Assembly (NCBI RefSeq): GCF_019704555.1
Contig: NZ_AP024745.1
Span: 2,786,001-2,850,000, forward strand
DNA length: 64,000 bases
DNA from: Actinoplanes sp. L3-i22
Lineage (GTDB): Bacteria; Actinomycetota; Actinomycetes; Mycobacteriales; Micromonosporaceae
Reading direction: 5' to 3'
The notes beneath the pieces are model-generated. The model had not been told where the DNA came from. It worked only from the letters and a program-made list of their open reading frames with translations, and did not search any database. Shown one piece after another: positions 1 through 64,000 of this stretch. Within the stretch, counting starts at the first letter, position 1; every line of letters begins with the position of its first letter. The position numbers and the translations under genes were made by a program.

Positions 1-252
1 GTCGCGGTGGCCCGCGCGCTGGTCACCGAGCCGGCCCTGCTGCTGGCCGACGAGCCGACCGGCGACCTGGACAGTCACGCCACCGACGAGGTGCTCGAGG
101 TCTTCGACGACCTGCACTCGGTCGGCCGCACCATCGTGATCATCACGCACGAGGAGGAGGTCGGCGCCCGCGCCGACCGGCTGATCCGGCTCCTCGACGG
201 GCGGGTCACCTCGGACACCCGGCAGCTCCATCAGGGACGGCACGCGGCATGA
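1..252 (+). CDS. ABC transporter ATP-binding protein, MacB/LolD type (3' part only)
   Basis: Only the last 83 codons are in the window; the reading frame is open from base 1. Visible are the helix after the ABC signature (VAVARAL), Walker B with the D-loop (LLLADEPTGDLD) and the H-loop (IIITHEEEV). The DEPTGDLD form is typical of the MacB/LolD/FtsE class, which powers substrate movement across or out of the cytoplasmic membrane without a classical channel. The next gene is a MacB-like permease, so the two form one exporter. A membrane-fusion protein would be expected just upstream, outside the window. Walker A and the signature itself are not visible here. Confidence 0.93.
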   Translation, partial: VAVARALVTEPALLLADEPTGDLDSHATDEVLEVFDDLHSVGRTIVIITHEEEVGARADRLIRLLDGRVTSDTRQLHQGRHAA

Positions 253-299
253 GCGAAATTTCGCGAGAAATGGTGATTGAGGCGGGGGCGGCGGCGTGA
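249..299 (+). CDS. possible 16-codon coupling ORF between ABC ATPase and permease
   Basis: An ATG at 249 overlaps the ATPase stop as ATGA. It opens a 16-residue frame (MSEISREMVIEAGAAA) whose stop TGA (297-299) overlaps the permease start as GTGA. Translation could thus pass ATPase, mini-ORF, permease without ribosome release. It also contains a 12-bp palindrome, GCGAAATTTCGC (253-264). No family is recognisable, and the frame could be chance in a 43-bp gap. Confidence 0.3.
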   Translation: MSEISREMVIEAGAAA

Positions 300-1492
300 A
301 CTTCGCGGAGATCGTTCGATTCGCGCTGCGCGGGCTGTCCGCGAACAAGCTGCGTTCGGTGCTCACCATGCTCGGCATCCTGATCGGCGTCGCCGCGGTG
401 ATCCTGCTGGTCGCGGTCGGCAACGGCTCGGCCCAGGCGATCGCCGACCGGATCTCCGCGCTCGGCACCAACACGCTGACCGTGATGAGCACCAGCCGCG
501 GGACCAGCAGCGGCGGCGGGCTGACCCTCAAGGTCGCCGAGGCGCTCGACGACCCGGCCCTGGCGCCCGACGTGAAGTCGGTGTCGCCGGTGGTCAGCAC
601 GTCGGCGACGCTGACCTACGAGGGCAGCGACCACGACGTCAGCTCGTTCGTCGGCACCACGCCGGACTGGTTCGGCGCGTCCAACTTCCCGGTCAAGACC
701 GGGGCGCTGTTCACCGCGGACGACGAGGCCCAGGCCCGCCGGGTGGTGGTGATCGGCCAGACCGTCGCCGACGAGCTGTTCTCCGGCGTCGACCCGGTCG
801 GCGAGCAGGTCACCGTCGGCGGCGCGCTGTTCACCATCGTCGGGGTGCTCGACGAGAAGAGCTCCAGCGGCTTCAGCGACTCCAACGACACCGCGGTCGC
901 GCCGATCGCCGCGGTCCGGCAGGTGCTGGCCGGTTACGGCACGCTCAGCTCGATCCTGGTCGAGGCGAAGAACTCCGACCAGGTCGACACGGTGCAGAGT
1001 GAGATCACCACGATCCTCGACCAGAAGATGCCGGCGAGCAGCGACGGGACCACGGCGTACCGGATCCAGAACGCCTCTCAGCTCCTGGCGACCCAGACCG
1101 AGACCGCCGACACCTTCACCACCCTGCTCGGCGCGGTCGCCGCGATCAGCCTCCTGGTCGGCGGCATCGGGATCACCAACATCATGCTGGTCACGGTCAC
1201 CGAACGGACCCGGGAGATCGGCATCCGCAAGGCGCTCGGCGCGCCCCGGCGGGTGGTGCTGAGCCAGTTCCTGATCGAGGCGACGCTGCTCAGCGTGATC
1301 GGCGGCGGTCTCGGGGTGGCCGCCGCGCTGATCGGCAGCAAGTTCCAGATCGTCGGCGTCCAGCCGGTGATCGTGCCCAGCTCGGTCGTGCTCGCGCTGG
1401 GCGTCTCGGTGCTGATCGGGCTGTTCTTCGGCGGCCTGCCGGCGGCCCGCGCGGCCCGGCTGCGGCCCATCGACGCCCTGCGCTACGAATAG
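296..1492 (+). CDS. ABC transporter permease, MacB/FtsX family
   Basis: A 398-residue permease. One N-terminal membrane helix (about residues 20-42) is followed by a large extracytoplasmic MacB-type periplasmic-core domain (about 45-265) and three C-terminal helices (about 275-300, 322-348, 360-385). This is the 1+3 FtsX/MacB architecture. The strongly conserved stretch after TM2 (GIGITNIMLV, then TERTREIGIRKALGA) is present, as is the terminal ARAARLRPIDALRYE motif. The GTG start at 296 is chosen because the family's N-terminal NFAEIVRFALRGL begins there, with a purine-rich AGGCGGGGG upstream. It pairs with the preceding ATPase; substrate unknown (peptide, lipid or small-molecule efflux). 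Confidence 0.93.
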   Translation: MNFAEIVRFALRGLSANKLRSVLTMLGILIGVAAVILLVAVGNGSAQAIADRISALGTNTLTVMSTSRGTSSGGGLTLKVAEALDDPALAPDVKSVSPVVSTSATLTYEGSDHDVSSFVGTTPDWFGASNFPVKTGALFTADDEAQARRVVVIGQTVADELFSGVDPVGEQVTVGGALFTIVGVLDEKSSSGFSDSNDTAVAPIAAVRQVLAGYGTLSSILVEAKNSDQVDTVQSEITTILDQKMPASSDGTTAYRIQNASQLLATQTETADTFTTLLGAVAAISLLVGGIGITNIMLVTVTERTREIGIRKALGAPRRVVLSQFLIEATLLSVIGGGLGVAAALIGSKFQIVGVQPVIVPSSVVLALGVSVLIGLFFGGLPAARAARLRPIDALRYE

Positions 1493-1513
1493 AAAGCCGA
1501 GAAGGACGAGGTC

Positions 1514-2035
1514 ATGAACGACGACACCGAGGTTCTGTCGCGCACGCCGACCGAGGTCGAGCACGACGACCTGAACAGCGCCATCGCCCAGGCCGCGCCG
1601 CGTCGCTGGTGGAACCGGACCACGCTGGTGCTGGCCGGGGTCGGGCTGCTGGTCGGCGGGTTCGCCGGCGGCGCGCAGGTGCAGAAGCACTGGGGCTCGT
1701 CGTCGACGTCGTCGTCGTCGTCCACCGCGACGGCCGGCGGCGGTTTCCCGGCCGGTGCCGGGATGCCCAGCGGCATGGGCGGATTCGGGCAGAACCGGTC
1801 GGCCGCGCCGGCCGGTGGCACCGCGGGGACGATCAGCAGGGTCGACGGGAACACCGTCTATGTGCAGACCGCGGCGGGGGAGACGGTCACGGTGCGGGCC
1901 TCGGACACCACCGCGGTGAGCAAGACCGCCACCGCGAAGGTCACCGACCTGACCGCCGGCTTGAAGATCACGGTCCAGGGCGTCGCGGACTCGGAGGGGG
2001 TCGTCACCGCGACCACGATCACCGCCGCCGGGTGA
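1514..2035 (+). CDS. membrane-anchored protein with DUF5666-like domain
   Basis: 173 residues, 21 bp after the permease, with AAGGACGAGG as ribosome binding site. An acidic cytoplasmic head (1-32) precedes one membrane helix (about 35-55, TTLVLAGVGLLVGGFAGGA), a Ser- then Gly/Met-rich linker (62-103) and a C-terminal beta domain (about 104-173) with the TISRVDGNTVYVQTAAGETVTV pattern typical of DUF5666/OB-like modules. Such proteins often follow MacB exporters and may act as an extracytoplasmic accessory. Function is not established; operon membership is inferred from the spacing. Confidence 0.8.
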   Translation: MNDDTEVLSRTPTEVEHDDLNSAIAQAAPRRWWNRTTLVLAGVGLLVGGFAGGAQVQKHWGSSSTSSSSSTATAGGGFPAGAGMPSGMGGFGQNRSAAPAGGTAGTISRVDGNTVYVQTAAGETVTVRASDTTAVSKTATAKVTDLTAGLKITVQGVADSEGVVTATTITAAG

Positions 2036-2130
2036 TTTATCCGGATATTTCTTGGCCAAGGTGGTTATTTCCTGTGGATCGGGTTTCAAAACCAGAGCTT
2101 GCCGTACGGCCGGCCGATGGTTCCCCCCGT

Positions 2131-2151
2131 CCGGGACGACAGGCGTCCCGG
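2131..2151 (+). other. 8-bp hairpin in the leader of the 2170 gene
   Basis: CCGGGACG (2131-2138) and CGTCCCGG (2144-2151) form a perfect stem with a 5-nt loop, 18 bp before the TTG start at 2170. It has no T-tract and matches no riboswitch class that I recognise. It may modulate translation or end transcription of the upstream exporter operon. Confidence 0.4.
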
Positions 2152-2169
2152 CAGCCACGGGGAGTCACG

Positions 2170-2697
2170 TTGACCGCGATCAGCAGCATCAGCAACTCGA
2201 CGAACTACCAGGTGACGCAGGCCCAGTCGGCGTACGCCGGCCAGCAGAAGCCGCAGGACGACCCGATGGACAAGATCGCCGAGACGCTGGGCCTGAGCAA
2301 GGACGCGCTGAAGGACCAGCTCACCAACGGCAAGAGCCTGAACGACGTCGCCACCGGCCAGAGCGTCGGACACGAGGACCTGATCGCCGCGATCAAGTCC
2401 GGGATGCCCTCGTCCACCGCGATCACCGACGACGTCGCCGAGAAGATCGCCGCGCAGCAGAGCCAGGGCACCCCACCCCCGCCACCCGGCGGTCCCCGCG
2501 GCGAGAACGCCGGCCTCCAGGACTCCGGCAAGCTCAAGCAGGTCAGCGACATGCTCGACATGGACTCCCAGGACGTGACGAAGGCCGCCACCAGCGCGTC
2601 CAGCCTGGTCAGCCTCCTGCAGGACAAGGGCGTCGACTTCAGCCAGCTGAAGAACGTCCTCAACCGCACCGGCGACCTCCTCGACGTCAGCGCCTGA
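2170..2697 (+). CDS. hypothetical protein, Gln/Ser-rich with helical repeats
   Basis: 175 residues from a TTG start preceded by ACGGGGAG. I do not recognise the family. Two helical modules are visible: DKIAETLGLSKDALKDQL with ...DVATGQSVGHEDLIAAI (about 35-80), and KLKQVSDMLDMDSQDVTKAA with ...LLQDKGVDFSQLKNVL (about 120-170). They are separated by a Pro/Gly linker (TPPPPPGGPRG). Each module resembles the short-helix pattern of peptidoglycan-hydrolase accessory or anti-sigma proteins, but this is weak. There is no signal peptide or membrane helix. The frame stays open upstream, but the hairpin and RBS favour 2170. Its 3' end overlaps the convergent MMPL gene by 11 bp. Confidence 0.7.
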   Translation: MTAISSISNSTNYQVTQAQSAYAGQQKPQDDPMDKIAETLGLSKDALKDQLTNGKSLNDVATGQSVGHEDLIAAIKSGMPSSTAITDDVAEKIAAQQSQGTPPPPPGGPRGENAGLQDSGKLKQVSDMLDMDSQDVTKAATSASSLVSLLQDKGVDFSQLKNVLNRTGDLLDVSA

Positions 2698-4795
2698 GCT
2701 CCGCGGTCCGGGCCTCCGGGCGCCGCCCGCCCGGAGCCGGCGACCACCAGTTCGCCCGGCCGAGCAGCACCATCGTGGCCGGGACCAGCAGCCCGCGGAT
2801 CACCGTGGCGTCGATCGCCACCGCGACCGCCAGGCCGACGCCCATCATCTTCACCACCGGGGCCGGGCTGAGCGTGAACCCGGCGAACACGCACACCATG
2901 ATCAGCGCCGCCGAGGTGATCACCGCGCCGGTGCCGGCCAGCCCGTCGCGGACCGAGCGGGCGTTGTCACCGGTCGCCACCCAGGACTCGCGCACCGCGG
3001 TCAGCAGGAACACCTCGTAGTCCATGGACAGTCCGAAGAGCAGCGCGAACAGCATCATCGGCACGTACGACTCGATCGGCACCGGCCCGTCCAGGCCCAG
3101 CCACGACACGCCCCAGCCCCACTGGAAGACCGCGGTCAGCACCCCGTAGGCGGCGGCGACCGAGAACAGGTTCATCACCGCGGCCTTCACGGCCACGACC
3201 GGGGCGCGGAAGGCGAGGAACACCAGGAAGGCGGCGAGCAGAACGACCACCCCGATGACGTACGGCATCCGCACCCCGACCCGATCGCCCAGCTCGGCCT
3301 TGACCGCCGTCGGGCCGGTGACGTGCACGGTCATCGCCGTGACGGGCACCGCGCGCAGTGCCTCGGCGGTAGCCACGGTCCGCGGGTCCGCCGGCGCGCT
3401 GTCCGGGACCACCCGGATCGTCGCCACCGCCCCGTCCGCCGAGACCCGGGCCGGTTGCGCCCGCGCCACCCCGGGCACCGCCGCGACCGCGGCCTGCAAC
3501 GCCGGCACGTCCGCGCCGGGCCGCAGCTCGGCGACCACCGTGAGCGGGCCGTTCACCCCCGGCCCGAACGTGTCGCCGAGCACGTCGTACCCGATCCGGG
3601 TCGCCGTCCCGGCCGGATCGTCGCCCGGATCCGTCTGCCCCAGCGTCATCCGGGTCGCCGGCGCGGCCAGCACCAGCAGCAGCGCCACCGCGCCGAGCGC
3701 GTAGGCCCAGGGCCGCCGGGTCACCAGCGCCGCCAGCCGCCCCCAGCCCGACCGGCCCGGCACCCGGGCCGGGGAGATCCGCGCCCCCAGCACGGTCAGC
3801 AGCGCGGGCAGCAACGTCACCGCCGACGCCACCGCGACCAGCACGATCAGCCCGGTCGTCCAGCCCAGCGTCGCCAGGATCGGGATCCCGGAGACGGCCA
3901 GCCCGGCCAGCGCCACGATCACCGTCCCGCCGGCGAACGCCACCGCGCTGCCCGACGACGCCACCGTCGCCACGATCGCCGCGTGGCGTTCGCGGCCGTC
4001 CGCCAGCAGCCGGCGGTACCGGGTGATCAGGAACAGCGCGTAGTCGATGCCCACCCCGAGCCCGATCATCGTGGCGACGGTCGTCGCCACCTGCGGGATC
4101 GCGGCGACATGCCCGGCCAGCCCGATCGCGCCGATCCCGCAGACCAGCGTGATCAGCGCGGTGACCAGCGGCAGCCCGGCGGCGACCAGCCCGCCGAACG
4201 CGATCACCAGCACGATCAGGGCGACACCGAGCCCGAACGCCTCGCTGGCGTGCGTGCTCGCCTCGGACTGCGCCAGCGCCCCACCGGGCAGCACCGCCAG
4301 CCCCGCGGCCCGAGCCGGTTCCGCCGCGTCCAGCACCTCGCTGATCAGGCCACTGCCGACGTCGCGCAACCCCAGGTCGAACTGCACGGCGAGATACCCG
4401 GTCCGGCCGTCGGCGCTGAGCGATCCGCCGGCGGCGCCGGGCGGCGCCACCGACACCACGTGGTCCAGGTCCGCGATGCCGCGCACGGTCAGATCAAGGG
4501 CTTCGCGGTACGCGGCGGCGTCCAGCCGTTCGCCGGACGAGCGCAGCACCACCTGCCCGTTCGCCCCGTCCCCGCCCGGGAAGTGCGCCTCGATCAGGTC
4601 CCGTCCGCGCTGCCCGTCGCTGCCCGGCAGCGTGGTGTCGTCGTCCACCGGCCGCCCGAAGCCCAGCACCAGCCCAGCCACCACGACCGTGATCAGCAGC
4701 CAGCCGGCGATCACCGGCCAGGGCCGGCGGACCGCGGCGCGCCCGATCCCGGCGAACGCCCGATAGGTTCCGCTGCCCTCGTCCGCCGCGCTCAT
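2687..4795 (-). CDS. MMPL family RND transporter
   Basis: About 702 residues with two copies of the MMPL module, each one N-terminal helix, an extracytoplasmic domain and a five-helix bundle (about 12 TM helices in total). Conserved features include GLGVGIDYALFLITRYR in the first half and FGLSMDYEVFLLTAVRE in the second, the Asp-Tyr pairs thought to relay protons. Members export lipids or lipopeptides to the actinobacterial envelope, or drugs. The start is the ATG at 4795 because it forms an ATGA overlap with the upstream DUF2993 gene; an in-frame start six codons earlier would overlap more. It is co-transcribed with DUF2993, probably under the adjacent two-component system. Confidence 0.93.
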   Translation of the reverse strand: MSAADEGSGTYRAFAGIGRAAVRRPWPVIAGWLLITVVVAGLVLGFGRPVDDDTTLPGSDGQRGRDLIEAHFPGGDGANGQVVLRSSGERLDAAAYREALDLTVRGIADLDHVVSVAPPGAAGGSLSADGRTGYLAVQFDLGLRDVGSGLISEVLDAAEPARAAGLAVLPGGALAQSEASTHASEAFGLGVALIVLVIAFGGLVAAGLPLVTALITLVCGIGAIGLAGHVAAIPQVATTVATMIGLGVGIDYALFLITRYRRLLADGRERHAAIVATVASSGSAVAFAGGTVIVALAGLAVSGIPILATLGWTTGLIVLVAVASAVTLLPALLTVLGARISPARVPGRSGWGRLAALVTRRPWAYALGAVALLLVLAAPATRMTLGQTDPGDDPAGTATRIGYDVLGDTFGPGVNGPLTVVAELRPGADVPALQAAVAAVPGVARAQPARVSADGAVATIRVVPDSAPADPRTVATAEALRAVPVTAMTVHVTGPTAVKAELGDRVGVRMPYVIGVVVLLAAFLVFLAFRAPVVAVKAAVMNLFSVAAAYGVLTAVFQWGWGVSWLGLDGPVPIESYVPMMLFALLFGLSMDYEVFLLTAVRESWVATGDNARSVRDGLAGTGAVITSAALIMVCVFAGFTLSPAPVVKMMGVGLAVAVAIDATVIRGLLVPATMVLLGRANWWSPAPGGRRPEARTAELRR

Positions 4796-5502
4796 CCGCC
4801 GTACCCTTCGCAATTGTCGGTTTTTCTGTTGATCTTCTGTCCGCTGAGGGTGAGGTGCGTGCCGCCGACGGTGATCCGGAGTCCGTCCTCGGTGGCCTCG
4901 GCGCCCTGGTAGCCGAGCCCCGCGGGGAGCTCGGGCAGGCCGATCGTCCGAGGAGCGGCCCGGTCGCCCAGTTGCGCGGCGGGAATCCGGATCCCGACGG
5001 CGGGGATCTCCACCTCGACCGGCCGCACGACCAGGGATCCGCCGGTGACCTCCGGCGCGGCGTGCACGACCACCGGGACCTCGCGGCCCAGCAGCGGAGC
5101 CGTGGTCGCCAGCCGGAGCCGGCCCGCGCCGTCATAGCCCAGTCCGGCGGGGACGGTGATCTCGTCGTACCGAATGATCGCCGTGACCGTGAGGGAAGCG
5201 GCCCGGACCGAACCGCCGGCCGTGCGCACGTCCCGCGCCGTCGCCGCGACCCCGGCATGGAACCGGCCCACCGCGACCGCGTCCGCCTCGACCTGCACCT
5301 TCTCGAACCGTCCGCGCGTCAGCTGGGTCAGGAACGGCACGCCGCCGAGCGACACCTCCGGTGGCTCGGCGAGCCCGGCGGCGCACTGGAGTCGCTCGGC
5401 CAGCCGGTTCCCGGCGCCGGCCGCCGCCCAGCGATCGCCGGTCAGCCCGGCGGCCAGGAGCGCGCCCGCCACCGCGCCGGTGATGATCAATGATTTTCGC
5501 AC
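4792..5502 (-). CDS. DUF2993 (LmeA-like) lipid-binding lipoprotein/secreted protein
   Basis: 236 residues from a GTG start. An N-terminal hydrophobic segment (about 5-25, LIITGAVAGALLAAGLTGD) acts as signal or anchor. The rest is the DUF2993 fold seen in LmeA, a mycobacterial phosphatidylinositol-binding protein of the mannosyl-lipid pathway: the AERLQCAAGLAEPPEVSLGG opening, GGVPFLTQLTRGRFEKVQV, and alternating beta-strands. Pairing with an MMPL lipid exporter by a 4-base overlap supports an envelope-lipid role (inference). A GATGAGA box lies 44 bp upstream. Confidence 0.85.
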   Translation of the reverse strand: MRKSLIITGAVAGALLAAGLTGDRWAAAGAGNRLAERLQCAAGLAEPPEVSLGGVPFLTQLTRGRFEKVQVEADAVAVGRFHAGVAATARDVRTAGGSVRAASLTVTAIIRYDEITVPAGLGYDGAGRLRLATTAPLLGREVPVVVHAAPEVTGGSLVVRPVEVEIPAVGIRIPAAQLGDRAAPRTIGLPELPAGLGYQGAEATEDGLRITVGGTHLTLSGQKINRKTDNCEGYGG

Positions 5503-5545
5503 CGGTTCATGTCACCAACCGGGCATGACGGCGCCACGTGAGCCG

Positions 5546-5552
5546 GATGAGA
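5546..5552 (-). promoter_or_regulatory. GATGAGA box upstream of DUF2993-MMPL
   Basis: The sequence CCGGATGAGA (5543-5552) recurs almost unchanged upstream of the response regulator gene (7647-7656). A degenerate half-site (CACGTGA, 5535-5541) lies exactly 11 bp away. This is consistent with a response-regulator site; the assignment is inference. Confidence 0.5.
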
Positions 5553-5557
5553 GTTCG

Positions 5558-6922
5558 TCAGGAACGCGGAAGCTCGAACCAGACGGTCGTGCCCGCACCC
5601 GGCGCCGGGTCGATCCCGGTCGTGCCGCCGTGGGCCCGCACCGCTTCGGCGACGATCGCCAGGCCCAGGCCGGCGCCGCCGGAGTGGGCCCGCGACTCGT
5701 CCGCCCGCCAGAACCGCTCGAACGCGTGCGCCGCGGTCGTGGCGGTCATCCCCGGACCCTCGTCGCGCACCGCGACCCGCACCCGGTCCCCGTCGAGCAC
5801 CGCGCTGACCTCGGCGGGGGTGCCCGGCGGGGTGTGCGCGCGGACGTTGCCGAGCAGGTTCGCGAGCACCTGGCGCAGCGTGTCCGCGTCCCCCGCGACC
5901 TCCAGCGGCTCCGGCACGGCGGCGGTGAGCGGACGGTCCGGCTCGACCGCGCCGGCGTCCGCGACCGCGTCCCGGATCAGCGCGCCCAGATCGACCCGCG
6001 CCCGCCGGACCGGCGGATCCGAGTCCAGCCGCGCCAGGTAGAGCAGGTCGCCGACCAGCACCCCGATCCGCCCGGCCTCCTCCTCGATCCGCCGCAGCAC
6101 GTCCGGTCGCTGCCCGAGATCGATCACCCCGGTCCGGACCAGCTGCAGGTACCCGCTGATCGACGTGACCGGCGTCCGTAGCTCGTGCGAGGCGTCCGCG
6201 ACGAACGCCCGCATCCGCTCCTCGGACCGCTCCCGCGCCGTCATCGCCGCCTGGATCCGGCCCAGCATCCGGTCCACCGCGGCGGCCAGCCGGCCGACCT
6301 CGGTGTGCGCGGGCGCGGCGCCGACCCGGCGGTCCAGATCCCCCGCGGCGATCGCGGTGGCCGTCGCGGCGATCTCGTCCAGCGGCCGCAGCCGCCGCCG
6401 GACCAGCCAGTGCGCCAGCAGCGACAGCAGGACCAGCACCACCGCCCCGGTCAGCACGGCGATCACCACGAACCGGGCGACCGTGTTCCGGACCGGCGTC
6501 AGCGGCAGCCCGACCAGCACCCGGGAGCCGTCGGCCAGCGGGATCACCAGCACCCGGTAGCGCTCGCCGACCGCGCAGGTCACCGTCTGCGGCGCGGACC
6601 GGGCCGGGTCGGCCCGGTCCAGCAGCGGGTCGGGCGGCAGCTTGCCGCTGCTCTCGAACCGCACGGTATGCCCGTCGGCACGGCGGAACTCGATCAGGTA
6701 CTCGGTCACCGAGACCACTGAGCGCAGCTCCGGTCCCTCCGGGGCCAGGGCCGGCGCGCGTTGCCGCACCAGCACGGCGGCCGCGGCGAGCTGGCCGTCG
6801 GTCCGTTCCAGGAGGTACGCGCGGAGGGCCACCGCCGCGGTCGTACAGGTCCCGATCAGGCCGGCCGCGGCCAGCGCCACCATCGACGTGACCAGCGAGA
6901 ACCGCAGGGACCTGACCCTCAT
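5558..6922 (-). CDS. sensor histidine kinase (OmpR-partner type)
   Basis: 454 residues. TM1 is about 10-33, an extracytoplasmic sensor about 35-150, TM2 about 155-180 (FVVIAVLTGAVVLVLLSLLA), then HAMP (RRLRPLDEIAATATAIAAGD). HisKA carries the phospho-acceptor His246 in DASHELRTPVTS, and HATPase_c has N-box NLLGNVRAHT, G1 DEGPGM and G2 GGAGLGLAI. All catalytic boxes are intact. The ATG at 6922 overlaps the response regulator stop (ATGA), which fixes the start. The signal it senses is unknown; the sensor domain has one Cys and no recognisable PAS fold. It likely controls the DUF2993-MMPL pair downstream. Confidence 0.95.
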   Translation of the reverse strand: MRVRSLRFSLVTSMVALAAAGLIGTCTTAAVALRAYLLERTDGQLAAAAVLVRQRAPALAPEGPELRSVVSVTEYLIEFRRADGHTVRFESSGKLPPDPLLDRADPARSAPQTVTCAVGERYRVLVIPLADGSRVLVGLPLTPVRNTVARFVVIAVLTGAVVLVLLSLLAHWLVRRRLRPLDEIAATATAIAAGDLDRRVGAAPAHTEVGRLAAAVDRMLGRIQAAMTARERSEERMRAFVADASHELRTPVTSISGYLQLVRTGVIDLGQRPDVLRRIEEEAGRIGVLVGDLLYLARLDSDPPVRRARVDLGALIRDAVADAGAVEPDRPLTAAVPEPLEVAGDADTLRQVLANLLGNVRAHTPPGTPAEVSAVLDGDRVRVAVRDEGPGMTATTAAHAFERFWRADESRAHSGGAGLGLAIVAEAVRAHGGTTGIDPAPGAGTTVWFELPRS

Positions 6923-7614
6923 GGCCGGTCCCGGGAACGCAGCGCGTAGCCGAAGCCGCGGTGCGTGACGATCAGCGGCGGGCCGTGGCGGTCCAGCTTG
7001 CGGCGCAGATAGCCGACGTACGTGTCGACCACGTTGGAGACCGCCGGGCTCTCGAACTCCCAGACCGCGGCCAGGATCTGGGCGCGGGACAGCACCCGGT
7101 TCGGGTTGGTCAGGAAGTAGCGCAGCAGCTTGAGCTCGGTCGGGGAGAGCGACACCTCGGCCCCGGCCCGGTGGACCCGCAGGGTCTCCTGGTCGAGCTG
7201 CAGATCGCCGTACCGAAGGATCTGGTCCTCGGTCTTCGGCGGTGCGGCCCGGCGCAGCACCGCGCGCACGCGGGCCAGCAGGACCTCCACGTCGAACGGC
7301 TTGGTCACGTAGTCGTCCCCGCCGTAGGCCAGGCCGGCCACCTGATCGGCGCGGGCATCCCGGGCGGTGAGGAAGATGATGCCGGCGCCGAGCCCGTCGG
7401 CCCGCAGGCGCCGGCACACCGCCATCCCGTCCCCGTCCGGCAGCATCACGTCGAGCAGCACCAGATCGGGCGGCCGGCGCGCGGCCGCCGCGATCGCCTC
7501 GGCGGCGGTGGCCGCGGTGTCCACCACGAACCCGTGGAACCGCAGCACGGTGTCCAGCAGATCCCGGATGTTCGGCTGATCGTCGACGACGAGGACGCGA
7601 GGGCTGGCACTCAT
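6919..7614 (-). CDS. response regulator, OmpR/PhoB family
   Basis: 231 residues. The receiver domain (5-118) has acidic pocket DD11-12, phospho-acceptor Asp55 (LVLLDVMLPDGDG), conserved Thr (IFLTARDA) and Lys (VTKPFD). The C-terminal winged helix (about 135-228) has the family patterns SPTELKLLRYFLTNPNRVLSR and VDTYVGYLRRKLD. It is translationally coupled to the kinase. Two GATGAGA repeats 11 bp apart sit 25-42 bp upstream of the start, the usual arrangement for autoregulation by this family. Confidence 0.96.
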   Translation of the reverse strand: MSASPRVLVVDDQPNIRDLLDTVLRFHGFVVDTAATAAEAIAAAARRPPDLVLLDVMLPDGDGMAVCRRLRADGLGAGIIFLTARDARADQVAGLAYGGDDYVTKPFDVEVLLARVRAVLRRAAPPKTEDQILRYGDLQLDQETLRVHRAGAEVSLSPTELKLLRYFLTNPNRVLSRAQILAAVWEFESPAVSNVVDTYVGYLRRKLDRHGPPLIVTHRGFGYALRSRDRP

Positions 7615-7638
7615 GGCGCACCCATCACAACACGCCCC

Positions 7639-7656
7639 GATGAGAGCCGGATGAGA
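7639..7656 (-). promoter_or_regulatory. tandem GATGAGA boxes, likely response-regulator operator
   Basis: GATGAGA occurs at 7639-7645 and 7650-7656, an 11-bp direct repeat (one helical turn), as expected for a head-to-tail OmpR-family dimer. On the coding (minus) strand it reads TCTCATC-CGGC-TCTCATC just upstream of the regulator start. A third copy precedes the DUF2993 gene. Confidence 0.6.
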
Positions 7657-7663
7657 ACCCGGA

Positions 7664-10600
7664 TCAGCCGGCGCCGGGCCGAGCGGTGAAGACGGTCAGG
7701 CGGGTGAGCGCCTCTTCCGGGGTGCCGATGGACCGGCGATAGGCGAGATAACTGTTGACGGCTCCGGTGATCGTGCTTCGGTCCAGGTCCGGCCTCTCCA
7801 GTAGGTCGGCCAGATCGCCCGGCGCGATCCTTGACCAGACCAGGTCGCCGAACTCGGCCAGTGCGCGTACCAGTCCGATTCGGAATTTGTTGTCGACCTG
7901 TTCCCGTGCAAACCTGGACACCATTTCCGGCATGACGATGATGTCGCTGAGCGGCTCTATTCGTGACGGTAGCCCCATGGCCGGGAAGAGTCGCTCCCCG
8001 TTTCTTTGGAGGGTGTCGGCAAGCATGAACTGCAAGGCATTCGGGTAATTGGTGATCGAATCGATGCGATCCGCGAATCGTTCGTCCGTGAGCAGGTAGG
8101 GGCAGCGGTGGGCGAGATTCAGCAGCACGTAGCTCTCTGCTCCGCCGTCGGCATCGAGCGCGAGGTCGACGAGTGACCTCGTCAGGTCGCGATCGAGGAA
8201 TGGGGCGTCGTCGACCAGCATCGTGAGGAGAATGTGGACAGCTATCTCATCGACGCTGTCCCCCAAACGGCGCATCAGGTCGAGGATCGACTCATAGGCT
8301 CGCTCATCATAGGGCGTCATGCGATCCAGGGCCGGTACGGGCCACCGATTCGCTTGCAACTCCGTGATCTTTGTATAGAGATTCAGATGTGCGGAGTCCG
8401 CTGGTTCGACCCCACGCCATAATGCGTCTCCGGCAGCGGACCGGAGTTCGCTTCCGGAGTTCTGGGAAAGTCGGGCGAAGCTGATTTCTGGATGAAAAAA
8501 AGGGATGGTTTCTGATTCGTAGCTGACCAGGCCGTCATCCATGTGGAGTGATCCGAGAATGCTCAGCTGCCCGTCCTCTGTCAATCCAGCCCGCCACAAC
8601 TGGACGGTAGAGGCCCAGTAATCGCTGGTAGTCAGGTCGCGAACCAGGAGGCTGCCGGACAAGGCGATCAACAGAGAGGCGAGATTTGCGGTATAGGTCG
8701 CGAGTCCGTTGATCACATCATGCGGAGCATGGCGGCCGACGTCGCCCCGGTTCCGTGGCTTGCGGGCTCGGTTGAACAGGTAGGCGAGCATGCCGGCCGT
8801 CGAGTCGACGGCATCCCGGGAGATGAGCCGCTGAGCGAAGCGGACCACCGGCTGTCGCGTGGTCAGGCATCGGTGGCTGAGCAGCGCGAACAGCAGATCA
8901 TCGTCGAGTGAGTCGAGGCTGTCGCGGACGTTCAGTCGCTCCCAGTCTCCGGCCAGATAGCTCAGCTCACGCGCCACGTACTCGGCGACCAGGTACTCGC
9001 CGAAGGTGGCATGCAGGAACTCGTAGCTGCGGAGGCTCGACTCCTCGTGCTCCCGAGCCTGGCCGACGTGGATGAAGAAGAACGCCGCCACGGTTGACTT
9101 GGCCCGGGTCAACGGCTCGGCGAAGCCGGCCCGGCGTTCCGTCGGCGGCGCGGGGGCGAGGACCTTCAGGTCGTGGCTCAGCTCGTCCTCGGTGACGAAC
9201 TGGCGTCCACGATTGAACATCGCGAACGCGGCGATCGACAGGTCTCGCCGGAGCGCGACCTCCCGTTTGCGCTGCTCGTCCGCGCTGATCTCGGCAGTGG
9301 CCTTCCCACGGACCTGCCGGGTGATGAACGAGTCGAGAAGCGCGCTGTAGAGATCGGCGCCCTGCAACGCCGGATCGGCCAATGCGCGATCGCCCGCACC
9401 GGCGGCGTAGATCGCGAGCAGGAACAGCAGGAGCGGCTGACGGCCCAGTTCCGCCTTGCTGAGCACGGTCTCGGCGGCGAGTGGGGCGAAGCCCGGAGAG
9501 TGCGTGTTCGCCAGGTTCCAGGTGGCGGTCCAGCGCCGGACCTGCTCCTCGGAGAAGTCCTCCAACCGGATCAGCGTGGTGCCCTCGGGCACCCGGACCC
9601 GGTCCATCACCAGGTGGCGGGAGGTGATGACGGTGATCACCGCGTTCCCGTCCGCCCATTCGTCGCGTTGGAAGTCGGTGACGCGCTCGATGTAATCGCT
9701 CTGGGTGGTCTCGGTGGCCTGGATCAGTTCGTCTAGCCCGTCGAAGATGACAATCTTGGTCTTCTCCGACTCCCGGACCAGCGAGCCCCAGCTCAGCGAT
9801 TCCCGCGTGCTCTGCTCCAGCGCCACCTCGATCTGGCGGTGCGGGTCCGCCGCGGCGTCGACCTGGCGCAGTTTGACCAGAACCGTGGTGAACGACTCGG
9901 CCGGGATCCGCGCCGCAACGACCTCAGTGAGCAGCGTCTTCCCCGCTCCGGGATGGCCGAGGACGACCAGCGGCTGGCGCACGCTCCCCGGGGAGACCAG
10001 GTATTCGGTGAGGAAGCCGGCCAGGTCGTCGCTCGGCGGGATTCCGTCCCACCAGTCCTCGTTCGCCGGCTCGGACTCCTTCGTCATGACTGCCCGCCGG
10101 TACCGCGGACTGATGAAGCCGTCCTGGACGGAGGGGAAGGTGAGCCCCGGCGTTGCGGTTCGCCAGATCGGCTGGTCCAGGATGCTACGTGCCCGCCGGA
10201 ACAACTTGCGCTCGACGTCGCTGGTCGCGCCCGGGAAACCGCCCAGCTCGGTCAGGCGGGCCTGCAGGCCGGCGAGCGAGTCGCCCTGGCTGTGAATCGT
10301 CGAGGCGAGGTCGGTGATCTTCTTCGCCGTCGCGGAGGTCGCGTCGAGCTGCACCCAGAAGCCGAACTCGGGGATGTCCACCGCGAACCGCACGAACTGC
10401 TCCCGATAGATGTCTTCGGCCTTTGCGACCACCGTGGTGCTCAGGGCCGACTTCGCCGGATCGCCCGGATAGGCCCGCTCCCACGCCTCGAGCCCGTCGA
10501 AGAACCCGATCAGGGTCGTCATCAGCCGATGGAACGCGTTCTCGATCCGCCCGAGGTTGTCTTCGAAGCCGCAGGTCGGTGTGGGCATCGGAAGGCTTCC

Positions 10601-10987
10601 GGATTGAAGTTCCCGGCCGAACGCCCCGGCGGGTGGGCGTTCGACGATCCGGTGTCTGTCGTCGTCGGTCACCTCGAGTCCGGTCACCTCGGTGAACGCC
10701 TCGAAGAACGCCGACAGGCCGATCACGGTGTGCGCTGCTTCGAGCAACTCGAAGTGGTGCTTGCCGACCGTTGACTTGATCCGTCCGGCGGCGGTCCCGG
10801 TCAGGTCGCGGATCAGCTTGATCGCTTCGCTCTTGGGGTCGACCAGTGCGAAGGACGCACCCAGGGTGAACGGCGCGGTGGCGAAGATCAGGCCGCCGAG
10901 CAGGGTGTCGAGCTTGCTGACACGTTGGTCGTCCTGGGCGACGATCCGCAGAGCCTCGGCGTAGCTCATCGGTCGGATACGGCTCAC
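7664..10987 (-). CDS. NACHT-domain STAND NTPase with NNH7-like N-terminus
   Basis: About 1107 residues. The N-terminus (MSYAEALRIVAQ, KLDTLLGGL, FFEAFTEV) matches the pattern of the NACHT N-terminal helical domain type 7 of actinobacterial conflict NTPases. The NACHT module follows, with Walker A GHPGAGKT (about 344-351) and Walker B IVIFDGLDELIQ (about 412-423), then about 680 residues of helical, leucine-rich C-terminus, probably the sensor. No nuclease or TIR effector is visible. The GTG at 10987 is preferred (GGAAGGA 9 bp upstream); GTG 11008 and ATG 10969 are alternatives. Related bacterial NACHT proteins sense phage products. The 3' third (about 7850-8720) is visibly richer in A/T, including an A7 run, hinting at transfer. 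Confidence 0.88.
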   Translation of the reverse strand: MSRIRPMSYAEALRIVAQDDQRVSKLDTLLGGLIFATAPFTLGASFALVDPKSEAIKLIRDLTGTAAGRIKSTVGKHHFELLEAAHTVIGLSAFFEAFTEVTGLEVTDDDRHRIVERPPAGAFGRELQSGSLPMPTPTCGFEDNLGRIENAFHRLMTTLIGFFDGLEAWERAYPGDPAKSALSTTVVAKAEDIYREQFVRFAVDIPEFGFWVQLDATSATAKKITDLASTIHSQGDSLAGLQARLTELGGFPGATSDVERKLFRRARSILDQPIWRTATPGLTFPSVQDGFISPRYRRAVMTKESEPANEDWWDGIPPSDDLAGFLTEYLVSPGSVRQPLVVLGHPGAGKTLLTEVVAARIPAESFTTVLVKLRQVDAAADPHRQIEVALEQSTRESLSWGSLVRESEKTKIVIFDGLDELIQATETTQSDYIERVTDFQRDEWADGNAVITVITSRHLVMDRVRVPEGTTLIRLEDFSEEQVRRWTATWNLANTHSPGFAPLAAETVLSKAELGRQPLLLFLLAIYAAGAGDRALADPALQGADLYSALLDSFITRQVRGKATAEISADEQRKREVALRRDLSIAAFAMFNRGRQFVTEDELSHDLKVLAPAPPTERRAGFAEPLTRAKSTVAAFFFIHVGQAREHEESSLRSYEFLHATFGEYLVAEYVARELSYLAGDWERLNVRDSLDSLDDDLLFALLSHRCLTTRQPVVRFAQRLISRDAVDSTAGMLAYLFNRARKPRNRGDVGRHAPHDVINGLATYTANLASLLIALSGSLLVRDLTTSDYWASTVQLWRAGLTEDGQLSILGSLHMDDGLVSYESETIPFFHPEISFARLSQNSGSELRSAAGDALWRGVEPADSAHLNLYTKITELQANRWPVPALDRMTPYDERAYESILDLMRRLGDSVDEIAVHILLTMLVDDAPFLDRDLTRSLVDLALDADGGAESYVLLNLAHRCPYLLTDERFADRIDSITNYPNALQFMLADTLQRNGERLFPAMGLPSRIEPLSDIIVMPEMVSRFAREQVDNKFRIGLVRALAEFGDLVWSRIAPGDLADLLERPDLDRSTITGAVNSYLAYRRSIGTPEEALTRLTVFTARPGAG

Positions 10988-11087
10988 GAGGCAGGGTCCT
11001 TCCGCCACGGTGGACAGTCCGGGGCATCGACCCTGGCAGTGGCGGGACGCCGTGTCAACGACCCATCACCCGCCGTGGCGAGCGTGG

Positions 11088-11351
11088 TCAGCGGTGGGTG
11101 CGGCGGCGGATCAGGATGAGGGCGACCGCGGCGGCGAACAGGTCGAGGGCGATGAGCACGCCGACCCAGCCGAACAGGAGCATGACCAGGGGGATCGTGA
11201 TGAACAGCAGGGCGCACAGGACCGGGACCGCCGGGGAGGGTGGCTCCGCCGGGACGCCGGCCAGGCCGTCCATCCGGGCGGTGAAGTCCGGGTCGTGTTG
11301 CAGGTGGCGTTCCAGATCGGCCAGGGCGCGGCGCTCGTTGTCGTTCAACAT
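11088..11351 (-). CDS. DUF3040 membrane protein
   Basis: 87 residues. It opens with the DUF3040 signature LNDNERRALADLERHLQHDP, an amphipathic cytoplasmic helix. A Pro-rich turn (EPPSPAVP) and two closely spaced membrane helices (about 44-60 and 62-80, PLVMLLFGWVGVLIALDLF) follow, with a basic tail (RRRTHR). DUF3040 proteins are small, actinobacteria-specific and of unknown function. The frame is open further upstream, but this ATG gives the normal family length. It is a stand-alone gene. Confidence 0.85.
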   Translation of the reverse strand: MLNDNERRALADLERHLQHDPDFTARMDGLAGVPAEPPSPAVPVLCALLFITIPLVMLLFGWVGVLIALDLFAAAVALILIRRRTHR

Positions 11352-11430
11352 CGAAGTTACCCCCGGGAGGTCCAGCGGACTCCCCGGTGTTACCCCGGCG
11401 CCACGGTGCGCCAAACGCTGCTGCGAATTC

Positions 11431-12519
11431 TTATAAACCGGACGCGAAGAGGGCGGTGAGCAGCGCGATCCGCTCGCCGATTCCGGCGATCGACACCCAT
11501 TCGGTACGGGCGTGCGCACCCCCGCCGCGCGGTCCCAGCCCGTCGACGGTGGGCCGCCCGAGCGCGCCTGTCGTGTTGGTGTCGGCCGCGCCGTCGGCGG
11601 GCCGGCCGTCGAGGGTCTGCCCGATCCCGGCGGCGATCGCGGCGAGCCGGGCGAGCAGCCGGTCCCCGGCCGGATCCGGTCGCCAGGTGGGCCGATGCGA
11701 CAGCAGCCGGCTGCGCACCGTGGCCCGCTCCCGGACCGCCCGCAGCGCGGCGAGCTCGCCGAGCACCACCCGCTCGTCCTCCGGGTCGGCGAAACGCAAC
11801 CCCAGGTCGGCGTACGCCTGACCGGCCACCACGTTGGTCCGCCCGCCACCGGTGACCGTTCCGGTGTTGACCAGCACCGGCCGCCCCGCCCCGAGCTCCC
11901 GCACGCGCAGCAACTGGTCGACGAGCTCGTCGATGGCGTTCACCCCGGCGTCCGGGTCGAGCGCGGCGTGCGCCTCCATACCGGTCACCTCGATCCGCGC
12001 CCGGGTGCTGCCGCGCCGGCCGGTCTTCAGGTCGCCGCCCGGATGCGGCGGCTCCATCCCGAGCACCGCCACGGCCCGCTTCGCCTCGGCCGCCACCAGG
12101 GCGGTCGCGGTGGGCGACCCGATCTCCTCATCCGCGACGACGATCACGCGCAGGTCAGGGGCCGGCCCGCTCAGGGCGGCGACCGTCGCGAGCAGCGCCG
12201 CGATCCCGGCTTTCGTGTCGTAGACGCCCGGCCCGCGGATCACGTCGCCGTCCACCCTCCACGGCATCTCGGCGAGCGTCCCCACCGGCCACACCGTGTC
12301 GTAGTGGGTGAGGATCAGAATCGGACCATCGCCACCACTGCCGGCCCGGCTCCAGATCAGGTGATCGCCGGTCGGATGCCGCTCCCGGGCCGTCGTGAAC
12401 CCGGCCGCCGCCGCGTCCGCCTCCAGCATCTCGGCCAGCCCGGCCAGCGCCGTGACGTCACCCGTGGGCGACTCGGCCAGCGTGTACCGATGCAGCGCCG
12501 CGACCACCGGAGACGTCAT
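11431..12519 (-). CDS. M20 family metallohydrolase, probable N-succinyl/acyl-L-amino acid deacylase
   Basis: 362 residues of the M20 fold (carboxypeptidase G2/ArgE/DapE group). Metal ligands appear in order: His in LTHYDTVWPVGT, bridging Asp in GPGVYDTKAG, the catalytic Glu pair in VVADEEIGS, and GMEPPHPGGDLKTG. The inserted dimerisation domain contains the substrate His (TGMEAHAALDPDAGVNA). It removes an acyl group from an amino acid. Divergent from the GNAT-SIS-racemase operon, it completes the set known from Geobacillus in which an M20 enzyme desuccinylates N-succinyl-L-amino acids. A consensus promoter places transcription start at or next to the ATG. Confidence 0.88.
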   Translation of the reverse strand: MTSPVVAALHRYTLAESPTGDVTALAGLAEMLEADAAAAGFTTARERHPTGDHLIWSRAGSGGDGPILILTHYDTVWPVGTLAEMPWRVDGDVIRGPGVYDTKAGIAALLATVAALSGPAPDLRVIVVADEEIGSPTATALVAAEAKRAVAVLGMEPPHPGGDLKTGRRGSTRARIEVTGMEAHAALDPDAGVNAIDELVDQLLRVRELGAGRPVLVNTGTVTGGGRTNVVAGQAYADLGLRFADPEDERVVLGELAALRAVRERATVRSRLLSHRPTWRPDPAGDRLLARLAAIAAGIGQTLDGRPADGAADTNTTGALGRPTVDGLGPRGGGAHARTEWVSIAGIGERIALLTALFASGL

Positions 12520-12525
12520 ATCCGC

Positions 12526-12554
12526 ACGCTAAGTTGCGACCGACTGGTTGTCAA
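12526..12554 (-). promoter_or_regulatory. near-consensus promoter of the M20 gene, leaderless
   Basis: On the minus strand TTGACA (12554-12549), a 17-bp spacer and TAGCGT (12531-12526) form a good primary-sigma promoter. Only 6 bases separate the -10 box from the ATG at 12519, so the mRNA should start at or next to the A of ATG. No Shine-Dalgarno sequence is present, consistent with a leaderless transcript. Confidence 0.65.
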
Positions 12555-12627
12555 CGTGCTCGGATAGGACCAGGATGACAGTCATACGATCGCTATCTTC
12601 AAGGAGTGCGGCAGTGAGGGAGGGCGG

Positions 12628-13329
12628 ATGGACGTCACGGTCCGGGAGCTGGGCGGGATGGCCGAGTGGACCGCCGCCTGCGCCCTCTACCGCGAGGTGT
12701 TCGGCTACACCGCGCCCGAGTGGGGCCTCAACCCGCGCCTGCTCGCCGCGCTGAGGGAGAACGGCGGCACCGTGATCGGCGCGCTCACCGGCGACGGCAC
12801 GCTCGCCGGCTTCTGCTACGGATTCCCCGGCATCGAGGCCGGCGAGCTCTACCACTATTCGCAGGCCGCCGCGGTCAAGGTGGGCTTCCAGGGCGGCGGC
12901 TTGGGGCGATTGCTGAAGTACGGGCAGGCCACCGTCGCCCGGCGGACGGGTGCGCGGACCATGCGGTGGACGTTCGATCCGTACGCGTTGCGCAACGCCC
13001 ACTTCAACCTGGCCGTGCTGGGCGCCGTCGGCATCCGGTTCCTCCCCGACTTCTACCGCGAGCCGGGCACCGATCGGGTGCTCGTGAGCTGGGACCTGAC
13101 CGATGCCGATCAGGGCGTTCCACGTCGTACGGAAAATGTGGGCGGACCCGGCGGCGGTCGTGTGGTGGCCGCGGCAGGGGAGGGTTTCGCGGCGCCGGAC
13201 CCGACGGACCGGGCCTGGTTGCGGCAGGAGCTGGTGGCCCGGTTCGCCGCCGGGGAACGCCTGGTCGGGGTGGTCCGTCCGGAGGCGGGCGAGGGCCGCG
13301 CCGCCTACCTGTTCGAGGCGGTCGCGTGA
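12628..13329 (+). CDS. COG3375-type GNAT, probable succinyl-CoA:D-amino acid N-succinyltransferase
   Basis: 233 residues. The GNAT acyl-CoA site is visible as QAAAVKVGFQGGGLGRLLK (about 91-109; R/Q-x-x-G-x-G/A type). The segment RWTFDPYALRNAHFNLAVLG followed by GIRFLPDFY is the hallmark of COG3375, a GNAT branch that recurs with N-acylamino acid racemases. In Geobacillus the homologue succinylates D-amino acids from succinyl-CoA. A C-terminal extension (about 165-233) follows the core. It is first in a coupled operon (GTGA overlap with the SIS gene), with GAGGGAGGG as RBS. Substrate range is inferred from context. Confidence 0.82.
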   Translation: MDVTVRELGGMAEWTAACALYREVFGYTAPEWGLNPRLLAALRENGGTVIGALTGDGTLAGFCYGFPGIEAGELYHYSQAAAVKVGFQGGGLGRLLKYGQATVARRTGARTMRWTFDPYALRNAHFNLAVLGAVGIRFLPDFYREPGTDRVLVSWDLTDADQGVPRRTENVGGPGGGRVVAAAGEGFAAPDPTDRAWLRQELVARFAAGERLVGVVRPEAGEGRAAYLFEAVA

Positions 13330-13970
13330 CCTCGCGGGGGACGCCCGCCGACCGCTTCGACCGCAACGTCCAGCGGCGCTCGGCGCAGGTGCTCAAGCAG
13401 CGGGTGCTGGACCAGCAGCGGGCCGAGTTCGATCAGGCGCTGGCGTGGGCCGCCGAGCACGAGTCGATCGAGCGGGCCGCGGCGCTGATCGTGTCGGCCC
13501 GCCGGCGGTACCTGATCGGCTCCGGCAAATCGCTCAGCTACGCGTCGCTGCTCGCGTCCGATCTGAGCGCCGGACTCTCCGCGGTGCACCTGGTCGACGG
13601 CGTGCCGTTGCGCGCGCTCGACGTGCTCAGCGACATCCGGCAGGGCGATCTGCTGATCGCCGTCTCGCTGGAGCGGTACCGGCGGGAGACGGTCGACGTC
13701 GCCGCCGCCTACGTCCGGCACGGCGGTGACCTGGTGCTGGTCACCGACGCCGAGGACGCGCCGCTGGCCGGGATCGCGACGGCGCGGATCGTGGTGGGGA
13801 CCGGCAGCGCGTCGTACGTGAACTCGCCCACCTCGATCGTGCTGGCCCTGCACCTGCTCGCGACCCTGACCATCGCCAGCTCGAAGGGCGCCGGCCGGCG
13901 TCTGCGGGACCGTGACGCGCTCGCCGCCGAGCTCGGCGTCTACGTCGGCGAGCCGGGGGCGACACCATGA
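13326..13970 (+). CDS. SIS domain protein (RpiR-like, no HTH)
   Basis: 214 residues. After a charged helical N-terminus (1-50, QRRSAQVLKQRVLDQQRAEF) comes one SIS sugar-isomerase-type fold (about 50-195) with the phosphosugar-loop pattern YLIGSGKSLSYASLLASDL and the second loop LIAVSLERYRRETVDVA. RpiR regulators have an N-terminal HTH of about 75 residues; here only about 50 residues precede the SIS fold and no HTH is apparent. It may therefore be a ligand-binding or isomerase-like subunit. It overlaps both neighbours (GTGA and ATGA), so it belongs to the amino acid racemisation operon; its role there is unknown. Confidence 0.8.
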   Translation: MTSRGTPADRFDRNVQRRSAQVLKQRVLDQQRAEFDQALAWAAEHESIERAAALIVSARRRYLIGSGKSLSYASLLASDLSAGLSAVHLVDGVPLRALDVLSDIRQGDLLIAVSLERYRRETVDVAAAYVRHGGDLVLVTDAEDAPLAGIATARIVVGTGSASYVNSPTSIVLALHLLATLTIASSKGAGRRLRDRDALAAELGVYVGEPGATP

Positions 13971-15067
13971 TCCGGATCAGTCACGTGGAGCTGCGGCGGG
14001 TCCGGCTGCCGCTGGTCCGCCAGTTCCGGACCAGCTCGCACGCCAAGCGCGAGCTGGAGCACATCCTGGTGGCCGTCACCGATCAGGACGGCGTGACCGG
14101 GTGGGGCGAGATCGCGTCGCCGAGCGGGCCGTTCTACTCCGCGGAGACCGTGGAGAGCTGCTGGGCGGTGGCCCGGGATCACCTGACGCCGCTGGTCACG
14201 GGCGTGGAGTGGGAGCATCCGGCCGAGCTGGCGGCGGTGCTGGCGCGGGTCCGGGGGAACCAGTTCGCGCGGGCCGGGTTCGACATGGCGGCGTGGGCGC
14301 TGTGGTCGCTGCGGGCCGGTGTCCCGCTGGCGCGGGCACTCGGCGGGACCCGGGAGCGGGTGGCCGCCGGGGTCTCGCTGGGGATCGAGCCGACCATCGA
14401 CGAGCTGCTCGAACAGGTCGCCGTGCGGGTCGTGGAGGGGTATCAGCGGGTCAAGCTGAAGATCGCGCCGGGGTGGGACGTGGCGCCGGTGCGCGCGGTG
14501 CGGGCGGCGTTCCCGGTGGTTCCGGTTCATGTCGACGCCAACGGCGCCTACCCGGCGGGGGAGCACGGCGTCTTCCGCGAGCTGGACGCGCTCGGCCTGG
14601 TGATGATCGAGCAGCCGTTCGCGCCCCGGGCGTTCGTCGCGCACGCGGAGCTGCAGGCGACCCTGACCACCCCGATCTGCCTGGACGAGTCGGTCGAGGA
14701 GGTGGACGACCTGGTCACCGCGCTGCGTCTGGGGGCCGGCCGGATCCTCAACATCAAGGTCTCGCGGATGGGCGGCCTCACCCCGGCGGTGCGCGCGCAC
14801 GACCTGGCGGTGGCCGAGGGGATGCCGGTGTGGTGCGGCGGCATGCACGAGTTCGGCATCGGCCGCGCGGCGAACGTGGCGCTCAGCGCGCTGCCCGGGT
14901 TCACCCTGCCTTCGGACGTCTCCGGCTCGGACAAGTACTACGCCCGGGACGTCACCACGGCGCCGGTGGTGTGCGAGGCCGGATTCGTCACGGTTCCCGA
15001 GGTTCCGGGGCTCGGCTGGTCGCCGGATCCGTCGTTCCTGGCGGAGCGCACCGTCGCCCTGATCTGA
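13967..15067 (+). CDS. enolase-superfamily N-acylamino acid racemase / o-succinylbenzoate synthase (NSAR/OSBS)
   Basis: 366 residues, muconate-lactonizing-enzyme subgroup. The capping domain (1-125) leads into the TIM barrel. Catalytic residues are visible in order: KLKIAPGWD (K-x-K base), metal ligands HVDANGAY, MIEQPF and CLDES, and the second base NIKVSRMGG on the opposite face. That set is shared by OSBS and N-succinylamino acid racemases. Genome context (succinyltransferase-like GNAT upstream, M20 divergent, no men genes) favours racemisation of N-succinyl-D-amino acids over menaquinone synthesis. It is translationally coupled to the SIS gene. Confidence 0.88.
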   Translation: MIRISHVELRRVRLPLVRQFRTSSHAKRELEHILVAVTDQDGVTGWGEIASPSGPFYSAETVESCWAVARDHLTPLVTGVEWEHPAELAAVLARVRGNQFARAGFDMAAWALWSLRAGVPLARALGGTRERVAAGVSLGIEPTIDELLEQVAVRVVEGYQRVKLKIAPGWDVAPVRAVRAAFPVVPVHVDANGAYPAGEHGVFRELDALGLVMIEQPFAPRAFVAHAELQATLTTPICLDESVEEVDDLVTALRLGAGRILNIKVSRMGGLTPAVRAHDLAVAEGMPVWCGGMHEFGIGRAANVALSALPGFTLPSDVSGSDKYYARDVTTAPVVCEAGFVTVPEVPGLGWSPDPSFLAERTVALI

Positions 15068-15127
15068 CAGCCTGTGCACAGCACTCTTTGAGGGGTCTCT
15101 GAGGTTCGTTCCGGTGGTCGGGGCCGA

Positions 15128-15141
15128 GGAAAGCGCTTACC
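15128..15141. promoter_or_regulatory. LacI-type palindrome upstream of DUF4956 operon
   Basis: GGAAAGCGCTTACC is a 14-bp inverted repeat with one mismatch around a central GC step, the shape of LacI-family operators. It lies 87 bp upstream of the DUF4956 start. The cognate regulator is unknown. Confidence 0.4.
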
Positions 15142-15228
15142 GTAGCCATCGAAGTTCACCGATACGTAACCTTGCGGCCGGATTCCGTTCAGCGGACCGG
15201 CCGGGAACCCCCGGGAGGTCGCCCCACC

Positions 15229-15795
15229 ATGCACCGGATCTTGCTCTTCGGGATAGATCTCCTGGCGGTGTGCGTGCTCGTCTTCGGACTCTACTTCCCC
15301 CGGCACCGCCGGCGGGACCTGGTCGTCGCCTACCTCGGGGTCAACGTCGGGGTGCTCGCGGTCGCCGGGTCGCTCAGCTCCAGCACGGCCGGCGCCGGCC
15401 TCGGACTCGGCCTGTTCGGGGTGCTGTCGATCATCCGGCTCCGCTCGACCGAGCTGGACCAGCACGAGGTGGCGTACTACTTCTCCGCGCTCGCGCTGGG
15501 CATCCTGGGGCCGCTGACCGTCGGCGAGACGTGGCTCGGGCCGGCCCTGATGGCCCTGATCCTGCTGGTCATCTACCTCGGTGACCACCCCCGGCTGTTC
15601 CGCTCCTACCAGCGGCAGGTGCTGGTGCTGGACGCCGCGTACACCGACCGGACCGCGCTGATCGCCCAGGTGGAACGCGTGCTCGGCGCCCGGATCCACG
15701 CGGTCGCCGTGGAGCGGGTCGACCTGGTCAACGAGACCACCGTGGTCGAGGTCCGCTACTCGACGGCCGCCGCCCTGGTCGAGGCGGTCCGATGA
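15229..15795 (+). CDS. DUF4956 membrane protein
   Basis: 188 residues. Four membrane helices occupy about 4-22, 29-46, 50-70 and 85-125. The signature between helices 3 and 4 (GLGLGLFGVLSIIRLRSTEL) and following YYFSALALGI are typical of DUF4956. A soluble C-terminal domain (about 130-188) follows. The ATG at 15229 has GGGAGG upstream; the frame is open earlier without an RBS. DUF4956 genes habitually accompany VTC-domain and CotH/DUF4353 genes, as here. Function is unproven; a link to polyphosphate or cell-surface modification is proposed from the VTC partner. Confidence 0.88.
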   Translation: MHRILLFGIDLLAVCVLVFGLYFPRHRRRDLVVAYLGVNVGVLAVAGSLSSSTAGAGLGLGLFGVLSIIRLRSTELDQHEVAYYFSALALGILGPLTVGETWLGPALMALILLVIYLGDHPRLFRSYQRQVLVLDAAYTDRTALIAQVERVLGARIHAVAVERVDLVNETTVVEVRYSTAAALVEAVR

Positions 15796-16526
15796 ACGCG
15801 CTGGCCTGCCTCGGCGCGATCGCGCTGCCCGAGCTGCTGGAGAAGGCGGCGCTGCAGACCCGGGTCGACCGCAAGTACGTGCTCAGCCTCGACGCCGCGC
15901 TGGCCCTGCTGCCCGGGCTGGACCCGGCCACCCGGGTGCTCGAGATCGACGGGAACCGCACGTTCCGTTACCGGTCCGTCTACTTCGACACGCCGGACCT
16001 GGTGAGCTTCCGGCTCGCGGCCCAGCGGCGCCGGCGTCGCTTCAAGATTCGCACGCGTACGTACGTGGACTCCGGCCAGTGCTGGCTGGAAGTCAAGACC
16101 GAAGGGAGCCGGGGCGGCACCGTGAAGAGCCGCCTGCCGTATCAGCTCGCCGACCAGGACACCGTCGACCCGGGCCGCTGGTTCGTGGCGAGCGTGCTCG
16201 GCGAGCGGGCCGTCGCGGGGCTCGCGCCGACCCTGGTCACGCACTATCGCCGGACCACGTTCTATCAGCCGGTGGGTGACTCCCGGGCGACTCTCGACAC
16301 CGACCTGAGCTGGACCGGGGCGGACGGCGCCGAGCTGCGCGTGCCGCACCTCGCGGTGATCGAGACCAAGACCGGCGCGGCGGCCTCCCCGGTCGACCGG
16401 CTGCTGTGGGCACACGGGCACCGTCCGGCCCGGATCTCCAAGTACGCGACCGGGCTCGCGGCTCTGCGCCCGGAGCTGCCGTCCGCCCCGTGGCGCCGCA
16501 CCCTGCGCCGCCACCTCGCCCGCTAG
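15792..16526 (+). CDS. VTC domain protein (polyphosphate-polymerase-like)
   Basis: 244 residues forming the VTC/triphosphate-tunnel fold. Basic tunnel residues appear at TRVDRKYVL, TFRYRSVYFDT, RRRRFKIRTRTYVDS and KSRLPYQ; acidic metal-binding residues in CWLEVKTEG and VIETKTG; and the late basic motif RISKYATGL. In yeast this fold polymerises ATP to polyphosphate. The bacterial version next to DUF4956 is uncharacterised, so the activity is inferred from the fold. Its start overlaps the DUF4956 stop as ATGA, giving an obligate pair. Confidence 0.88.
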   Translation: MNALACLGAIALPELLEKAALQTRVDRKYVLSLDAALALLPGLDPATRVLEIDGNRTFRYRSVYFDTPDLVSFRLAAQRRRRRFKIRTRTYVDSGQCWLEVKTEGSRGGTVKSRLPYQLADQDTVDPGRWFVASVLGERAVAGLAPTLVTHYRRTTFYQPVGDSRATLDTDLSWTGADGAELRVPHLAVIETKTGAAASPVDRLLWAHGHRPARISKYATGLAALRPELPSAPWRRTLRRHLAR

Positions 16527-16853
16527 CCGGGCCCAGCCACCTCGCCCGCCGGCCGGCCCGCGACCCGCACCGCGGTCAGGCACGTGCCGCGCTCGCCGGC
16601 CGGGACCGGGCGGCGCGGCTGGGCCTTGAGCCGGCGGGCGGCTCGCGTGGGTCCTTTGAAACCGCGACCACCCACGGACATCGCCCTTGCGGGTCTCGTG
16701 TTCTGGGCGCCCCGCGCCCTTGCGAGACCCGGAAGGGTCCCCGCGGGAGCGGCGATCAGTTATCGGCCGCAGCGTAGGCAACAAAGATCTTGATCTTGGT
16801 CTTGATCTGGATTCTTTTCGGCACGATCCCCATCCCCTACGGAAGGATTCACC
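16527..16853. other. intergenic region between VTC and DUF4353 genes
   Basis: 327 bp without a convincing gene. The first half is very GC-rich with no clear signal. The second half holds copy A of the dispersed structured element (16668-16798), followed by a T/A-richer stretch and the RBS GGAAGGA just before the 16854 start. Confidence 0.8.
16668..16798 (+). repeat. dispersed structured intergenic element, copy A
   Basis: About 131 bp sharing long blocks with copies at 40333 and 62971. Order: CACCC-x-CGGAC box; CCCTT (16684-16688) pairing with AAGGG (16733-16737); GGGTCTCG (16691-16698) pairing with CGAGACCC (16723-16730); inner helix GGGCGC (16705-16710)/GCGCCC (16714-16719); then the invariant GGGTCCCCGCGGGAGCG; and a tail AGTTAT-x-GGCCGCAGCGTAGG. 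I recognise no known RNA or transposon family. It lies 56 bp before the DUF4353 start. Confidence 0.85.
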
Positions 16854-18521
16854 ATGCCCAGCATTCCCCGGCTGGTCACCCCGGTCGCGGTCGCCGCGGC
16901 CGCGCTCGCCCTGGTCAGCGCGCCCGCCCAGGCGGCCGGCACCGCGGCCGCCACCGCGCTCGCCGCGAACCAGGCGAGCCACGACAGCGCCGCCGACCGG
17001 GTCTGGAACGAATCGGACGTCGCCGCGGTCACCCTCACCGGCAGCGGCGCGAGCAGCACCAGCGCGAACGTCACGGTCTCGGGCACGACGGTGACGATCG
17101 GCGCGGCCGGCACCTACCGGTTCTCCGGCACGCTGACCAACGGCCAGATCGTGGTCAACAGCACCGGCGACGGCATCGTCCGCATCCTGCTCAACGGCGT
17201 GACCGTGACCAACAGCGCGGCCGCCCTGAACATCGTGGCCGCCGACGAGGCCCTGGTCTACCTGCCGGCCGGCACCACGAACCGGCTCACCTCGTCGGCC
17301 GGCAACGCGCTCGACTCGGCCGCCGACCTCACCGTCGACGGCACCGGCTCGCTGGCCGTCGCCAGCACCGCGGCGGACGGCATCAACAGCTCGGACGGCC
17401 TGGTCATCGACGCCGGGACGATCACCGTGACGGCGGGTGACGACGCGATCCGCGGCAAGGACTACGTGATCGTCAACGGCGGCACGATCACCGCCACCGC
17501 GGGCGGCGACGGGCTCAAGTCCGACAACGCCGAGGACGCCACCCGGGGATACGTCTACCTCGGAGCGGGCACCGCCGGCGTGACCGCGACCGGCGACGCG
17601 ATCACCGCGGAGACCGACGTGCTGCTCGCCGGGGGCGCGATCACCGCGAAGTCGGGCGGCGGCAGCACGGTCACGCCCGGTGACACCTCGGCCAAGGGTC
17701 TCAAGGCCGGTGTGCTGGTGGCGATCAGCGGGGGCACGGCGAGCGTCGACGCCTCGGACGACGGGGTGCACTCGGACGGGGCGGTCACCGTCGACGGCGG
17801 TACGACCACGGTCGCCACCGGCGACGACGGGGTCCACGCCGAGGCGGCGGTCACCGTCTCGGCGGGCACGGTGAACGTGACCAAGTCGTACGAAGGGGTG
17901 GAGGGGCTCAAGGTCTACGTGACCGGGGGCAGCGTCAGCGCGACCGCCTCCGACGACGCGTTCAACGCGTCCGACCCGGCCTACGGCGAGATGCAGAACT
18001 CGCCGAACGCGCTGATCTCGATCACCGGCGGCACCGTCGTGGTCAGCGGCGGGACCGACGGGCTCGACTCCAACGGCGCGCTGGCCATCGGCGGCGGCAC
18101 CGTGGTGGTCAGCGGGTCGGCCACCCGTGGCGGCGGCGAGGGCGGGCTGGACTCCAACGGGGCGCTCACCATCACCGGCGGGACGGTGCTCTCCACCGGA
18201 ATCAGCGCCTCCACCAGCACGCTGCCCAGCTCCGGACAGGGCTGGGTGTCGGTCACGTTCAGCGCCAACCAGGCGGCCGGGACGATCGTGCACCTGGCGA
18301 CCACGTCCGGGACGCAGATCGCGGCGTACAAGTCGACCAAGGCGTTCAAGGGCGTGGTCTTCTCGTCGTCGCAGATCACCCGGGGGACGACGTACGCGGT
18401 GTACACCGGCGGGTCGGTCGCCGGCACCGCGGTCGGTGGCGGGCTGTACACCGGGGGGACACTCTCCGGCACCCAGGTGACCACGGTGACCGCGGGCAGC
18501 CAGAGCAGCACGCGTCCCTGA
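16854..18521 (+). CDS. secreted carbohydrate-binding-like protein, DUF4353
   Basis: 555 residues with a Sec signal peptide (1-27, cleavage near AQAAG). Repetitive beta-helix/solenoid sequence fills the rest, with recurring D(G/D)(I/V)xSxxxxxIxxGTxTV and GGTxTVTAGDDxI motifs. The opening DVAAVTLTGSGASSTSANVTV followed by TYRFSGTLTNGQIVV is the DUF4353 carbohydrate-binding domain signature. Near-identical internal turns (TDGLDSNGALAIGGGTVVVSG, GGLDSNGALTITGGTVLSTG) show recent repeat growth. In this cluster it is the exported partner of VTC/DUF4956, taking the position CotH often holds. Likely extracellular and surface-associated; ligand unknown. Confidence 0.88.
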   Translation: MPSIPRLVTPVAVAAAALALVSAPAQAAGTAAATALAANQASHDSAADRVWNESDVAAVTLTGSGASSTSANVTVSGTTVTIGAAGTYRFSGTLTNGQIVVNSTGDGIVRILLNGVTVTNSAAALNIVAADEALVYLPAGTTNRLTSSAGNALDSAADLTVDGTGSLAVASTAADGINSSDGLVIDAGTITVTAGDDAIRGKDYVIVNGGTITATAGGDGLKSDNAEDATRGYVYLGAGTAGVTATGDAITAETDVLLAGGAITAKSGGGSTVTPGDTSAKGLKAGVLVAISGGTASVDASDDGVHSDGAVTVDGGTTTVATGDDGVHAEAAVTVSAGTVNVTKSYEGVEGLKVYVTGGSVSATASDDAFNASDPAYGEMQNSPNALISITGGTVVVSGGTDGLDSNGALAIGGGTVVVSGSATRGGGEGGLDSNGALTITGGTVLSTGISASTSTLPSSGQGWVSVTFSANQAAGTIVHLATTSGTQIAAYKSTKAFKGVVFSSSQITRGTTYAVYTGGSVAGTAVGGGLYTGGTLSGTQVTTVTAGSQSSTRP

Positions 18522-18527
18522 CCGGCC

Positions 18528-18558
18528 GGCCCCTGCGTCGCGTGGCGGCGCAGGGGCC
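18528..18558 (+). terminator. GC hairpin after DUF4353 gene
   Basis: GGCCCCTGCG (18528-18537) and CGCAGGGGCC (18549-18558) make a perfect 10-bp stem with an 11-nt loop, 7 bp after the stop codon. There is no T-tract, which is common for actinobacterial terminators. Confidence 0.65.
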
Positions 18559-18625
18559 ACCCGGCCTCGTCGGATGTGATGGTTCTCGATACATTTGACC
18601 CGCATCAGACAGGGGAGGAACGCCA

Positions 18626-19873
18626 GTGAGCGGCACGGGGACGACACCGGAGGGCGATCACACGCCGGATCCGACTTCAGCACCGTCGGGGGGTGGGTCG
18701 CCGGATCCGACGTTCGCCGCGCCGCCCGCGCCGCCCGCTTCGCCTTCGCCCTCGGAGCCGGCGCCGCCGGCCGAGCCGGTCTCGGAGTGGGCGCGCCCGG
18801 CCGAGGGGGCCGCAACGCCGCCCGTCGAGCCGTGGACCCCGCCCGTTCCGCCGGAGAACGGCCCGCCCGCGCCGCTGTTCCCGTTCCCGCAGCCACCCCC
18901 GCCGTTCGGTGGCCAGCCCCCGGCCGGCGCCTATCCGCCGCCGGGTGGCTACCCGCCGCCCGCTCCGGGCGCTGCCTTCCCGCCGCCGGGTGGTGCCTAC
19001 CCGCCGCCCGGTGGTGCCTATCCGCCGCCGCAGCAGGGTGGCGCCTTTCCTCCGCCACCGCCGGGGGCCTATCCGCCCGGCGCCTTCCCGGCCGCCGGTC
19101 AGTACGCCCCGCCCGGCTGGCCCCCGCCCCCGGCCTCCCCGGCCAGCCGCCGGCGCGGCGGTGTCCTGGCCGGCGTGATCGTCGCCGCGGTCGTGGTGAT
19201 CGGCCTGCTCTGCGCCGGCAGCGTCTACATGCTCGCCACGGACCGGGGCAAGAGCTCGGCCAACGACGATTTCGGGCAGAACCAGCCGTTCGCCTGGCCG
19301 TCCGACTTCCCGTTCCCGTCCGGAGCGCCGACGACGGCGCCGGTCCCCGAGTCGACCGGGCCGCAGGCGGCCACCGCCCCGCTGAAGGACATCTACGACC
19401 TGAATCAGGTCTGCGACGAGAATGCCTTCTTCCCGGCCTCGCCGAAGCGCGCCGGCAAGGCCCCGCACCCGGTCGTCCTGCTGATCAAGGACGGTCCGGC
19501 CGCGGTGCGCTGGAACAACGGGACGTATTACCTGGAGGACGAGGGCACCAGCAAGTCGGACGAGAACACCTGGGCGCCCCGCACCCCGAAGACCGTCCAG
19601 CTCGCCGCCTGCCTGGACCGGACCACCGCCGGCGCGAAGATCCGCAGCTGCAAGTACGACGACCCGGAACCGGAGACCGTCGCGCTCTACCACGCGAACT
19701 GGCGGATGCGGGTGGTCGAGGTGGCCACCGGCAAGGTGCTGATGGACAAGAAGCTGACCGGCAACGAGACGACCTGCCCGTTCTCGGTGCTGGTCGGCCC
19801 GGACAAGAAGATCTATGCCGAGGTCAGCAATCACAGCCTGGTCACCACGTTGAAAAGCCTGGTAACGAAGTAG
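18626..19873 (+). CDS. proline-rich single-pass membrane protein with four-cysteine ectodomain
   Basis: 415 residues from GTG (GGGGAGGAA upstream). The cytoplasmic half (1-172) is Pro/Gly/Ala low complexity with GAYPPP-type repeats. One membrane helix lies at about 178-202 (VLAGVIVAAVVVIGLLCAGS). The ectodomain (about 205-415) has four Cys (QVCDEN, AACLDR, RSCKYD, TTCPFS), likely two disulfides, in a compact beta-rich fold that I do not recognise. The NB-ARC/WD40 gene starts 40 bp downstream with no terminator between. Joint action as membrane sensor and STAND switch is a hypothesis. Pro/Gly-rich cytoplasmic tails are also common in actinobacterial polarity and secretion proteins. Confidence 0.8.
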   Translation: MSGTGTTPEGDHTPDPTSAPSGGGSPDPTFAAPPAPPASPSPSEPAPPAEPVSEWARPAEGAATPPVEPWTPPVPPENGPPAPLFPFPQPPPPFGGQPPAGAYPPPGGYPPPAPGAAFPPPGGAYPPPGGAYPPPQQGGAFPPPPPGAYPPGAFPAAGQYAPPGWPPPPASPASRRRGGVLAGVIVAAVVVIGLLCAGSVYMLATDRGKSSANDDFGQNQPFAWPSDFPFPSGAPTTAPVPESTGPQAATAPLKDIYDLNQVCDENAFFPASPKRAGKAPHPVVLLIKDGPAAVRWNNGTYYLEDEGTSKSDENTWAPRTPKTVQLAACLDRTTAGAKIRSCKYDDPEPETVALYHANWRMRVVEVATGKVLMDKKLTGNETTCPFSVLVGPDKKIYAEVSNHSLVTTLKSLVTK

Positions 19874-19912
19874 AAGGAGTGACCTGCCCGTCGCCACGCC
19901 GTTGGTCAACCT

Positions 19913-22900
19913 GTGACGGACGGCTTACGGTGGCGGCGATGGGCCGGTCGCCTGCGCAACCCCGAGATGGCTCCGCCGCCGGTCCCGCGACCGCGGCAGG
20001 CACCCTGGATGGCCGCCGACCCCGGCGACGACCTGGTGGAACGCACCACGCTCCAGGCCCGGCTGCGGGAGTGGCTGTACACCGGTGACGTCGCCCTGCA
20101 CGGGCCCGGCGGCATCGGCAAGTCCACGCTGGCCCGGCAGGTCACCCGGGAGCTGCGCGACCGCTTCCCCGGCGGCGTGCTCTGGGCGAGCATCGGCCAG
20201 GAGGCCACCGGCCCGGCGCTCGCCGCGGTCATCGCCGACCTGATCCTGCACCTCACCGGCGAGCCGCCGGGCGTCGTCACCCCGGCGCAGGCCGGCGAGC
20301 GCCTCGCCGCCGAGCTGGCGTTCCGCCCGCCGATCCTGCTGGTCGTCGACGACGTGTGGACCCCGGAGCAGCTCGCGCCGTTCCTCGACGCCGGCTGCCG
20401 CCGGTTGATCATCACGCGGGTCGGCGGCGTGCTCCCGGTGGACCTGCCCCGGATCGACGTCGGCGAGATGACCCACGACGACGCGACCGCGCTGCTCACT
20501 CGCGACCTGCCCGGACTGTCGCTGCCGGACCTCGGCGCACTGCTCGCGCTGACCGGCCGCTGGCCGCTGCTGATCGCGATCGCCAACGGGATGCTGCGCC
20601 AGGGCCTGTCCGCGCACCAGCTGATCGACCAGCTCGGCGCGGGCGGCTGGGTCGCGCTCGACCTGACCGTGCCGGGGGAGCGGGACCGGGCCGTCGACGG
20701 ATTCGTCGGCGCCGCCCTGGACCTGCTTCCGGAAACGGACCGGCGGCGCTTTCTGGAACTGGGGATCTTTCCGGAGCACGGTCCGATTCCGGACCCCGTC
20801 TCCGATTCGCTGTGGTCCGGCACGGGCGGTTTGTCACCCTTGGAGACAGACCATTTGCGTACGGCGTTGAGCCGCCTTTCGCTCGTCCGGCGAACGTCCG
20901 AGGGTTTGTGGATGCATGACGTGCTCCGGGCGTACCTCCGCAATCGCCTGCCGGACCCGGAAATCGCGCAAGTGAATCGCCGCCTGGTGGAAATGTCCCG
21001 TCCGCGCAGCGGCGGGCCGTGGTGGACGCTGCCGGAAGCGGACCGCTACCTCTGGCGGCACCTGGGGTTTCACCTGCGCGAGGCGCGCTGGTGGGACGAG
21101 CTGTTCGCGGCCGTCACCGACCTGCGCCGGCTCGCCGTGCAGATTCCGCTGCTCGGAGTCGCCACCGCGGTCGCCGACCTGGCCCGGATGCCGGATCCGC
21201 GGGCCGTCGCGCTGCGGGCCCGGCTGTCCCGCAGCGCCCACCTGCTGCACCCGATCCGGCCGGCCGAAGCCCTGACCGACGTGCTGCTCGCCCGCCTCGC
21301 CGGGGCCCCGGAGATCGCCGCGGACGTCGCCGCGCTGATCACCGCGCAGCGCTCCCGGGCCGGGCTGATCGCCCGCTGGCCGCTGCCGGACGTCGGCCCG
21401 GACAGCCTGACCAGGGTGATCGCCGGGGACGCCGGGTGGCTGGACGGCGTCGTGATCTCGCCCAACGGCGACTGGATCGCGACCGCCGGCGACGCCGGGG
21501 TGATCACCCTGCACGACTGGGTGGACGGCGCGGTGACCGCCCGGATCACCGGGCACCAGGGCGCGGTGAAAGCGCTTGCGGTGACATTCGACGGCGGTTA
21601 TCTGGTGTCCGGCGGCAGCGACGGAACGCTGCGCGCGTGGGAGGTGGCGCGGCGCCAGGAAAGGGTGCTGTGGACCGCCAACGGGGAGATTCTCGGGCTT
21701 GCCGCGGCGCCCGGAAATCACCGGATCGCCGCGGTGAGCAGCACCGGAGAATTGATTGTCCTCGACGCCGCCGGGAATTGGCGAATTCTCGGGCACCAGG
21801 CCGGCGAGAAGCTGGTCGGATGCGCTTTTCTCGACGACGACCGGGTGCTGACGGTCAGCGAGGAAGGCGCGGTGGCCGGGCACGAGCTGCGCAGCGGGCG
21901 GCGGAAGGCGCTGGTGGCGGCGGGTCGGGCCGGGGTGATCGGGTTCGCGATCACGCCGTTGTGGGCCGCGATCGGGGGCATCGACGGGGAGATCCGGGTG
22001 CATCCGCTGCGGGAGGCCGGAGCGGTGGTCACTCTCGGTGGGCATCGGGGCTGTCTGGGGGCGATCGTCGCGTTCGGTGATCGGATCATCTCCGGTGGGG
22101 AGGACGGGACGGTCCGGGTGTTTGACCGGTACGGGGGTGAGGTCGCGGTGGTCCGGGCGCATCCGAGCTGGGTGACCGGGTGCGCGATCGGGCCGGATCG
22201 GCGGACGTTGGTGACCACGGGGAGTGATGGGTCGACGCGAGTGTGGGATCTGCCGCGGTTGGTCCAGGAGACGGTCGGGGGGCCGGTCGACTGGGTCAAC
22301 ACGTGCAGTGTTCAGCCTTCGGGTGCTTCGCCCGTCCATTCTTCGGGCGCGGCGCTGGTCAGTGGTGGGCAGGACGGGGTGGTCCGGCTCTGGGAGGGCT
22401 CGGCGAGCCGGCCGATCTGGAGCTGGGACGAGCCGGTGCTGCGGTGCGCGTTCGGCCCGGACGGGACCTGGCTGGTCGCGGTCTGCTCCAACGGCACCGC
22501 GTTGTTGCGGAATGTCGGTGACGCGTGGGCGGACACCATGCACGCCGGCGCGGTCGACTGCGCGGTCACCACGGATCTCTTCGCGCGCTGGGACGCCCGG
22601 GGGGAGCTGGAGATCCGCTCGGTCACCGGGCCCGACGTCTACCGGCGGGCGCACGAACACCCGATCCGGGCGGCGGCCTTCCTGCCCCGCGACCGGATGA
22701 TCATCGCGGACGCCGGTGGGGCCCTCGTCGTCTGGCACTACACCAAGGATCGGACGCGGCCGGTGGCGCACGCGGCCTCCGGCGAGATCCGGGCCATCCA
22801 TCAGGTCGCTGATCAGGTCGCGGTGATCAGTGGGTCCGGCTTGGAGCTTTTCGACGTACGAGGTCTGCGGCCGGCCGCCGTGGCCTCGTTCCCCGCGTCG

Positions 22901-23176
22901 GCCTCGACGTCGTCCTCTTTTTCGCTCGGTGCGGCTACCCACGGTGCGATTTCCTCGGACGGGGAGTGGCTCGCGACCACCAGTTCGGCGGGTGAGCTGC
23001 GGGTATGGCCGCTGGCCGGGCTCGGCGAGGATCCGGAGTGGCAGCCGGTGGCGGCGATGCGGGTCGACGGCGAGTTGTTCGAATGCGCCTGGCTGCCGGA
23101 CAGCCTCGACCTGCACGCGGCGGGCCGTCGTGGCATGTATGCCTTCACGTTCCGGCCACCTCGGCCGTTGGGGTGA
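19913..23176 (+). CDS. NB-ARC STAND ATPase with C-terminal WD40 propellers (Apaf-1-like)
   Basis: 1087 residues. Only about 40 residues precede the NTPase, so there is no fused effector. NB-ARC motifs: Walker A GPGGIGKS (64-71), Walker B ILLVVDDVW (141-149), sensor RRLIITR (163-169), GRWPLLIAIANG, and MHD (LWMHDVLRAYLR, about 330). A helical linker (about 345-500) follows, then roughly a dozen WD40-like blades (about 505-1080; GHQGAVKALAVTFDGGYLVSGG SDGTLRAW type), enough for two propellers. Such proteins switch on nucleotide exchange after propeller ligand binding. The GTG start at 19913 lacks a clear RBS; ATG 19967 is an alternative. Possibly co-transcribed with the preceding membrane protein. 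Confidence 0.9.
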   Translation: MTDGLRWRRWAGRLRNPEMAPPPVPRPRQAPWMAADPGDDLVERTTLQARLREWLYTGDVALHGPGGIGKSTLARQVTRELRDRFPGGVLWASIGQEATGPALAAVIADLILHLTGEPPGVVTPAQAGERLAAELAFRPPILLVVDDVWTPEQLAPFLDAGCRRLIITRVGGVLPVDLPRIDVGEMTHDDATALLTRDLPGLSLPDLGALLALTGRWPLLIAIANGMLRQGLSAHQLIDQLGAGGWVALDLTVPGERDRAVDGFVGAALDLLPETDRRRFLELGIFPEHGPIPDPVSDSLWSGTGGLSPLETDHLRTALSRLSLVRRTSEGLWMHDVLRAYLRNRLPDPEIAQVNRRLVEMSRPRSGGPWWTLPEADRYLWRHLGFHLREARWWDELFAAVTDLRRLAVQIPLLGVATAVADLARMPDPRAVALRARLSRSAHLLHPIRPAEALTDVLLARLAGAPEIAADVAALITAQRSRAGLIARWPLPDVGPDSLTRVIAGDAGWLDGVVISPNGDWIATAGDAGVITLHDWVDGAVTARITGHQGAVKALAVTFDGGYLVSGGSDGTLRAWEVARRQERVLWTANGEILGLAAAPGNHRIAAVSSTGELIVLDAAGNWRILGHQAGEKLVGCAFLDDDRVLTVSEEGAVAGHELRSGRRKALVAAGRAGVIGFAITPLWAAIGGIDGEIRVHPLREAGAVVTLGGHRGCLGAIVAFGDRIISGGEDGTVRVFDRYGGEVAVVRAHPSWVTGCAIGPDRRTLVTTGSDGSTRVWDLPRLVQETVGGPVDWVNTCSVQPSGASPVHSSGAALVSGGQDGVVRLWEGSASRPIWSWDEPVLRCAFGPDGTWLVAVCSNGTALLRNVGDAWADTMHAGAVDCAVTTDLFARWDARGELEIRSVTGPDVYRRAHEHPIRAAAFLPRDRMIIADAGGALVVWHYTKDRTRPVAHAASGEIRAIHQVADQVAVISGSGLELFDVRGLRPAAVASFPASASTSSSFSLGAATHGAISSDGEWLATTSSAGELRVWPLAGLGEDPEWQPVAAMRVDGELFECAWLPDSLDLHAAGRRGMYAFTFRPPRPLG

Positions 23177-23179
23177 GGA

Positions 23180-23339
23180 CTCGGCGGCGGGTTCTTGCGC
23201 TTTCCGGCGGCGGGTTCATGCGTGGCCACCGGTTCAGGCGGCGGCGAGTTCTTGCGTGGCCACCGGTTCAGGCGGCGGCGAGTTCTTGCGTGGCCACCGG
23301 TTTCAGGCGGCGGCGGGTTCTTGGGTGGTGGCCGGTTTC
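23180..23339. repeat. 34-35-bp tandem repeat over the 3' end of the MFS gene
   Basis: About four and a half units of AGGCGGCGGCGAGTTCTTGC + GTGGCCACCGGTTC (23236-23269, 23270-23304, 23305-23339, a diverged unit at 23204-23235 and a partial unit from 23180). Each full unit contains the TGA that ends the minus-strand MFS gene, so the array duplicates the last codons plus stop. One unit has an extra T. Confidence 0.85.
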
Positions 23340-24490
23340 TCGCGGCGGCCGGTTCTTGCTCCGCGGCCGGTTCTGATCAGTGCGGTGGCGAGGGCGAGCA
23401 CCGTCACCGCGGCGCCGACCAGGACCGGGCCGCGCGGGCCGGTGCCGGCCACCAGCAGGCTCGCGAGCCCGGCGCCGGCCGTGATCCCCACGTTGAACGC
23501 GGTGGACGTGGCCGCCGAAGCGGAGTCGGTGCGGCCCGGCGCGAGCCGCAGGATCAGCGCGGCCTGCAAGACTGTGGACCCGGACAACGCGGCGCCGGTC
23601 AGCGACACCGCGATGATCGCCACCACGACGTTCCCGCCGAACAGGAACTGCCCGCCCAGCGCCACCGCCTGCATCGCGACCACCCCGAACAGGCCCGGCC
23701 ACGCGTATCGCCCGGCCGCCCACCCGGCGAACAGCACCCCGGCCAGCCCGGCCACGCCCCGGACGAAGAGCACCGGGCCGACCGCGGACTCGCCGACCCC
23801 GCTCACCTCGGTCAGGAACTGGTTCACATAGGTGAACGCGGTGAACGAACCCGTCACCAGCAGCGCGACCGTGACCAGCAGAATCCCGAACCGGCGCGGA
23901 TCCGGATCGGTGCCCCGGTCGGCGTCACTCCCGCCGGGCGGCAGCTCCGGCATCAGCGCGGCGACCACGACCAGGACCACGAGCCCGATCCCGGCGAGTG
24001 CGAAGAACGCGACCCGCCAGCTCGTCTGCTGCCCCAGCCAGGTGCCGGCCGGGATGCCCAGCAGCGGCGCGATCGAGCTACCCCCGAAGAGCACCGACAT
24101 GGCCCGGCCCCGCCGGCCCGGCTCGACCAGCGCGGCCGTGGCCGGGGTGATGACCGCCCAGAACACGGCCTGGCTCATGGCGACCGCGATCCGCGCGCCG
24201 AGCAGCACCGGGTAGGACGGCGCCAGCGCCGACAGCACGGTCCCGGCCACCGAGACGGCCAGCAGGAACGTGATCAGCCGGCGCCGCCCGAACCGGTGCG
24301 CGAACCGGGTCAGCGGCAGTGTGGTCAGCACGACCACCAGCCCGTATGCGGTGACCAGCAGTCCCGCGGCGGAGTCACTGACGCCGAGCCCCCGGGCGAG
24401 TTGGGGAAGCAGCCCGATCGGAAGGTTCTCGATCGTCACGTACAGGAAGGTGGAGAGCGCCAGCGCCCCGACCGTGATCCACACGCGCAT
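23303..24490 (-). CDS. MFS exporter, DHA1 (AraJ/sugar-efflux) type
   Basis: 395 residues with 12 predicted membrane helices. Between helices 2 and 3 is the family motif TLPLTRFAHRFGRRRLITFLL; helix 5 has the antiporter-type SSIAPLLGIPAGTWLG. It belongs to the AraJ/SetA-like DHA1 proton-driven efflux group; drugs or sugars are likely substrates. The ATG at 24490 has GGGGGAAG upstream; the frame extends 17 codons further without an RBS and over the operator. It is divergent from a CGNR regulator with an inverted repeat between. The C-terminal tail (KPATTQEPAAA) is encoded by the tandem repeat. Confidence 0.92.
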   Translation of the reverse strand: MRVWITVGALALSTFLYVTIENLPIGLLPQLARGLGVSDSAAGLLVTAYGLVVVLTTLPLTRFAHRFGRRRLITFLLAVSVAGTVLSALAPSYPVLLGARIAVAMSQAVFWAVITPATAALVEPGRRGRAMSVLFGGSSIAPLLGIPAGTWLGQQTSWRVAFFALAGIGLVVLVVVAALMPELPPGGSDADRGTDPDPRRFGILLVTVALLVTGSFTAFTYVNQFLTEVSGVGESAVGPVLFVRGVAGLAGVLFAGWAAGRYAWPGLFGVVAMQAVALGGQFLFGGNVVVAIIAVSLTGAALSGSTVLQAALILRLAPGRTDSASAATSTAFNVGITAGAGLASLLVAGTGPRGPVLVGAAVTVLALATALIRTGRGARTGRREKPATTQEPAAA

Positions 24491-24514
24491 GTGCTTCCCC
24501 CTTGACCATGGCTC

Positions 24515-24542
24515 GGTGGTAGCTACTACCGACGCTACCACC
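24515..24542. promoter_or_regulatory. inverted-repeat operator between MFS and CGNR genes
   Basis: GGTGGTAGC (24515-24523) and GCTACCACC (24534-24542) are a perfect 9-bp inverted repeat with a 10-bp spacer. A smaller repeat, GGTAG-CTA-CTACC (24518-24530), is nested in it. It lies between the two divergent starts, where a repressor would control both. Confidence 0.65.
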
Positions 24543-24563
24543 GTCCAGAGCTATGGTGGAAGC

Positions 24564-25421
24564 ATGCGGATCGTCGGCGGCCACCCGGCCCTGAACCTGG
24601 CCAACACGGTCGAGCCCCGCCCACCCAGCCCCCCGCTGTCCGACAGAGCGACGGTGCCGCCAACGGTGATCGTGGAAACCGACCACCTGACCACCCCGCA
24701 AGCCCTGCTGGCCTGGGCCCTCCTGGCCGGCGTAGTCACCGAGCCCGAAGCCCCACTAATCGCGGCAGCCTGGGCACTGCCCCTCCCAACACCCCCGCCC
24801 GCGCAGCCGCAGCCCGCGCAGCCGCAGCCCGCGCAGCCGCAGTCCGCGCAGCCGCAGCCCGCGCCTGCTCAACCTGCACCGTCGCCCTTGGAAGCGGGCG
24901 AGGCTGCCCTGGCCGACGCGCGCGCCCTGCGCGCCCTGATCGACCCGGTGCTGGCCGGCGCCCGACTCCCCGAGCTGACCCACCGCTGGTCCCAGGCAAT
25001 CGCCCGCTCCGAACTCATCGCCGACCGCGCCCGCTCCGAACTCGTCGCCGACCGCGCCGGCGCCGACCGCGCCGGCGCCGACCGCGCCGGCGCCGAACTC
25101 GTCGCCGATCGCGAAGCCCCCGCGCGCGCCCACTCAGAGCCGGTCGCCGCCCGCGATGCCGGCCCAGCGCACCTCCGCGTCGGCACCGATCCGGCCTGGA
25201 TGATCCCGGACCGGCTGGCCGACGCCCTGGTCGATCTGGTGCGCACGGCGGACCGCAGCCGCCTGCGAACCTGCCCACTCGACGAAGGCGGTTGCGGCTG
25301 GCTCTTCCTGGACCGCAGCCGCAACGGCACCCGCCGCTGGTGCTCGATGGAGGACTGCGGTACCCACGTCAAAGCCCGCCGCCTGACCGAACGCCGCCGA
25401 GCCCGCCGGACGGGGTCCTAG
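24564..25421 (+). CDS. CGNR zinc-finger transcriptional regulator with internal repeat insertions
   Basis: 285 residues. The N-terminal ABATE-type domain (MRIVGGHPALNLANTV) and C-terminal zinc finger (CPLDEGGCGWLFLDRSRNGTRRWCSMEDCGTHVKARR spread over about 240-276) are both present; four Cys are intact and CGTH replaces CGNR. Between the domains are two repeat tracts: PAQPQ-type (about 79-100, 15-bp DNA units) and RAGAD-type (about 160-180, 15-bp units). These make it about 90 residues longer than usual. It probably represses the divergent MFS exporter. Its TAG stop shares the palindrome CTAG with the convergent aminotransferase stop. Confidence 0.87.
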   Translation: MRIVGGHPALNLANTVEPRPPSPPLSDRATVPPTVIVETDHLTTPQALLAWALLAGVVTEPEAPLIAAAWALPLPTPPPAQPQPAQPQPAQPQSAQPQPAPAQPAPSPLEAGEAALADARALRALIDPVLAGARLPELTHRWSQAIARSELIADRARSELVADRAGADRAGADRAGAELVADREAPARAHSEPVAARDAGPAHLRVGTDPAWMIPDRLADALVDLVRTADRSRLRTCPLDEGGCGWLFLDRSRNGTRRWCSMEDCGTHVKARRLTERRRARRTGS

Positions 25422-26785
25422 GCGGTCAGCTCGCTGAGGGCCTGGTCGAAGATCTCGTGATGGCGGGCGACGTCGTCGAGGGTCGTCTCGGGGCACATCA
25501 GCGCCATGTTGTGGAACGGGGTCAGCAGCACCCCACGATTCGCCAGGTAGACGTGCAGGAAGTCCTCCAATTCGGCGTCAGCACTGGCCGCCGACTCGGT
25601 GCCGTTGCGCGGAGCCGGGGCGGCGAACCGATACTCCACCCGGGCACCGAGGCGACTCACCGACCACGGAACGCCGTACGCCGAAATGATTTTCTGAATG
25701 CCGTCGGCGAATGCCGACGCCGTCGTGATCATCGTGGCGAACGCGCCCTCGGTCAGCACCTCCTCCAGCGTCGCGCGGGTCGCGGCCATCGACACCGGGT
25801 TGCCGGCGAGAGTGCCGCCGACGCCGCCCATGTCGACCAGGTCGAGGTCGGCGCGGCCGGTCAGCGCGTCGGCCAGCTCCGCGGAAAGACCGTAGGCGCC
25901 GACCGGCACGCCGCCACCGATCGCCTTGCCGATGGTCAGCACGTCCGGCTCGAGATCCCAGAACCGGGTCGCCCCGCCCGGCCCGGCCGAGAACGTGTGC
26001 GTCTCGTCGTTGATCAGATAGGTCCCGTACTTCCTGGTCAGCTCGCGGACGCCGGCCAGGTAGCCGGGCTCGGGCAGCACGATGCCGATGTTGGTCAGCG
26101 CCGGCTCCATCAGCACCGCCGCCACGTCACCGTGCGCCAGCTCGCGCTCCAGCATGGCCAGGTCGTTGAACTCGGCGACCCGGCTGGTCTCGGTCACGTC
26201 GACCGGCGCGCCGACGTTGCCCTCGCGGCTGCGGCCGTGCCCGTCCGGCCCGACGACGATCAGCGACTCATCCACCGAGCCGTGGTAGCAATAGCTGTTG
26301 ACCAGCACTTTCTGCCGACCGGTGACGGCGCGCAGGAGCCGGATCGCCCACCGGTTCGCGTCGGTCGCGGTCAGCGCGAAACTCCAGAACGGCAGCCCGA
26401 ACCGGTTGGCCAGCTCGGCGCCGACCACCGCGGCGTCCTCGGTCGGCAGCATCGTGGTCGCGCCGCCCAGCTCGCCGAGGCGCCGGGTCACCGCGGCGAC
26501 CACCGGCGCGGGGGAGTGGCCGGCCATCGCACCCGTGTCACCCAGGCAGAAGTCGATGAACTCGTTGCCGTCGAGGTCGGTCAGCCGATTGCCGCGGGCG
26601 GTCTTCAGATACATCGGGAAGCCGGCCGCGGTCTTGTTCATCCACGTCATCGGCACGCGCCCGAAGAGGTGGTCGGCGCGCCCATACGCCGCCGCGGAGC
26701 GTGGGTGACGCTCGGCGAAGGTGGCCCGCTCACGCTCGGCGAGCCTGCTGAGTTTGCCGCGATCGACGCCGGATTCCGTTGCCAT
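25418..26785 (-). CDS. class III aminotransferase (glutamate-1-semialdehyde aminomutase-like)
   Basis: 455 residues, PLP fold type I. The active-site pattern is visible: substrate strand DLDGNEFIDFCLGDTGAMAG, phosphate loop TDANRWAIRLLR, the Asp-stacking region YLINDETHTFSAGPGG, and the Schiff-base Lys in TIGKAIGGGVPVGAYG. The closest look is the GSA-aminotransferase subgroup, but hemA-C neighbours are absent and an N-terminal extension (1-45) is present, so it is more likely a biosynthetic or catabolic transaminase of unknown substrate. It is last in a minus-strand run after the EEP gene (39-bp gap). Confidence 0.88.
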   Translation of the reverse strand: MATESGVDRGKLSRLAERERATFAERHPRSAAAYGRADHLFGRVPMTWMNKTAAGFPMYLKTARGNRLTDLDGNEFIDFCLGDTGAMAGHSPAPVVAAVTRRLGELGGATTMLPTEDAAVVGAELANRFGLPFWSFALTATDANRWAIRLLRAVTGRQKVLVNSYCYHGSVDESLIVVGPDGHGRSREGNVGAPVDVTETSRVAEFNDLAMLERELAHGDVAAVLMEPALTNIGIVLPEPGYLAGVRELTRKYGTYLINDETHTFSAGPGGATRFWDLEPDVLTIGKAIGGGVPVGAYGLSAELADALTGRADLDLVDMGGVGGTLAGNPVSMAATRATLEEVLTEGAFATMITTASAFADGIQKIISAYGVPWSVSRLGARVEYRFAAPAPRNGTESAASADAELEDFLHVYLANRGVLLTPFHNMALMCPETTLDDVARHHEIFDQALSELTA

Positions 26786-26824
26786 GCGGCGAAGTTACCA
26801 GGCAATCCTCGCCGAAAAACCCTT

Positions 26825-27553
26825 CTAAAGAACTATTTCCGCTGCCACTCCATAGTGGTCGGATAGGTGCGCACGCCGCCCGCCGGGCAGGGCCACCTCG
26901 TCCCGCAGGGCCAGATCGGCGTGCGCGGTTCCGGCATTTCTGACCAGGAGGTGATCGAATGCGGGCGGATTCGGCCATTGCGGCGACGGGCGATAGGTCG
27001 GGCGGGTGTCCCCGGCCATCGCGTCGGCCAGCCCGGCGCGCTCCCGGAAATCGGCGAGGACCTCGGCATCCCGGGGCAGGTTGAGGTCGCCGGTGACCAC
27101 CACCGGGCGGGCCTGATCGATCCCGGCCAGCTCGCGCGCCAGCACGTCGAGTTCACCACGCTCGACGACGGTGTACCGGTTGCCCGGTGACCAGTCGTCG
27201 TCGCGGTTCGCCGACAGGTGTGTGTTCACCACGACCAGGTCGCCGATCTCCGCGAACAGCGCGCCCTTGCGCATCAGGAACTCCGGACGAGCCGGCCCGG
27301 CCAGCGGAAACCGGACGAAACGCCAGCGGTCGATCGGCAGACGAGAAAGAAGGACCAGACCCCCTTTCAGTACGACCGTGCCGGCGCACGCCGAGTGCGG
27401 AAAGTGCCGCCGGAGCAGCGCCGCGTTGCTCCGATACATCACCTCCTGGAGGCAGACGATGTCGAAATCGGACTCCCGCAGGATCTCGCCGAGCGCCCGC
27501 AGCCGTGGCCGGACATCCCCGGTGAACAGGGTGTTGAAGGTCAGCAGGCGCAT
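26825..27553 (-). CDS. endonuclease/exonuclease/phosphatase (EEP) family hydrolase
   Basis: 242 residues, the whole EEP fold without additional domains. Catalytic and metal motifs occur in order: LTFNTLF, CLQEV (Glu metal ligand), VNTHLSANRDDDW, VTGDLNLP (Asp/Asn pair), PAFDHLLV and LSDHYGV (catalytic Asp-His). There is no signal peptide, so it acts in the cytoplasm. Substrate could be a phosphodiester, inositol phosphate, lipid or nucleic acid. It starts 16 bp after the stop of the caspase-like gene and is probably co-transcribed with it. Confidence 0.9.
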   Translation of the reverse strand: MRLLTFNTLFTGDVRPRLRALGEILRESDFDIVCLQEVMYRSNAALLRRHFPHSACAGTVVLKGGLVLLSRLPIDRWRFVRFPLAGPARPEFLMRKGALFAEIGDLVVVNTHLSANRDDDWSPGNRYTVVERGELDVLARELAGIDQARPVVVTGDLNLPRDAEVLADFRERAGLADAMAGDTRPTYRPSPQWPNPPAFDHLLVRNAGTAHADLALRDEVALPGGRRAHLSDHYGVAAEIVL

Positions 27554-27569
27554 CCGGCGAGACTACCGG

Positions 27570-30500
27570 TCACCCCTCGGCGGCCTTCAGCACCGTGACC
27601 GCCCCGTCCCGCCCGGCCGTCACGTAAAGCCGCAGGCCGTCCGGCGACAGCGCGACCACCCGTGGGCTGTCGCCGACCTTGACCGTGGCCGCCAGCTTCT
27701 TGGTCTTCAGGTCCAGCACCGACAGGGTGTCCGAGCCCTCGTTCACCACGTAGGCGTGGACGCCGTCCGGCGACACGATCACCGCCTGCGGCAGCTTGCC
27801 GACCTTGTAACGCTGGGTGAGTTTGAGCGTCGTCGTGTCGTACGTCTCGACGGTGTTGACGTCGTAATTCGTTACCACGACTGTCTTCCCGTCCGGCGTG
27901 ATCGCCACGCTGTGTGGCGAACGGCCCACCGACACGTTGGCCAGCACCTTCAGGGTCGCCGTGTCGATCACCGACATCCTGCTCGACTCGTGGTCCGAGG
28001 TGAAGGCGCGCTTGCCGTCCGGCGTGAAGTCGATCCAGTGCGGGTTCGGCGGGACACTGATCTGCGACTGCCTGGCCAGCGTCTCCCCGTCGTAGATCTC
28101 CACCCGCGCGCCGTTGTGGATCGGCAGCCAGACCCGCCCGTCCTGCGCGACCGCCGGCTCGAACGGGCGCGGCCCGGTCGGCACCGACGTGAGCACACTG
28201 CGCTTCGCGGTGTCGATCACCGCCATCGCGTTGGCGCTGAAGTCGTTCTCGAACATCGACACATAGAGCCGCGTGCCGTCTCCGGACAACGCCATGAACC
28301 GGGGCGTGTTCGGCACCGGGATCGAGCTCGCCTTGCCGGTCGTCGCGTCGACGAAGAACACGGCCTTGGCGCCCTGGTCAGCGACGTAGACCGTCCGGTT
28401 GTCCGGCGCGACCACGACGCCCTCCGGCTCCCGCCCGACGGCCTTGATCGTGTCCACCACGACCGGAACGCCGAGACTCGCCGGGATCGCCGCGGTCGGC
28501 TCCGTCGGGAGGGTGGTCGGCGCGGGCTGCTGGGTCACGGTCTGCGTCGGCGCCGCCTCCGGTCCGGGGTTGTTCTTGCGCCCGTTCGCGTAACGAATCC
28601 CCAGGTAGGCGCCGGCCGCGAGAATCAACGCGAGAAGCAGGATCCCGGCCACCCTGAGGCGCCGCCGGCCATGCGGCGGATTCTTTCCGTACGGGGCGTC
28701 GCCGCCCGCTACGCCCGGCGGACCGGCCGGTGGCTGCTGCCAGCTCGGCGAAGCCGGCCACCCGGCGGGCGAGGTCGGCCAGGCGTTGGCTCCCGCGCCC
28801 TGCCACTGGGGCTGCTCGGCGGGCGCTCCGGTCCAACCTCCCGGGCCGGGGACGACGGTGCTCTGCTCCCAGTCGCCCGGCCCGTCCCAGGTGACCCGGC
28901 CGGACGGCGATCCGGCGATCCCGCCGCTGGTCGGCGTGGCACCCGCCAGGCCGCCGGTCGGCGCCGGTCCGATCGGCGGGCCACCTGCTCTGGGCGAGCC
29001 GGCCAGGCCCGACGGGGGTTCCGCGGTCCCCGGCCAGCCGGTGTTCGGAACGGTCGTCTCGTCGCTCTGCTGCGCCGGGCGCGGCCAACCACCGGCCGCG
29101 GCCGCCGCGGATCCAGCCTCCCAGGAGGGCGCCTGGTGTCCGCCGGGCTGATTCGCCCAGGTCTCGTCGGGATCGCCGGCCCCCGGCCACTGCCCGGCAT
29201 GGCCCGCATCCGTCCGCTGTTCCGGGAAGCCGGAGTTCGCGAGCGTCGTGTCCACCCCGGGACCGGGCCACTGTTCGGTGCTCGGCAAAGCTTCCGCCTG
29301 CTGCTCCGGGAAGCCGACAGGCGGTGGCATCGATCCCGGCCCGGCGCCAGGCCACTGCCCGGTGGTGCCCGCGCCAGGCACCGCCGACGTGGGAGCGGCG
29401 GCGGCTGCCGGTGGGGCGCTCGCCAGTGGCGATTCGGGAGCGGCGGCTGCCGGTGGGGCGCTCGACAGCGGCGATTCGGGAACGGCCCCTGTCGGTGGGG
29501 CAGTCGACAGCGGCGATACGTGATCGGTAACTGCCGGTGGGGCGCTCGACAGCGGCGATCCGGGATCGGTGGCTTGCGGCTCGCTGCTCGATGGTGTGGA
29601 TGCGGCAACGGTGGTTGGCGGCTGCCATCCGAAACCGGGCTGGGCCTGGTCGAATACGCCGCGGCCCGCTGCCTGGTCACCGGGCCACGGTCCGGCGGGG
29701 GAGCTGGAGATCGACGGCGCGCTCTCGGATCCCGGGGCGTTGGGGATCCCGAAAACCGGCGCTCCGGTGGTCTCGTGGCCGTGGGCGGGCTGGAGGTCTC
29801 CGGACCGGTCCTGCTCGTGCGGCTGACTCGCCTGGGTGCTGGGCTGGTCGGCCTGCTCGTGCGGCTGACTCGCCAGGGTGCCGGGCTGGTCGGCCTGCTC
29901 GTCGGGGTGATCCGCCTGGTTGCTGGGTTGGCTCGGCGTCGACTGTGTGGCCAGCCAACTTCCGACGAAACCGCCGGCCGCGGCTCCAGCCGCTGCTACC
30001 CCGACCGTGCTCGCGTCGGAGCGCTTCTCGGCGTCGTCGGCGGACTGACGATCTGCCGGTTCTTCGAGGTTCGCGACTGCTTCCGTCTGCGCGACGGCAG
30101 ACGGGACCGGCGACTCCTGGCCTTCAGCGGCCGGGTCGGGGCTGGTCCACTGGGTCTCAGGGGCGCTGGGTTGCCCGTTTCCGGTGCTACCGGGGCTTGT
30201 GGACGGGCCGCCGGAGGCGGCGTCGGACCAGGCCGGGGCGACGTTCGACCAGGTGGGTGCGGGCTCGGTCGCCTGCGGTTTGCCGTTCTCCGGCTGGTGG
30301 TCAGGTTCGAGAGGCTGGTGTTCGGTAGACGAAGTCTGCGCCGGTTGCGCATCCGTGGCCGGACCTGCGGCCGCGCCGGCAGCCTCCGCCGGGACCTCGG
30401 TCTCTGCTGGTGCGGTGAGAACCACCGGGAGCGCAGGTTCCACCGTGACCGCAGGCTCCACCGTGACCGGAGGCTCCGCAGGGACCGCGACGGCTGCCTG

Positions 30501-32981
30501 GGCCATCGGCGTCGCGGGCTCTTCCAGAGGCGCGGGCTCTGGCGGGGTCACGGGCTCTGTTTGGCTTGTGGGGGCTGCCGGGGCTGCCGGGGCTGCGGAG
30601 ATCAACGGGGCCGCAGGTTCTGCGGGCGAGCTTGGCCACGGGCCGAGGCTCTCCGCGCTGGTAGCCGGTTCTGCCGGAGAGCCGGGCCAGATGTCCGCCG
30701 CCGAGATCCCTGCCGCTTCGGTGGGTGCGTTGTCGTGAGTGGGCTGTCGCTGGGCCGGGGGCTGGGGGCCGGCGTCCGGGACCTGGGCCCACCAGGTACC
30801 GCTCGGGCGGGACAGTTCCTCGGTGGCGCCGTTGGACCAGGAGGTGGCGGGGGTTCCGGGGCGGTGCGGTGCACCTGACCAGGGGCCGTGTGAGGCTTGC
30901 GGGATTGGTTCCGGTTCGGCTGGCGCCCGATTCTGAGGGCTGGGCTGCGCTGGAATCCCCGGGTACGGCACGGCGGAGGTGGGCCTGTCGGAGGCCGACA
31001 CACTGCCGGACGGGACACCGGGTGACGGGGCACCAGATGACGGGATGCCGGGTGACGGGGCGCCGGAAGACGGGATGCCGGGTGACGGGAAGCCATATGA
31101 GGGGACGCCGGAATTCGGCGCGTTGGAGGTTGGTGCGTCGGGCCATGGGTCGACCGGGGTGCTCAGCGGCTGCTGATCTGCCCACGGCGCGCTCGGCGGT
31201 CCGGAGGCCGGCTGGTTGGGCCACCGTTCGGTGGGTGCGTCCGAGGTCGGCAGGGTGAATGCCTGGCCGGGCGGTGCCGGCTGCGGGGGAGGTTCTGGAT
31301 AGGCCAGTGGCTGGCCGGGAGGGGCGGAGCGGCGTGGCTGGGCCGGGCCTCCGGGCTGGGTGCCGGGCCAGTTCGGCTGCGGGCCGACCGGCGCGCCGGG
31401 CCAGACGGGCTGGCCTGCGCTCGGCGCACCAGACGTGGGCTGGGCGGCAACCGGGGCGCCGGACCTGGGATGGGCGGCAGCCGGGGCGCCGGACGTGGGC
31501 TGGGCGGCTGCCGGGATGCCGGACGTCGGCTGGGCGGTGACCGGGACACCAGAGCTCGGCTGGGGGTTGCCGGTGGCCGAGCGGAATCCGGGCGCGCCGG
31601 CAGAGGGCGCGGCAGCGAAAGGCGTGGCGAGTCCGGGTGCGGCGGCAAGGGGACCGGCGCCTCCGGGGGTGGCGGCGAGGGGGCCGGCGGCTCCGGGGGC
31701 GGCGGCGGCAGCGGATGGGGTGGATCTGGGGGTGGCGGGGGTAAACGGCCCGGCGGAGTCGGGTGTGGCGGGGGCCGGGGAGCTCAGGGCGGGGGAACCC
31801 AGGGCCGGAGAACGCAGGGCGGGGGAGCTCAGGGGCGGGGAGCCCAGTGCCGGGATGCCCGGGGGCGGGGAGTCCGGGGCCGGGATGCCCTGGGTGGAGA
31901 CCTCGCCGGTGACGGACAGGTGGGCGGAGCCGGCCGGGCCCTCCACGGTCACCTCGGCGGTCAACCGGCCGGCCGTCGGGAGCCAGGAGACCCGCAGCTG
32001 GTCGCCCTCCAACGTGGCGCGCACGGCGTCGACGGACGTGACGATCCGGGACGCGGCGATCAGCGGCGGGCCGGTGACCGCCACCCGTACGTCCAATTGT
32101 TTGCTGCCTGGAGCGACGCGGCCGAAATCGATCGCCGCCTCCGCGAGTCGGAGGGAGGTGCGGCGCAGCGCCGCGGTAGCGGCGGCGGCGACGCGGTCGT
32201 TGCCGGTGGCCAGGCGGGCCAGGGTGGTGCGGGCCTGGGCGGCCTGGCTCAGATCGGTGCCGGCGGCCGTGGCGGCCAGCTCGGCGATCAACCCCATCTG
32301 ATCACTGCCGGGCTTGCGCACCTTGGACACGAACGGCTGGCGGCCGGATCCGAAGACCCAGTGGCGTACGGACGGATCCCGCTCCAGCAGGTGGTCGAAG
32401 ACCTCGTCGATCCCGGTGTACCCGTCCCGGTTCCGGTCGGCGGCGCCGCTCCGGATGCCGTCGGCGAGCAGGCCGGCGAACGTGGGCGGCTCGGGCCGGG
32501 CCGCCGCCGTGATCACCACCCGGCTGCGGTCGCCCGCGGCGCGCGCGGCGGGGAAGTAGGCGCCGGCGTCGACCGGGCCGCCGGTGCGCCCGTCGAGCAC
32601 GATGACGACCTGGCCGGCCAGGCTGCGATGGATCAGCGCGTCGAGCCGGGTCACGTCGACGGCGGTGTCGGCGGGACGCTGCATGACGGTGTCCGGGGTG
32701 GCCAGGTAGAGGCCACCGCTGGGGCCGGTGAGCAGGATGCCGCGGAAATAGACCAGCAGGCTGTCCGCCCCGGTCCGGCCGTCGCACAGGGCCTGCAACC
32801 GTTGGTAGACGTCCCAGGTCTCCGGATCCTGGAGGAACTCCACGTCGAATCCGCCCAGACCCGGGTCGCCCAGGGCGGCGGCGAGAGTTCGCACGTCCGC
32901 CGATGGCACCGCGTATCTGCGCAGGACCGGATCGTCATGGTGCTCGACCGTCACCACAACTGCCAGCCGTCGCCCGCTCAT
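27570..32981 (-). CDS. giant caspase-fold (catalytically dead) membrane protein with C-terminal YVTN beta-propeller
   Basis: 1803 residues. Residues 1-240 follow the bacterial caspase (C14) pattern (AVVVTVEHH, YAVPSADVRTLAAAL, LYLATPDT, DRNRDGYTGIDEVFDHL). The expected YFSGHG is YFRGIL (78-83) and the expected D-x-C-x-S-G is DGRTGG (130-135), so both His and Cys are lost. A beta-sandwich (about 285-365, IDFGRVAPGSKQLDVRV) follows, then about 1070 residues of Pro/Ala/Ser/Gln low complexity. One membrane helix lies at about 1442-1464, then a 40-residue-repeat YVTN/SMP-30-type propeller (about 1498-1803; VAPDNRTVYVADQ, ITPDGKTVVVTNYD). Topology predicts a cytoplasmic pseudo-caspase and an external propeller. 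First gene of the EEP-aminotransferase run. Confidence 0.88.
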   Translation of the reverse strand: MSGRRLAVVVTVEHHDDPVLRRYAVPSADVRTLAAALGDPGLGGFDVEFLQDPETWDVYQRLQALCDGRTGADSLLVYFRGILLTGPSGGLYLATPDTVMQRPADTAVDVTRLDALIHRSLAGQVVIVLDGRTGGPVDAGAYFPAARAAGDRSRVVITAAARPEPPTFAGLLADGIRSGAADRNRDGYTGIDEVFDHLLERDPSVRHWVFGSGRQPFVSKVRKPGSDQMGLIAELAATAAGTDLSQAAQARTTLARLATGNDRVAAAATAALRRTSLRLAEAAIDFGRVAPGSKQLDVRVAVTGPPLIAASRIVTSVDAVRATLEGDQLRVSWLPTAGRLTAEVTVEGPAGSAHLSVTGEVSTQGIPAPDSPPPGIPALGSPPLSSPALRSPALGSPALSSPAPATPDSAGPFTPATPRSTPSAAAAAPGAAGPLAATPGGAGPLAAAPGLATPFAAAPSAGAPGFRSATGNPQPSSGVPVTAQPTSGIPAAAQPTSGAPAAAHPRSGAPVAAQPTSGAPSAGQPVWPGAPVGPQPNWPGTQPGGPAQPRRSAPPGQPLAYPEPPPQPAPPGQAFTLPTSDAPTERWPNQPASGPPSAPWADQQPLSTPVDPWPDAPTSNAPNSGVPSYGFPSPGIPSSGAPSPGIPSSGAPSPGVPSGSVSASDRPTSAVPYPGIPAQPSPQNRAPAEPEPIPQASHGPWSGAPHRPGTPATSWSNGATEELSRPSGTWWAQVPDAGPQPPAQRQPTHDNAPTEAAGISAADIWPGSPAEPATSAESLGPWPSSPAEPAAPLISAAPAAPAAPTSQTEPVTPPEPAPLEEPATPMAQAAVAVPAEPPVTVEPAVTVEPALPVVLTAPAETEVPAEAAGAAAGPATDAQPAQTSSTEHQPLEPDHQPENGKPQATEPAPTWSNVAPAWSDAASGGPSTSPGSTGNGQPSAPETQWTSPDPAAEGQESPVPSAVAQTEAVANLEEPADRQSADDAEKRSDASTVGVAAAGAAAGGFVGSWLATQSTPSQPSNQADHPDEQADQPGTLASQPHEQADQPSTQASQPHEQDRSGDLQPAHGHETTGAPVFGIPNAPGSESAPSISSSPAGPWPGDQAAGRGVFDQAQPGFGWQPPTTVAASTPSSSEPQATDPGSPLSSAPPAVTDHVSPLSTAPPTGAVPESPLSSAPPAAAAPESPLASAPPAAAAAPTSAVPGAGTTGQWPGAGPGSMPPPVGFPEQQAEALPSTEQWPGPGVDTTLANSGFPEQRTDAGHAGQWPGAGDPDETWANQPGGHQAPSWEAGSAAAAAGGWPRPAQQSDETTVPNTGWPGTAEPPSGLAGSPRAGGPPIGPAPTGGLAGATPTSGGIAGSPSGRVTWDGPGDWEQSTVVPGPGGWTGAPAEQPQWQGAGANAWPTSPAGWPASPSWQQPPAGPPGVAGGDAPYGKNPPHGRRRLRVAGILLLALILAAGAYLGIRYANGRKNNPGPEAAPTQTVTQQPAPTTLPTEPTAAIPASLGVPVVVDTIKAVGREPEGVVVAPDNRTVYVADQGAKAVFFVDATTGKASSIPVPNTPRFMALSGDGTRLYVSMFENDFSANAMAVIDTAKRSVLTSVPTGPRPFEPAVAQDGRVWLPIHNGARVEIYDGETLARQSQISVPPNPHWIDFTPDGKRAFTSDHESSRMSVIDTATLKVLANVSVGRSPHSVAITPDGKTVVVTNYDVNTVETYDTTTLKLTQRYKVGKLPQAVIVSPDGVHAYVVNEGSDTLSVLDLKTKKLAATVKVGDSPRVVALSPDGLRLYVTAGRDGAVTVLKAAEG

Positions 32982-33191
32982 CGCATCACCCTCGGTCCAT
33001 GGTGCGACGTTCGGAGCCGAGCCGGAACCCCTGGATGATTACGAACTGTCCGCGGGTGATGACCTTGCGTTGTTGATCTTTGTCGGGTTCCGGCCGTTGT
33101 GCGGCGATCTAGCTGGGCCGATGTGGTCTTGGACGGGCTTCCCGGGCGGTTCGCGGCGATGTGCCGTTTTCACCGGATCCGGGGGTGTCGG

Positions 33192-33281
33192 GGATCCGTC
33201 AGACGGTCACACCGGGGGAGGGGCTCCGTCGGGCGGTCACGTCGAGGGAGGGGATCCGTCAGACGGTCACGTCGAGGGCGC
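33192..33281. repeat. 30-bp tandem repeat, three copies, at the 3' end of the 33259 gene
   Basis: Units 33192-33221, 33222-33251 and 33252-33281 share the frame GGATCCGTCAGACGGTCACG + TCGAGGGAGG with few mismatches. The last unit contains the end of the minus-strand small gene including its TGA (33259-33261); the others lie past the stop. Confidence 0.85.
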
Positions 33282-33579
33282 GGCCGAACGGCAGGTCCTT
33301 CTTGGTCTGCGTGGCCTGTACCGTCCGCTCCTGCGCGACGGCGGCACTCTCGGCCTGCACCGCGGTGGCGGCGACCTTTCCGGAGACGACGTCCCGGCCA
33401 CCCTGGAGGCGGGCGAGCTCGGCCTCGGCGGCGGCGACGGCCGCGCGGTCGGCGGTGATGGTCTGCGCGTCGGCCTGTACCGGGATCAGGTCCTGGGCCA
33501 GCTGACGGCGGGAGGCCTGCAGCCGCGCCCAGGCAGCCTGGCTGTCGGACGACGACGCGGTGGCGGTGATCGTGGTCAT
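33259..33579 (-). CDS. small coiled-coil protein, unknown function
   Basis: 106 residues with an excellent RBS (AGGAGG, 6 bp before ATG). It is almost entirely Ala/Gln/Thr-rich helix with heptad-like spacing (WARLQASRRQLAQDLIPVQA, then DRAAVAAAEAELARLQGG), likely a two-helix coiled coil. No signal peptide, no membrane helix, no Cys. I do not recognise the family. The C-terminal LDVTV is encoded in the 30-bp tandem repeat. A stand-alone gene between the giant pseudo-caspase and the HhH membrane protein. Confidence 0.75.
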   Translation of the reverse strand: MTTITATASSSDSQAAWARLQASRRQLAQDLIPVQADAQTITADRAAVAAAEAELARLQGGRDVVSGKVAATAVQAESAAVAQERTVQATQTKKDLPFGRALDVTV

Positions 33580-33680
33580 CGGGACCTCCTGAAGAACTTG
33601 CTGGCAACCGGACAGCCCCTCACATCGGCGGGGGCGCTCCTGACTTGCTACTTCTTCAGGGTCAGTTTTCGCGACAACGT

Positions 33681-33710
33681 GGATCCGGCCCCCCGGAGGA
33701 GGCCGGACCC
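33681..33710 (-). terminator. hairpin after the HhH membrane protein gene
   Basis: TCCGGCC (33684-33690) pairs with GGCCGGA (33701-33707) around a 10-nt loop, and GG/CC extends the stem past one mismatch (33681-33710). It lies 7 bp beyond the stop of the 33717 gene, with no U-tract. Confidence 0.5.
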
Positions 33711-33716
33711 ACCCGA

Positions 33717-34616
33717 TCAGTTGGTGGTGCCGGCCAGTTCGCGGGCCTTCGCGGGCCAGGTGACCAGGCTCGCCGAGCCGCGCATGCCGGCCGCCGCGAT
33801 CGCCTTCTTGAGGTCGGTCGCGTCCGAGTCGGCCAGCCGCGAGTAGGTGGTGATGCCGGCCGCGGCGAGGGCCATGGCGACCTTCGGGCCGATGCCGGGG
33901 ATCTTGGTGAGGTCGTCCGGCTCGTGGACGTGCGCCGGCGGGAACTCCTCGACCGGGCCCGCGGCGGGCTCGATGATCGGGGACGCCTCCTCGGCCTCCT
34001 CGGGGATCGGCTCCTCGAAGAACTCCTGCACCGGGGCGGGCTCGGCGGCGACGGGCTCGGCCGCGGCGACCGGCTCGGGGGCGGCGACGGGCTCGGGGGC
34101 CGCGACGGGCTCCGGGGCAGCCACCGGCTCGGGAGCGGCGACGGGCTCGACGACCGCGACCGGCTCGACCGGCTCGTCAACCGCGACGGGCTCGGCGACC
34201 TCGGGCTCGGCGACCACGACCACGGGCTCGGGCTCGACGACCTCGGCCGAGGCGGCGGCCGGGACGACCCGCTCGGTGACGGTGTCGTCCGCGGAGGTCT
34301 CCTCGGCCGACTCCGGCGAGGCGACCGGGGCCGCGTCGATGACGGCGATGGACTCGGTGGACTCGGTGGACTCGACGACGGCGATCGGAGCGATCTCCTC
34401 AGCCGGCGAAGCAACCGAGTCGGACTCCTCCAGGGCCGACGAAGAGGCCGAAGAAGGGGCCGAGGTCGAAGAGGTGGAGGGGGCGGGAACGGTCTCGGTC
34501 GTCGCAGCCGGCGCAGCCACCGCGGGAGCCTCAGCCCCGTCGCGGCGACCACGAATGAACCATCCAGCTATCAGGCCGATCACGAGCCCGGCCACAAGGG
34601 AGAGAATTTCAGCCAT
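33717..34616 (-). CDS. membrane-anchored helix-hairpin-helix protein with Pro/Ala/Glu repeats
   Basis: 299 residues, RBS GGAGG. N-terminal membrane helix (about 3-20, EILSLVAGLVIGLIAGWFI) then a short basic stretch (RGRRDG). A long acidic Val/Ala/Pro/Glu-rich region (about 25-225) contains repeated PVAAPE units (18-bp DNA repeats). The C-terminal HhH/DUF4332-like domain (about 235-295) has LTKIPGIGPKVAMALAAAGI and ITTYSRLADSDATDLKKAI, the double HhH pattern. HhH modules bind DNA or proteins without sequence specificity. A cytoplasmic HhH tethered to the membrane by a flexible arm might link nucleoid and membrane (inference). Confidence 0.85.
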   Translation of the reverse strand: MAEILSLVAGLVIGLIAGWFIRGRRDGAEAPAVAAPAATTETVPAPSTSSTSAPSSASSSALEESDSVASPAEEIAPIAVVESTESTESIAVIDAAPVASPESAEETSADDTVTERVVPAAASAEVVEPEPVVVVAEPEVAEPVAVDEPVEPVAVVEPVAAPEPVAAPEPVAAPEPVAAPEPVAAAEPVAAEPAPVQEFFEEPIPEEAEEASPIIEPAAGPVEEFPPAHVHEPDDLTKIPGIGPKVAMALAAAGITTYSRLADSDATDLKKAIAAAGMRGSASLVTWPAKARELAGTTN

Positions 34617-34702
34617 ATCGGGCCTCCGGGCAGGAGATGAGGGTGCATGTGGTAGCGGGCAGCTTCGCACATCACCATCAGTAGCCACGAGCAGGGTGCT
34701 CA

Positions 34703-36058
34703 CTATGACGAATGGGTGGGATCGATTCGGGGTGCGGAACGGTGCACCGCGTACGTGATCGCCCACAGCACCACCCCGATCAGCAGCAGGATCCCGGCCA
34801 CCTGATAGTCGGCGGCGGCCCGTCCACTGAGTGGGCTCGCCAGGAACGCGCAGGCCACCGCTCCGAGCACCGGGATCACCGTCGGCGCACGGAAGTGCCG
34901 GTGCGGGACCGGGTCCCGGCGCAGCACCAGCACCGCCACGTTGACCACCGTGAACACGCAGAGGAGCAGCAGCGCCGTGGTCCCGCCGAGCGCCGTCAGG
35001 TCGGCGAACCAGATCAGCCCGAACGCGATCAGCGTGGTGAAGACGATCCCCACCCAGGGGGTACGCCGGGACGGGTGCACCCGGCCGAGGATCCGCGGCA
35101 GGACGCCCTCGTTCGCCATGCCGTACAGCAGCCGGCTGGCCATCATCATGTTGATCAGGGCGCTGTTGGCCACCGCGAACATGGTGATCCAGGCGAACAG
35201 CCAGAGCGGGAACCCGGGCGCCCCGGCCTGCACCACCTTGAGCAGCGGGGTCTCGCCCTGACCCAGGTCGGCGGGCGGGACCAGGGCGACCGCCGAGATC
35301 GCCACCAGGACGTAGATCACCCCGGTCACGCAGATGCCGGTCAGCATCACCTTGGGGAAGGTCCGCGAGGGGTCCCGGGTCTCCTCGGCCATGTTGACCG
35401 AGTCCTCGAAGCCGACCATCGCGAAGAAGGCGAGCGCGGTGCCCGCGGTCACCGACAGCACCACGCTGTCGCCGGGCGGCGTGTTGAAGTCGCCGAGCCG
35501 GCTCAGATCGCCCTTCCCGGCGCCGAGCGCCCACGCCGCGACGCCGATCACGATCAGCAGCCCGGTCAGTTCGACGCAGGTCAGGACCACGTTCGCCTTG
35601 ACGCTCTCGCCGACGCCGCGGAAGTTGACCAGCGCGATCAGCGTGACGAAGCCGAGCGCGACCACGGTCGGGAAGGAGTCCAGGTGCACGGCCGAGCCGA
35701 AGTTCCCGGCGAACGCCTTGGCCGCGCTGGAGGCCGAGGTCAGCCCGGAGCACATCACCGCGAACGCCACCATGAACGTGAAGAAGTGCAGGCCGAACGC
35801 CTGGTGTGTGTAGAGGGCGGCGCCGGCCGCCCGCGGATACTTCGTCACCAGTTCGAGGTAGCTGAACGCGGTCAGCAGGGCGACCACGAAGGCCACCAGG
35901 AACGGCAGCCAGACCGCGCCGCCCACCTCGTTGGCGACCTTCCCGGTCAGCGCGTAGACGCCGGTGCCGAGGATGTCGCCGATCACGAAAAGCAGCAGGA
36001 GTCCTGGCCCGATCACCCGATTGAGCGACGGTTCGGTGCTGGTCGCGGCAGTCATCAC
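34703..36058 (-). CDS. APC superfamily amino acid permease
   Basis: 451 residues, 12 predicted membrane helices. The first helix carries the APC substrate-binding break GDILGTGVYALTGKVANEVG; helix 6 has AFFAMVGFEDSVNMAEETRDPSRTFPKVM, the most conserved APC segment (the F-E-D form fits cationic or neutral amino acid transporters such as CAT/YfnA types). GTG at 36058 and ATG at 36055 are equivalent starts; neither has a strong RBS. No neighbouring catabolic genes indicate the substrate. A strong terminator separates it from the upstream beta-helix gene, so it is transcribed alone. Confidence 0.92.
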   Translation of the reverse strand: MMTAATSTEPSLNRVIGPGLLLLFVIGDILGTGVYALTGKVANEVGGAVWLPFLVAFVVALLTAFSYLELVTKYPRAAGAALYTHQAFGLHFFTFMVAFAVMCSGLTSASSAAKAFAGNFGSAVHLDSFPTVVALGFVTLIALVNFRGVGESVKANVVLTCVELTGLLIVIGVAAWALGAGKGDLSRLGDFNTPPGDSVVLSVTAGTALAFFAMVGFEDSVNMAEETRDPSRTFPKVMLTGICVTGVIYVLVAISAVALVPPADLGQGETPLLKVVQAGAPGFPLWLFAWITMFAVANSALINMMMASRLLYGMANEGVLPRILGRVHPSRRTPWVGIVFTTLIAFGLIWFADLTALGGTTALLLLCVFTVVNVAVLVLRRDPVPHRHFRAPTVIPVLGAVACAFLASPLSGRAAADYQVAGILLLIGVVLWAITYAVHRSAPRIDPTHSS

Positions 36059-36091
36059 CGGGGATTACCCGTACCGGAAACAGAAAGAAAC

Positions 36092-36127
36092 GCGGTGGTC
36101 ACCCTCCGGAAGGAGGGTGACCACCGC
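36092..36127 (-). terminator. strong intrinsic terminator after the beta-helix gene
   Basis: A perfect 16-bp inverted repeat, GCGGTGGTCACCCTCC / GGAGGGTGACCACCGC, has a 4-nt loop (GGAA). On the minus strand it is followed by a T-rich run (TTTCTTTCTG). It ends transcription from the 38006-36147 gene before the APC permease start. Confidence 0.88.
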
Positions 36128-36146
36128 ATGGTTCAAAAGATCATCA

Positions 36147-38006
36147 TTACGGTACGGCGGGGTACTGGTTGACGTACACCGGAACGCCCACCTTGGTGGT
36201 GTCCGCCGCGTCGCCCACGCCGTTGACGACGTGGTCGATCACGCCGGCGCTCAGGTTCACCGTCATGATGTGGTGCAGCTGCACGCCCGGTCGCTGCGGA
36301 GCCTCGAAGCCGTTCTCGGTGTGGATCGACGGGTTGTTCTGGTTGAAGACGTAGACGCCCGCCCCGTACAGCTGGTGGGTCTTGACCTTGTCCCCGACCT
36401 TGTAACCCGCGTAACCCTCGACCTTGCCGTTCATCCAGTCGGCCTGCGTCGGCGGGTCGTACGGCAGTTCGTTCTGGTAGAGCACCGTCGTGCCGCCGTT
36501 GCCGTTCCAGACGGTGTTGTACTTCTGGAAGTGCTCGACGAACAGGCCGGTCGCGGTGACGTCGTCACCGTTGATGATCGCGCCGTACGTGCCGATGTTG
36601 GTCTTCCACCGCTCGGTGTCGCCACCGGTGAAGCCCTCGACGCCGTGGTCGGCGCGCCACACCCAGGTGTGGTCGATCAGCACGTCGTCGCTGTTGACCT
36701 CGAGCGCGGTCGTGGCCTTGCCGACGTGCGGGCCGCCGACGCGGAAGTACACGTCCTGCAGCGTGGTCGGGTTGTTCGGCTGGGTCAGGAAGCTGTGCCC
36801 GCCCCGGCCGACGCGCAGCAGCGCGGACGACTTCTGCGAGCCGGCGTCGATCGAGATGCCGGCCACGATCACGCCGGGCACGTCCTCGATCTGCAGCGGG
36901 GTGGAGCCCTTGGTGGCGGTCAGCGTCGCGTGGCCGATGCCCAGCACCACGGTGTTCGGCCGCCAGATGTCGATGCTGCGGTCGATGTCGTAGACACCCG
37001 GCGTGAACAGGATGTTCTTGCCGAGCGCGGCGGCCAGGGAGATCTTCGCGGCGGAGTCACCGGGCTTCGCGACGAAGAAGTCGCTCAGCGGGATGTTCCG
37101 TCCCGGGGAGTCCCAGGTGACGCCGGCGGTGTCGCGCTGCGCGGCGGCGACGTGGACCTGGTAGCTGCCCTTGGCGTCGACGAACAGGTACGGCTTCTCC
37201 CGGCTGACCGGGGTCTTCGCCAGCGTGGTGTAGGGCGGGTTCGGGAACGCCGAGTCGTCCGGGGCGCCGATGACGCCCGAGAAGACCTGGTTCCAGACGC
37301 CGTTCGACCAGCTCGTGACCTCGCTGTTGCGGGTCAGCCACTGCTGCTGCGACCCGTTCACGATGGTCTGCGCCTTGGAGTCGGCGATGAAGCCGCCGGA
37401 GGCGTACTGCGGGCCGGCCGTGCAGTAGTCCATCAGCGACAGGGTGCCGTTGTTGAACTGGGTGCGGCGCAGCGAGACGGCCTGCGAGACGGCCCAGAAG
37501 TTGGCCGTCTGCCGGCAGCCGTCCTGGCCCGCCCCGTTGATGTTGACGGTCAGGTTGCCCACGGTCCGCCAGAAGTTGACCAGGGCCAGGCAGTTGCTGG
37601 TCCCGTCGTTCTCCAGGCAGCGGTTGTAGGTCTCGACCTTGCCGTTGATCACCACGTCGCCCGGGTTGGCACCCAGGCCGGCGATCTCGGTGTAGTAGCC
37701 GACCTTGATCTGCAGCGGCTGCGCGTCGGTGCCGTAGGTGCCCGGCTTGAACAGGAACGCGTAGCGGTCGGTGCCCATCTCGTTGCCGACCTGCTTGGCG
37801 TTCACCGCGTCCAGGGTGGCCTGGATCTGGCTGACCGGCATGCTCGGGTCGAAGACGGTGACGTTCGCGCCCAGGCTGGGCGCGGAGGTGGAGGTGTGAG
37901 CGGCGGCCGGCGCCGCTTGCGCCGTCACCGCCGTGAGAGCCAGGCCGAACGCGAACGCGCCGGCGGTGGTCCGGCGAAGCGCGGTGCGCCGGCGGGTGGA
38001 AGTCAT
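36147..38006 (-). CDS. secreted right-handed beta-helix (pectate-lyase-like) protein
   Basis: 619 residues. The N-terminus has twin-arginine-like basic runs (TSTRRRTALRRTTAG) and a signal peptide ending near AQAAPAAA (about 30-35). The mature part has strand-turn repeats typical of pectate-lyase/GH55-type parallel beta-helices: FKPGTYGTDAQPLQIKVGYY, PGVYDIDRSIDIWRPNTVVLG, IDHTWVWRADHG. An entry domain (DPSMPVSQIQATLDAVNAKQ) is also present. Close relatives in actinomycetes carry C-terminal coagulation-factor 5/8 domains; none is seen here. Probably an extracellular polysaccharide lyase or hydrolase; substrate unknown. A LacI-type palindrome lies 161 bp upstream. Confidence 0.82.
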   Translation of the reverse strand: MTSTRRRTALRRTTAGAFAFGLALTAVTAQAAPAAAHTSTSAPSLGANVTVFDPSMPVSQIQATLDAVNAKQVGNEMGTDRYAFLFKPGTYGTDAQPLQIKVGYYTEIAGLGANPGDVVINGKVETYNRCLENDGTSNCLALVNFWRTVGNLTVNINGAGQDGCRQTANFWAVSQAVSLRRTQFNNGTLSLMDYCTAGPQYASGGFIADSKAQTIVNGSQQQWLTRNSEVTSWSNGVWNQVFSGVIGAPDDSAFPNPPYTTLAKTPVSREKPYLFVDAKGSYQVHVAAAQRDTAGVTWDSPGRNIPLSDFFVAKPGDSAAKISLAAALGKNILFTPGVYDIDRSIDIWRPNTVVLGIGHATLTATKGSTPLQIEDVPGVIVAGISIDAGSQKSSALLRVGRGGHSFLTQPNNPTTLQDVYFRVGGPHVGKATTALEVNSDDVLIDHTWVWRADHGVEGFTGGDTERWKTNIGTYGAIINGDDVTATGLFVEHFQKYNTVWNGNGGTTVLYQNELPYDPPTQADWMNGKVEGYAGYKVGDKVKTHQLYGAGVYVFNQNNPSIHTENGFEAPQRPGVQLHHIMTVNLSAGVIDHVVNGVGDAADTTKVGVPVYVNQYPAVP

Positions 38007-38166
38007 GCGAAGGAGCCCCTTCCGAAACAAGATCGCAATGATCCAGGTCACGGAAGCAATCGGTCCGCCTCCATGTCAAGTGGCGTCCCAGCGCATACAC
38101 CCGTCAATGCGGGCAAGCCGCCCAGGTTCCGGAACCATGTTGCCCGTTCGGGCCGGAACCGGTACC

Positions 38167-38178
38167 GAGAGCGCTCTC
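38167..38178. promoter_or_regulatory. CebR/LacI-type palindrome upstream of the beta-helix gene
   Basis: GAGAGCGCTCTC is a perfect 12-bp palindrome of the kind bound by CebR-like LacI regulators that control glycan-degrading enzymes. The same 12-mer recurs at 51843. It sits between the sortase stop and the beta-helix protein start. Confidence 0.5.
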
Positions 38179-38189
38179 TTTCACCGGCC

Positions 38190-38849
38190 CTATGGCGTTG
38201 CCGTCGCGAAGACCACGATGTTGCTCCGATAGCTGCCCCGGTCGCGGTCGAACGAGCCGCCACAGGTGATCAGGCGCAGCGACGGGGTGGGCGTCGAGCC
38301 GTAGACCTCCTCGCTGGGAAAGGCCTTCTTCAGGTAGCTCGCGACTTTGACGACGGTGAAACGCACGACGGTACGGTCGGAACGCCGTACCGCGATGGTG
38401 TCGCCCACCTTGAGTTCGCGCAGGCGGAAGAAGACCGCCGGGCCGTCCCGCGCGGTGTCCACGTGCCCGACCACGATCGCCGGGCCGGGGTCACCCGGCG
38501 CCGGCGAGCCCCGGTACCAGCCGGCCGGCGCGTCCGAGCGCAGCGGCGGAGTGTCCAGGGTGCCGTCGTCCCGCAGGCCGATCGCGGTGATCGGGGTGTG
38601 CACGCCGATCGCCGCGATGTCCAGCCGGGTCGGTGGGCCGCGCTTCGCCGCCGGCTTCCGGGTCGCCGTGGTGGCGCTCGGCGCGGGGACGTTGTCCCAG
38701 GTCAGTGCCGCGGCCTCGGGCGGCGGGAGGGCGTCGTCGGTGAACAGGCCGAGCACGGTGACGGTGGCGCCGAGAACCGCGAGGACCAGGGAGAACGCCG
38801 CGGCGCGCGGATTGCGGATCCGGAGCGGGGAGCGCGGCGGCAGCGACAT
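38190..38849 (-). CDS. class E/F sortase
   Basis: 219 residues. One N-terminal membrane helix (about 17-37, AAFSLVLAVLGATVTVLGLF), a Pro/Ala linker, and the sortase beta-barrel (about 72-219). The catalytic triad is complete: His in AIVVGHVDT, Cys in LRLITCGGSF, Arg in RGSYRSNIVV. Actinobacterial class F sortases of this size often lack known substrates. The partner gene 15 bp upstream in the same operon is the best substrate candidate. It cleaves a C-terminal sorting signal and attaches the protein to peptidoglycan or a pilin, outside the membrane. Confidence 0.92.
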   Translation of the reverse strand: MSLPPRSPLRIRNPRAAAFSLVLAVLGATVTVLGLFTDDALPPPEAAALTWDNVPAPSATTATRKPAAKRGPPTRLDIAAIGVHTPITAIGLRDDGTLDTPPLRSDAPAGWYRGSPAPGDPGPAIVVGHVDTARDGPAVFFRLRELKVGDTIAVRRSDRTVVRFTVVKVASYLKKAFPSEEVYGSTPTPSLRLITCGGSFDRDRGSYRSNIVVFATATP

Positions 38850-38864
38850 GTGGTGGCTACGCCG

Positions 38865-39362
38865 TCAGTCGCGCGCCGCGCGGCCGATCGCGAACCGCGC
38901 CGTGACCAACGCGGCCACCAGCAGGAACACCCCGGCGACCAGCAGCGACGACCGGCGCCCGGTCAGCCCGGCGCCGCCGCCCGCGTCCACGCCGCCGGCC
39001 GGTGTCGCCTTGGTGGTGGCCGGCTTCGTGCTGGGCTTCGGGCTGGGCTTCTTGCTCGGCGTGGCCGACTTGGTGGCCAGCGGGGTGGTGGTCGCCGGCG
39101 CCACGTTCTTGTCGCCGTCTCCGGTCGCCGAGGCGGCGGGCGACGCGGGCCCGGTCGTCTTCGGCGACAGGGTGCCCGGCCCGGAGACCGGTGGCAGCGT
39201 CTCGGCGGACCCGCTCGCGCCGGGCGCGGCCGTGGTCCGGTCGTCGGCGGAGGTGTTCTGACAGAACGACAGGGTGAGGGCGAGCAGGATCAGCAGCAGG
39301 GCTGCCGCGGCGAGCGCGATCAGCCAGCTCCGGCGTCGATCTGCCGCCGCGTGTTCGGCCAT
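38865..39362 (-). CDS. Ser/Thr/Pro/Lys-rich membrane protein, sortase partner
   Basis: 165 residues with GGGGAGG as RBS. An N-terminal membrane helix (about 12-33, WLIALAAAALLLILLALTLSF) is followed by a disordered Ser/Thr/Pro/Lys-rich extracellular region (about 35-125, TPSKKPSPKPSTKPATTK). A C-terminal hydrophobic helix (about 140-155) ends in a basic tail (RFAIGRAARD). That C-terminal layout resembles a cell-wall sorting signal, with AGLTG-RR where LPXTG/LAXTG would be expected, so the motif is non-canonical. With the sortase only 15 bp downstream, it may be its substrate or anchor. Confidence 0.75.
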   Translation of the reverse strand: MAEHAAADRRRSWLIALAAAALLLILLALTLSFCQNTSADDRTTAAPGASGSAETLPPVSGPGTLSPKTTGPASPAASATGDGDKNVAPATTTPLATKSATPSKKPSPKPSTKPATTKATPAGGVDAGGGAGLTGRRSSLLVAGVFLLVAALVTARFAIGRAARD

Positions 39363-39536
39363 CGTGGACCTCCCCGGGGACGCCGGCCGGGCAGTGGGAC
39401 CACGTCAGCGGGAGCCTGGCACGGCCCGCGCCGTATCCATCCATGATCGTTCACTGCCTTTGGTATCCATCAGGTACCCAATCCGGACGGATTTCAAGTC
39501 CGTTCGGCGGCCCTCGGCCCCTGTCCGGTCGCCGAC

Positions 39537-39630
39537 ACCGGATCCGGGCTGCTCGGCGACGGTGCGAGGGACCGGTGCCGCAGACCGGATCCGTGCTGCT
39601 CGGGCGGGGTCGGCGACGGGCCGGTGCCGG
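39537..39630. repeat. 47-bp imperfect direct repeat, two copies
   Basis: 39537-39583 and 39584-39630 both start ACCGGATCCG-x-GCTGCTCGG and continue with similar GC-rich sequence (GGCGACGG, CCGGTGCC). They lie just past the stop of the minus-strand DUF2510 gene, in a 281-bp region that also carries the promoter side of the 39362 gene. Confidence 0.55.
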
Positions 39631-39643
39631 CGACGGGCCGGGG

Positions 39644-40210
39644 TCAGCGCAGGAGCAGGGCGTAGACGACCAGGGCGGCCAGGATCACCACGGCCAGGGT
39701 GGACAGCAGGAGCGGGTGGGTCAGCAGGCCGGCCGCGTGCCGGGCGGTCGGGCGCCGGTCCGGGTCCGCCGGGCTGCTCCCGAACGCGGACAGGGCGTCG
39801 GCGGGGGAGAGCGCCGGGTGGTCGTTGGTGAGGAACATCGAGGCCGGCGACGTGCCGCCGTCGACCGGTGGGATCGCGTAGTCGATCTGCTCGGCGGCCG
39901 GGGCCGGGAGGCCGCCGCCCGAGGCGGTCGCGGTCCGCGTCGCGGGGAAGGCCGCGCCAGCGGCGCCGGTCGACTGGACGGCGAAGATCTCCGCGGCGTC
40001 CGGGTCGGTGGGCACCACGGTGTGCGCGCCCGGCACCAGCGGGCCGGACGGCGCCGCCTGCGGGAAGTAGCCGCCGAGACCCGCGGTCGGGGGAAGGACG
40101 GCGGGGCCGGGCTGGAGGTGCTCGGTCCACTGCCGCCCGTCCCACCAGCGGGTCGCGGGCAGGCCACTCGGGTCGGCGTACCAGCCGGCAGGCTGCGCGG
40201 GGCTCGTCAT
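39644..40210 (-). CDS. DUF2510 domain protein with C-terminal membrane anchor
   Basis: 188 residues. The N-terminal DUF2510 module (QPAGWYADPSGLPATRWWDGRQWTEHL spread over 6-32) is the usual WYxDPxGxxxxRWWDGxxWT signature. A variable Pro/Ala/Thr region (35-155) follows, then one C-terminal membrane helix (about 165-187, PLLLSTLAVVILAALVVYALLL). This tail-anchored layout puts DUF2510 in the cytoplasm. These are actinobacteria-specific small modules of unknown function, often at the membrane. No operon partner; copy B of the dispersed element lies upstream. Confidence 0.85.
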   Translation of the reverse strand: MTSPAQPAGWYADPSGLPATRWWDGRQWTEHLQPGPAVLPPTAGLGGYFPQAAPSGPLVPGAHTVVPTDPDAAEIFAVQSTGAAGAAFPATRTATASGGGLPAPAAEQIDYAIPPVDGGTSPASMFLTNDHPALSPADALSAFGSSPADPDRRPTARHAAGLLTHPLLLSTLAVVILAALVVYALLLR

Positions 40211-40332
40211 CGGTGCGGTCTCCGTTTCCGTTCCGGTCCAGGGACGGCCGCATCATCGGGCCCCGCGCGCCCACCTTTAGAGAAGTCCGCGGTGACGAGC
40301 ACGACGCCCTGGGGTTTTTCGGTAAACCGCAA

Positions 40333-40455
40333 CCACCCTCGGACGTCGCCCTTGCGGGGTCTCGCGTTCTTGGCGCCCTGGCGCCCTGCGAGACCCCGGA
40401 AGGGTCCCCGCGGGAGCGACGATCTGCACCCCAGCGGACATAGGCAATAAAAAGC
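40333..40455 (+). repeat. dispersed structured intergenic element, copy B
   Basis: Shares with copies A and C the CCACCCTCGGACGTCGCCCTT opening, the outer stem CCCTT/AAGGG, a ten-pair stem GGGGTCTCGC/GCGAGACCCC (two pairs longer than in A), the inner GGCGC/GCGCC helix, and GGAAGGGTCCCCGCGGGAGC. Its 3' tail diverges (CTGCACCCCAGCGGACATAGG) but keeps TAGG-x-AA. It lies between the stop of the ABC permease and the start of the DUF2510 gene, both on the minus strand. Confidence 0.85.
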
Positions 40456-40457
40456 CT

Positions 40458-41233
40458 TTAAACAGATTTTTGGTACGCGCGGAACGTGCGCGTCGAGAGC
40501 ACCACCATCACTCCCGCCAGGAGCAGCAGCCATCCGCCGCGACTGGCGACCACGCCCCAGTCCGGGGTGTCCCGCATGGCCGCGCGGGCGGCGTCGAGGG
40601 TCCAGTTCACCGGGTTGAAGTCGGCGATCCGGCGCATCCAGGACGGCATCAGCGTCGACGCCATGAACGCGGACGACAGGAACGTCAGCGGGAGCAGCAG
40701 CAACGTGTTGATCCCGATGATCGTCTCGCGCTGCCGGACCAGCATGCCGACGGTGTTCGACAGCGCGCTGAAGATCGTGCCGAGCAGCAGCGCGGAGACC
40801 ATCAGCACGAGCAGGCCGAGCGCGCCGCCCGGGTACGCCGCCCCGGCGGCCAGCCCGAGCAGGATGATCGCCGCCACCTGCACGGCGGTCGACAGCGCCT
40901 GTTCGAGCACCATCGCGTTCATGATCGCCCCGCGCGCGACCGGCGTGGTGAGCAGCCGGTTCATCGTGCCGCGCTCGATCTCATCGAGGACGCCCATGCC
41001 GGACCACATGTTCGACGACACCGCGGTCATCGCGACGACGCCCGGGACGATGTAGTCCAGGTAGTCGCCGCCGCCGAAGCCGGGGATCTCGACGACCTTG
41101 CGGAACAGGTGCCGAACAGGAACAGCCAGATGGCCGGCTGGATCAGCATGATGACGATGAACGCGGGCTGCTTGACCAGCACTTTCAGCCGCCGGGCGGT
41201 CATCCACCAGGTGTGTGCGACAAGGGTTGTCAT
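40458..41233 (-). pseudogene. ABC-2 permease (DrrB-like), frameshifted
   Basis: The N-terminus (MTTLVAHTWWMTARRLKVLV, QPAIWLFLFG; start 41233) and the rest (LFRKVVEIPGFGGGDYLDYI onward to the stop at 40458) are in different frames. They would join as FG-x-HLFRKVV if one base were restored near 41108-41112. The span of 776 nt is one short of 259 codons, exactly a one-base deletion. Otherwise it is an intact ABC-2 membrane domain: six helices, the conserved EIERGTMNRLLTTPVARGAI loop, and FMASTLMPSWMRRIADFNPVNW. The ATP-binding partner overlaps its start (ATGA). Either a recent mutation or a sequence error. Confidence 0.85.
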
Positions 41234-42165
41234 GCCGCGTACCTCCGTCCGGCGTGCCGCAGGTAGACGTCGTCCAGCGACGGGCGCGCCACGGTCACCG
41301 TGGCCACGCCGATGCCCGCGGACTCCAGGGCGGCGAGGGTTGCGGGGACGGCGGCCGCGCCGTCGTCGGCCCGCACGCTCAGCGTCCGCCCGTCCAGGGC
41401 GACCTCCCGCAAGCCGGCGACGTGCGAGATCGCCTGCCGCGCCTGCGGCTCGTCCGGGGGAAGGCGCAGTTCCAGGTGTACGGCGTCACCCCGCAACTCC
41501 CCCTTGAGCTGCGCCGGCGTGCCCTCGGCGACGATCCGCCCGCCGTCCACGATGGCCAGCCGATCGGCCAGCCGGTCCGCCTCGTCCAGGTAGTGGGTGG
41601 TGAGCAGGATCGCCATCGACTCGTCGGCGGCGAGCCGGCCGATCTCGGTCCACATCTCGGCGCGGCCCTCCGGGTCGAGCCCGGTGGTCGGCTCGTCGAG
41701 GAACAGCACGTCCGGCTTGTGGACCAGGGCGAGGGCCACGTCGAGACGCCGCTGCATGCCCCCGGACCAGCCGCGGACCACGCGATCCGCGGCGGCGCCG
41801 AGGTCGAAGCGCTCGATGAGGTCGTCGACGCGCTTTCCCCGTACGCCGAAGATCCGCCCTTGAAGTGTGAGGTTGTCGCGTCCGGTCGCCATCGGGTCCA
41901 GGGCGGACCGCTGCGGGACGACGCCGATCACCCGGCGCACCCGGTCCGGGTGACGCAGCACGTCGTGGCCGGCCACGGTGGCGCTGCCGGAGTCCGGCCG
42001 GGCGAGCGTGGTCAGGATCTTGACGGTGCTGGACTTGCCGGCGCCGTTCGGCCCGAGCAGGCCGAACACCTCGCCGGCGCGGACCGTGAGGGTGAGGCCG
42101 TCGAGGGCCCGTACCCCGCCGGGATAGGTCTTTCGTAGATCTTGTGCCGTTACGGCGTCACTCAT
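41230..42165 (-). CDS. ABC transporter ATP-binding protein, DrrA type
   Basis: 311 residues, RBS GAAGGATC before ATG 42165. Walker A GLLGPNGAGKSS, Q-loop VVPQRSALD, signature RGWSGGMQRRL, Walker B VLFLDEPTTGLD, H-loop LLTTHYLDEAD. The C-terminal extension (about 225-311, DUF4162-like: LKGELRGDAVHLELRLP, ending RPSLDDVYLRHAGRRY) is typical of DrrA daunorubicin-resistance-type exporters that eject drugs or antibiotics. It would work with the downstream permease, which is frameshifted. The adjacent PadR gene probably regulates both. Confidence 0.94.
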   Translation of the reverse strand: MSDAVTAQDLRKTYPGGVRALDGLTLTVRAGEVFGLLGPNGAGKSSTVKILTTLARPDSGSATVAGHDVLRHPDRVRRVIGVVPQRSALDPMATGRDNLTLQGRIFGVRGKRVDDLIERFDLGAAADRVVRGWSGGMQRRLDVALALVHKPDVLFLDEPTTGLDPEGRAEMWTEIGRLAADESMAILLTTHYLDEADRLADRLAIVDGGRIVAEGTPAQLKGELRGDAVHLELRLPPDEPQARQAISHVAGLREVALDGRTLSVRADDGAAAVPATLAALESAGIGVATVTVARPSLDDVYLRHAGRRYAA

Positions 42166-42270
42166 GGTGATCCTTCGCGAGATCGCCACGGGCCGTGTCC
42201 CGGTTATCCTGGTTGCTGCTATACGCCTCGGATGAGCCGGGCCGTTCCCGCGGCCGGTTGATGGGGCATG

Positions 42271-42302
42271 GCCCCGGCCGGTGTTCCCGCACCGGCCGGG
42301 GC
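42271..42302 (+). terminator. perfect 13-bp hairpin with T-rich tail in the PadR-ABC gap
   Basis: GCCCCGGCCGGTG (42271-42283) and CACCGGCCGGGGC (42290-42302) are separated by 6 nt and followed on the plus strand by TTCTTTCC. Flanking genes are both on the minus strand, so the T-run is on the wrong side for them. It may block antisense transcription or end a short plus-strand RNA. Confidence 0.55.
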
Positions 42303-42310
42303 TTCTTTCC

Positions 42311-42946
42311 TTACGTCTCCGACATCAGGCCGGAGAGGTCGTCCGGGAGTTCCCCGGTCTCGTGGATCTGCCGCCAGGCGGTCATGCCCGGCATCCGGCC
42401 CTCGCGCAGGTCGCCGAGCAGCCCGGTGATCCAGGTGACCTCGGCCTCCCGCATGGCCAGGCGGAATTCCGCCTCGACCAGGAAGAGCCGCGGCACCTGG
42501 TCGACCAGGCCGCGCAGTTCGAAGCGCATCCGGTCGTTCTCCACGGCGAGGATGGCGAGTCGCTGGGTGAGCAGCTCGATCACCTCGTCGGGCGGGAGCA
42601 CGCCGACGACCGAGAGGGCCGCCTGGAGCTTCGGAAACTCCGGCTCGGGGGTGCCGACCAGCTCACGCACCCAGTCGGACATCTCGTGCCGGCCGGCGTC
42701 GGTCAGCCGGTACACCGTGCGCTCGGGTCGACGGCCTTCCCGGACCGTCTCCGTCGCCTCGATGAAACCGTGCTTCTCCAGGTTCTGCACGACCGTGTAG
42801 AGCGAACCCCACTGGATCTTGATGTCCTGATCCTTGCCGAACGCCTTGAGCTGCGCGGCCATCTCGTAGGGGTGCATCGGCTGGATGCTCAGCGTCGCCA
42901 TGATGTGCAACCCGAGCAGGTTGCCCACCTTGCGTCGCTTCGCCAT
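42311..42946 (-). CDS. PadR family transcriptional regulator
   Basis: 211 residues from ATG 42946 (GAGGGAG upstream; the frame extends 21 codons further without support). The winged helix (about 5-85) has IMATLSIQPMHPYEMAAQL, WGSLYTVVQNLEKHGFIEA and ERTVYRLTDAGRHEM, the PadR pattern. The long C-terminal helical domain (about 95-205) makes it the PadR-s1/VirActC type, which dimerises. Most such repressors control an adjacent efflux pump, here the DrrAB-like genes 145 bp downstream. A direct repeat, CTCGGCT-x-CG, lies upstream of its start. Confidence 0.92.
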   Translation of the reverse strand: MAKRRKVGNLLGLHIMATLSIQPMHPYEMAAQLKAFGKDQDIKIQWGSLYTVVQNLEKHGFIEATETVREGRRPERTVYRLTDAGRHEMSDWVRELVGTPEPEFPKLQAALSVVGVLPPDEVIELLTQRLAILAVENDRMRFELRGLVDQVPRLFLVEAEFRLAMREAEVTWITGLLGDLREGRMPGMTAWRQIHETGELPDDLSGLMSET

Positions 42947-42983
42947 GTGCGCTCCCTCGCCTCCGAATGCTCGTAGCCGAGTA

Positions 42984-44165
42984 TTACGCAGCCGAGCAAC
43001 CCAGCGCAACGGTCAGAGCGGACAACGCGGCTACTGTCTCCTCGTCCAGATCGGGATCGTCGGCCGTCGGCCACGCGCTGGTCTTGGCCACCACCACGTC
43101 CGCCTCCGGATCCACCCAGAGCATCTGCCCGTGGATCCCGAGCGCCGCGAACGCGCCACCGGGCAGTGTCCACCAGTGGTTGGCATAGCCGTAGTGCGAC
43201 GGATAATCCGCCGGCAGGGTTCCGGGCCGCCGCTGGTCCCGGCTGCGATCAACCCACTTCGACGGTACGACGTAACGCCCGCCCACCTCGCCGCCGTGCG
43301 CCATCAGCAGCCCGATCCGGGCCAGGTCCCGGACCGAGCAGTTGAGCGACGCCCCGCCCAGCGCGACCCGCGGCTTACGCCGGGTGAGCACGTGGAACGC
43401 GTCGTGCTCGGCCCCGATCGGCGCCCACAGCCGGTCCGCGGTCCACGCCGCCAGCGACTTCCCGGTCGCCGCCTCCAGTGCCCAGCCGAGCACCTGGCTG
43501 TCCATCGTGGAGTAGTTGAACAGCTCGCCGGGCGGCGCGGCGCGCGGCACCGAGCGGGCCACGTCGAGCAGCGACCCGCCGGCGGTGACCGCCCGCTCGA
43601 AGGCGACGATCGCCGAGTCCGGGTCGTCGTAGTCCTCGGAGAAGCCCGCGCCGCTGGTCATCTGCAGCAGGTGCTCGATCGTCGCCCCGTCGTACGCGGT
43701 GCCGGCCAGCTCCGGGCAGTAGGTCGCGGCCCGCTCGTCGAGGGCGAGCGTCCCCTCCTCGACGGCGATCCCGACCAGGATCGAGGTGACCGATTTCGTC
43801 ACCGAGAACAGCTGGAACCGGGCCCGCGGCGAGGCGAACCGCCCGGGGTACGACTCGTGCACCAGCACGCCCCGGTGCAGCACCGCGAACCCGGTGGTGA
43901 ACGTCCGGCGATGCAGGTCGGCCAGCGTGCGCCGGATCCCGCCGTGCCGGTAGGCGACCTCGGCCAGCCCGCGCGGCTCGGCCCGCAGCGGCCGCGGGGC
44001 GCCGGCCCGGGGCACCGGCTCGCTCGGCAGCAGGTGCGACAGATGGGTGAAGGTCCACTCGTTGACCGGCCGGGACGTCAGGATCCCGGTCTGATGCCGC
44101 CACAGCCACACCGCGCCGGTCGCCCCCGCGGCCAGCGCCCCCGCCCACGCCACACGTCTCCGCAT
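42984..44165 (-). CDS. serine hydrolase, beta-lactamase/esterase family (class C fold)
   Basis: 393 residues, RBS GAGAGGGGA. The N-terminal hydrophobic segment (about 4-20, RVAWAGALAAGATGAVW) is a signal anchor. The penicillin-binding fold shows S-x-x-K in LFSVTKSVTSILVG, Y-x-N-like FNYSTMDSQ, and a late HGQMLWVDPEADVVV (in place of KTG). Other family landmarks are LLQMTSGAGFSEDY and GRYVVPSKWVD. Family members are D-aminopeptidases, esterases or beta-lactamases outside the cytoplasm; the absence of a KTG triad favours esterase or peptidase activity. It ends 37 bp before the PadR start. Confidence 0.88.
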   Translation of the reverse strand: MRRRVAWAGALAAGATGAVWLWRHQTGILTSRPVNEWTFTHLSHLLPSEPVPRAGAPRPLRAEPRGLAEVAYRHGGIRRTLADLHRRTFTTGFAVLHRGVLVHESYPGRFASPRARFQLFSVTKSVTSILVGIAVEEGTLALDERAATYCPELAGTAYDGATIEHLLQMTSGAGFSEDYDDPDSAIVAFERAVTAGGSLLDVARSVPRAAPPGELFNYSTMDSQVLGWALEAATGKSLAAWTADRLWAPIGAEHDAFHVLTRRKPRVALGGASLNCSVRDLARIGLLMAHGGEVGGRYVVPSKWVDRSRDQRRPGTLPADYPSHYGYANHWWTLPGGAFAALGIHGQMLWVDPEADVVVAKTSAWPTADDPDLDEETVAALSALTVALGCSAA

Positions 44166-44512
44166 GCCAGTCCCCTCTCGTGGTCACGCGCCGTCAATTC
44201 TGGCCTACGCGGGCCCGCGCCGGAGGGATCGGGAGAAGCCGCGCGTCGAAATTCCGATATCAACCCAGAAGGCGGGCATAAGTCGCACGGGATGGCCCTT
44301 GCGAATAAACAGGTATCGACGGTCATGACATTTGTCATGGGCCCGCCCGTCATATCGTCAGGTACCTATATTTTGCCTTAGCCATCGTTTGATCCGTCCG
44401 GAAAATAGTCGCTCCGGATGTGGCGCATCTCGATGTGTGAATGACTAGTCTGCGAAAGATCGCCCGTGCGGCCCAAAGGCCGGCCGGGCGTCTCGACAAC
44501 GGAAGGCAAGGG
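44166..44512. other. divergent intergenic region (serine hydrolase / S33 peptidase)
   Basis: 347 bp between two divergent starts. It contains a 16-bp inverted repeat (44324-44339) and a T/A-rich stretch (44340-44460) with possible -10 boxes such as TAGTCT shortly before the peptidase. No convincing ORF. The S33 peptidase frame is open back to an ATG at 44441, but the RBS supports 44513. Confidence 0.7.
44324..44339. promoter_or_regulatory. 16-bp inverted repeat, putative operator
   Basis: CATGACA-TT-TGTCATG is a perfect palindrome with a 2-bp centre; a further GTCAT follows at 44349-44353. Size and symmetry fit a dimeric TetR- or LuxR-type regulator. No such regulator gene is adjacent. Confidence 0.55.
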
Positions 44513-46114
44513 ATGCGCAGAATCCTGGCGGCTACCGTCGCCGCCTCGGTCGGCCTGCTCGTCGGCGCGGGCACGATCCCGGTCGCCGCGGCGGCCCATG
44601 CGAAACATGACAACTCCGGCTACACGCCACCGGCCATCGACTGGGGCACCTGCACCCGGGCCAGCCTGAAGGCCCGCAACGCCCAGTGCGGTTTCCTGGT
44701 CGTCCCGCTGGACTACGCGAAGCCGGGCGGCACCAAGATCAAGGTCGCGGTGTCCCGGATCAACCACAAGTCCACCGCCGACAAGTACCAGGGCGTCATG
44801 CTGACCAACCCGGGCGGCCCGGGCGGTTCCGGCCTCGGCCTGCCGGTGATCGGCGAGACCGTGCCGAACGGCGCCGGCGACTTCTACGACTGGATCGGCT
44901 TCGACCCGCGCGGCGTCGGCTCCAGCGTGCCGGCGCTCTCCTGCGACGTCGACTACGCCGGCTACAACCGGCCGTACTACGTGCCGGTCACCAAATCGCT
45001 GGAGAAGACCTGGCTGAAGAAGGCCACCGACTATTCCAAGAAGTGCGACAAGGCCGGCGGCGCGCTGCTCGACCACGTCAAGACCACCGACTCGGTGGCC
45101 GACATGGAGAGCCTGCGCAAGGCCCTGGGCGCGAAGCAGATCAACTACTACGGCTTCTCGTACGGGACGTATCTCGGTCAGGTCTACGCCACGCTGCACC
45201 CGGACAAGATCCGCCGGGCGATCTTCGACGGCGTGGTCGACCCGCGGCGCGTCTGGTACGACGCGAACCTGGACCAGGACATCCAGTTCGACAAGAACAT
45301 GGACGTCTACTTCGGCTGGGTCGCCAAGTACGACGCGATCTACCACCTCGGCACCACGGCCAAGGCGGTCAAGGCGAAGTACTACGCGGTGCTGAAGTCG
45401 CTGCGGACCGCTCCGGCGGCCGGCAAGATCGGCCCCGACGAGTGGAACGACATCTTCGTCTCGGCCGGCTACTACGTCTACGGCTGGCAGGACGTCGCCG
45501 ACGCGTTCTCCGCGTGGGTGAACGAGAAGGACGCCACGCTGCTGCTGGCGAACTACGCCGAGCCGGGTGCCGTGGGCGCCGACAACAACTACGCGATGTA
45601 CCTGGCCACCCAGTGCAGCGACGTGCAGTGGCCGACCAACTGGTCCAAGTGGCAGCGGGACAACTGGAAGATCTACGCCAAGTACCCGTTCATCACCTGG
45701 AACAACGCCTGGTACAACGCGCCCTGCCTGAACTGGGGCACCAAGCCGGGCAAGCCGGTCCAGATCAACGGCTCGAAGGCGCCCGGGTTCCTGCTGATCA
45801 GCGAGACGCAGGACGCGGCGACGCCGTACGCCGGTTCGATCGAGGTCCGTAAGCGCTTCCCGCGCTCGGTCCTGATCGAGGGCGTCGGCGGCACTACGCA
45901 CGCCGGCTCGCTCAGCGGCGTGGCCTGCACCGACGACACGATCGCGAACTACCTGGCGACCGGCGCCCTGCCCAAGCGGGTCAACGGCAACCGGTCCGAC
46001 AAGCAGTGTGCTCCGGTTCCGCAGCCGGACCCGACCGCGGTGAGCACCCTGAGCCGGAAGATCGCCGCCGGCGACAGCGCCCGGGATGTCATCCGGGCCG
46101 CGGCCGCGCACTGA
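44513..46114 (+). CDS. secreted tripeptidyl aminopeptidase-like alpha/beta hydrolase (peptidase S33)
   Basis: 533 residues. Signal peptide 1-27 (RRILAATVAASVGLLVGAG, cleavage near AAAAHA). The alpha/beta-hydrolase core has the Tap/SlpD features: oxyanion loop LTNPGGPGGSG, DWIGFDPRGVGSS, nucleophile Ser216 in YYGFSYGTYLG, Asp434 in ISETQDAATP, His463 in GGTTHAGSL, and a TAP-like C-terminal domain. Streptomyces homologues trim tripeptides from exported proteins. ATG 44513 has GGAAGGCAAGGG in front. Strong terminator at 46128. Confidence 0.92.
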   Translation: MRRILAATVAASVGLLVGAGTIPVAAAAHAKHDNSGYTPPAIDWGTCTRASLKARNAQCGFLVVPLDYAKPGGTKIKVAVSRINHKSTADKYQGVMLTNPGGPGGSGLGLPVIGETVPNGAGDFYDWIGFDPRGVGSSVPALSCDVDYAGYNRPYYVPVTKSLEKTWLKKATDYSKKCDKAGGALLDHVKTTDSVADMESLRKALGAKQINYYGFSYGTYLGQVYATLHPDKIRRAIFDGVVDPRRVWYDANLDQDIQFDKNMDVYFGWVAKYDAIYHLGTTAKAVKAKYYAVLKSLRTAPAAGKIGPDEWNDIFVSAGYYVYGWQDVADAFSAWVNEKDATLLLANYAEPGAVGADNNYAMYLATQCSDVQWPTNWSKWQRDNWKIYAKYPFITWNNAWYNAPCLNWGTKPGKPVQINGSKAPGFLLISETQDAATPYAGSIEVRKRFPRSVLIEGVGGTTHAGSLSGVACTDDTIANYLATGALPKRVNGNRSDKQCAPVPQPDPTAVSTLSRKIAAGDSARDVIRAAAAH

Positions 46115-46127
46115 TTTTCCACGGAGC

Positions 46128-46163
46128 GCGGGCCACGCCGGGGGATCGGCGTGGCCCGCTTTT
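46128..46163 (+). terminator. intrinsic terminator of the S33 peptidase gene
   Basis: GCGGGCCACGCC (46128-46139) and GGCGTGGCCCGC (46148-46159) form a perfect 12-bp stem with an 8-nt loop, followed by TTTT on the plus strand, 13 bp after the stop. Confidence 0.88.
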
Positions 46164-46184
46164 CCGATCCATGTGACCTCGACG

Positions 46185-46213
46185 CGAAGATAACTTCGTG
46201 GCCGATATATAGT
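46185..46213 (+). promoter_or_regulatory. promoter with palindromic operator for the PadR-DUF operon
   Basis: CGAAG-ATAA-CTTCG (46185-46198) is a perfect inverted repeat followed by overlapping -10 candidates TATATA/TATAGT (46206-46213). With TATAGT as -10, transcription would begin next to ATG 46221, giving a leaderless mRNA. The palindrome covers the -35 position, as expected for autorepression. Confidence 0.6.
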
Positions 46214-46220
46214 GGCGACC

Positions 46221-46562
46221 ATGCCAGATCCCATGCGGGAACCGACGTTCCTGATCCTGACCGCCCTGGCCGACGAGCCCAGGCACGGCTACGGCCTGAT
46301 CACCGAGGTCGACCGGCTGTCCGACGGGCGCGTCGCGCTGAAGCCGGGCACCCTCTACGGCGCGCTGGACCGGCTCGCCGACGACCGGCTGGTCGCCCGC
46401 GACCGGGAGGAGGTCGTCGACGGGCGGCTGCGCCGCTACTACCGGATCACCCCGGACGGGGAGCGCGCGCTGCGCGCCGAGACCGAGCGCATGCGCCGGC
46501 ACGTCGAGGCGGCGACCGCGAAGTTGAACGGCCTCGGCCAGGCCGGGGTGAGTTGGGCATGA
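46221..46562 (+). CDS. PadR family regulator, small (winged-helix only)
   Basis: 113 residues from ATG 46221 (MPDPMREPTF); an in-frame GTG at 46212 and ATG at 46233 are also possible. PadR winged helix: FLILTALADEPRHGYGLITEV, KPGTLYGALDRLADDRLV, RRYYRITPDGERAL. It lacks the long C-terminal dimer domain of the other PadR in this window, so it is the PadR-s2 type. It overlaps the next gene (ATGA). In this common actinobacterial pair the downstream membrane protein is co-regulated. Confidence 0.92.
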   Translation: MPDPMREPTFLILTALADEPRHGYGLITEVDRLSDGRVALKPGTLYGALDRLADDRLVARDREEVVDGRLRRYYRITPDGERALRAETERMRRHVEAATAKLNGLGQAGVSWA

Positions 46563-47590
46563 GTGACCTGACCACGGCGTACCGTCGGCTGCTCGTCGCC
46601 TATCCGGCCCGCTACCGGCGCGAGCGCGGGGACGAGCTGGTCGGCCTCTACCTGGAGATGGCCGGCGACCGGCGCCGTCCGCGCCCGGCCGACGCCGCCG
46701 ACCTGATCCGCGGGGGCCTGCGGGAACGCCTACGCGTCGCCGGGCTGAGCGGCCTGTCCGACGGGCTGCCCGCGGCCGGGGTGATCGCGCTGGCCGCGCT
46801 CGGCGCGATCGCGGTCTACTACCTGGCCACCGTCGAGGTCCAGCACCTCTGGCCCTACTCGTTCAACGCGCCGATCGGCCCGTTCCGGACGCCGGCCGCC
46901 CTGGCCTACCTCGGCTGCCTGGTCGCGGTGCTGGCCTACGCCGCGTTCCCGGGCCGGGTCGCCCGCGCGGCCGGTGCCGGCGCGGTCCTGCTGCTCGGGG
47001 CGTTGCTGCTGGTCCGCGGGGCGATCGGGATGCCGGTGGTGACGATGCCGGCCTACCTGTTGATCCCGCTGTTCGCGCTGAGCGCCCTGGCCCTCGGCGC
47101 CCCGCGCGCGCCGTCCTGGCCGGTCCGGCTGACCCCGCTCGCCGTCACCGTCGCCGCGGTGCTGGTGGCCGCCGCTCATCTGCCGGCGCCGCTCGCCGGT
47201 GAGTCCGAGCCGGTCGGCACCATCTGGGAGACGTCGACCTGGGGCTACAGCTTCTGCTGCAGCTATCTGTCGCCGACCACGCTGGTCCTGCATCTGACCG
47301 CGCTGGCACTGCTGGCGATCGGCGTCGTGGTGGCGCTGTGGGACGCGTCCGACGGCCGGGCGCGGGGCGCGTGGACGCTGTTGCTCCTGCTCACCCCGAT
47401 CGCGCTGATGGAGGCGATGCGGCTGTACCCGGTCGAGCCGTTCTTCACGGTCGCCTCCCGGCTGGCCGCCTCCAACGAACTGCAGGTCTGCATCGTCGGG
47501 CTGCTGGCCGCCGCGATCACCGGGGTGCTGCTGCCGCTGCTCTCCGGTCAGGCCATCCGCCTGTCCCGCCGGCGCCGGGTCCTGGACTGA
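46559..47590 (+). CDS. polytopic membrane protein of PadR-linked family
   Basis: 343 residues. The N-terminal soluble part (1-65) has the YRRLLVAYPARYRRERGDELV motif typical of actinobacterial membrane proteins coupled to PadR regulators. About eight membrane helices follow. A CC pair (WGYSFCCSYLSP, about 235) lies in an extracytoplasmic loop. No catalytic residues or transporter motif are visible; function unknown. The start is fixed by ATGA overlap with the PadR stop. Confidence 0.82.
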   Translation: MSDLTTAYRRLLVAYPARYRRERGDELVGLYLEMAGDRRRPRPADAADLIRGGLRERLRVAGLSGLSDGLPAAGVIALAALGAIAVYYLATVEVQHLWPYSFNAPIGPFRTPAALAYLGCLVAVLAYAAFPGRVARAAGAGAVLLLGALLLVRGAIGMPVVTMPAYLLIPLFALSALALGAPRAPSWPVRLTPLAVTVAAVLVAAAHLPAPLAGESEPVGTIWETSTWGYSFCCSYLSPTTLVLHLTALALLAIGVVVALWDASDGRARGAWTLLLLLTPIALMEAMRLYPVEPFFTVASRLAASNELQVCIVGLLAAAITGVLLPLLSGQAIRLSRRRRVLD

Positions 47591-47625
47591 AAAAAGGACG
47601 GCCCGGATCGAGGTCCGGGCCGTCC
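47590..47625 (-). terminator. intrinsic terminator of the NMT1-type ABC operon
   Basis: GGACGGCCCGGA (47596-47607) and TCCGGGCCGTCC (47614-47625) make a 12-bp stem with a 6-nt loop. On the minus strand it is followed by TTTTTT (47595-47590). It ends the operon 13 bp past the ATPase stop. Confidence 0.9.
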
Positions 47626-47638
47626 CCATGCCGTCGGG

Positions 47639-48415
47639 CTACTTGGCCGCGGCCTTCTTGGCCAGCTGGATCTGCTCGTAGACCCGGGTCCGCAGCTCGA
47701 CGAACCGCGGATCCGCCCGGGTGTGCAGCTGGTCCCGCTCGGCGGGCAGGTCGACGACCAGTTCGTCCTGCACGACGGTCGGCGACGACGACAGCATCAC
47801 CACGCGCCGGCCCAGGTAGACCGCCTCGTCGATGTCGTGCGTCACGAACAGCACGGTCACCTTGAGCCGCTGCCACAGCGCCCGGACCAGGTCCTCCAGA
47901 TCGGCCCGGGTCTGCGCGTCGACGGCCGCGAACGGCTCGTCCATCAGCAGCGTCGACGGCTCGTAGGCGACCGCGCGGGCGATCGCCACCCGCTGCTGCA
48001 TGCCGCCGGAGAGCTGCCACGGGTACGCGGACGCGGTGCCGCTGAGACCCACCGCGTCCAGGGCCGTGTCGACCAGCTCTTTACGGCGGGCCCGGTCCAC
48101 CTTCTTCTGCTTGAGCGGCAACTCGACGTTGTCGCGCACGCTCATCCAGGGGAACAGGCTGCGCCCGTACTCCTGGAAGACCACCGCCATGCCCGGCGGC
48201 GGCCCGGTGACCGGGTTGCCGCCGACCTTGACCTCGCCGGAGGTCGGCGTGAGCAGACCGGAGATGCAGCGCAGCAGCGTGGTCTTGCCGCAGCCGGACG
48301 GCCCGACCAGGCAGACCAGGTCGCCGTTGTCGACGGTGAACGTGAGGTCGCGAAGCGCTTCGACTTCCCGGCTGCCGGAACTGTAGACCTTCCGCAGTCC
48401 TTTGACTTCAAGCAT
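47639..48415 (-). CDS. ABC importer ATP-binding protein, SsuB/TauB/NrtD type
   Basis: 258 residues with RBS TAGGAGGG. Walker A GPSGCGKTT, Q-loop VFQEYGRSLFPWMSV (the FPW extension is typical of the nitrate/sulfonate/taurine class), signature LSGGMQQRV, Walker B TLLMDEPFAAVD, H-loop FVTHDIDEAVYLG. It energises the two permeases encoded upstream. Last gene of the four-gene operon, followed by a strong terminator. Confidence 0.94.
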   Translation of the reverse strand: MLEVKGLRKVYSSGSREVEALRDLTFTVDNGDLVCLVGPSGCGKTTLLRCISGLLTPTSGEVKVGGNPVTGPPPGMAVVFQEYGRSLFPWMSVRDNVELPLKQKKVDRARRKELVDTALDAVGLSGTASAYPWQLSGGMQQRVAIARAVAYEPSTLLMDEPFAAVDAQTRADLEDLVRALWQRLKVTVLFVTHDIDEAVYLGRRVVMLSSSPTVVQDELVVDLPAERDQLHTRADPRFVELRTRVYEQIQLAKKAAAK

Positions 48416-48425
48416 CGTGGCCCTC

Positions 48426-49202
48426 CTAACCGGCCCGGCGCTGCGCCGCGCGCAGCCCCTCGTACCACCGCAGCGCCCACCGTTCGGCGAGCCGGAACAA
48501 CAGCGAGAGCGCGAAGCCGAGCAGGCCGAGCAGGATGATCCCGCTCCACATCTCCGGAATCGCGAAGCTGCGCTGGAACTGCACGATCGTGAAGCCGAGA
48601 CCGTTGCTGGACGCGAACATCTCGCTGATCACCATCAGGATGATCGCGATCGAGAGCGCCTGGCGCAGCCCGGCCGCGATCTGCGGCGAGGCCGACGGCA
48701 GGATCACCCGGGTCAGCCGGGCGGTGCCGGTCACCCCGTAGGCGCGGGCGGTGTCCAGCACCACGCTGTCGGTCGCCCGCACGCCCTCCACCGTGTTGAG
48801 CAGGATCGGCCAGACGCAGCCGAACACGATCACGATCACCTTCATGCCGTCGCCGATCCCGGCGAACAGCATGATCACCGGCACCAGGACCGGCGGCGGG
48901 ATGGCCCGGAAGAACTCCAGGACCGGTTCCAGGGTCGCGCGCAGCCGCCGGTTGAGACCGATCGCCACGCCGAGCCCGACCCCGATCAGGGCGGCCAGCA
49001 GGTAGCCCGCGAGCAGGCGGAGCAGGCTGGGCGCCACGTCGGCGCGCAGCCGATCGAGGGTCCAGGTGTCGCCGAACGCGGTCAGGATCGTGCGCAGCGG
49101 CGGCGAGTAGAAGCTCTCGCTGCCGCTGCTGAGGAAGAACCAGCCGGCGAACAGGACAAGCGGAAGAGCAACGACAAAACCAATTCGCTTCAGTACGGCC
49201 AT
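48426..49202 (-). CDS. ABC importer permease, SsuC/TauC type (second)
   Basis: 258 residues, about six membrane helices. The EAA loop is visible as DTARAYGVTGTARLTRVILPSASPQI. FRAIPPPVLVPVIMLFAGIGD and VISEMFASSNGLGFTI are the BPD-transport landmarks of the nitrate/sulfonate/taurine group. Its ATG overlaps the stop of the preceding permease (TGATG), so the two are made in equal amounts and probably form a heterodimeric channel. Confidence 0.93.
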   Translation of the reverse strand: MAVLKRIGFVVALPLVLFAGWFFLSSGSESFYSPPLRTILTAFGDTWTLDRLRADVAPSLLRLLAGYLLAALIGVGLGVAIGLNRRLRATLEPVLEFFRAIPPPVLVPVIMLFAGIGDGMKVIVIVFGCVWPILLNTVEGVRATDSVVLDTARAYGVTGTARLTRVILPSASPQIAAGLRQALSIAIILMVISEMFASSNGLGFTIVQFQRSFAIPEMWSGIILLGLLGFALSLLFRLAERWALRWYEGLRAAQRRAG

Positions 49203-49987
49203 CACAGGCTCACCTCGCCACGAACCGACTGGTGCCAGGCGAGCAGGCGGCGCTCGCCGGTACGAGTCAGCAGGTTGATGACCACACCCAGGGCGCCGGT
49301 CACCACGATCAGCGCGTACATGGTGGCCACCGCGTCCGAGGCCTGCGCGGTCGCGATCTCCTTGCCCAGCCCGGGCGCGCCGATCACCAGCTCGGCGGTG
49401 ATCGCCAGGACCAGGGCGACCGAGGCGGCCAGGCGGAACCCGGTGAAGACGTAGGGGAGCGCGGTCGGCCACAGGACGTAGCGCACCCGGCCCCACGCGG
49501 AGAACCGGTAGCTGCGCGCGGTCTCCTCGGCGACCGGGTCGACGTCCGCGACGCCGTACAGGACCTGGACCAGGACCTGCCAGAACGAGGCGTAGCAGAC
49601 CAGCAGCAGGGTCGAGCCCAGCTCGGTGCCGTAGAGCAGCACGGCGAGCGGGATCAGCGCCACCGACGGGATCGGCCGCAGGAACTCCACGGTCGAGGCG
49701 GTCAGCTCGCGCAGCACCGGCACCGAGCCGATCACCAGCCCGGCGACGACCCCGGCGACCACCGCGATCAGCAGGCCGACGGCCCACGCGTAGAGCGTGT
49801 CGCCGAGCGACTGCCAGAACACCGCGGTGCCCACCTCGTCGGCGAGCGCGGCCGCGATCCGGCTGGTGGGCGGCAGGAACCGCTCGTTCACCAGGCCGAG
49901 CCGCGGCACCAGTTCGAGAATGAGAAGCAACCCGGCCAGCCCGGCGAAGCCGAGCAGAACCGGGTTGCCACGGCGAGCGGATGTCAC
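49202..49987 (-). CDS. ABC importer permease, SsuC/TauC type (first)
   Basis: 261 residues from GTG 49987, fixed by GTGA overlap with the binding-protein stop. Six predicted helices; EAA loop ETARSYRFSAWGRVRYVLWPTALPYV; typical FLRPIPSVALIPLAVLLYG and AELVIGAPGLGKEIATA. It resembles but is clearly distinct from the second permease. Systems of this class usually have one permease gene, so two paralogues suggest a heterodimer. Confidence 0.92.
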   Translation of the reverse strand: MTSARRGNPVLLGFAGLAGLLLILELVPRLGLVNERFLPPTSRIAAALADEVGTAVFWQSLGDTLYAWAVGLLIAVVAGVVAGLVIGSVPVLRELTASTVEFLRPIPSVALIPLAVLLYGTELGSTLLLVCYASFWQVLVQVLYGVADVDPVAEETARSYRFSAWGRVRYVLWPTALPYVFTGFRLAASVALVLAITAELVIGAPGLGKEIATAQASDAVATMYALIVVTGALGVVINLLTRTGERRLLAWHQSVRGEVSL

Positions 49988-50952
49988 GGCAGCAGCTTGC
50001 CCAGGTCCGGAGCGCTGCTGAAGATGCCGTCCTGGGTGCCGAGGTCGGCGACCTTCTGCACGGACGCCTTGTTGATCTCGATGGGCCACTTCGGCAGGAT
50101 CACGGCGGCGCGCGTCTTGTCGTCGATCTTCGTGTAGGTGGTCAGGATCTGCCGCACCTCGTCCGGGTGCCCGTCGGCGTACGTCAGCGACTCGTTGATC
50201 GCGTCGGTGAAGCGCTTGACCAGGTCGGGGTTGTCGGCGATCAGCTTCTGCGAGGTGAAGTACGCCGCGATGGTCAGCTTCGGGTCGATGTCCACGAAGG
50301 TCGAGGCGATCTCCGTGCCACCGGCCGCCTTGATCGCGGAGAGCTGCGGCTCGACGACCCACGCGGAGTCGATGTCGCCCTTCTCCAGCGCGGCCTGCAT
50401 GTTCGGGAACGGCATCTCGACGAAGTTGACCTTCTTGTCGTCGCCGCCGGCCAGGCGCACCGAGTTGCGGGTCGCGGTGTCACCGATGTTCTTCAGGGTG
50501 TTGACCGAGACCTTCTTGCCGACCAGGTCCTTGGCGGTCTTGATCGGGCTGCCGGCCTTGACCACGAGCGCGCCGAAGTCCTTCTTCTGCTCGCCGGTCG
50601 TCGAGACGCCGGCCGCGATCGCCTTGATCGGCACGTTCTTGGTCTGCGCGATCATCAGCGAGGTCAGGTTGGAGAACCCGAACTGGAACTGGTTGCTGAC
50701 CACGCCGGGCACGATCGCCGCGCCGCCCTGACCGGCTTCGAGCTTGAGCTCGATGTTCCGGGTCTTGAAGAAGCCCTTCGACTGGCCCAGGTAGATCGGG
50801 GCGACGTCGATGATCGGGATGACACCGACCGTGACGTTGTCCACCCCGCCGGACGAGGTGCCGGAGCCGCCTGAGTCCTTATCCGAGCCGCAGGCCGCGA
50901 CCGTGCTGGCAACCATCGCCAGCGCCAGGCCTGCGATCAAACGCCGCCGCAT
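49984..50952 (-). CDS. ABC importer substrate-binding lipoprotein, NMT1/SsuA type
   Basis: 322 residues, RBS GGAGGA. Lipoprotein signal with lipobox STVAAC (Cys21), then a Gly/Ser linker. The type II binding fold follows: TVGVIPIIDVAPIYLGQSKG, GGAAIVPGVVSNQFQFGFSN, DLVGKKVSVNTLKNIGDTAT, EMPFPNMQAALEKGDIDSAW. These match NMT1/THI5-like and SsuA proteins that bind sulfonates, pyrimidines, aromatic or carboxylic acids. An IclR-type regulator is divergent, suggesting an organic acid ligand (inference). First gene of the operon. Confidence 0.92.
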   Translation of the reverse strand: MRRRLIAGLALAMVASTVAACGSDKDSGGSGTSSGGVDNVTVGVIPIIDVAPIYLGQSKGFFKTRNIELKLEAGQGGAAIVPGVVSNQFQFGFSNLTSLMIAQTKNVPIKAIAAGVSTTGEQKKDFGALVVKAGSPIKTAKDLVGKKVSVNTLKNIGDTATRNSVRLAGGDDKKVNFVEMPFPNMQAALEKGDIDSAWVVEPQLSAIKAAGGTEIASTFVDIDPKLTIAAYFTSQKLIADNPDLVKRFTDAINESLTYADGHPDEVRQILTTYTKIDDKTRAAVILPKWPIEINKASVQKVADLGTQDGIFSSAPDLGKLLP

Positions 50953-50991
50953 ATCTATTCCTCCGTAAATCTGTGCGCATAACGAACGGAA

Positions 50992-51006
50992 GTTCTCAGA
51001 GAGAAC
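50992..51006. promoter_or_regulatory. palindromic operator between ABC operon and IclR gene
   Basis: GTTCTC-AGA-GAGAAC is a perfect 15-bp inverted repeat centred between the divergent starts (40 bp from the binding-protein start, 48 bp from the IclR start). A possible -10, TAAGAT, for iclR follows at 51009-51014. It is the natural binding site for the IclR-type regulator. Confidence 0.7.
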
Positions 51007-51053
51007 GCTAAGATGTGGCTCGTGTCACGTCAACGATTTAGATCGATCATCCG

Positions 51054-51842
51054 ATGACGCGGGAACCGTACTACGTTCAGTCGCTGGAGCGAGGACTGGC
51101 GGTGATCCGTGCATTTGACGCGGAACACCGCGAACTGACCCTCAGCGACGTCGCCCGGCAGTGCGGTCTGACCCGTGCCGCGGCCCGCCGGTTCCTGCTC
51201 ACGCTGACCGATCTCGGCTACGTCCGGAGCGACGGCCGGCTGTTCTCGCTGACCCCCCGGGTGCTGGAGCTGGGGTATGCGTTCCTCGGCGGCCTGACCC
51301 TGCCCGAGGTGGCCGAACCGCACATGGAACGCCTGGTCGCCGAGGTGCGCGAATCGTGCTCGCTGTCCGTTCTCGACGGTGCCGACATCGTCTACGTGAG
51401 CCGGGTGCCGACCAGCCGGATCATGCGCGTGGCGATCAACGTGGGGACCCGGTTCCCGGCGTACGCGACGTCGATGGGCCGGGTGCTGCTGGCCGCGCTG
51501 CCGGCCGCGGAACTGGACGCATACCTGGAGCGGGCCAAGCTGGAGCCGCTCACCGACCGGACCATCTGCGCGCCCGAGCCGCTGCGGGCCGAGTTGCGGC
51601 GGGTCCGGGCGGACGGGCACTCGATCGTCGACCAGGAGCTGGAGGAGGGGTTGCGGGCGATCGCCGCGCCGATCCGGGACCGGTCCGGGGCGGCGGCCGG
51701 CGCGCTGAACATCTCCGTGCACGCGGCCCGGGCGACCGTCGACACGATCCGGGAACGCCTGCTCCCGCCGCTGCTGACCGCGGTCGCGGCGATCGAGGCG
51801 GACCTGCGGATCGCGGCGCCGCGACGTCCCGGGCAGCCGTGA
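51054..51842 (+). CDS. IclR family transcriptional regulator (PcaR/PobR subgroup)
   Basis: 262 residues. The HTH (about 6-70) has YVQSLERGLAVIRAFDAEHR and LSDVARQCGLTRAAARRFLL, then the family phrase DLGYVRSDGRLFSLTPRVLELGYAF. The GAF-like effector domain (about 80-250) has SVLDGADIVYVSRVP, VGTRFPAYATSMGRVLLAAL and DQELEEGLRAIAAPI. This subgroup controls protocatechuate/4-hydroxybenzoate-type genes. Here it likely regulates the divergent ABC importer and perhaps the OFA transporter downstream. Confidence 0.94.
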   Translation: MTREPYYVQSLERGLAVIRAFDAEHRELTLSDVARQCGLTRAAARRFLLTLTDLGYVRSDGRLFSLTPRVLELGYAFLGGLTLPEVAEPHMERLVAEVRESCSLSVLDGADIVYVSRVPTSRIMRVAINVGTRFPAYATSMGRVLLAALPAAELDAYLERAKLEPLTDRTICAPEPLRAELRRVRADGHSIVDQELEEGLRAIAAPIRDRSGAAAGALNISVHAARATVDTIRERLLPPLLTAVAAIEADLRIAAPRRPGQP

Positions 51843-51854
51843 GAGAGCGCTCTC
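51843..51854. promoter_or_regulatory. GAGAGCGCTCTC palindrome after the IclR gene
   Basis: A perfect 12-bp palindrome starting directly after the IclR stop and 148 bp before the OFA transporter start. Identical to the site at 38167. It could be a LacI-type operator for the transporter or simply a weak hairpin. Confidence 0.4.
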
Positions 51855-52001
51855 GACGGGAGATATTCACAGGTGTGGTTTTCGCCACTCACGTCCGTAC
51901 CGTGGACCGATTTTGATCTGTTTCTTGAAGTTTGACGCGTGGATAGTTGCACTGCGGATCGAAACCGTTCGATGATGAGCGCCTGAGGGGAGGCGTCAAA
52001 A

Positions 52002-53399
52002 ATGTCCCTGTTATCCGCGCTCGATCACAAACACACCGTGGCACCCGAAGGTTACAGCCGGTGGCTGATCCCGCCGGCCGCGCTCGCCGTGCACCTCTGC
52101 ATCGGCCAGGTGTACGCGACAAGCGTCTACAAGAACTCGTTCATCGCCCACTTCGACAGCAGCCAGACGTCGATCGGCATCATCTTCAGCATCGCGATCG
52201 TGATGCTCGGCCTGTCCGCCGCCGTCGGCGGCACCTGGGTGGAGCGGAACGGGCCGCGCAAGGCGATGTTCGTCTCCGCCTGCTTCTGGGCGGCCGGCTT
52301 CCTGGTCAGCGCGCTCGGCATCGGCACCGGCCAGCTGTGGCTGGTCTATCTGGGGTACGGCGTGCTCGGCGGCATCGGCCTCGGCATCGGCTACATCTCG
52401 CCGGTCTCCACGCTGATCAAATGGTTCCCGGACCGGCCCGGCCTGGCCACCGGCCTGGCGATCATGGGCTTCGGCGGCGGCGCGCTGATCGCCAGCCCGG
52501 CCTCCCGGCAACTGCTGTCCTACTACGACGCCGACTACGACCCGAGCGTGTCGACGTCGGTCGCCGACGGTCACGCCCTGGTGCTGCTCTTCCTCACGCT
52601 GGGTATCGGCTACTTCCTGATCATGATGTTCGGGGTCGCCAACATCCGGGTGCCCGCGCCCGGCTGGCGCCCCGCGGGCTGGGACCCCAGCACGGTCAAG
52701 GCGAAGTCGCTGGTCACCACGGCCAGCGTGTCCGCCGGGAACGCGATCAAGAGCCGCTCGTTCTGGCTGCTCTGGATCGTGCTGTTCTGCAACGTGACGG
52801 CCGGCATCGGCATCCTCGAACAGGCCAGCCCGATGATCCAGGACTTCTTCCGGGAGGACGGCGTCTCCGCGGTCGCGGTCGCCGCCGCCGGTGGCTTCGT
52901 CGGCGTGCTGTCGCTGTTCAACATGGCCGGCCGGTTCGCCTGGTCGTCGACGTCCGACCTGATCGGCCGCAAGCCCATCTACATGGTGTACCTCGGCGTC
53001 GGCATGGTGCTGTATCTCCTGCTGGCCACCGTCGGCGACTCGTCGATCCCGCTGTTCGTCCTGCTGGCCGGCGTGATCCTGTCGTTCTACGGCGGCGGGT
53101 TCGCCACGGTCCCGGCCTACCTGCGGGACCTGTTCGGGACGTACCAGGTCGGCGCCATCCACGGCCGCCTGCTCACCGCCTGGTCCGCCGCCGGCGTCGC
53201 CGGGCCGCTGATCGTCAACGGCTTCCTGGACGCCCAGGGCAAACCCGGCACCCTGACGTCGTCGGCCTACCAGCCGGCCCTGCTCACCATGGTCGGCGTC
53301 CTGGCCGTCGGGTTCATCGCCAACCTGCTGATCCGCCCGGTCGCGCCCGTCCTGCACGAGCCGGCCGCACCCGTCGCCGAGAAGGAGGTGGCGGCATGA
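52002..53399 (+). CDS. OFA (oxalate/formate antiporter) family MFS transporter
   Basis: 465 residues, RBS GAGGGGAGG, 12 membrane helices. OFA landmarks: GQVYATSVYKNSF in helix 1, the A-loop VGGTWVERNGPRKAMFV, GGIGLGIGYISPVSTLIKWFPDRPGLATG (helices 4-5, split here over the conserved segment) and FNMAGRFAWSSTSDLIGRK. OFA members exchange small carboxylates (oxalate, formate, lactate, pyruvate). The C-terminal tail is acidic (PVAEKEVAA). Overlaps the small-subunit gene by ATGA. No oxalate or formate catabolic gene is in the window. Confidence 0.94.
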   Translation: MSLLSALDHKHTVAPEGYSRWLIPPAALAVHLCIGQVYATSVYKNSFIAHFDSSQTSIGIIFSIAIVMLGLSAAVGGTWVERNGPRKAMFVSACFWAAGFLVSALGIGTGQLWLVYLGYGVLGGIGLGIGYISPVSTLIKWFPDRPGLATGLAIMGFGGGALIASPASRQLLSYYDADYDPSVSTSVADGHALVLLFLTLGIGYFLIMMFGVANIRVPAPGWRPAGWDPSTVKAKSLVTTASVSAGNAIKSRSFWLLWIVLFCNVTAGIGILEQASPMIQDFFREDGVSAVAVAAAGGFVGVLSLFNMAGRFAWSSTSDLIGRKPIYMVYLGVGMVLYLLLATVGDSSIPLFVLLAGVILSFYGGGFATVPAYLRDLFGTYQVGAIHGRLLTAWSAAGVAGPLIVNGFLDAQGKPGTLTSSAYQPALLTMVGVLAVGFIANLLIRPVAPVLHEPAAPVAEKEVAA

Positions 53400-53491
53400 G
53401 CGTCCGCCTGGCCGTGTCCTGGCTCCTGGTAGCCGTCCTCCTGGGCTACGGCATCATCCAAACCGTGATCACCGCCGCCAAGCTCTTCTGA
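53396..53491 (+). CDS. MFS transporter small subunit (31 residues)
   Basis: 31 residues in one membrane helix with a short basic head: MSVRLAVSWLLVAVLLGYGI then IQTVITAAKLF. Start fixed by ATGA overlap with the OFA transporter. Tiny genes of this form follow OFA-family transporters in many bacteria and are annotated as small subunits; direct evidence for their role is scarce. An RBS (GAAGGAGG) lies inside the transporter's 3' end. Confidence 0.85.
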   Translation: MSVRLAVSWLLVAVLLGYGIIQTVITAAKLF

Positions 53492-53498
53492 CCTGGAA

Positions 53499-53538
53499 GT
53501 TTGCGTACCCTGCAAGCTAACGTGCAGGGTACGCAAAC
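53499..53538. terminator. 16-bp inverted repeat, probable bidirectional terminator
   Basis: GTTTGCGTACCCTGCA (53499-53514) and TGCAGGGTACGCAAAC (53523-53538) are perfectly complementary around an 8-nt loop. It lies between the stops of the convergent small-subunit gene (53491) and the 53550 gene. There is no long T-tract on either side, but the position suggests termination for both strands. Confidence 0.7.
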
Positions 53539-53549
53539 ATCGTGTGCCG

Positions 53550-53828
53550 CTAGACTTCGGCGGCCTGATCGTCGGTGATCGCCGGATCCTCGCCCGGGAG
53601 CGCCGACGGTGCTTGACCGCGCAGCAGAGTCCCGGCTGAGCCGATCATGCCGAGCCAGATGGCGGCCGGAAACAGGGCACCCGCCCTGAGCACGGAGACC
53701 CGTCCTTTGTCGTCGAGGTTCGGGGCGGCGCCGGTTCGTGCGCAGAATCTCAACCAGACACCGAGCGCCACGACGGGTGCGTAGACGGTCGCCACCACAA
53801 CCGTGAGGGCCAGCGCAGCCAAAGCCAT
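53550..53828 (-). CDS. small two-helix membrane protein, unknown function
   Basis: 92 residues from ATG 53828 (GGAAGGG upstream; the frame continues 21 codons further without support). Helices at about 2-25 (LAALALTVVVATVYAPVVAL) and about 47-68 (GALFPAAIWLGMIGSAG), with the loop FCARTGAAPNLDDKGRVS and an acidic C-terminal tail (EDPAITDDQAAEV). I do not recognise a family. It stands alone, with an inverted repeat at its 3' end. Confidence 0.72.
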   Translation of the reverse strand: MALAALALTVVVATVYAPVVALGVWLRFCARTGAAPNLDDKGRVSVLRAGALFPAAIWLGMIGSAGTLLRGQAPSALPGEDPAITDDQAAEV

Positions 53829-54041
53829 ATGACATTCCCTTCCGTCTCGTCGTCGGCGTTGTGCCGGCGAGCCCCGTGACTGACCTGGCAAATGGCAGAG
53901 TGCTGCCTTGCCTGGACTCGTCGCGGTGACGATGGCAATGCGATGTGCTCGGCTAGCTCATGTGCGGGCTCCCCTGAAGCTGTGAACACAGTGGACTGGC
54001 GTGGCCGATGCTATCCGGCCGATAGATGCGCGGCCAAGGCT

Positions 54042-54062
54042 CCGGCGGGAGTGACCCGCCGG
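54042..54062 (-). terminator. hairpin terminator after GH38 gene
   Basis: CCGGCGGG (54042-54049) and CCCGCCGG (54055-54062) form an 8-bp stem with a 5-nt loop, 11 bp past the alpha-mannosidase stop. A second short repeat, CTATC-CGGCC-GATAG (54011-54025), lies just beyond. Confidence 0.6.
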
Positions 54063-54073
54063 GCCCTGGCGTT

Positions 54074-57043
54074 TCAGCGGGTGAGGCGGAGGGTTCGGAC
54101 TTCGAAGGGGGTCAGGTGGAGGGGGATTGCGGAATCGGTCAGCGGGAGGGGCTCGCCCTCGGGGTGCTCCAGCAAGGTGGCCGGGTGGGCCCCGGTGAAC
54201 TCGGTGTGTAGGTGGAGGGTGCCGGTGGCGCGGCGGCCCTGGGACTCGTAGAGGCGGACGATCACGTCGCCGGAGTGGTCGTCGGCGAGCTTGATCGACG
54301 AGATCAGGAGGCCCTCGCCGGTGAGGGAGACCAGCGGGTCGAAGCCGTGGGCGCCCCGGACCACCCGCGGGGGGAGGTTCAGGGCCAGGCCGGCCTCGGT
54401 GGCCTCGGCTACCGAAGCGCCGATGACCAGGCCGTAGGAGCACGTCTGCCGGCCCTGGTCGGTCTCCGGGTCGGGGAAGCGCGGGGCGCGGAGCAGGGAC
54501 AGGCGGACCGTGGTGGTGACTCCGGCGGACGGGTCCGAGTCGCGGGTGACGTCGTAGCCGTAGGTCGAGTCGGTGATCAGGGCGGCGCCGAAGCCGGGCT
54601 CCTCGACCAGCACGAAACGGTGCATGGACGCCTCGAACTTGGCCGCTTCCCAGCTGGTGTTCGTGTGGGTGACGCGCTTCTGGTAGCCGAACTGGGTCTC
54701 GGCGGCGACGTGCTCCGCCCGTACGTCGAAGGGGAATTTGACCTTGAGGAATTTCTCCGTCTCGTGCCAGTCGGTCTCCTGGTCGATGCGGAGCACGCGG
54801 CTGCCGGGGGCGAGGGTGAGCGTCTGGGTGATCCGGGACTTGCCGAACGCGCGCACGATCGTGACCGAATTGTCCGTGCGGGTCAGGGATTCGACGGCGC
54901 GGAGATCGGTGACGCGGTTGCGGTAGAAGCGGTCGACGTCCCAGGCGTCCCACATGTTCGGGAAGTCCTGGTGGAGTTGGAGGAGGTTCCCCTCCTGACC
55001 GGAAGCGATCACATCCCGGCCGGTCGCCAGGTCGATCGCCGAGGTGATCAGGCCCTCGTCGGAGATCGTCACCGACACGAGGTCATTCGATAGGATATTT
55101 CCGGAAAAAGGGGCAGTATCCACAACGGCCGCCACGCCGGCCCCTAGAGCCGCCACGCCGTCCCGCGCGAACGGCGCCGGGTTCAGCGTGATCTCCAAGG
55201 CGCCGGCGCCGGCGAGCGCGGAGCAGGCGGCGTCGATCAAGGCCGAAGCCGCGGAGCAGATCTCGGCGTACGCCGCCACCGCCTCCCGATGCACCCAGGC
55301 GATCGACGTCCCCGGCAGGATGTCGTGGAACTGATGCAGCAGCACCTGCTGCCACAGCCGGTCGATCTCCTCGTACGGATACGGCACCCCGGCCCGCACC
55401 GCCGCGGTCGCCGCCCACAACTCCGCCTCGATGAGCAGGTGCTCGCTGCGCCGGTTCCCCTGCTTTGTCCGATGTTGACTGGTCAGCGTCGCCCGGTGCA
55501 GTTCGAGGTAGAGCTCGCCGACCCACACCGGCGGGTGCGGCATCTCGGCGCGCGCCTTGTCGAAGAAGTCGTTCGGGTGCTCCCATTCGACCGTCGGGCT
55601 GCCCTCGAGGTTCCGCAGTCGCGCGGCCCGCCCGGTCATCTCCCGGGTGGTGCCGCCACCGCCGTCGCCCCAGCCGACCGGCGCGAGCGAGTGCGACGCG
55701 ACCCGGCTCTCCCGGAACTGGTTGGTGGCCTTGGCCAGCTCGGCGCCGGAGAGCTGCGAGTTGTAGGTGTCCATCGGCGGGAAGTGGGTGAAGATCCGCG
55801 ACCCGTCGATGCCCTCCCAGAGGAACGTGTGGTGCGGAAACTTGTTCACCTGGTTCCAGGAGATCTTCTGCGTGAAGAACCACTGGAACCCGGCCCGCCG
55901 GATCAGCTGGGGCAGCGCGGGGGAGTAGCCGAAGCTGTCCGGCAGCCACACCCCCTGGCTCTCCACGCCGAACTCCTCGCGGAAGAAGCGCTGTCCGTAA
56001 GTGAACTGCCGGACCAGCGCCTCCCCGGTCGGCATGACCGTGTCGCTCTCCACCCACATGCCGCCGAGCGGGATGAAACGCCCGTCCTTGACCGCCTTGC
56101 GGACGCGCTCCCAGACCTCGGGGCGGTGCTCCTTGAGCCAGGCGTACTGCTGGGCGCTGGACATCCCGTACCGGAAATCGGGGTCGATCTCCATCAACTC
56201 GGTCATGCCGGCGGCCGTCCGGGCCACCTTGCGGATCGTCTCCCGGACCGGCCAGAGCCAGGCCGAGTCGATGTGCGCGTGACCGATCGCGGACACGTGG
56301 TGGGCGCTGTGCTCGGCCGGCGCGGCGAGGACGTCCACGAGAGCTGAGCGGGCGTCAGCGGCGGTGCCGGAAATGTCCTGCAGATCCAGCGCGTCCAGGG
56401 CGTCGTCGAGAGCCTGCAGGATCCGCATCCGCCGCGGCGCCGTGGCCGGGAGCACGGCCTGCAGCTCCAGCAGCACCTCGATGTCCAGCGCCAGCTCGTA
56501 GACCGGCTCGTCGAAGAGCGCGAGATCCATCCGGCGGGTCGTGTACAGCGGCCGCGTCGACGACGTCTGGATGTCGCCTTCCTGGGTCGGCAGGAAGGGG
56601 TGGTAGTCGAGGAGCACCGGGTTCGCGGCGGCTTCCAGATAAAGGTCGATATCGTCAGAAGTGACGGGAATCCACTGGTTGCGCGGATTGATCGACTTCA
56701 CCGGCGTGCCGTCGGGCCGGTAGACCAGCGCCTCGCACTGGAACCCGGGCATGTTGACGTCGAACCCGAGGTCGACCACGACCTCCGCACGCCGTCCCTG
56801 CCACTCTGGCGGCACCGAACCGCGCAGCCGGAACCAGGTGGTGTTCCACGCCGGCCCCCACGGCGTGCCGACGGCATAGGGGGCGAACTCCAGGCCCAAG
56901 CCCTCGGCCACCGGGATCGGTTCACCGGGAAGAGCATGGAAAGACACTTCCAGAGGTACGGCGTCGGTGTGGATCGCCGGCCGGACACGCTCGGTCAGGA
57001 CGCGGGTCGCGCGCCCGACGGTGAGCGGGATGTCGTCGTGCAT
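54074..57043 (-). CDS. alpha-mannosidase, glycoside hydrolase family 38
   Basis: 989 residues, RBS AAGGAAG. An N-terminal beta domain (1-240) is followed by the GH38 catalytic domain with zinc ligands in ISAIGHAHIDSAWLWP and the nucleophile Asp in MWVESDTVMPTGEALVRQ; GVWLPDSFGYSPALPQLIRR and FTQKISWNQVNKFPHHTFLW are further family blocks. Alpha-mannosidase middle and C-terminal beta domains complete it. There is no signal peptide, so it acts on imported mannosides in the cytoplasm. Last gene of the sugar operon, 2 bp after the GH5-like gene. Confidence 0.95.
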   Translation of the reverse strand: MHDDIPLTVGRATRVLTERVRPAIHTDAVPLEVSFHALPGEPIPVAEGLGLEFAPYAVGTPWGPAWNTTWFRLRGSVPPEWQGRRAEVVVDLGFDVNMPGFQCEALVYRPDGTPVKSINPRNQWIPVTSDDIDLYLEAAANPVLLDYHPFLPTQEGDIQTSSTRPLYTTRRMDLALFDEPVYELALDIEVLLELQAVLPATAPRRMRILQALDDALDALDLQDISGTAADARSALVDVLAAPAEHSAHHVSAIGHAHIDSAWLWPVRETIRKVARTAAGMTELMEIDPDFRYGMSSAQQYAWLKEHRPEVWERVRKAVKDGRFIPLGGMWVESDTVMPTGEALVRQFTYGQRFFREEFGVESQGVWLPDSFGYSPALPQLIRRAGFQWFFTQKISWNQVNKFPHHTFLWEGIDGSRIFTHFPPMDTYNSQLSGAELAKATNQFRESRVASHSLAPVGWGDGGGGTTREMTGRAARLRNLEGSPTVEWEHPNDFFDKARAEMPHPPVWVGELYLELHRATLTSQHRTKQGNRRSEHLLIEAELWAATAAVRAGVPYPYEEIDRLWQQVLLHQFHDILPGTSIAWVHREAVAAYAEICSAASALIDAACSALAGAGALEITLNPAPFARDGVAALGAGVAAVVDTAPFSGNILSNDLVSVTISDEGLITSAIDLATGRDVIASGQEGNLLQLHQDFPNMWDAWDVDRFYRNRVTDLRAVESLTRTDNSVTIVRAFGKSRITQTLTLAPGSRVLRIDQETDWHETEKFLKVKFPFDVRAEHVAAETQFGYQKRVTHTNTSWEAAKFEASMHRFVLVEEPGFGAALITDSTYGYDVTRDSDPSAGVTTTVRLSLLRAPRFPDPETDQGRQTCSYGLVIGASVAEATEAGLALNLPPRVVRGAHGFDPLVSLTGEGLLISSIKLADDHSGDVIVRLYESQGRRATGTLHLHTEFTGAHPATLLEHPEGEPLPLTDSAIPLHLTPFEVRTLRLTR

Positions 57044-57045
57044 GG

Positions 57046-58275
57046 TCAGTGCCCTTCCTTGAGGACGGTGATGCCGCGCGCGGCGAGCAGGGCGGAGTCA
57101 CCGATCGTGGACCTGCGGACGATCTGCGGGCCGGGGCCGTCGCCGGCCAGTTCGAGCCAGGTCCGGTAGAACCCGCGGGTGGGGCCGGCGGCGGCCCGGT
57201 AGCCGGGCACCGTGTCATCCAGGACGAGGGCGACCGGCTGCTGTTCCGGCACCGGCTTCCGCAGATCGGCGATCGTCTCGGCGAACCGGATCCCGGTCGG
57301 CTTGACCCTGCCGGAGCTGGTGATCAGGCCCAGGTCGTACTCCAGCTCGGGGAAGTCGAGCAGGTCCCGGGAGACGTCGTGGGAGCACCACCAGGTGATG
57401 CCGGACAGTTCGGGGATGCGGGCGACGTGGCGCAGGGTGGCCTCCAGGAAGTCCGCGGCATCCGGCTCGCTGACCACATTCGTCGGTGCGCCGACCTCCT
57501 GCAACCACACCGGGCGCGCCGGGTCGGAGTGCCAGGCGGCGGCGAGGCGGCACAGGTACTCGGCGTGCCGGACCGAGCCGGCGCCGAGACCGCCGTACGC
57601 CTGCGCCGCCCCGTTGAACACCCAGGAGTGCACGACCGTCTGGTCGCCGTGCGCGACCGCGTGCGCGGGGCCGAACGGCTGGGTGTCGTCGTACCAGGCG
57701 GCGTCGTACATGGCGTGGGTGACCAGCGTCGACGGCCGGACCTCGGCCCGCACCGCGTCGGTCAGCCGGGCCAGCCACACCCCGGCGCCCTCCTCGGTGA
57801 CCGGGTGCGGGAACGGGTGCGGCGCCGCGGCGAACTGGTTGACCTCGTTGCCCAGGGTCACGCCGAGCAGGTTCGGCCGGTCGGCGACCGCGGCGGCGAG
57901 CGCCCGCAGGTAGTCGGCGGTCGAAGCGAGCACGTCCGGGTCGGTGAACATGTTCCGGCGGTGCCAGCTGGACAGCCAGGCCGGCACGAAGTCGAAGCTG
58001 GACAGGTGACCCTGTAGCCCGTCGACGTTGACGTCCAGGCCACGGTCGGCGGCGAGGTCCACGACGGTGACCACGTCGGCCAGCGCGCGCGGGCGGATCA
58101 GGCCCCGGTTCGGCTGGACGTGCGGCCAGAGCGGCATCAGCCGGATGTGGTCGACGCCGAGCGCGGCGATCGCCTCGAGATCCCGGCGGACCGCGGCCGG
58201 GTCGAAGTCCAGCCAGGAGTGGAACCAGCCGGCCGACGGGGTGTAGTTGACGCCGAAACGCATCGGGTGGGTCAT
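57046..58275 (-). CDS. GH5-like (beta)8 glycosidase
   Basis: 409 residues, cytoplasmic. TIM-barrel clan GH-A features: RFGVNYTPSAGWFHSWLDFD at strand 1, HIRLMPLWPHVQPN at strand 2, acid/base Glu144 in GVTLGNEVNQF, nucleophile Glu260 in VWLQEVGAPT, and GITWWCSHDVSRDLLDFPEL. It recurs next to GH38 and sugar ABC genes in actinobacteria. Probably cleaves a beta-mannoside or related glycan end; exact specificity is unknown. Start at 58275 is set by the ATGA overlap with the permease. A start four codons later (58263) is also possible. Confidence 0.85.
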   Translation of the reverse strand: MTHPMRFGVNYTPSAGWFHSWLDFDPAAVRRDLEAIAALGVDHIRLMPLWPHVQPNRGLIRPRALADVVTVVDLAADRGLDVNVDGLQGHLSSFDFVPAWLSSWHRRNMFTDPDVLASTADYLRALAAAVADRPNLLGVTLGNEVNQFAAAPHPFPHPVTEEGAGVWLARLTDAVRAEVRPSTLVTHAMYDAAWYDDTQPFGPAHAVAHGDQTVVHSWVFNGAAQAYGGLGAGSVRHAEYLCRLAAAWHSDPARPVWLQEVGAPTNVVSEPDAADFLEATLRHVARIPELSGITWWCSHDVSRDLLDFPELEYDLGLITSSGRVKPTGIRFAETIADLRKPVPEQQPVALVLDDTVPGYRAAAGPTRGFYRTWLELAGDGPGPQIVRRSTIGDSALLAARGITVLKEGH

Positions 58276-59081
58276 CCTTTCACGCCGCCTTCTTCGACAC
58301 CTTTGAAGAAGTAGCGTTGTAGTGCGCTGAACAGGATCGCGATCGGGATGAAGGCGATCATCGTGCCGGCCGCGATCAGGCGCTGGTCCTGGGTGAACGT
58401 GCCGGACAGGTACTGCAGGCCGACCGTCAGCGTGTACTTCTCCGGTGAGGTCAGCACGATCAGCGGCCAGAGGAAGTCGTCCCAGGCCGCGATGAACGCG
58501 AAGATCGCGACGACCGCCAGGGTGCCGCGGACGGCCGGGAGCGAGACGCGCAGCAGCCGTTGCGGGACGGTCGCGCCGTCGACGATCGCGGCCTCGTCGA
58601 GCTCCCGCGGCAGGGCCCGGAACGCGTTGTACATCAGCAGCACGTTCAGCGCGGCGACCATGCCGGGCAGGGCGACCCCGACCAGGGTGTCGGCCAGGCC
58701 GAAGTCGCGGACCGTGACGTACTGCGAGACGATCGTGACCTCGCCGGGCAGGACCAGCGTGGACAGGAACAGCCCGAGGACCAGGCCGCGGCCGCGGAAG
58801 CGCAGGCGGGCGATCGCGTACCCGGCGGTGGTGGCGAACAGGATGTTGCCGCCGACCGTCAGCGCCGCCACCACCAGCGAGTTGCCGATGTAGCGCCAGA
58901 CCGGGATGGCGTCGGCCACCTTCGCGTAGTTGTTCAGCGTCGGCTGGTGCGGGACGAAGCTGGGCGTGGTGGTGTAGATGTCCTCGCCGGCGCCCTTGAG
59001 CGAGGTGGACAGCTCCCACAGGAACGGGCCGACGGTGATCGCCAGGACCAGGATCAGCAGCAGATAGCGCAGCGTCTTCAT
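58272..59081 (-). CDS. carbohydrate ABC permease, MalG type
   Basis: 269 residues, six helices. EAA loop DEAAIVDGATVPQRLLRVSLPAVR, preceded by LMYNAFRALPRELDEAA; N-terminal GPFLWELSTSLKGAGEDIY as in CUT1 permeases. Overlaps the MalF-type gene (ATGA) upstream and the GH5 gene downstream. It forms the membrane channel with the MalF-type partner. No ATPase is encoded in the operon; actinobacterial CUT1 systems commonly share a multi-task MsiK ATPase. Confidence 0.95.
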   Translation of the reverse strand: MKTLRYLLLILVLAITVGPFLWELSTSLKGAGEDIYTTTPSFVPHQPTLNNYAKVADAIPVWRYIGNSLVVAALTVGGNILFATTAGYAIARLRFRGRGLVLGLFLSTLVLPGEVTIVSQYVTVRDFGLADTLVGVALPGMVAALNVLLMYNAFRALPRELDEAAIVDGATVPQRLLRVSLPAVRGTLAVVAIFAFIAAWDDFLWPLIVLTSPEKYTLTVGLQYLSGTFTQDQRLIAAGTMIAFIPIAILFSALQRYFFKGVEEGGVKG

Positions 59082-59956
59082 CGCTCGCTCCGGAGGTTCA
59101 GCCGGGCCAGCACGATCATCGGGATCAGCGTGACCACGAAGAGCAGCACGCTCAGCGCCGACGCGTAGCCGAAGTCGCCGTAGAAGCCGCCCGCGTACTG
59201 CTGGATCAGCATCACCAGCGACTGGTCCTTGCCGCCCGGGCCGCCCTTGCCGCCGGTCAGGATGTAGAGCTCGGAGAAGACCCGCAGCGCTGCCACACTC
59301 ACCAGAATCGAAACCAGAAACATCGTTCCCCGTACGCCGGGGACGGTCACGGTCAGGAAGCGCCGCACCGCGCCGGCGCCGTCGATCGCCGCGGCCTCGT
59401 GCAGGTCCTTGCGCACGTTCCCGAGCGCGGCCAGGTAGACGATCATGTAGTAGCCGAGCCCCTTCCAGACGGTCAGGCTGATCGCGCTGATCAGCAGCAG
59501 CCACCGGTCGGTCAGGAACGGCACCGGCTCGGTGATCAGGTGCAGGTGCCGGGCCAGGTTGTTGATCAGGCCGCGGTCGTCGAGCAGCCAGGTCCAGATC
59601 AGGCCGACGACCACGGCGCTGGCGATGACCGGGACGTAGAACGCGGTCCGGAAGAACGCGATGCCCGGCAGCTTCTTCTCCACCAGCACCGCGAGCAGCA
59701 GCGGCAGGATCGTCAGCAGCGGCAGGCAGATCGCCATGTAGATCACGCTGTTCAGCAGGGCGGTCCGGACGTCGCCGTCGTGCAGCATGTCGGTGTAGTT
59801 GCGGAGGCCGACGAAGTCGACGTCCCCGCCGAGCGGCTTGGCGTCGGTGAACGACAGCCGCAGCGTGTTGATCGAGGGCCAGACGCTGAACACCAGCAGC
59901 CAGGCCAGCGCCGGGAGAACGAGCACCCACGGCGTGAACCATCGTTGAGTCTTCAC
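59078..59956 (-). CDS. carbohydrate ABC permease, MalF type
   Basis: 292 residues from GTG 59956 with GAGGGGAA upstream. Six helices; FTPWVLVLPALAWLLVFSVWPS opening, FRTAFYVPVIASAVVVGLIW, EAA loop HEAAAIDGAGAVRRFLTVTVPGVR. Standard CUT1 permease, coupled to MalG by ATGA. The 62-bp gap to the binding-protein gene contains a strong hairpin, probably lowering its expression relative to the binding protein. Confidence 0.94.
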   Translation of the reverse strand: MKTQRWFTPWVLVLPALAWLLVFSVWPSINTLRLSFTDAKPLGGDVDFVGLRNYTDMLHDGDVRTALLNSVIYMAICLPLLTILPLLLAVLVEKKLPGIAFFRTAFYVPVIASAVVVGLIWTWLLDDRGLINNLARHLHLITEPVPFLTDRWLLLISAISLTVWKGLGYYMIVYLAALGNVRKDLHEAAAIDGAGAVRRFLTVTVPGVRGTMFLVSILVSVAALRVFSELYILTGGKGGPGGKDQSLVMLIQQYAGGFYGDFGYASALSVLLFVVTLIPMIVLARLNLRSER

Positions 59957-59971
59957 GGGTTCCCCTCGGAG

Positions 59972-60013
59972 GGTGGCGGCCGGAAGGAACACGGGGGGCC
60001 TCCGGCCGCCACC
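59972..60013 (-). terminator. intercistronic hairpin between binding protein and permease genes
   Basis: GGTGGCGGCCGGA (59972-59984) and TCCGGCCGCCACC (60001-60013) form a perfect 13-bp stem with a 16-nt loop in the 62-bp gap. With no T-run it is likely a partial terminator or a 3'-end stabiliser of the binding-protein message. Confidence 0.65.
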
Positions 60014-60018
60014 TGCTT

Positions 60019-61284
60019 CTACTGCCGGCTCAGCATCTGGTTCATCTTGGCGACCGCGTCGTCGAGCGCCTTCTTGCCGCTCTCGTCGCCCTTCACGGCC
60101 AACGCGATCTGCTGGTCCAGCAACTTCTGCATGTCCGAGTTGACCTCGTACGGAATAAGGTTCTTGGCGTCCTTGAGCTCGCCGAAGGCGAGTGCCCGGG
60201 CCTTGCCCGCCGGCGTGCCGTCGTCCTTGCCGAAGTAGCTGTCGGAGGCCGAGGAAATGGTCGACGGGAAGATGTTGACCAGGTGGCCGAACTTGTTCTG
60301 GTTGTCGGCGTTGGTGATCCACTCGGCGAACGCCTTGGCGGTGGCGGGGTATTTGCTCTTGGCCGAGACGCTGACGCCCTGCACGTAGAGCGGCGGGGTG
60401 TCGAGCGCCTTGCTGACCGTGACCTGGCCCTTCAGGCTCGGGTTGTCCCGCTCGAAGTCGGCCAGCCCGGTCGCGCCGCCGGTGGTCCAGGCGACCTTGC
60501 CCTGCGTGAACAGCTTCGAGTTGCCCTGGTAGTCGCTGTTCAGCACGCTCGGCGGCAGGTAGCCCTTGGCGTACGCGTCCTTGTACTGGTCGACCAGCGC
60601 GGCGGCCTGATCGGTGTTGAAGACGAACTGCTTGCCGTCATCGCTGATGATCTTGATGCCGGCCCGGACGAAGTCCGAGACGTCCGGCTTGCGGCTCATC
60701 AGGAAGTTGTCCGGGCACTTCGCCTTCATCGTCGCGGCCTGGGTGAACAGCTCCTGGGTGGTGGCCGGCGGGGTGTTCGCGTCCAGCCCGCAGTCCTTGA
60801 ACTGCTTGACGTTCCAGTAGTCCAGATCGGTGTTGAGGTACCACGGATACCCGAAAACCCCAGCAACCCCATTGAATTTGTACGCGTCGATCCCGCCCTG
60901 CACGTACGTCTTGCTCAGGTCGTTGTCCTTGCTGACATCGACGAGCAGTTTCTGCTTGGCCAGCGGGAGGGCGAAGTCGGGCGGCAGGTTGATCACGTCG
61001 GGCAGCGTGTTCGAGGAGGCCTGCGCGAGCACCTTCGCCGAGTAGCCGTCGCCCGGCTGGTCGAGCAGCTTGACGCTGGTGCCCGGGTACTTCGCCGTGA
61101 AGCCGGCGATGACCTCGTTCAGGTAGTCGGTGAACTTCGGCGTCAGCGCCCAGGTCTGCAGGGTGATGCTGCCGGTGATCTTGTCGCTGGTACCGCTCGT
61201 GTCGCTCTTCGCGTCGCCGCAGGCCGCGGTGGTGAGGGCCAGTGCCAGAGCCGCGGCGGCGGCCGTCAGGTTTCGGATTCGCAT
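60019..61284 (-). CDS. sugar ABC substrate-binding lipoprotein (CUT1)
   Basis: 421 residues, RBS AGGAGC. Lipobox LTTAAC (Cys about 22) after a hydrophobic signal. Type I/SBP_bac fold: SITLQTWALTPKFTDYLNEV, FTAKYPGTSVKLLDQPGDGY, NTLPDVINLPPDFALPLAKQ, VFGYPWYLNTDLDYWN, GKVAWTTGGATGLADFE. Tryptophan/tyrosine-rich pocket typical of oligosaccharide binders. With GH38/GH5 in the operon, the ligand is probably a mannose-containing oligosaccharide. Its promoter carries LacI-type operators. Confidence 0.94.
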   Translation of the reverse strand: MRIRNLTAAAAALALALTTAACGDAKSDTSGTSDKITGSITLQTWALTPKFTDYLNEVIAGFTAKYPGTSVKLLDQPGDGYSAKVLAQASSNTLPDVINLPPDFALPLAKQKLLVDVSKDNDLSKTYVQGGIDAYKFNGVAGVFGYPWYLNTDLDYWNVKQFKDCGLDANTPPATTQELFTQAATMKAKCPDNFLMSRKPDVSDFVRAGIKIISDDGKQFVFNTDQAAALVDQYKDAYAKGYLPPSVLNSDYQGNSKLFTQGKVAWTTGGATGLADFERDNPSLKGQVTVSKALDTPPLYVQGVSVSAKSKYPATAKAFAEWITNADNQNKFGHLVNIFPSTISSASDSYFGKDDGTPAGKARALAFGELKDAKNLIPYEVNSDMQKLLDQQIALAVKGDESGKKALDDAVAKMNQMLSRQ

Positions 61285-61350
61285 GGTTCAGCTCCTGTGC
61301 CATCGATCGGCGTCGACCAGGAAACGTCGGCGAAACATCATCGTGGAGAA

Positions 61351-61368
61351 CTAAAGCGCTATAGTCAA
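61351..61368 (-). promoter_or_regulatory. binding-protein promoter -35 with overlapping LacI operator O1
   Basis: On the minus strand TTGACT (61368-61363) is a -35 box. The near-palindrome CTAAAGCGCTATAG (61351-61364; one mismatch between halves) overlaps and follows it, placing the repressor between -35 and -10. Confidence 0.7.
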
Positions 61369-61406
61369 CGCTCGAGTTGATTCGGGTTTCCGCGCTGTTC
61401 TGCTGG

Positions 61407-61420
61407 CTAAAACGCTATAG
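61407..61420 (+). promoter_or_regulatory. LacI operator O2 upstream of the lacI-type gene
   Basis: CTAAAACGCTATAG, the same 14-bp site as O1 with one base changed, lies 18 bp before the regulator start and 56 bp from O1 (about five helical turns). This suggests autoregulation and possible looping. Confidence 0.65.
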
Positions 61421-61438
61421 CGGGAGTACTGTGCCGCC

Positions 61439-62644
61439 GTGAGTAACAGGCCCACCATCGCGGACATCGCCAAGCGCGTCGGGGTGTCGCCGGGTGCCGT
61501 CTCGTTCGCCCTCAACGGCCGGCCCGGCGTCAGCGAGCAGACCCGCGCGCGGATCCTCGAGGTCGCCCGCGAGATGAACTGGCGGCCGCACCGCGCGGCC
61601 CGGGCCCTCGGCGGCGCGCAGGCCGGCGTCGTCGGGCTGGTGCTCGCCCGTGACCCGCGCACGCTGGGCTCCGAGCAGTTCTACACCCAGATTTTGTACG
61701 GCATGCAGGACGTCCTCTCCGCCCGGTCGTCGGCCGTGCAGATCCAGATCGTCCGGGACACCGCCGCCGAGATCGACCTCTACCGCCACTGGGCCGCCGA
61801 GCACCGCGTCGACGGCCTGGTCCTGGTCGACCTGCAGCTCGACGACCCGCGCATCGCCGTCGTGCGCGAGCTCGGCCTGCCCGCGGTCACCCTCGGCCTA
61901 CCCGGCGACTCCGACGAGCCGGCCTTGCTCGGCGGCTCCGACCGGCCTGGCGACCCCGACCGGCCTGGCGACACCGAGCGGCCCGGCGGCTCCGAGCGGC
62001 CCGCGGGTTCCGACCGGGCCGGAGGTTCCGAGCGGCCCACGGGCTCCGAGCGGCCCGGCGGCTCCGAGCGGCCCGGGGGTTCCGAGCGGCCCGGCAAGTC
62101 CGGCCGGCTGCCCAGCGTCTGGGCCGACGACGCCGAGGCGATGACGACGATCGTGGACTACCTGGCCACGCTCGACCACCAGCGGATTGCGCACGTCGCC
62201 GGGCCGCCGGTCTACCAGCACACCGCCCGCCGCGCCGCCGCCCTCGACGAACAGGCCGCCGCGCGTGGCCTGCACGCCGAATCGGTGCCGACCGACTTCA
62301 GCGACGCCCAGGGCGCGGCCGCCACTCGGGCGCTGCTGTCCCGCGCCGACCGGCCGACCGCGATCATCTTCGACAGCGACCTGATGGCGGCCGCGGGACT
62401 CGGCGTCGCGCTGGAGATGGGCATCGAGGTGCCGCGCCAGCTGTCCCTGGTGTCCTTCGACGACTCGGTGCTGACCAGAATCGTGCACCCGGCGCTGACC
62501 TGCCTGTCCCGGGACACCTACGCCCTCGGCGCCCAGGTGGCGACCAGCCTGCTCGCGGCGATCGACAACCCGGCCTCCCGGGAGAGCATCCGCACCGAGA
62601 CCCCGCGCCTGGTGGTCCGCGGAAGCACCGCCCGCCCGGCGTGA
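61439..62644 (+). CDS. LacI family regulator with a 60-residue repeat insertion
   Basis: 401 residues from GTG; typical members have about 335-345. The HTH with hinge (1-60: PTIADIAKRVGVSPGAVSFA, RPHRAARALGG) is intact. The periplasmic-binding-like effector domain follows (GVVGLVLARDPRTL, HRVDGLVLVDLQLDD, TLDHQRIAHVAGPP, RPTAIIFDSDLMAAAGLG, LSLVSFDDSVLTRIVHPALT). About residues 165-224 are ten GGSERP-type hexapeptides (18-bp DNA units) inserted after the LPAVTLGLPGDS strand. Divergent from the sugar operon with two operators between; likely its repressor, induced by a mannoside. Confidence 0.93.
   Translation: MSNRPTIADIAKRVGVSPGAVSFALNGRPGVSEQTRARILEVAREMNWRPHRAARALGGAQAGVVGLVLARDPRTLGSEQFYTQILYGMQDVLSARSSAVQIQIVRDTAAEIDLYRHWAAEHRVDGLVLVDLQLDDPRIAVVRELGLPAVTLGLPGDSDEPALLGGSDRPGDPDRPGDTERPGGSERPAGSDRAGGSERPTGSERPGGSERPGGSERPGKSGRLPSVWADDAEAMTTIVDYLATLDHQRIAHVAGPPVYQHTARRAAALDEQAAARGLHAESVPTDFSDAQGAAATRALLSRADRPTAIIFDSDLMAAAGLGVALEMGIEVPRQLSLVSFDDSVLTRIVHPALTCLSRDTYALGAQVATSLLAAIDNPASRESIRTETPRLVVRGSTARPA
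61931..62110 (+). repeat. 18-bp in-frame minisatellite inside the LacI gene
   Basis: About ten units of GGCGGCTCCGAGCGGCCC and variants, encoding GGSERP, GSDRPGD, GSERPT and similar, in frame with the regulator. The middle and 3' units are the most alike, indicating recent expansion. Confidence 0.9.
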
Positions 62645-62697
62645 CTGCCCGCCCGGCGTGACTGCCCGCCCGGCGTGACTGCCCGCCCGGCTCAATC
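62630..62697 (+). repeat. 17-bp tandem repeat spanning the lacI-type stop codon
   Basis: GCCCGCCCGGCGTGACT is repeated at 62630, 62647 and 62664, with a partial fourth from 62681. The first unit encodes the last four codons and TGA stop; the others are downstream copies in shifted frames (17 is not a multiple of 3). Confidence 0.9.
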
Positions 62698-63149
62698 GCC
62701 GGCTCGGCGTGGCTCGCCTGCAAAGCGTGACCCGCCTGCTTAGCGTGACGCGGCTGCTCAGCGTTGCTGTTGCTGGCCGCCCGGCGCGGCCGGGCCGGGG
62801 ACGATCACGGCGGTGCGGCCGCGGGCAGGGGCCCACCCTCCGGGGGCCCCCATCCCTCGAGATCACCGTATCGAAGATGGTCATGATCGTGTCGGTGGCC
62901 TGTGGATAACCCTCTGGTGTGGACAACCGGCTCGGCGGGCTCGCCCGGGGTTAGGATTTTTGGACCGTGCCCACCCTCGGACGTCGCCCTTTCGGCGCTC
63001 GCGTTCTGGGCGCGCCAGCGCCCTGCGAGGGTCGGAAGGGTCCCCGCGGGAGCGACGATCAGTTATTGGCCGCAGCGTAGGAAATGAAGTTCTTGATCTT
63101 TATGAGGAGGGCGCCCGGCCGACATTCATCAGTCAGGCGCCCGCCCGGG
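62645..63149. other. convergent intergenic region after the LacI gene
   Basis: 505 bp between the stops of the LacI gene (+) and the hydrolase gene (-). It holds the 17-bp repeat, degenerate AGCGTGAC-type direct repeats (about 62710-62765), a hairpin GGGGCCC/GGGCCCC (62828-62834/62844-62850) that may terminate lacI transcription, and copy C of the dispersed element (62971-63100). No convincing gene. Confidence 0.75.
62971..63100 (+). repeat. dispersed structured intergenic element, copy C
   Basis: Same order of blocks as copies A and B: CCACCCTCGGACGTCGCCCT, outer CCCTT/AAGGG, middle stem GGCGCTCG/CGAGGGTC (7 of 8 pairs kept, one pair switched C-G for G-C), inner GGGCGC/GCGCCC, GGAAGGGTCCCCGCGGGAGC, and the A-like tail AGTTATTGGCCGCAGCGTAGG with TTCTTGATCTT. 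It lies between convergent stops. Confidence 0.85.
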
Positions 63150-64000
63150 TCAGGGGAGGAGCGGCTGGAAGTGGCGCGGGGCGAGCGGCGCCGGGATGGC
63201 CTTCGCGCTGGTGGTCGCGGCCGGGGCGAGTGCCGGGACGCGGCCGATCAGGGGCAGGGTGAGTGAGCTGCCGCGGAGGTCAAGCTGGATCGTCGCGCCG
63301 GTGGACTGCGGGGTGGAGTATTCGTTGTCGCTGGCCTGCAGGATCAGGCCGAGCGTGTGACCGGCGGCGATGCGCTGGTCGGTGGCCTGCAGCGGGACAG
63401 TGATCGAGTACCAGCGGTCCGGCCGCAGCGGCGTCACGAAGCGTAGCGAGACGTGGTGCGCGGCGTCCTGCCATCCGCGGGTGATGATCGCGTGGCCGCT
63501 CAGCTCGACATTTTCCGCGGTGTCGCGGTAACAGGCGTCGTCGGCCGCGGTCGAGGCGCCCCAGCAGGACTGGGTGTCCAGGGTCCGGATGCCCTCGCCG
63601 CCGCTGAGGTAGTCGATCCGCTCGGCGTCGCCGTAGTCGACCAGCCGCGCGGTCAGCTCGGTGGTCGGTTTGTCGACCTTGACGCGCAACGTCACGGACG
63701 GTGAGCCGGAGATCCGCACGCCCTGGGTGAGCGGCGCGGAGACGATCGCGACCCGGCCGGGGACGGCGGCGCCCGGGTCGGCGACCGCCTCGGCCTCGGT
63801 CAGGTCCGGGTTGTCCGCCCAGGTCAGCTGGCCGGCGCCGAGCGGGATCCGGGTCGGCCGCGCGTCCCTGGCCGGCCAGGTGCGCTCGTTGACCCAGGTG
63901 CCGGGGGCGGTCTCGATGGTCGCCTGCGGCTCGCGGTCGATGCCGTTGTGCAGTCCCTGCAGGTAGCGGTCGAACCACCGGTGCAGGGTGTCCACCCACG
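63150..64000 (-). CDS. CocE/X-Pro dipeptidyl-peptidase-like hydrolase, C-terminal part
   Basis: The last 283 codons of a gene that begins beyond the window. The start of this part (HRWFDRYLQGLHNGID) is the helix before the PepX C-terminal jelly roll. The beta domain shows VSAPLTQGVRISGSPSVTLR, YRDTAENVELSGHAIITRGW and FVTPLRPDRWYSITVPLQAT, then GLILQASDNEYSTPQSTGA. The Ser-Asp-His catalytic core would lie in the missing N-terminal part. Family members are secreted or cytoplasmic X-Pro dipeptidyl peptidases or acyl esterases. Convergent with the LacI gene, so not part of that operon. Confidence 0.88.
   Translation of the reverse strand, partial: WVDTLHRWFDRYLQGLHNGIDREPQATIETAPGTWVNERTWPARDARPTRIPLGAGQLTWADNPDLTEAEAVADPGAAVPGRVAIVSAPLTQGVRISGSPSVTLRVKVDKPTTELTARLVDYGDAERIDYLSGGEGIRTLDTQSCWGASTAADDACYRDTAENVELSGHAIITRGWQDAAHHVSLRFVTPLRPDRWYSITVPLQATDQRIAAGHTLGLILQASDNEYSTPQSTGATIQLDLRGSSLTLPLIGRVPALAPAATTSAKAIPAPLAPRHFQPLLP

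Follow-up and report, generated by a model that had tools for sequence, protein, structure and literature searches.

The window, a stretch of 64,000 nt from Actinoplanes sp. L3-i22, carries three copies (A, B and C) of a structured element, all on the plus strand. Copy A (16661-16802, covering model positions 1-141; 139.2 bits with covariance model R1, also found with nhmmer) lies between same-strand genes for a VTC-domain protein and a Cthe_2159 protein, and is a long form preceded on the plus strand by an optional 5' module at 16595-16657 (2.1e-12 with the module HMM). Its hairpin I, composed of a variable stem and a conserved inner stem-loop, occupies 16685-16736 and its hairpin II (TCCC-CGC-GGGA) 16738-16748; the TTGATCTT-type 3' tail spans 16786-16802, with similar sequence continuing to about 16808. 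Copy B (40326-40469; 126.4 bits with R1) is antisense between two minus-strand genes, with hairpin I at 40350-40403 and hairpin II at 40405-40415; its 3' end reaches the stop codon of the gene 40458-41207 for an ABC-2 permease, and the match overruns that codon (40458-40460, minus strand). Copy C (62964-63105; 143.9 bits with R1) is flanked by convergent genes encoding a LacI-type regulator and a PepX_C protein, its 3' end being about 45 nt from the end of the PepX_C gene (63150). The 5' arm of its outer stem is at 62977-62987, pairing with 63052-63063, and the outer half of this stem is weakly supported; hairpin I, which holds a compensatory change, is at 62988-63039 and hairpin II at 63041-63051. 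In all three copies the hairpins were delimited by folding and covariation.

The first-pass annotation had placed three plus-strand copies here, and they are present where it put them, with model boundaries slightly wider than its own; the sequence blocks it listed as common are found in A, B and C, and the 21-mer core GGAAGGGTCCCCGCGGGAGCG (up to 3 mismatches) has 3 matches in the window against 0.04 expected. The nested fold it described is borne out by plus-strand fold z-scores of -3.99, -3.73 and -2.30 for A, B and C (minus strand -3.31, -2.43 and -0.62), and the longer middle stem of copy B reappears in the minimum-energy folds, with 12 pairs against 10 in A. Copy C does have one G-C pair turned into C-G and another into G-U, beside an adjacent G.G mismatch that went unmentioned. 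The statement that every copy is 3' of a gene needs correcting, as the contexts of A, B and C differ. That no known RNA family is involved holds for Rfam, which gave no match in the window at gathering score and, over eight loci at E values up to 1, five weak matches, none on an element; no Rfam group II intron was found in the window or the eight loci.

Anatomy and folding strand

The element is about 142 nt long and reaches about 205 nt with the optional 5' module. Its anatomy was taken from an alignment of 52 copies from several species (A2/A3), out of 80 references; 20 of 101 pattern places had been left out of the first alignment, 13 because they were judged by eye to be chance matches and 7 because their upstream block was missing. 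Hairpin I consists of a variable stem of nine pairs and the conserved inner stem-loop CTGGrCGC-GCCA-GCGsCC, and hairpin II of TCCC-sGC-GGGA, the four pairs of which are invariant in the 52 sequences of A3. An outer stem, CGGAC-GTCGC / GCGAC-GATCTG, can enclose both hairpins; it was added by hand, as RNAalifold alone did not predict it, and its inner half is well supported while in the outer half, which is weakly supported, one pair cannot form in 20 sequences and a second cannot in 9, out of a 35-sequence set (A5, comprising 29 of 30 covariance-model loci, L148 being excluded for its Ns, and six others). The outer stem is followed by a 3' tail rich in TTGATCTT or TTGAAGTTGATCTT, and tails hold between zero and three TTGA[T/A] units.

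The structure of 34 pairs was compared with shuffles that retain the relatedness among the copies. Cells are paired in 92.9% of cases against 87.4% when shuffled; both partners vary in 13 of the 34 pairs (mean of the shuffles 9.3, with 6 of 500 as high), and the cells changed on both sides number 81 against a shuffled mean of 20.5, a value reached in none of 500 shuffles. Slid controls pair much less (40.6-45.7%). The earlier proposal of a structured element with a compensatory change is thus supported by an excess of covarying pairs. The nine-pair stem of hairpin I contains 43 G·T cells and no A·C cells, and with all pairs counted there are 105 G·T against 13 A·C (63 against 19 in the 35-sequence set); this excess indicates that it is the plus strand that folds, which applies to RNA and single-stranded DNA alike. 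Selection acts on the plus strand to fold into two hairpins enclosed by an outer stem, with a TTGATCTT-type tail behind them.

The ends of the element were compared in 864 kb of the window's genome (G000), made up of the window and 40 further stretches that were chosen for holding copies. All 57 copies in this sample are full length, one further match being a chance hit of 9.9 bits, and no copy is interrupted within the core. The 5' flanks share sequence in 237 of 1596 copy pairs, the 3' flanks in 2 of 1596. The extra 5' module is carried by 24 of the 57 copies; in the 864 kb, 24 of its 25 matches are directly upstream of an element and the remaining one is 66 nt away. Shared flanks and the optional module together point to an element with a fixed 3' end and a variable 5' extent. 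The module was also considered as an independent repeat or target, and this was rejected, there being no match apart from elements in the 864 kb with a model built from those same flanks. An excess of terminal inverted repeats was not seen between the 35-nt ends of the short form in the 57 copies (best ungapped match of mean length 11.44, shuffled 11.92). The tail motif, considered in its turn as an independent repeat, occurs 33 times in elements and 35 times elsewhere, 11 of the latter being intergenic according to the home-made gene calls and partly beside elements; no second hairpin family was seen at the tail motif sites.

Several further sequences were observed around the copies. Directly upstream of several elements (window 62850-62950; flanks of L116, L134, L113 and L103) there is a recurring segment that contains DnaA-box-like words, CCTGTGGATAACC...GTGTGGATAAC. 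A palindrome, CGGCTGGCGCTCA...TGAGnGCCAGCCG, stands ahead of the 5' module in the long-form loci L119, L126, L136, L137 and L138, and may be a separate repeat. The variants L145:1271-1410 and L158:1352-1475 have element-like ends with a different middle, the region L111:9485-9807 features a tandem unit combining the first ~30 nt of the element with another body, and at L137:17540-17640 in the window's genome three tandem units of ~32 bp with GATCCTAGG follow the tail of one element.

Copy number and distribution

The genome of the window is a single contig of 12,014,766 bases, in which the 21-mer core (up to 3 mismatches) has 99 and 97 matches on the two strands (196 in total), with 0 and 1 for the reversed control. 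In the same genus, 57 of 67 genomes bear the element by covariance model at E<=0.001, 50 of them at E<1e-10; among the best 10 candidates per genome, every match listed spans model positions 1-141. A second model, applied to 39 chosen genomes at E<=1e-5, gives at least 83 copies in G000, G242 and G216, 82 in G035, 69 in G014, 65 in G010, 45 in G022 and 24-39 in G003, G011, G032, G033, G244 and G279; three genomes have 13-15 copies and the other bearers 10 or fewer, down to two in G221, one each in G025 and G257, and none in 9 of the 39. G277 has no match with the first model and one at 4.5e-8 with the second, and G031 has long runs of N at some of its copies. Partial copies in other species account for 8 of 84 matches; four are at N runs, three are complete but for the first 12 model positions and one is a variant.

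Among named genomes, 39 stretches match a longer pattern exactly, and they come from just three species, Actinoplanes palleronii, A. cyaneus and A. liguriensis, in a scan that may omit records very near the window's genome. Outside the genus, 17 of 17 genomes from seven other genera of the family match at E<=0.01, with up to 25 matches per genome and a best value of 4.9e-11; these genomes were picked for weak matches, and the individual distant matches are weak. The motif GCGGGAGC is present in 27 of 28 out-of-genus sequences, TGGCAG in 16, and TTGATC close to the end likewise in 16; 27 of the 28 fall short of 141 nt. The exact core pattern has no match in a phylum sample of 395 other genomes, in which the same family is represented by a single genome, and no match to copy C was found in plasmid and phage collections; two pattern matches in viral contigs were rejected, neither being an element by the model. 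A limited literature search found no title on this repeat family, by which its absence from print is not established.

Copies of this number bear on the proposal that the element is a small-RNA gene family acting in trans. Strong covariation, conserved loops and a single folding strand are in its favour; however, there are about 200 similar copies, at which number a conventional small-RNA gene is unlikely, the location is tied to gene ends, and no promoter-like site was seen at the three window copies in a scan that has low power in GC-rich DNA. A trans-acting small-RNA family is considered very improbable.

Of the first 100 exact copies listed out of the 196, the interval 0.2-3.8 Mb contains 75 and the interval 4-5 Mb none. 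The same 100 display no strand bias per Mb, which argues against a fork-dependent insertion of single-stranded DNA.

Placement at gene ends and occupancy of shared gaps

Gene contexts of the 57 copies in the 864 kb were assigned with a home-made gene caller. Between convergent genes there are 38 copies; those with tandem neighbours are antisense in 12 cases and sense in 4 (p=0.077), 3 are between divergent genes, and none is wholly inside a called gene. The 3' end of the element faces the 3' end of a gene in 50 of the 57, at a distance of 20 nt or less in 26. In convergent gaps, which leave the element free to lie either way round, the 3' end of the element is the nearer end in 29 of 38 (p=0.0017), with median distances of 16 and 171.5 nt; three gaps hold head-to-head pairs (six copies), each with its 3' end towards its own gene, and with these two-copy gaps set aside the 3' end is nearer in 23 of 32 (p=0.020). 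In other species the polarity agrees in 17 of 21 copies with gene ends flanking both sides, a set that includes duplicate loci and up to two loci from the window's genome. The 3' end of the element abuts the 3' end of a gene running towards it.

The main rival to a mobile element starts from this placement: a functional 3'-end element would be transcribed from its upstream side and would fold, stopping or processing the RNA before it runs antisense into the facing gene, the copies being old, selected and homogenised within each genome by gene conversion. The predominance of convergent gaps and facing gene ends in the sample, the plus strand as folding strand, the filling of the same gaps in several species and the complete lack of decayed copies (0 of 57) are in line with it. 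In Actinoplanes sp. SE50/110 many stable GC-rich secondary structures are described as having obstructed sequencing (PMC3364876); these may or may not be copies of the element. Against a functional element stand the 15 of 57 copies that have an opposite-strand gene upstream, the large spread of copy number in the genus with its empty gaps, the optional 5' modules, and the fact that one and the same gap has different junctions in different species. A U-tract terminator pattern is likewise missing at the three window copies: intrinsic terminators (a GC hairpin with a T run) number 0 in the three regions, where 0.1-0.4 are expected by chance, so that the scan has little power. Of the terminator or 3'-UTR function raised by the first-pass annotation, the U-tract was thus not seen at this low power, and a role at 3' ends or as a transcription barrier stays a live rival. 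Overall the functional reading is considered possible, if on the doubtful side.

The gap orthologous to that of copy B holds an equally oriented copy in G242, in G031 (partly Ns) and in G014 (3' part only, at a contig end), and is empty in G216, G022, G010, G035 and G221. Of 14 distinct gaps of the window's genome that could be compared starting from copies in other species, 11 are occupied on both sides of the comparison (p=0.0015 against a rough occupancy of 36%); this is a hand count with biased sampling, the 36% derives from fetched regions enriched in copies, and a further gap (L083 to L133), whose flank match is short, would be another occupied one. In a less biased direction, seven copies of the window's genome with syntenic flanks in G216 correspond to three occupied gaps, one of them with a divergent copy of 41.5 bits, and four empty ones.

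Copies in the same gap are 0.63-0.80 identical over 18 pairs; mean identities are 0.69-0.73 between species and 0.80-0.85 within a genome. In 15 of the 18 pairs the median identity to paralogs in the window's genome exceeds the same-gap identity, and on average the foreign copy is matched more closely by 27 of 56 other copies from that genome than by the same-gap copy. For most of the 12 compared gaps the junction offset varies from species to species; these gaps and the 18 pairs were hand-picked, and one pair (L065) is cut by Ns. Exact junctions and target-site duplications are not legible, as the orthologous gaps are too diverged. Same-gap copies being no closer than random inter-species pairs, it appears that positions persist or recur while the sequences are replaced, and both recurrent insertion at favoured gaps and gene conversion of old copies fit the data. 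The puzzle which this family poses is what sets the 3' end of a repeat at stop codons, homogenises the copies within a genome and preserves or re-establishes their positions across species; the covariance models and the pairs of empty and filled gaps are a means of approaching it.

Widely varying copy number in the genus and empty gaps favour mobility; shared gaps and the lack of decayed copies are more readily explained by a functional than by a selfish element. The explanation put forward as best, tentatively and at somewhat below even confidence, is a non-autonomous mobile element. Such an element would be copied through a folded single-stranded intermediate, either RNA or ssDNA, with the conserved loops probably serving for recognition; a trans-acting enzyme would insert it tail-first where transcription units end, and favoured gene gaps would be hit again or overwritten, producing shared positions with species-specific sequences.

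Candidate movers and comparison with known systems

No trans-acting enzyme was found among the Y1, IS110 and RT candidates. The REP/RAYT possibility raised in the first-pass annotation is contradicted by the lack of a Y1_Tnp in the genome and by a different anatomy: PF01797 (Y1_Tnp) has no match in the window's genome at E<=0.001, with 5 of 14 control genomes positive. IS110 was rejected as mover, the bearer G279 having no PF01548 match. Intergenic, palindromic copies in high number and the three head-to-head double gaps would be accounted for by a REP-type palindrome under a RAYT (Y1 tyrosine) transposase, or by a MITE derived from IS110 or IS200-605; with the missing Y1_Tnp, the bearer without IS110, ends that have no excess complementarity, and an element far larger than a REP and branched, such an origin is considered highly improbable. 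In the window's genome three IS110 matches and the RT-like gene were observed at 6.59-6.82 Mb.

A search for reverse transcriptases (RTs) matched in 16 of 25 genomes, and in G010 and G022 not at all. Retron-like RTs (PADLOC RT_other and RT_outgroup) are present in 28 of 57 bearers of the element and in 0 of 10 non-bearers; with phylogeny left in, Fisher's test gives p=0.0037, 0.008 when G277 is taken as a bearer, and 0.024 when only elements at E<1e-10 are counted. For one such gene, L218:4307-5824 in G216, 26 of 27 other matches are 57-83% identical and one is 36% identical. This association, together with the fixed 3' end, the variable 5' extent and the tail of zero to three units, is what a SINE-like retroelement would feature, its RNA being reverse-transcribed and inserted by an RT in trans to give a constant 3' end, a repeated tail and a 5' end of variable extent. 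In Nannocystis exedens dispersed msDNA-like repeats are known for which reverse transcription has been proposed, and their repetition is discussed as retrotransposition in titles cited by PMC6868368. However, retron-like RTs are absent from 29 of the 57 bearers, including the window's genome, where the core has its 196 matches, and the copy-rich G242 and G014, both of which have other RT-family genes. The single RT-like gene of the window's genome (L215:6296-7300, minus strand, at ~6.756 Mb) has FADN where YxDD is expected; no element lies beside an RT in 12 RT loci searched to 1.5 kb on either side, 12 longer stretches yield two weak matches (19.8 and 15.4 bits), and no copy is cut within the core. 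A SINE-like retroelement is considered unlikely. A fuller version, to which only a slim chance is given, would be a bacterial counterpart of SINEs, in which a structured non-coding RNA is turned back into DNA that integrates tail-first where transcription units end, overwriting older copies at those sites and possibly once driven by the retron-like RT seen in element-bearing species only.

The preferred reading of a non-autonomous element placed in trans can be set beside several known systems. REPs are imperfect hairpins of 20-40 nt. The element resembles REP/BIME sequences with their RAYTs in having hundreds of intergenic folded copies, some in inverted pairs; it differs in being 142 nt long, branched, tailed and polar at gene ends, in a genome with no Y1 transposase. 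Group IIC introns insert directionally at terminators, and directional insertion at the ends of transcription units would be common to both; the folded strand of the element is, however, antisense to the gene it contacts. The msDNA-like repeats of Nannocystis are likewise dispersed and structured (PMC6868368), whereas no RT linkage was found for the element and the RT-like gene of the window's genome is degenerate. ERIC/RU, YPAL, Correia and similar small mobile sequences are described as MITE-like (PMC2229807, PMC2267715); in the available text of these sources they share with the element its size class, intergenic location, structure and uneven copy number, while the element has no excess of terminal inverted repeats and belongs to a Micromonosporaceae lineage. 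As with MITE- and ERIC-like sequences, the element is non-coding, intergenic, present in many copies and variably present or absent among relatives. It is a real structured repeat family without an Rfam entry, most like the small dispersed intergenic repeats, and it adds a large and clearly structured repeat family to the Micromonosporaceae, a bacterial family of industrial interest.
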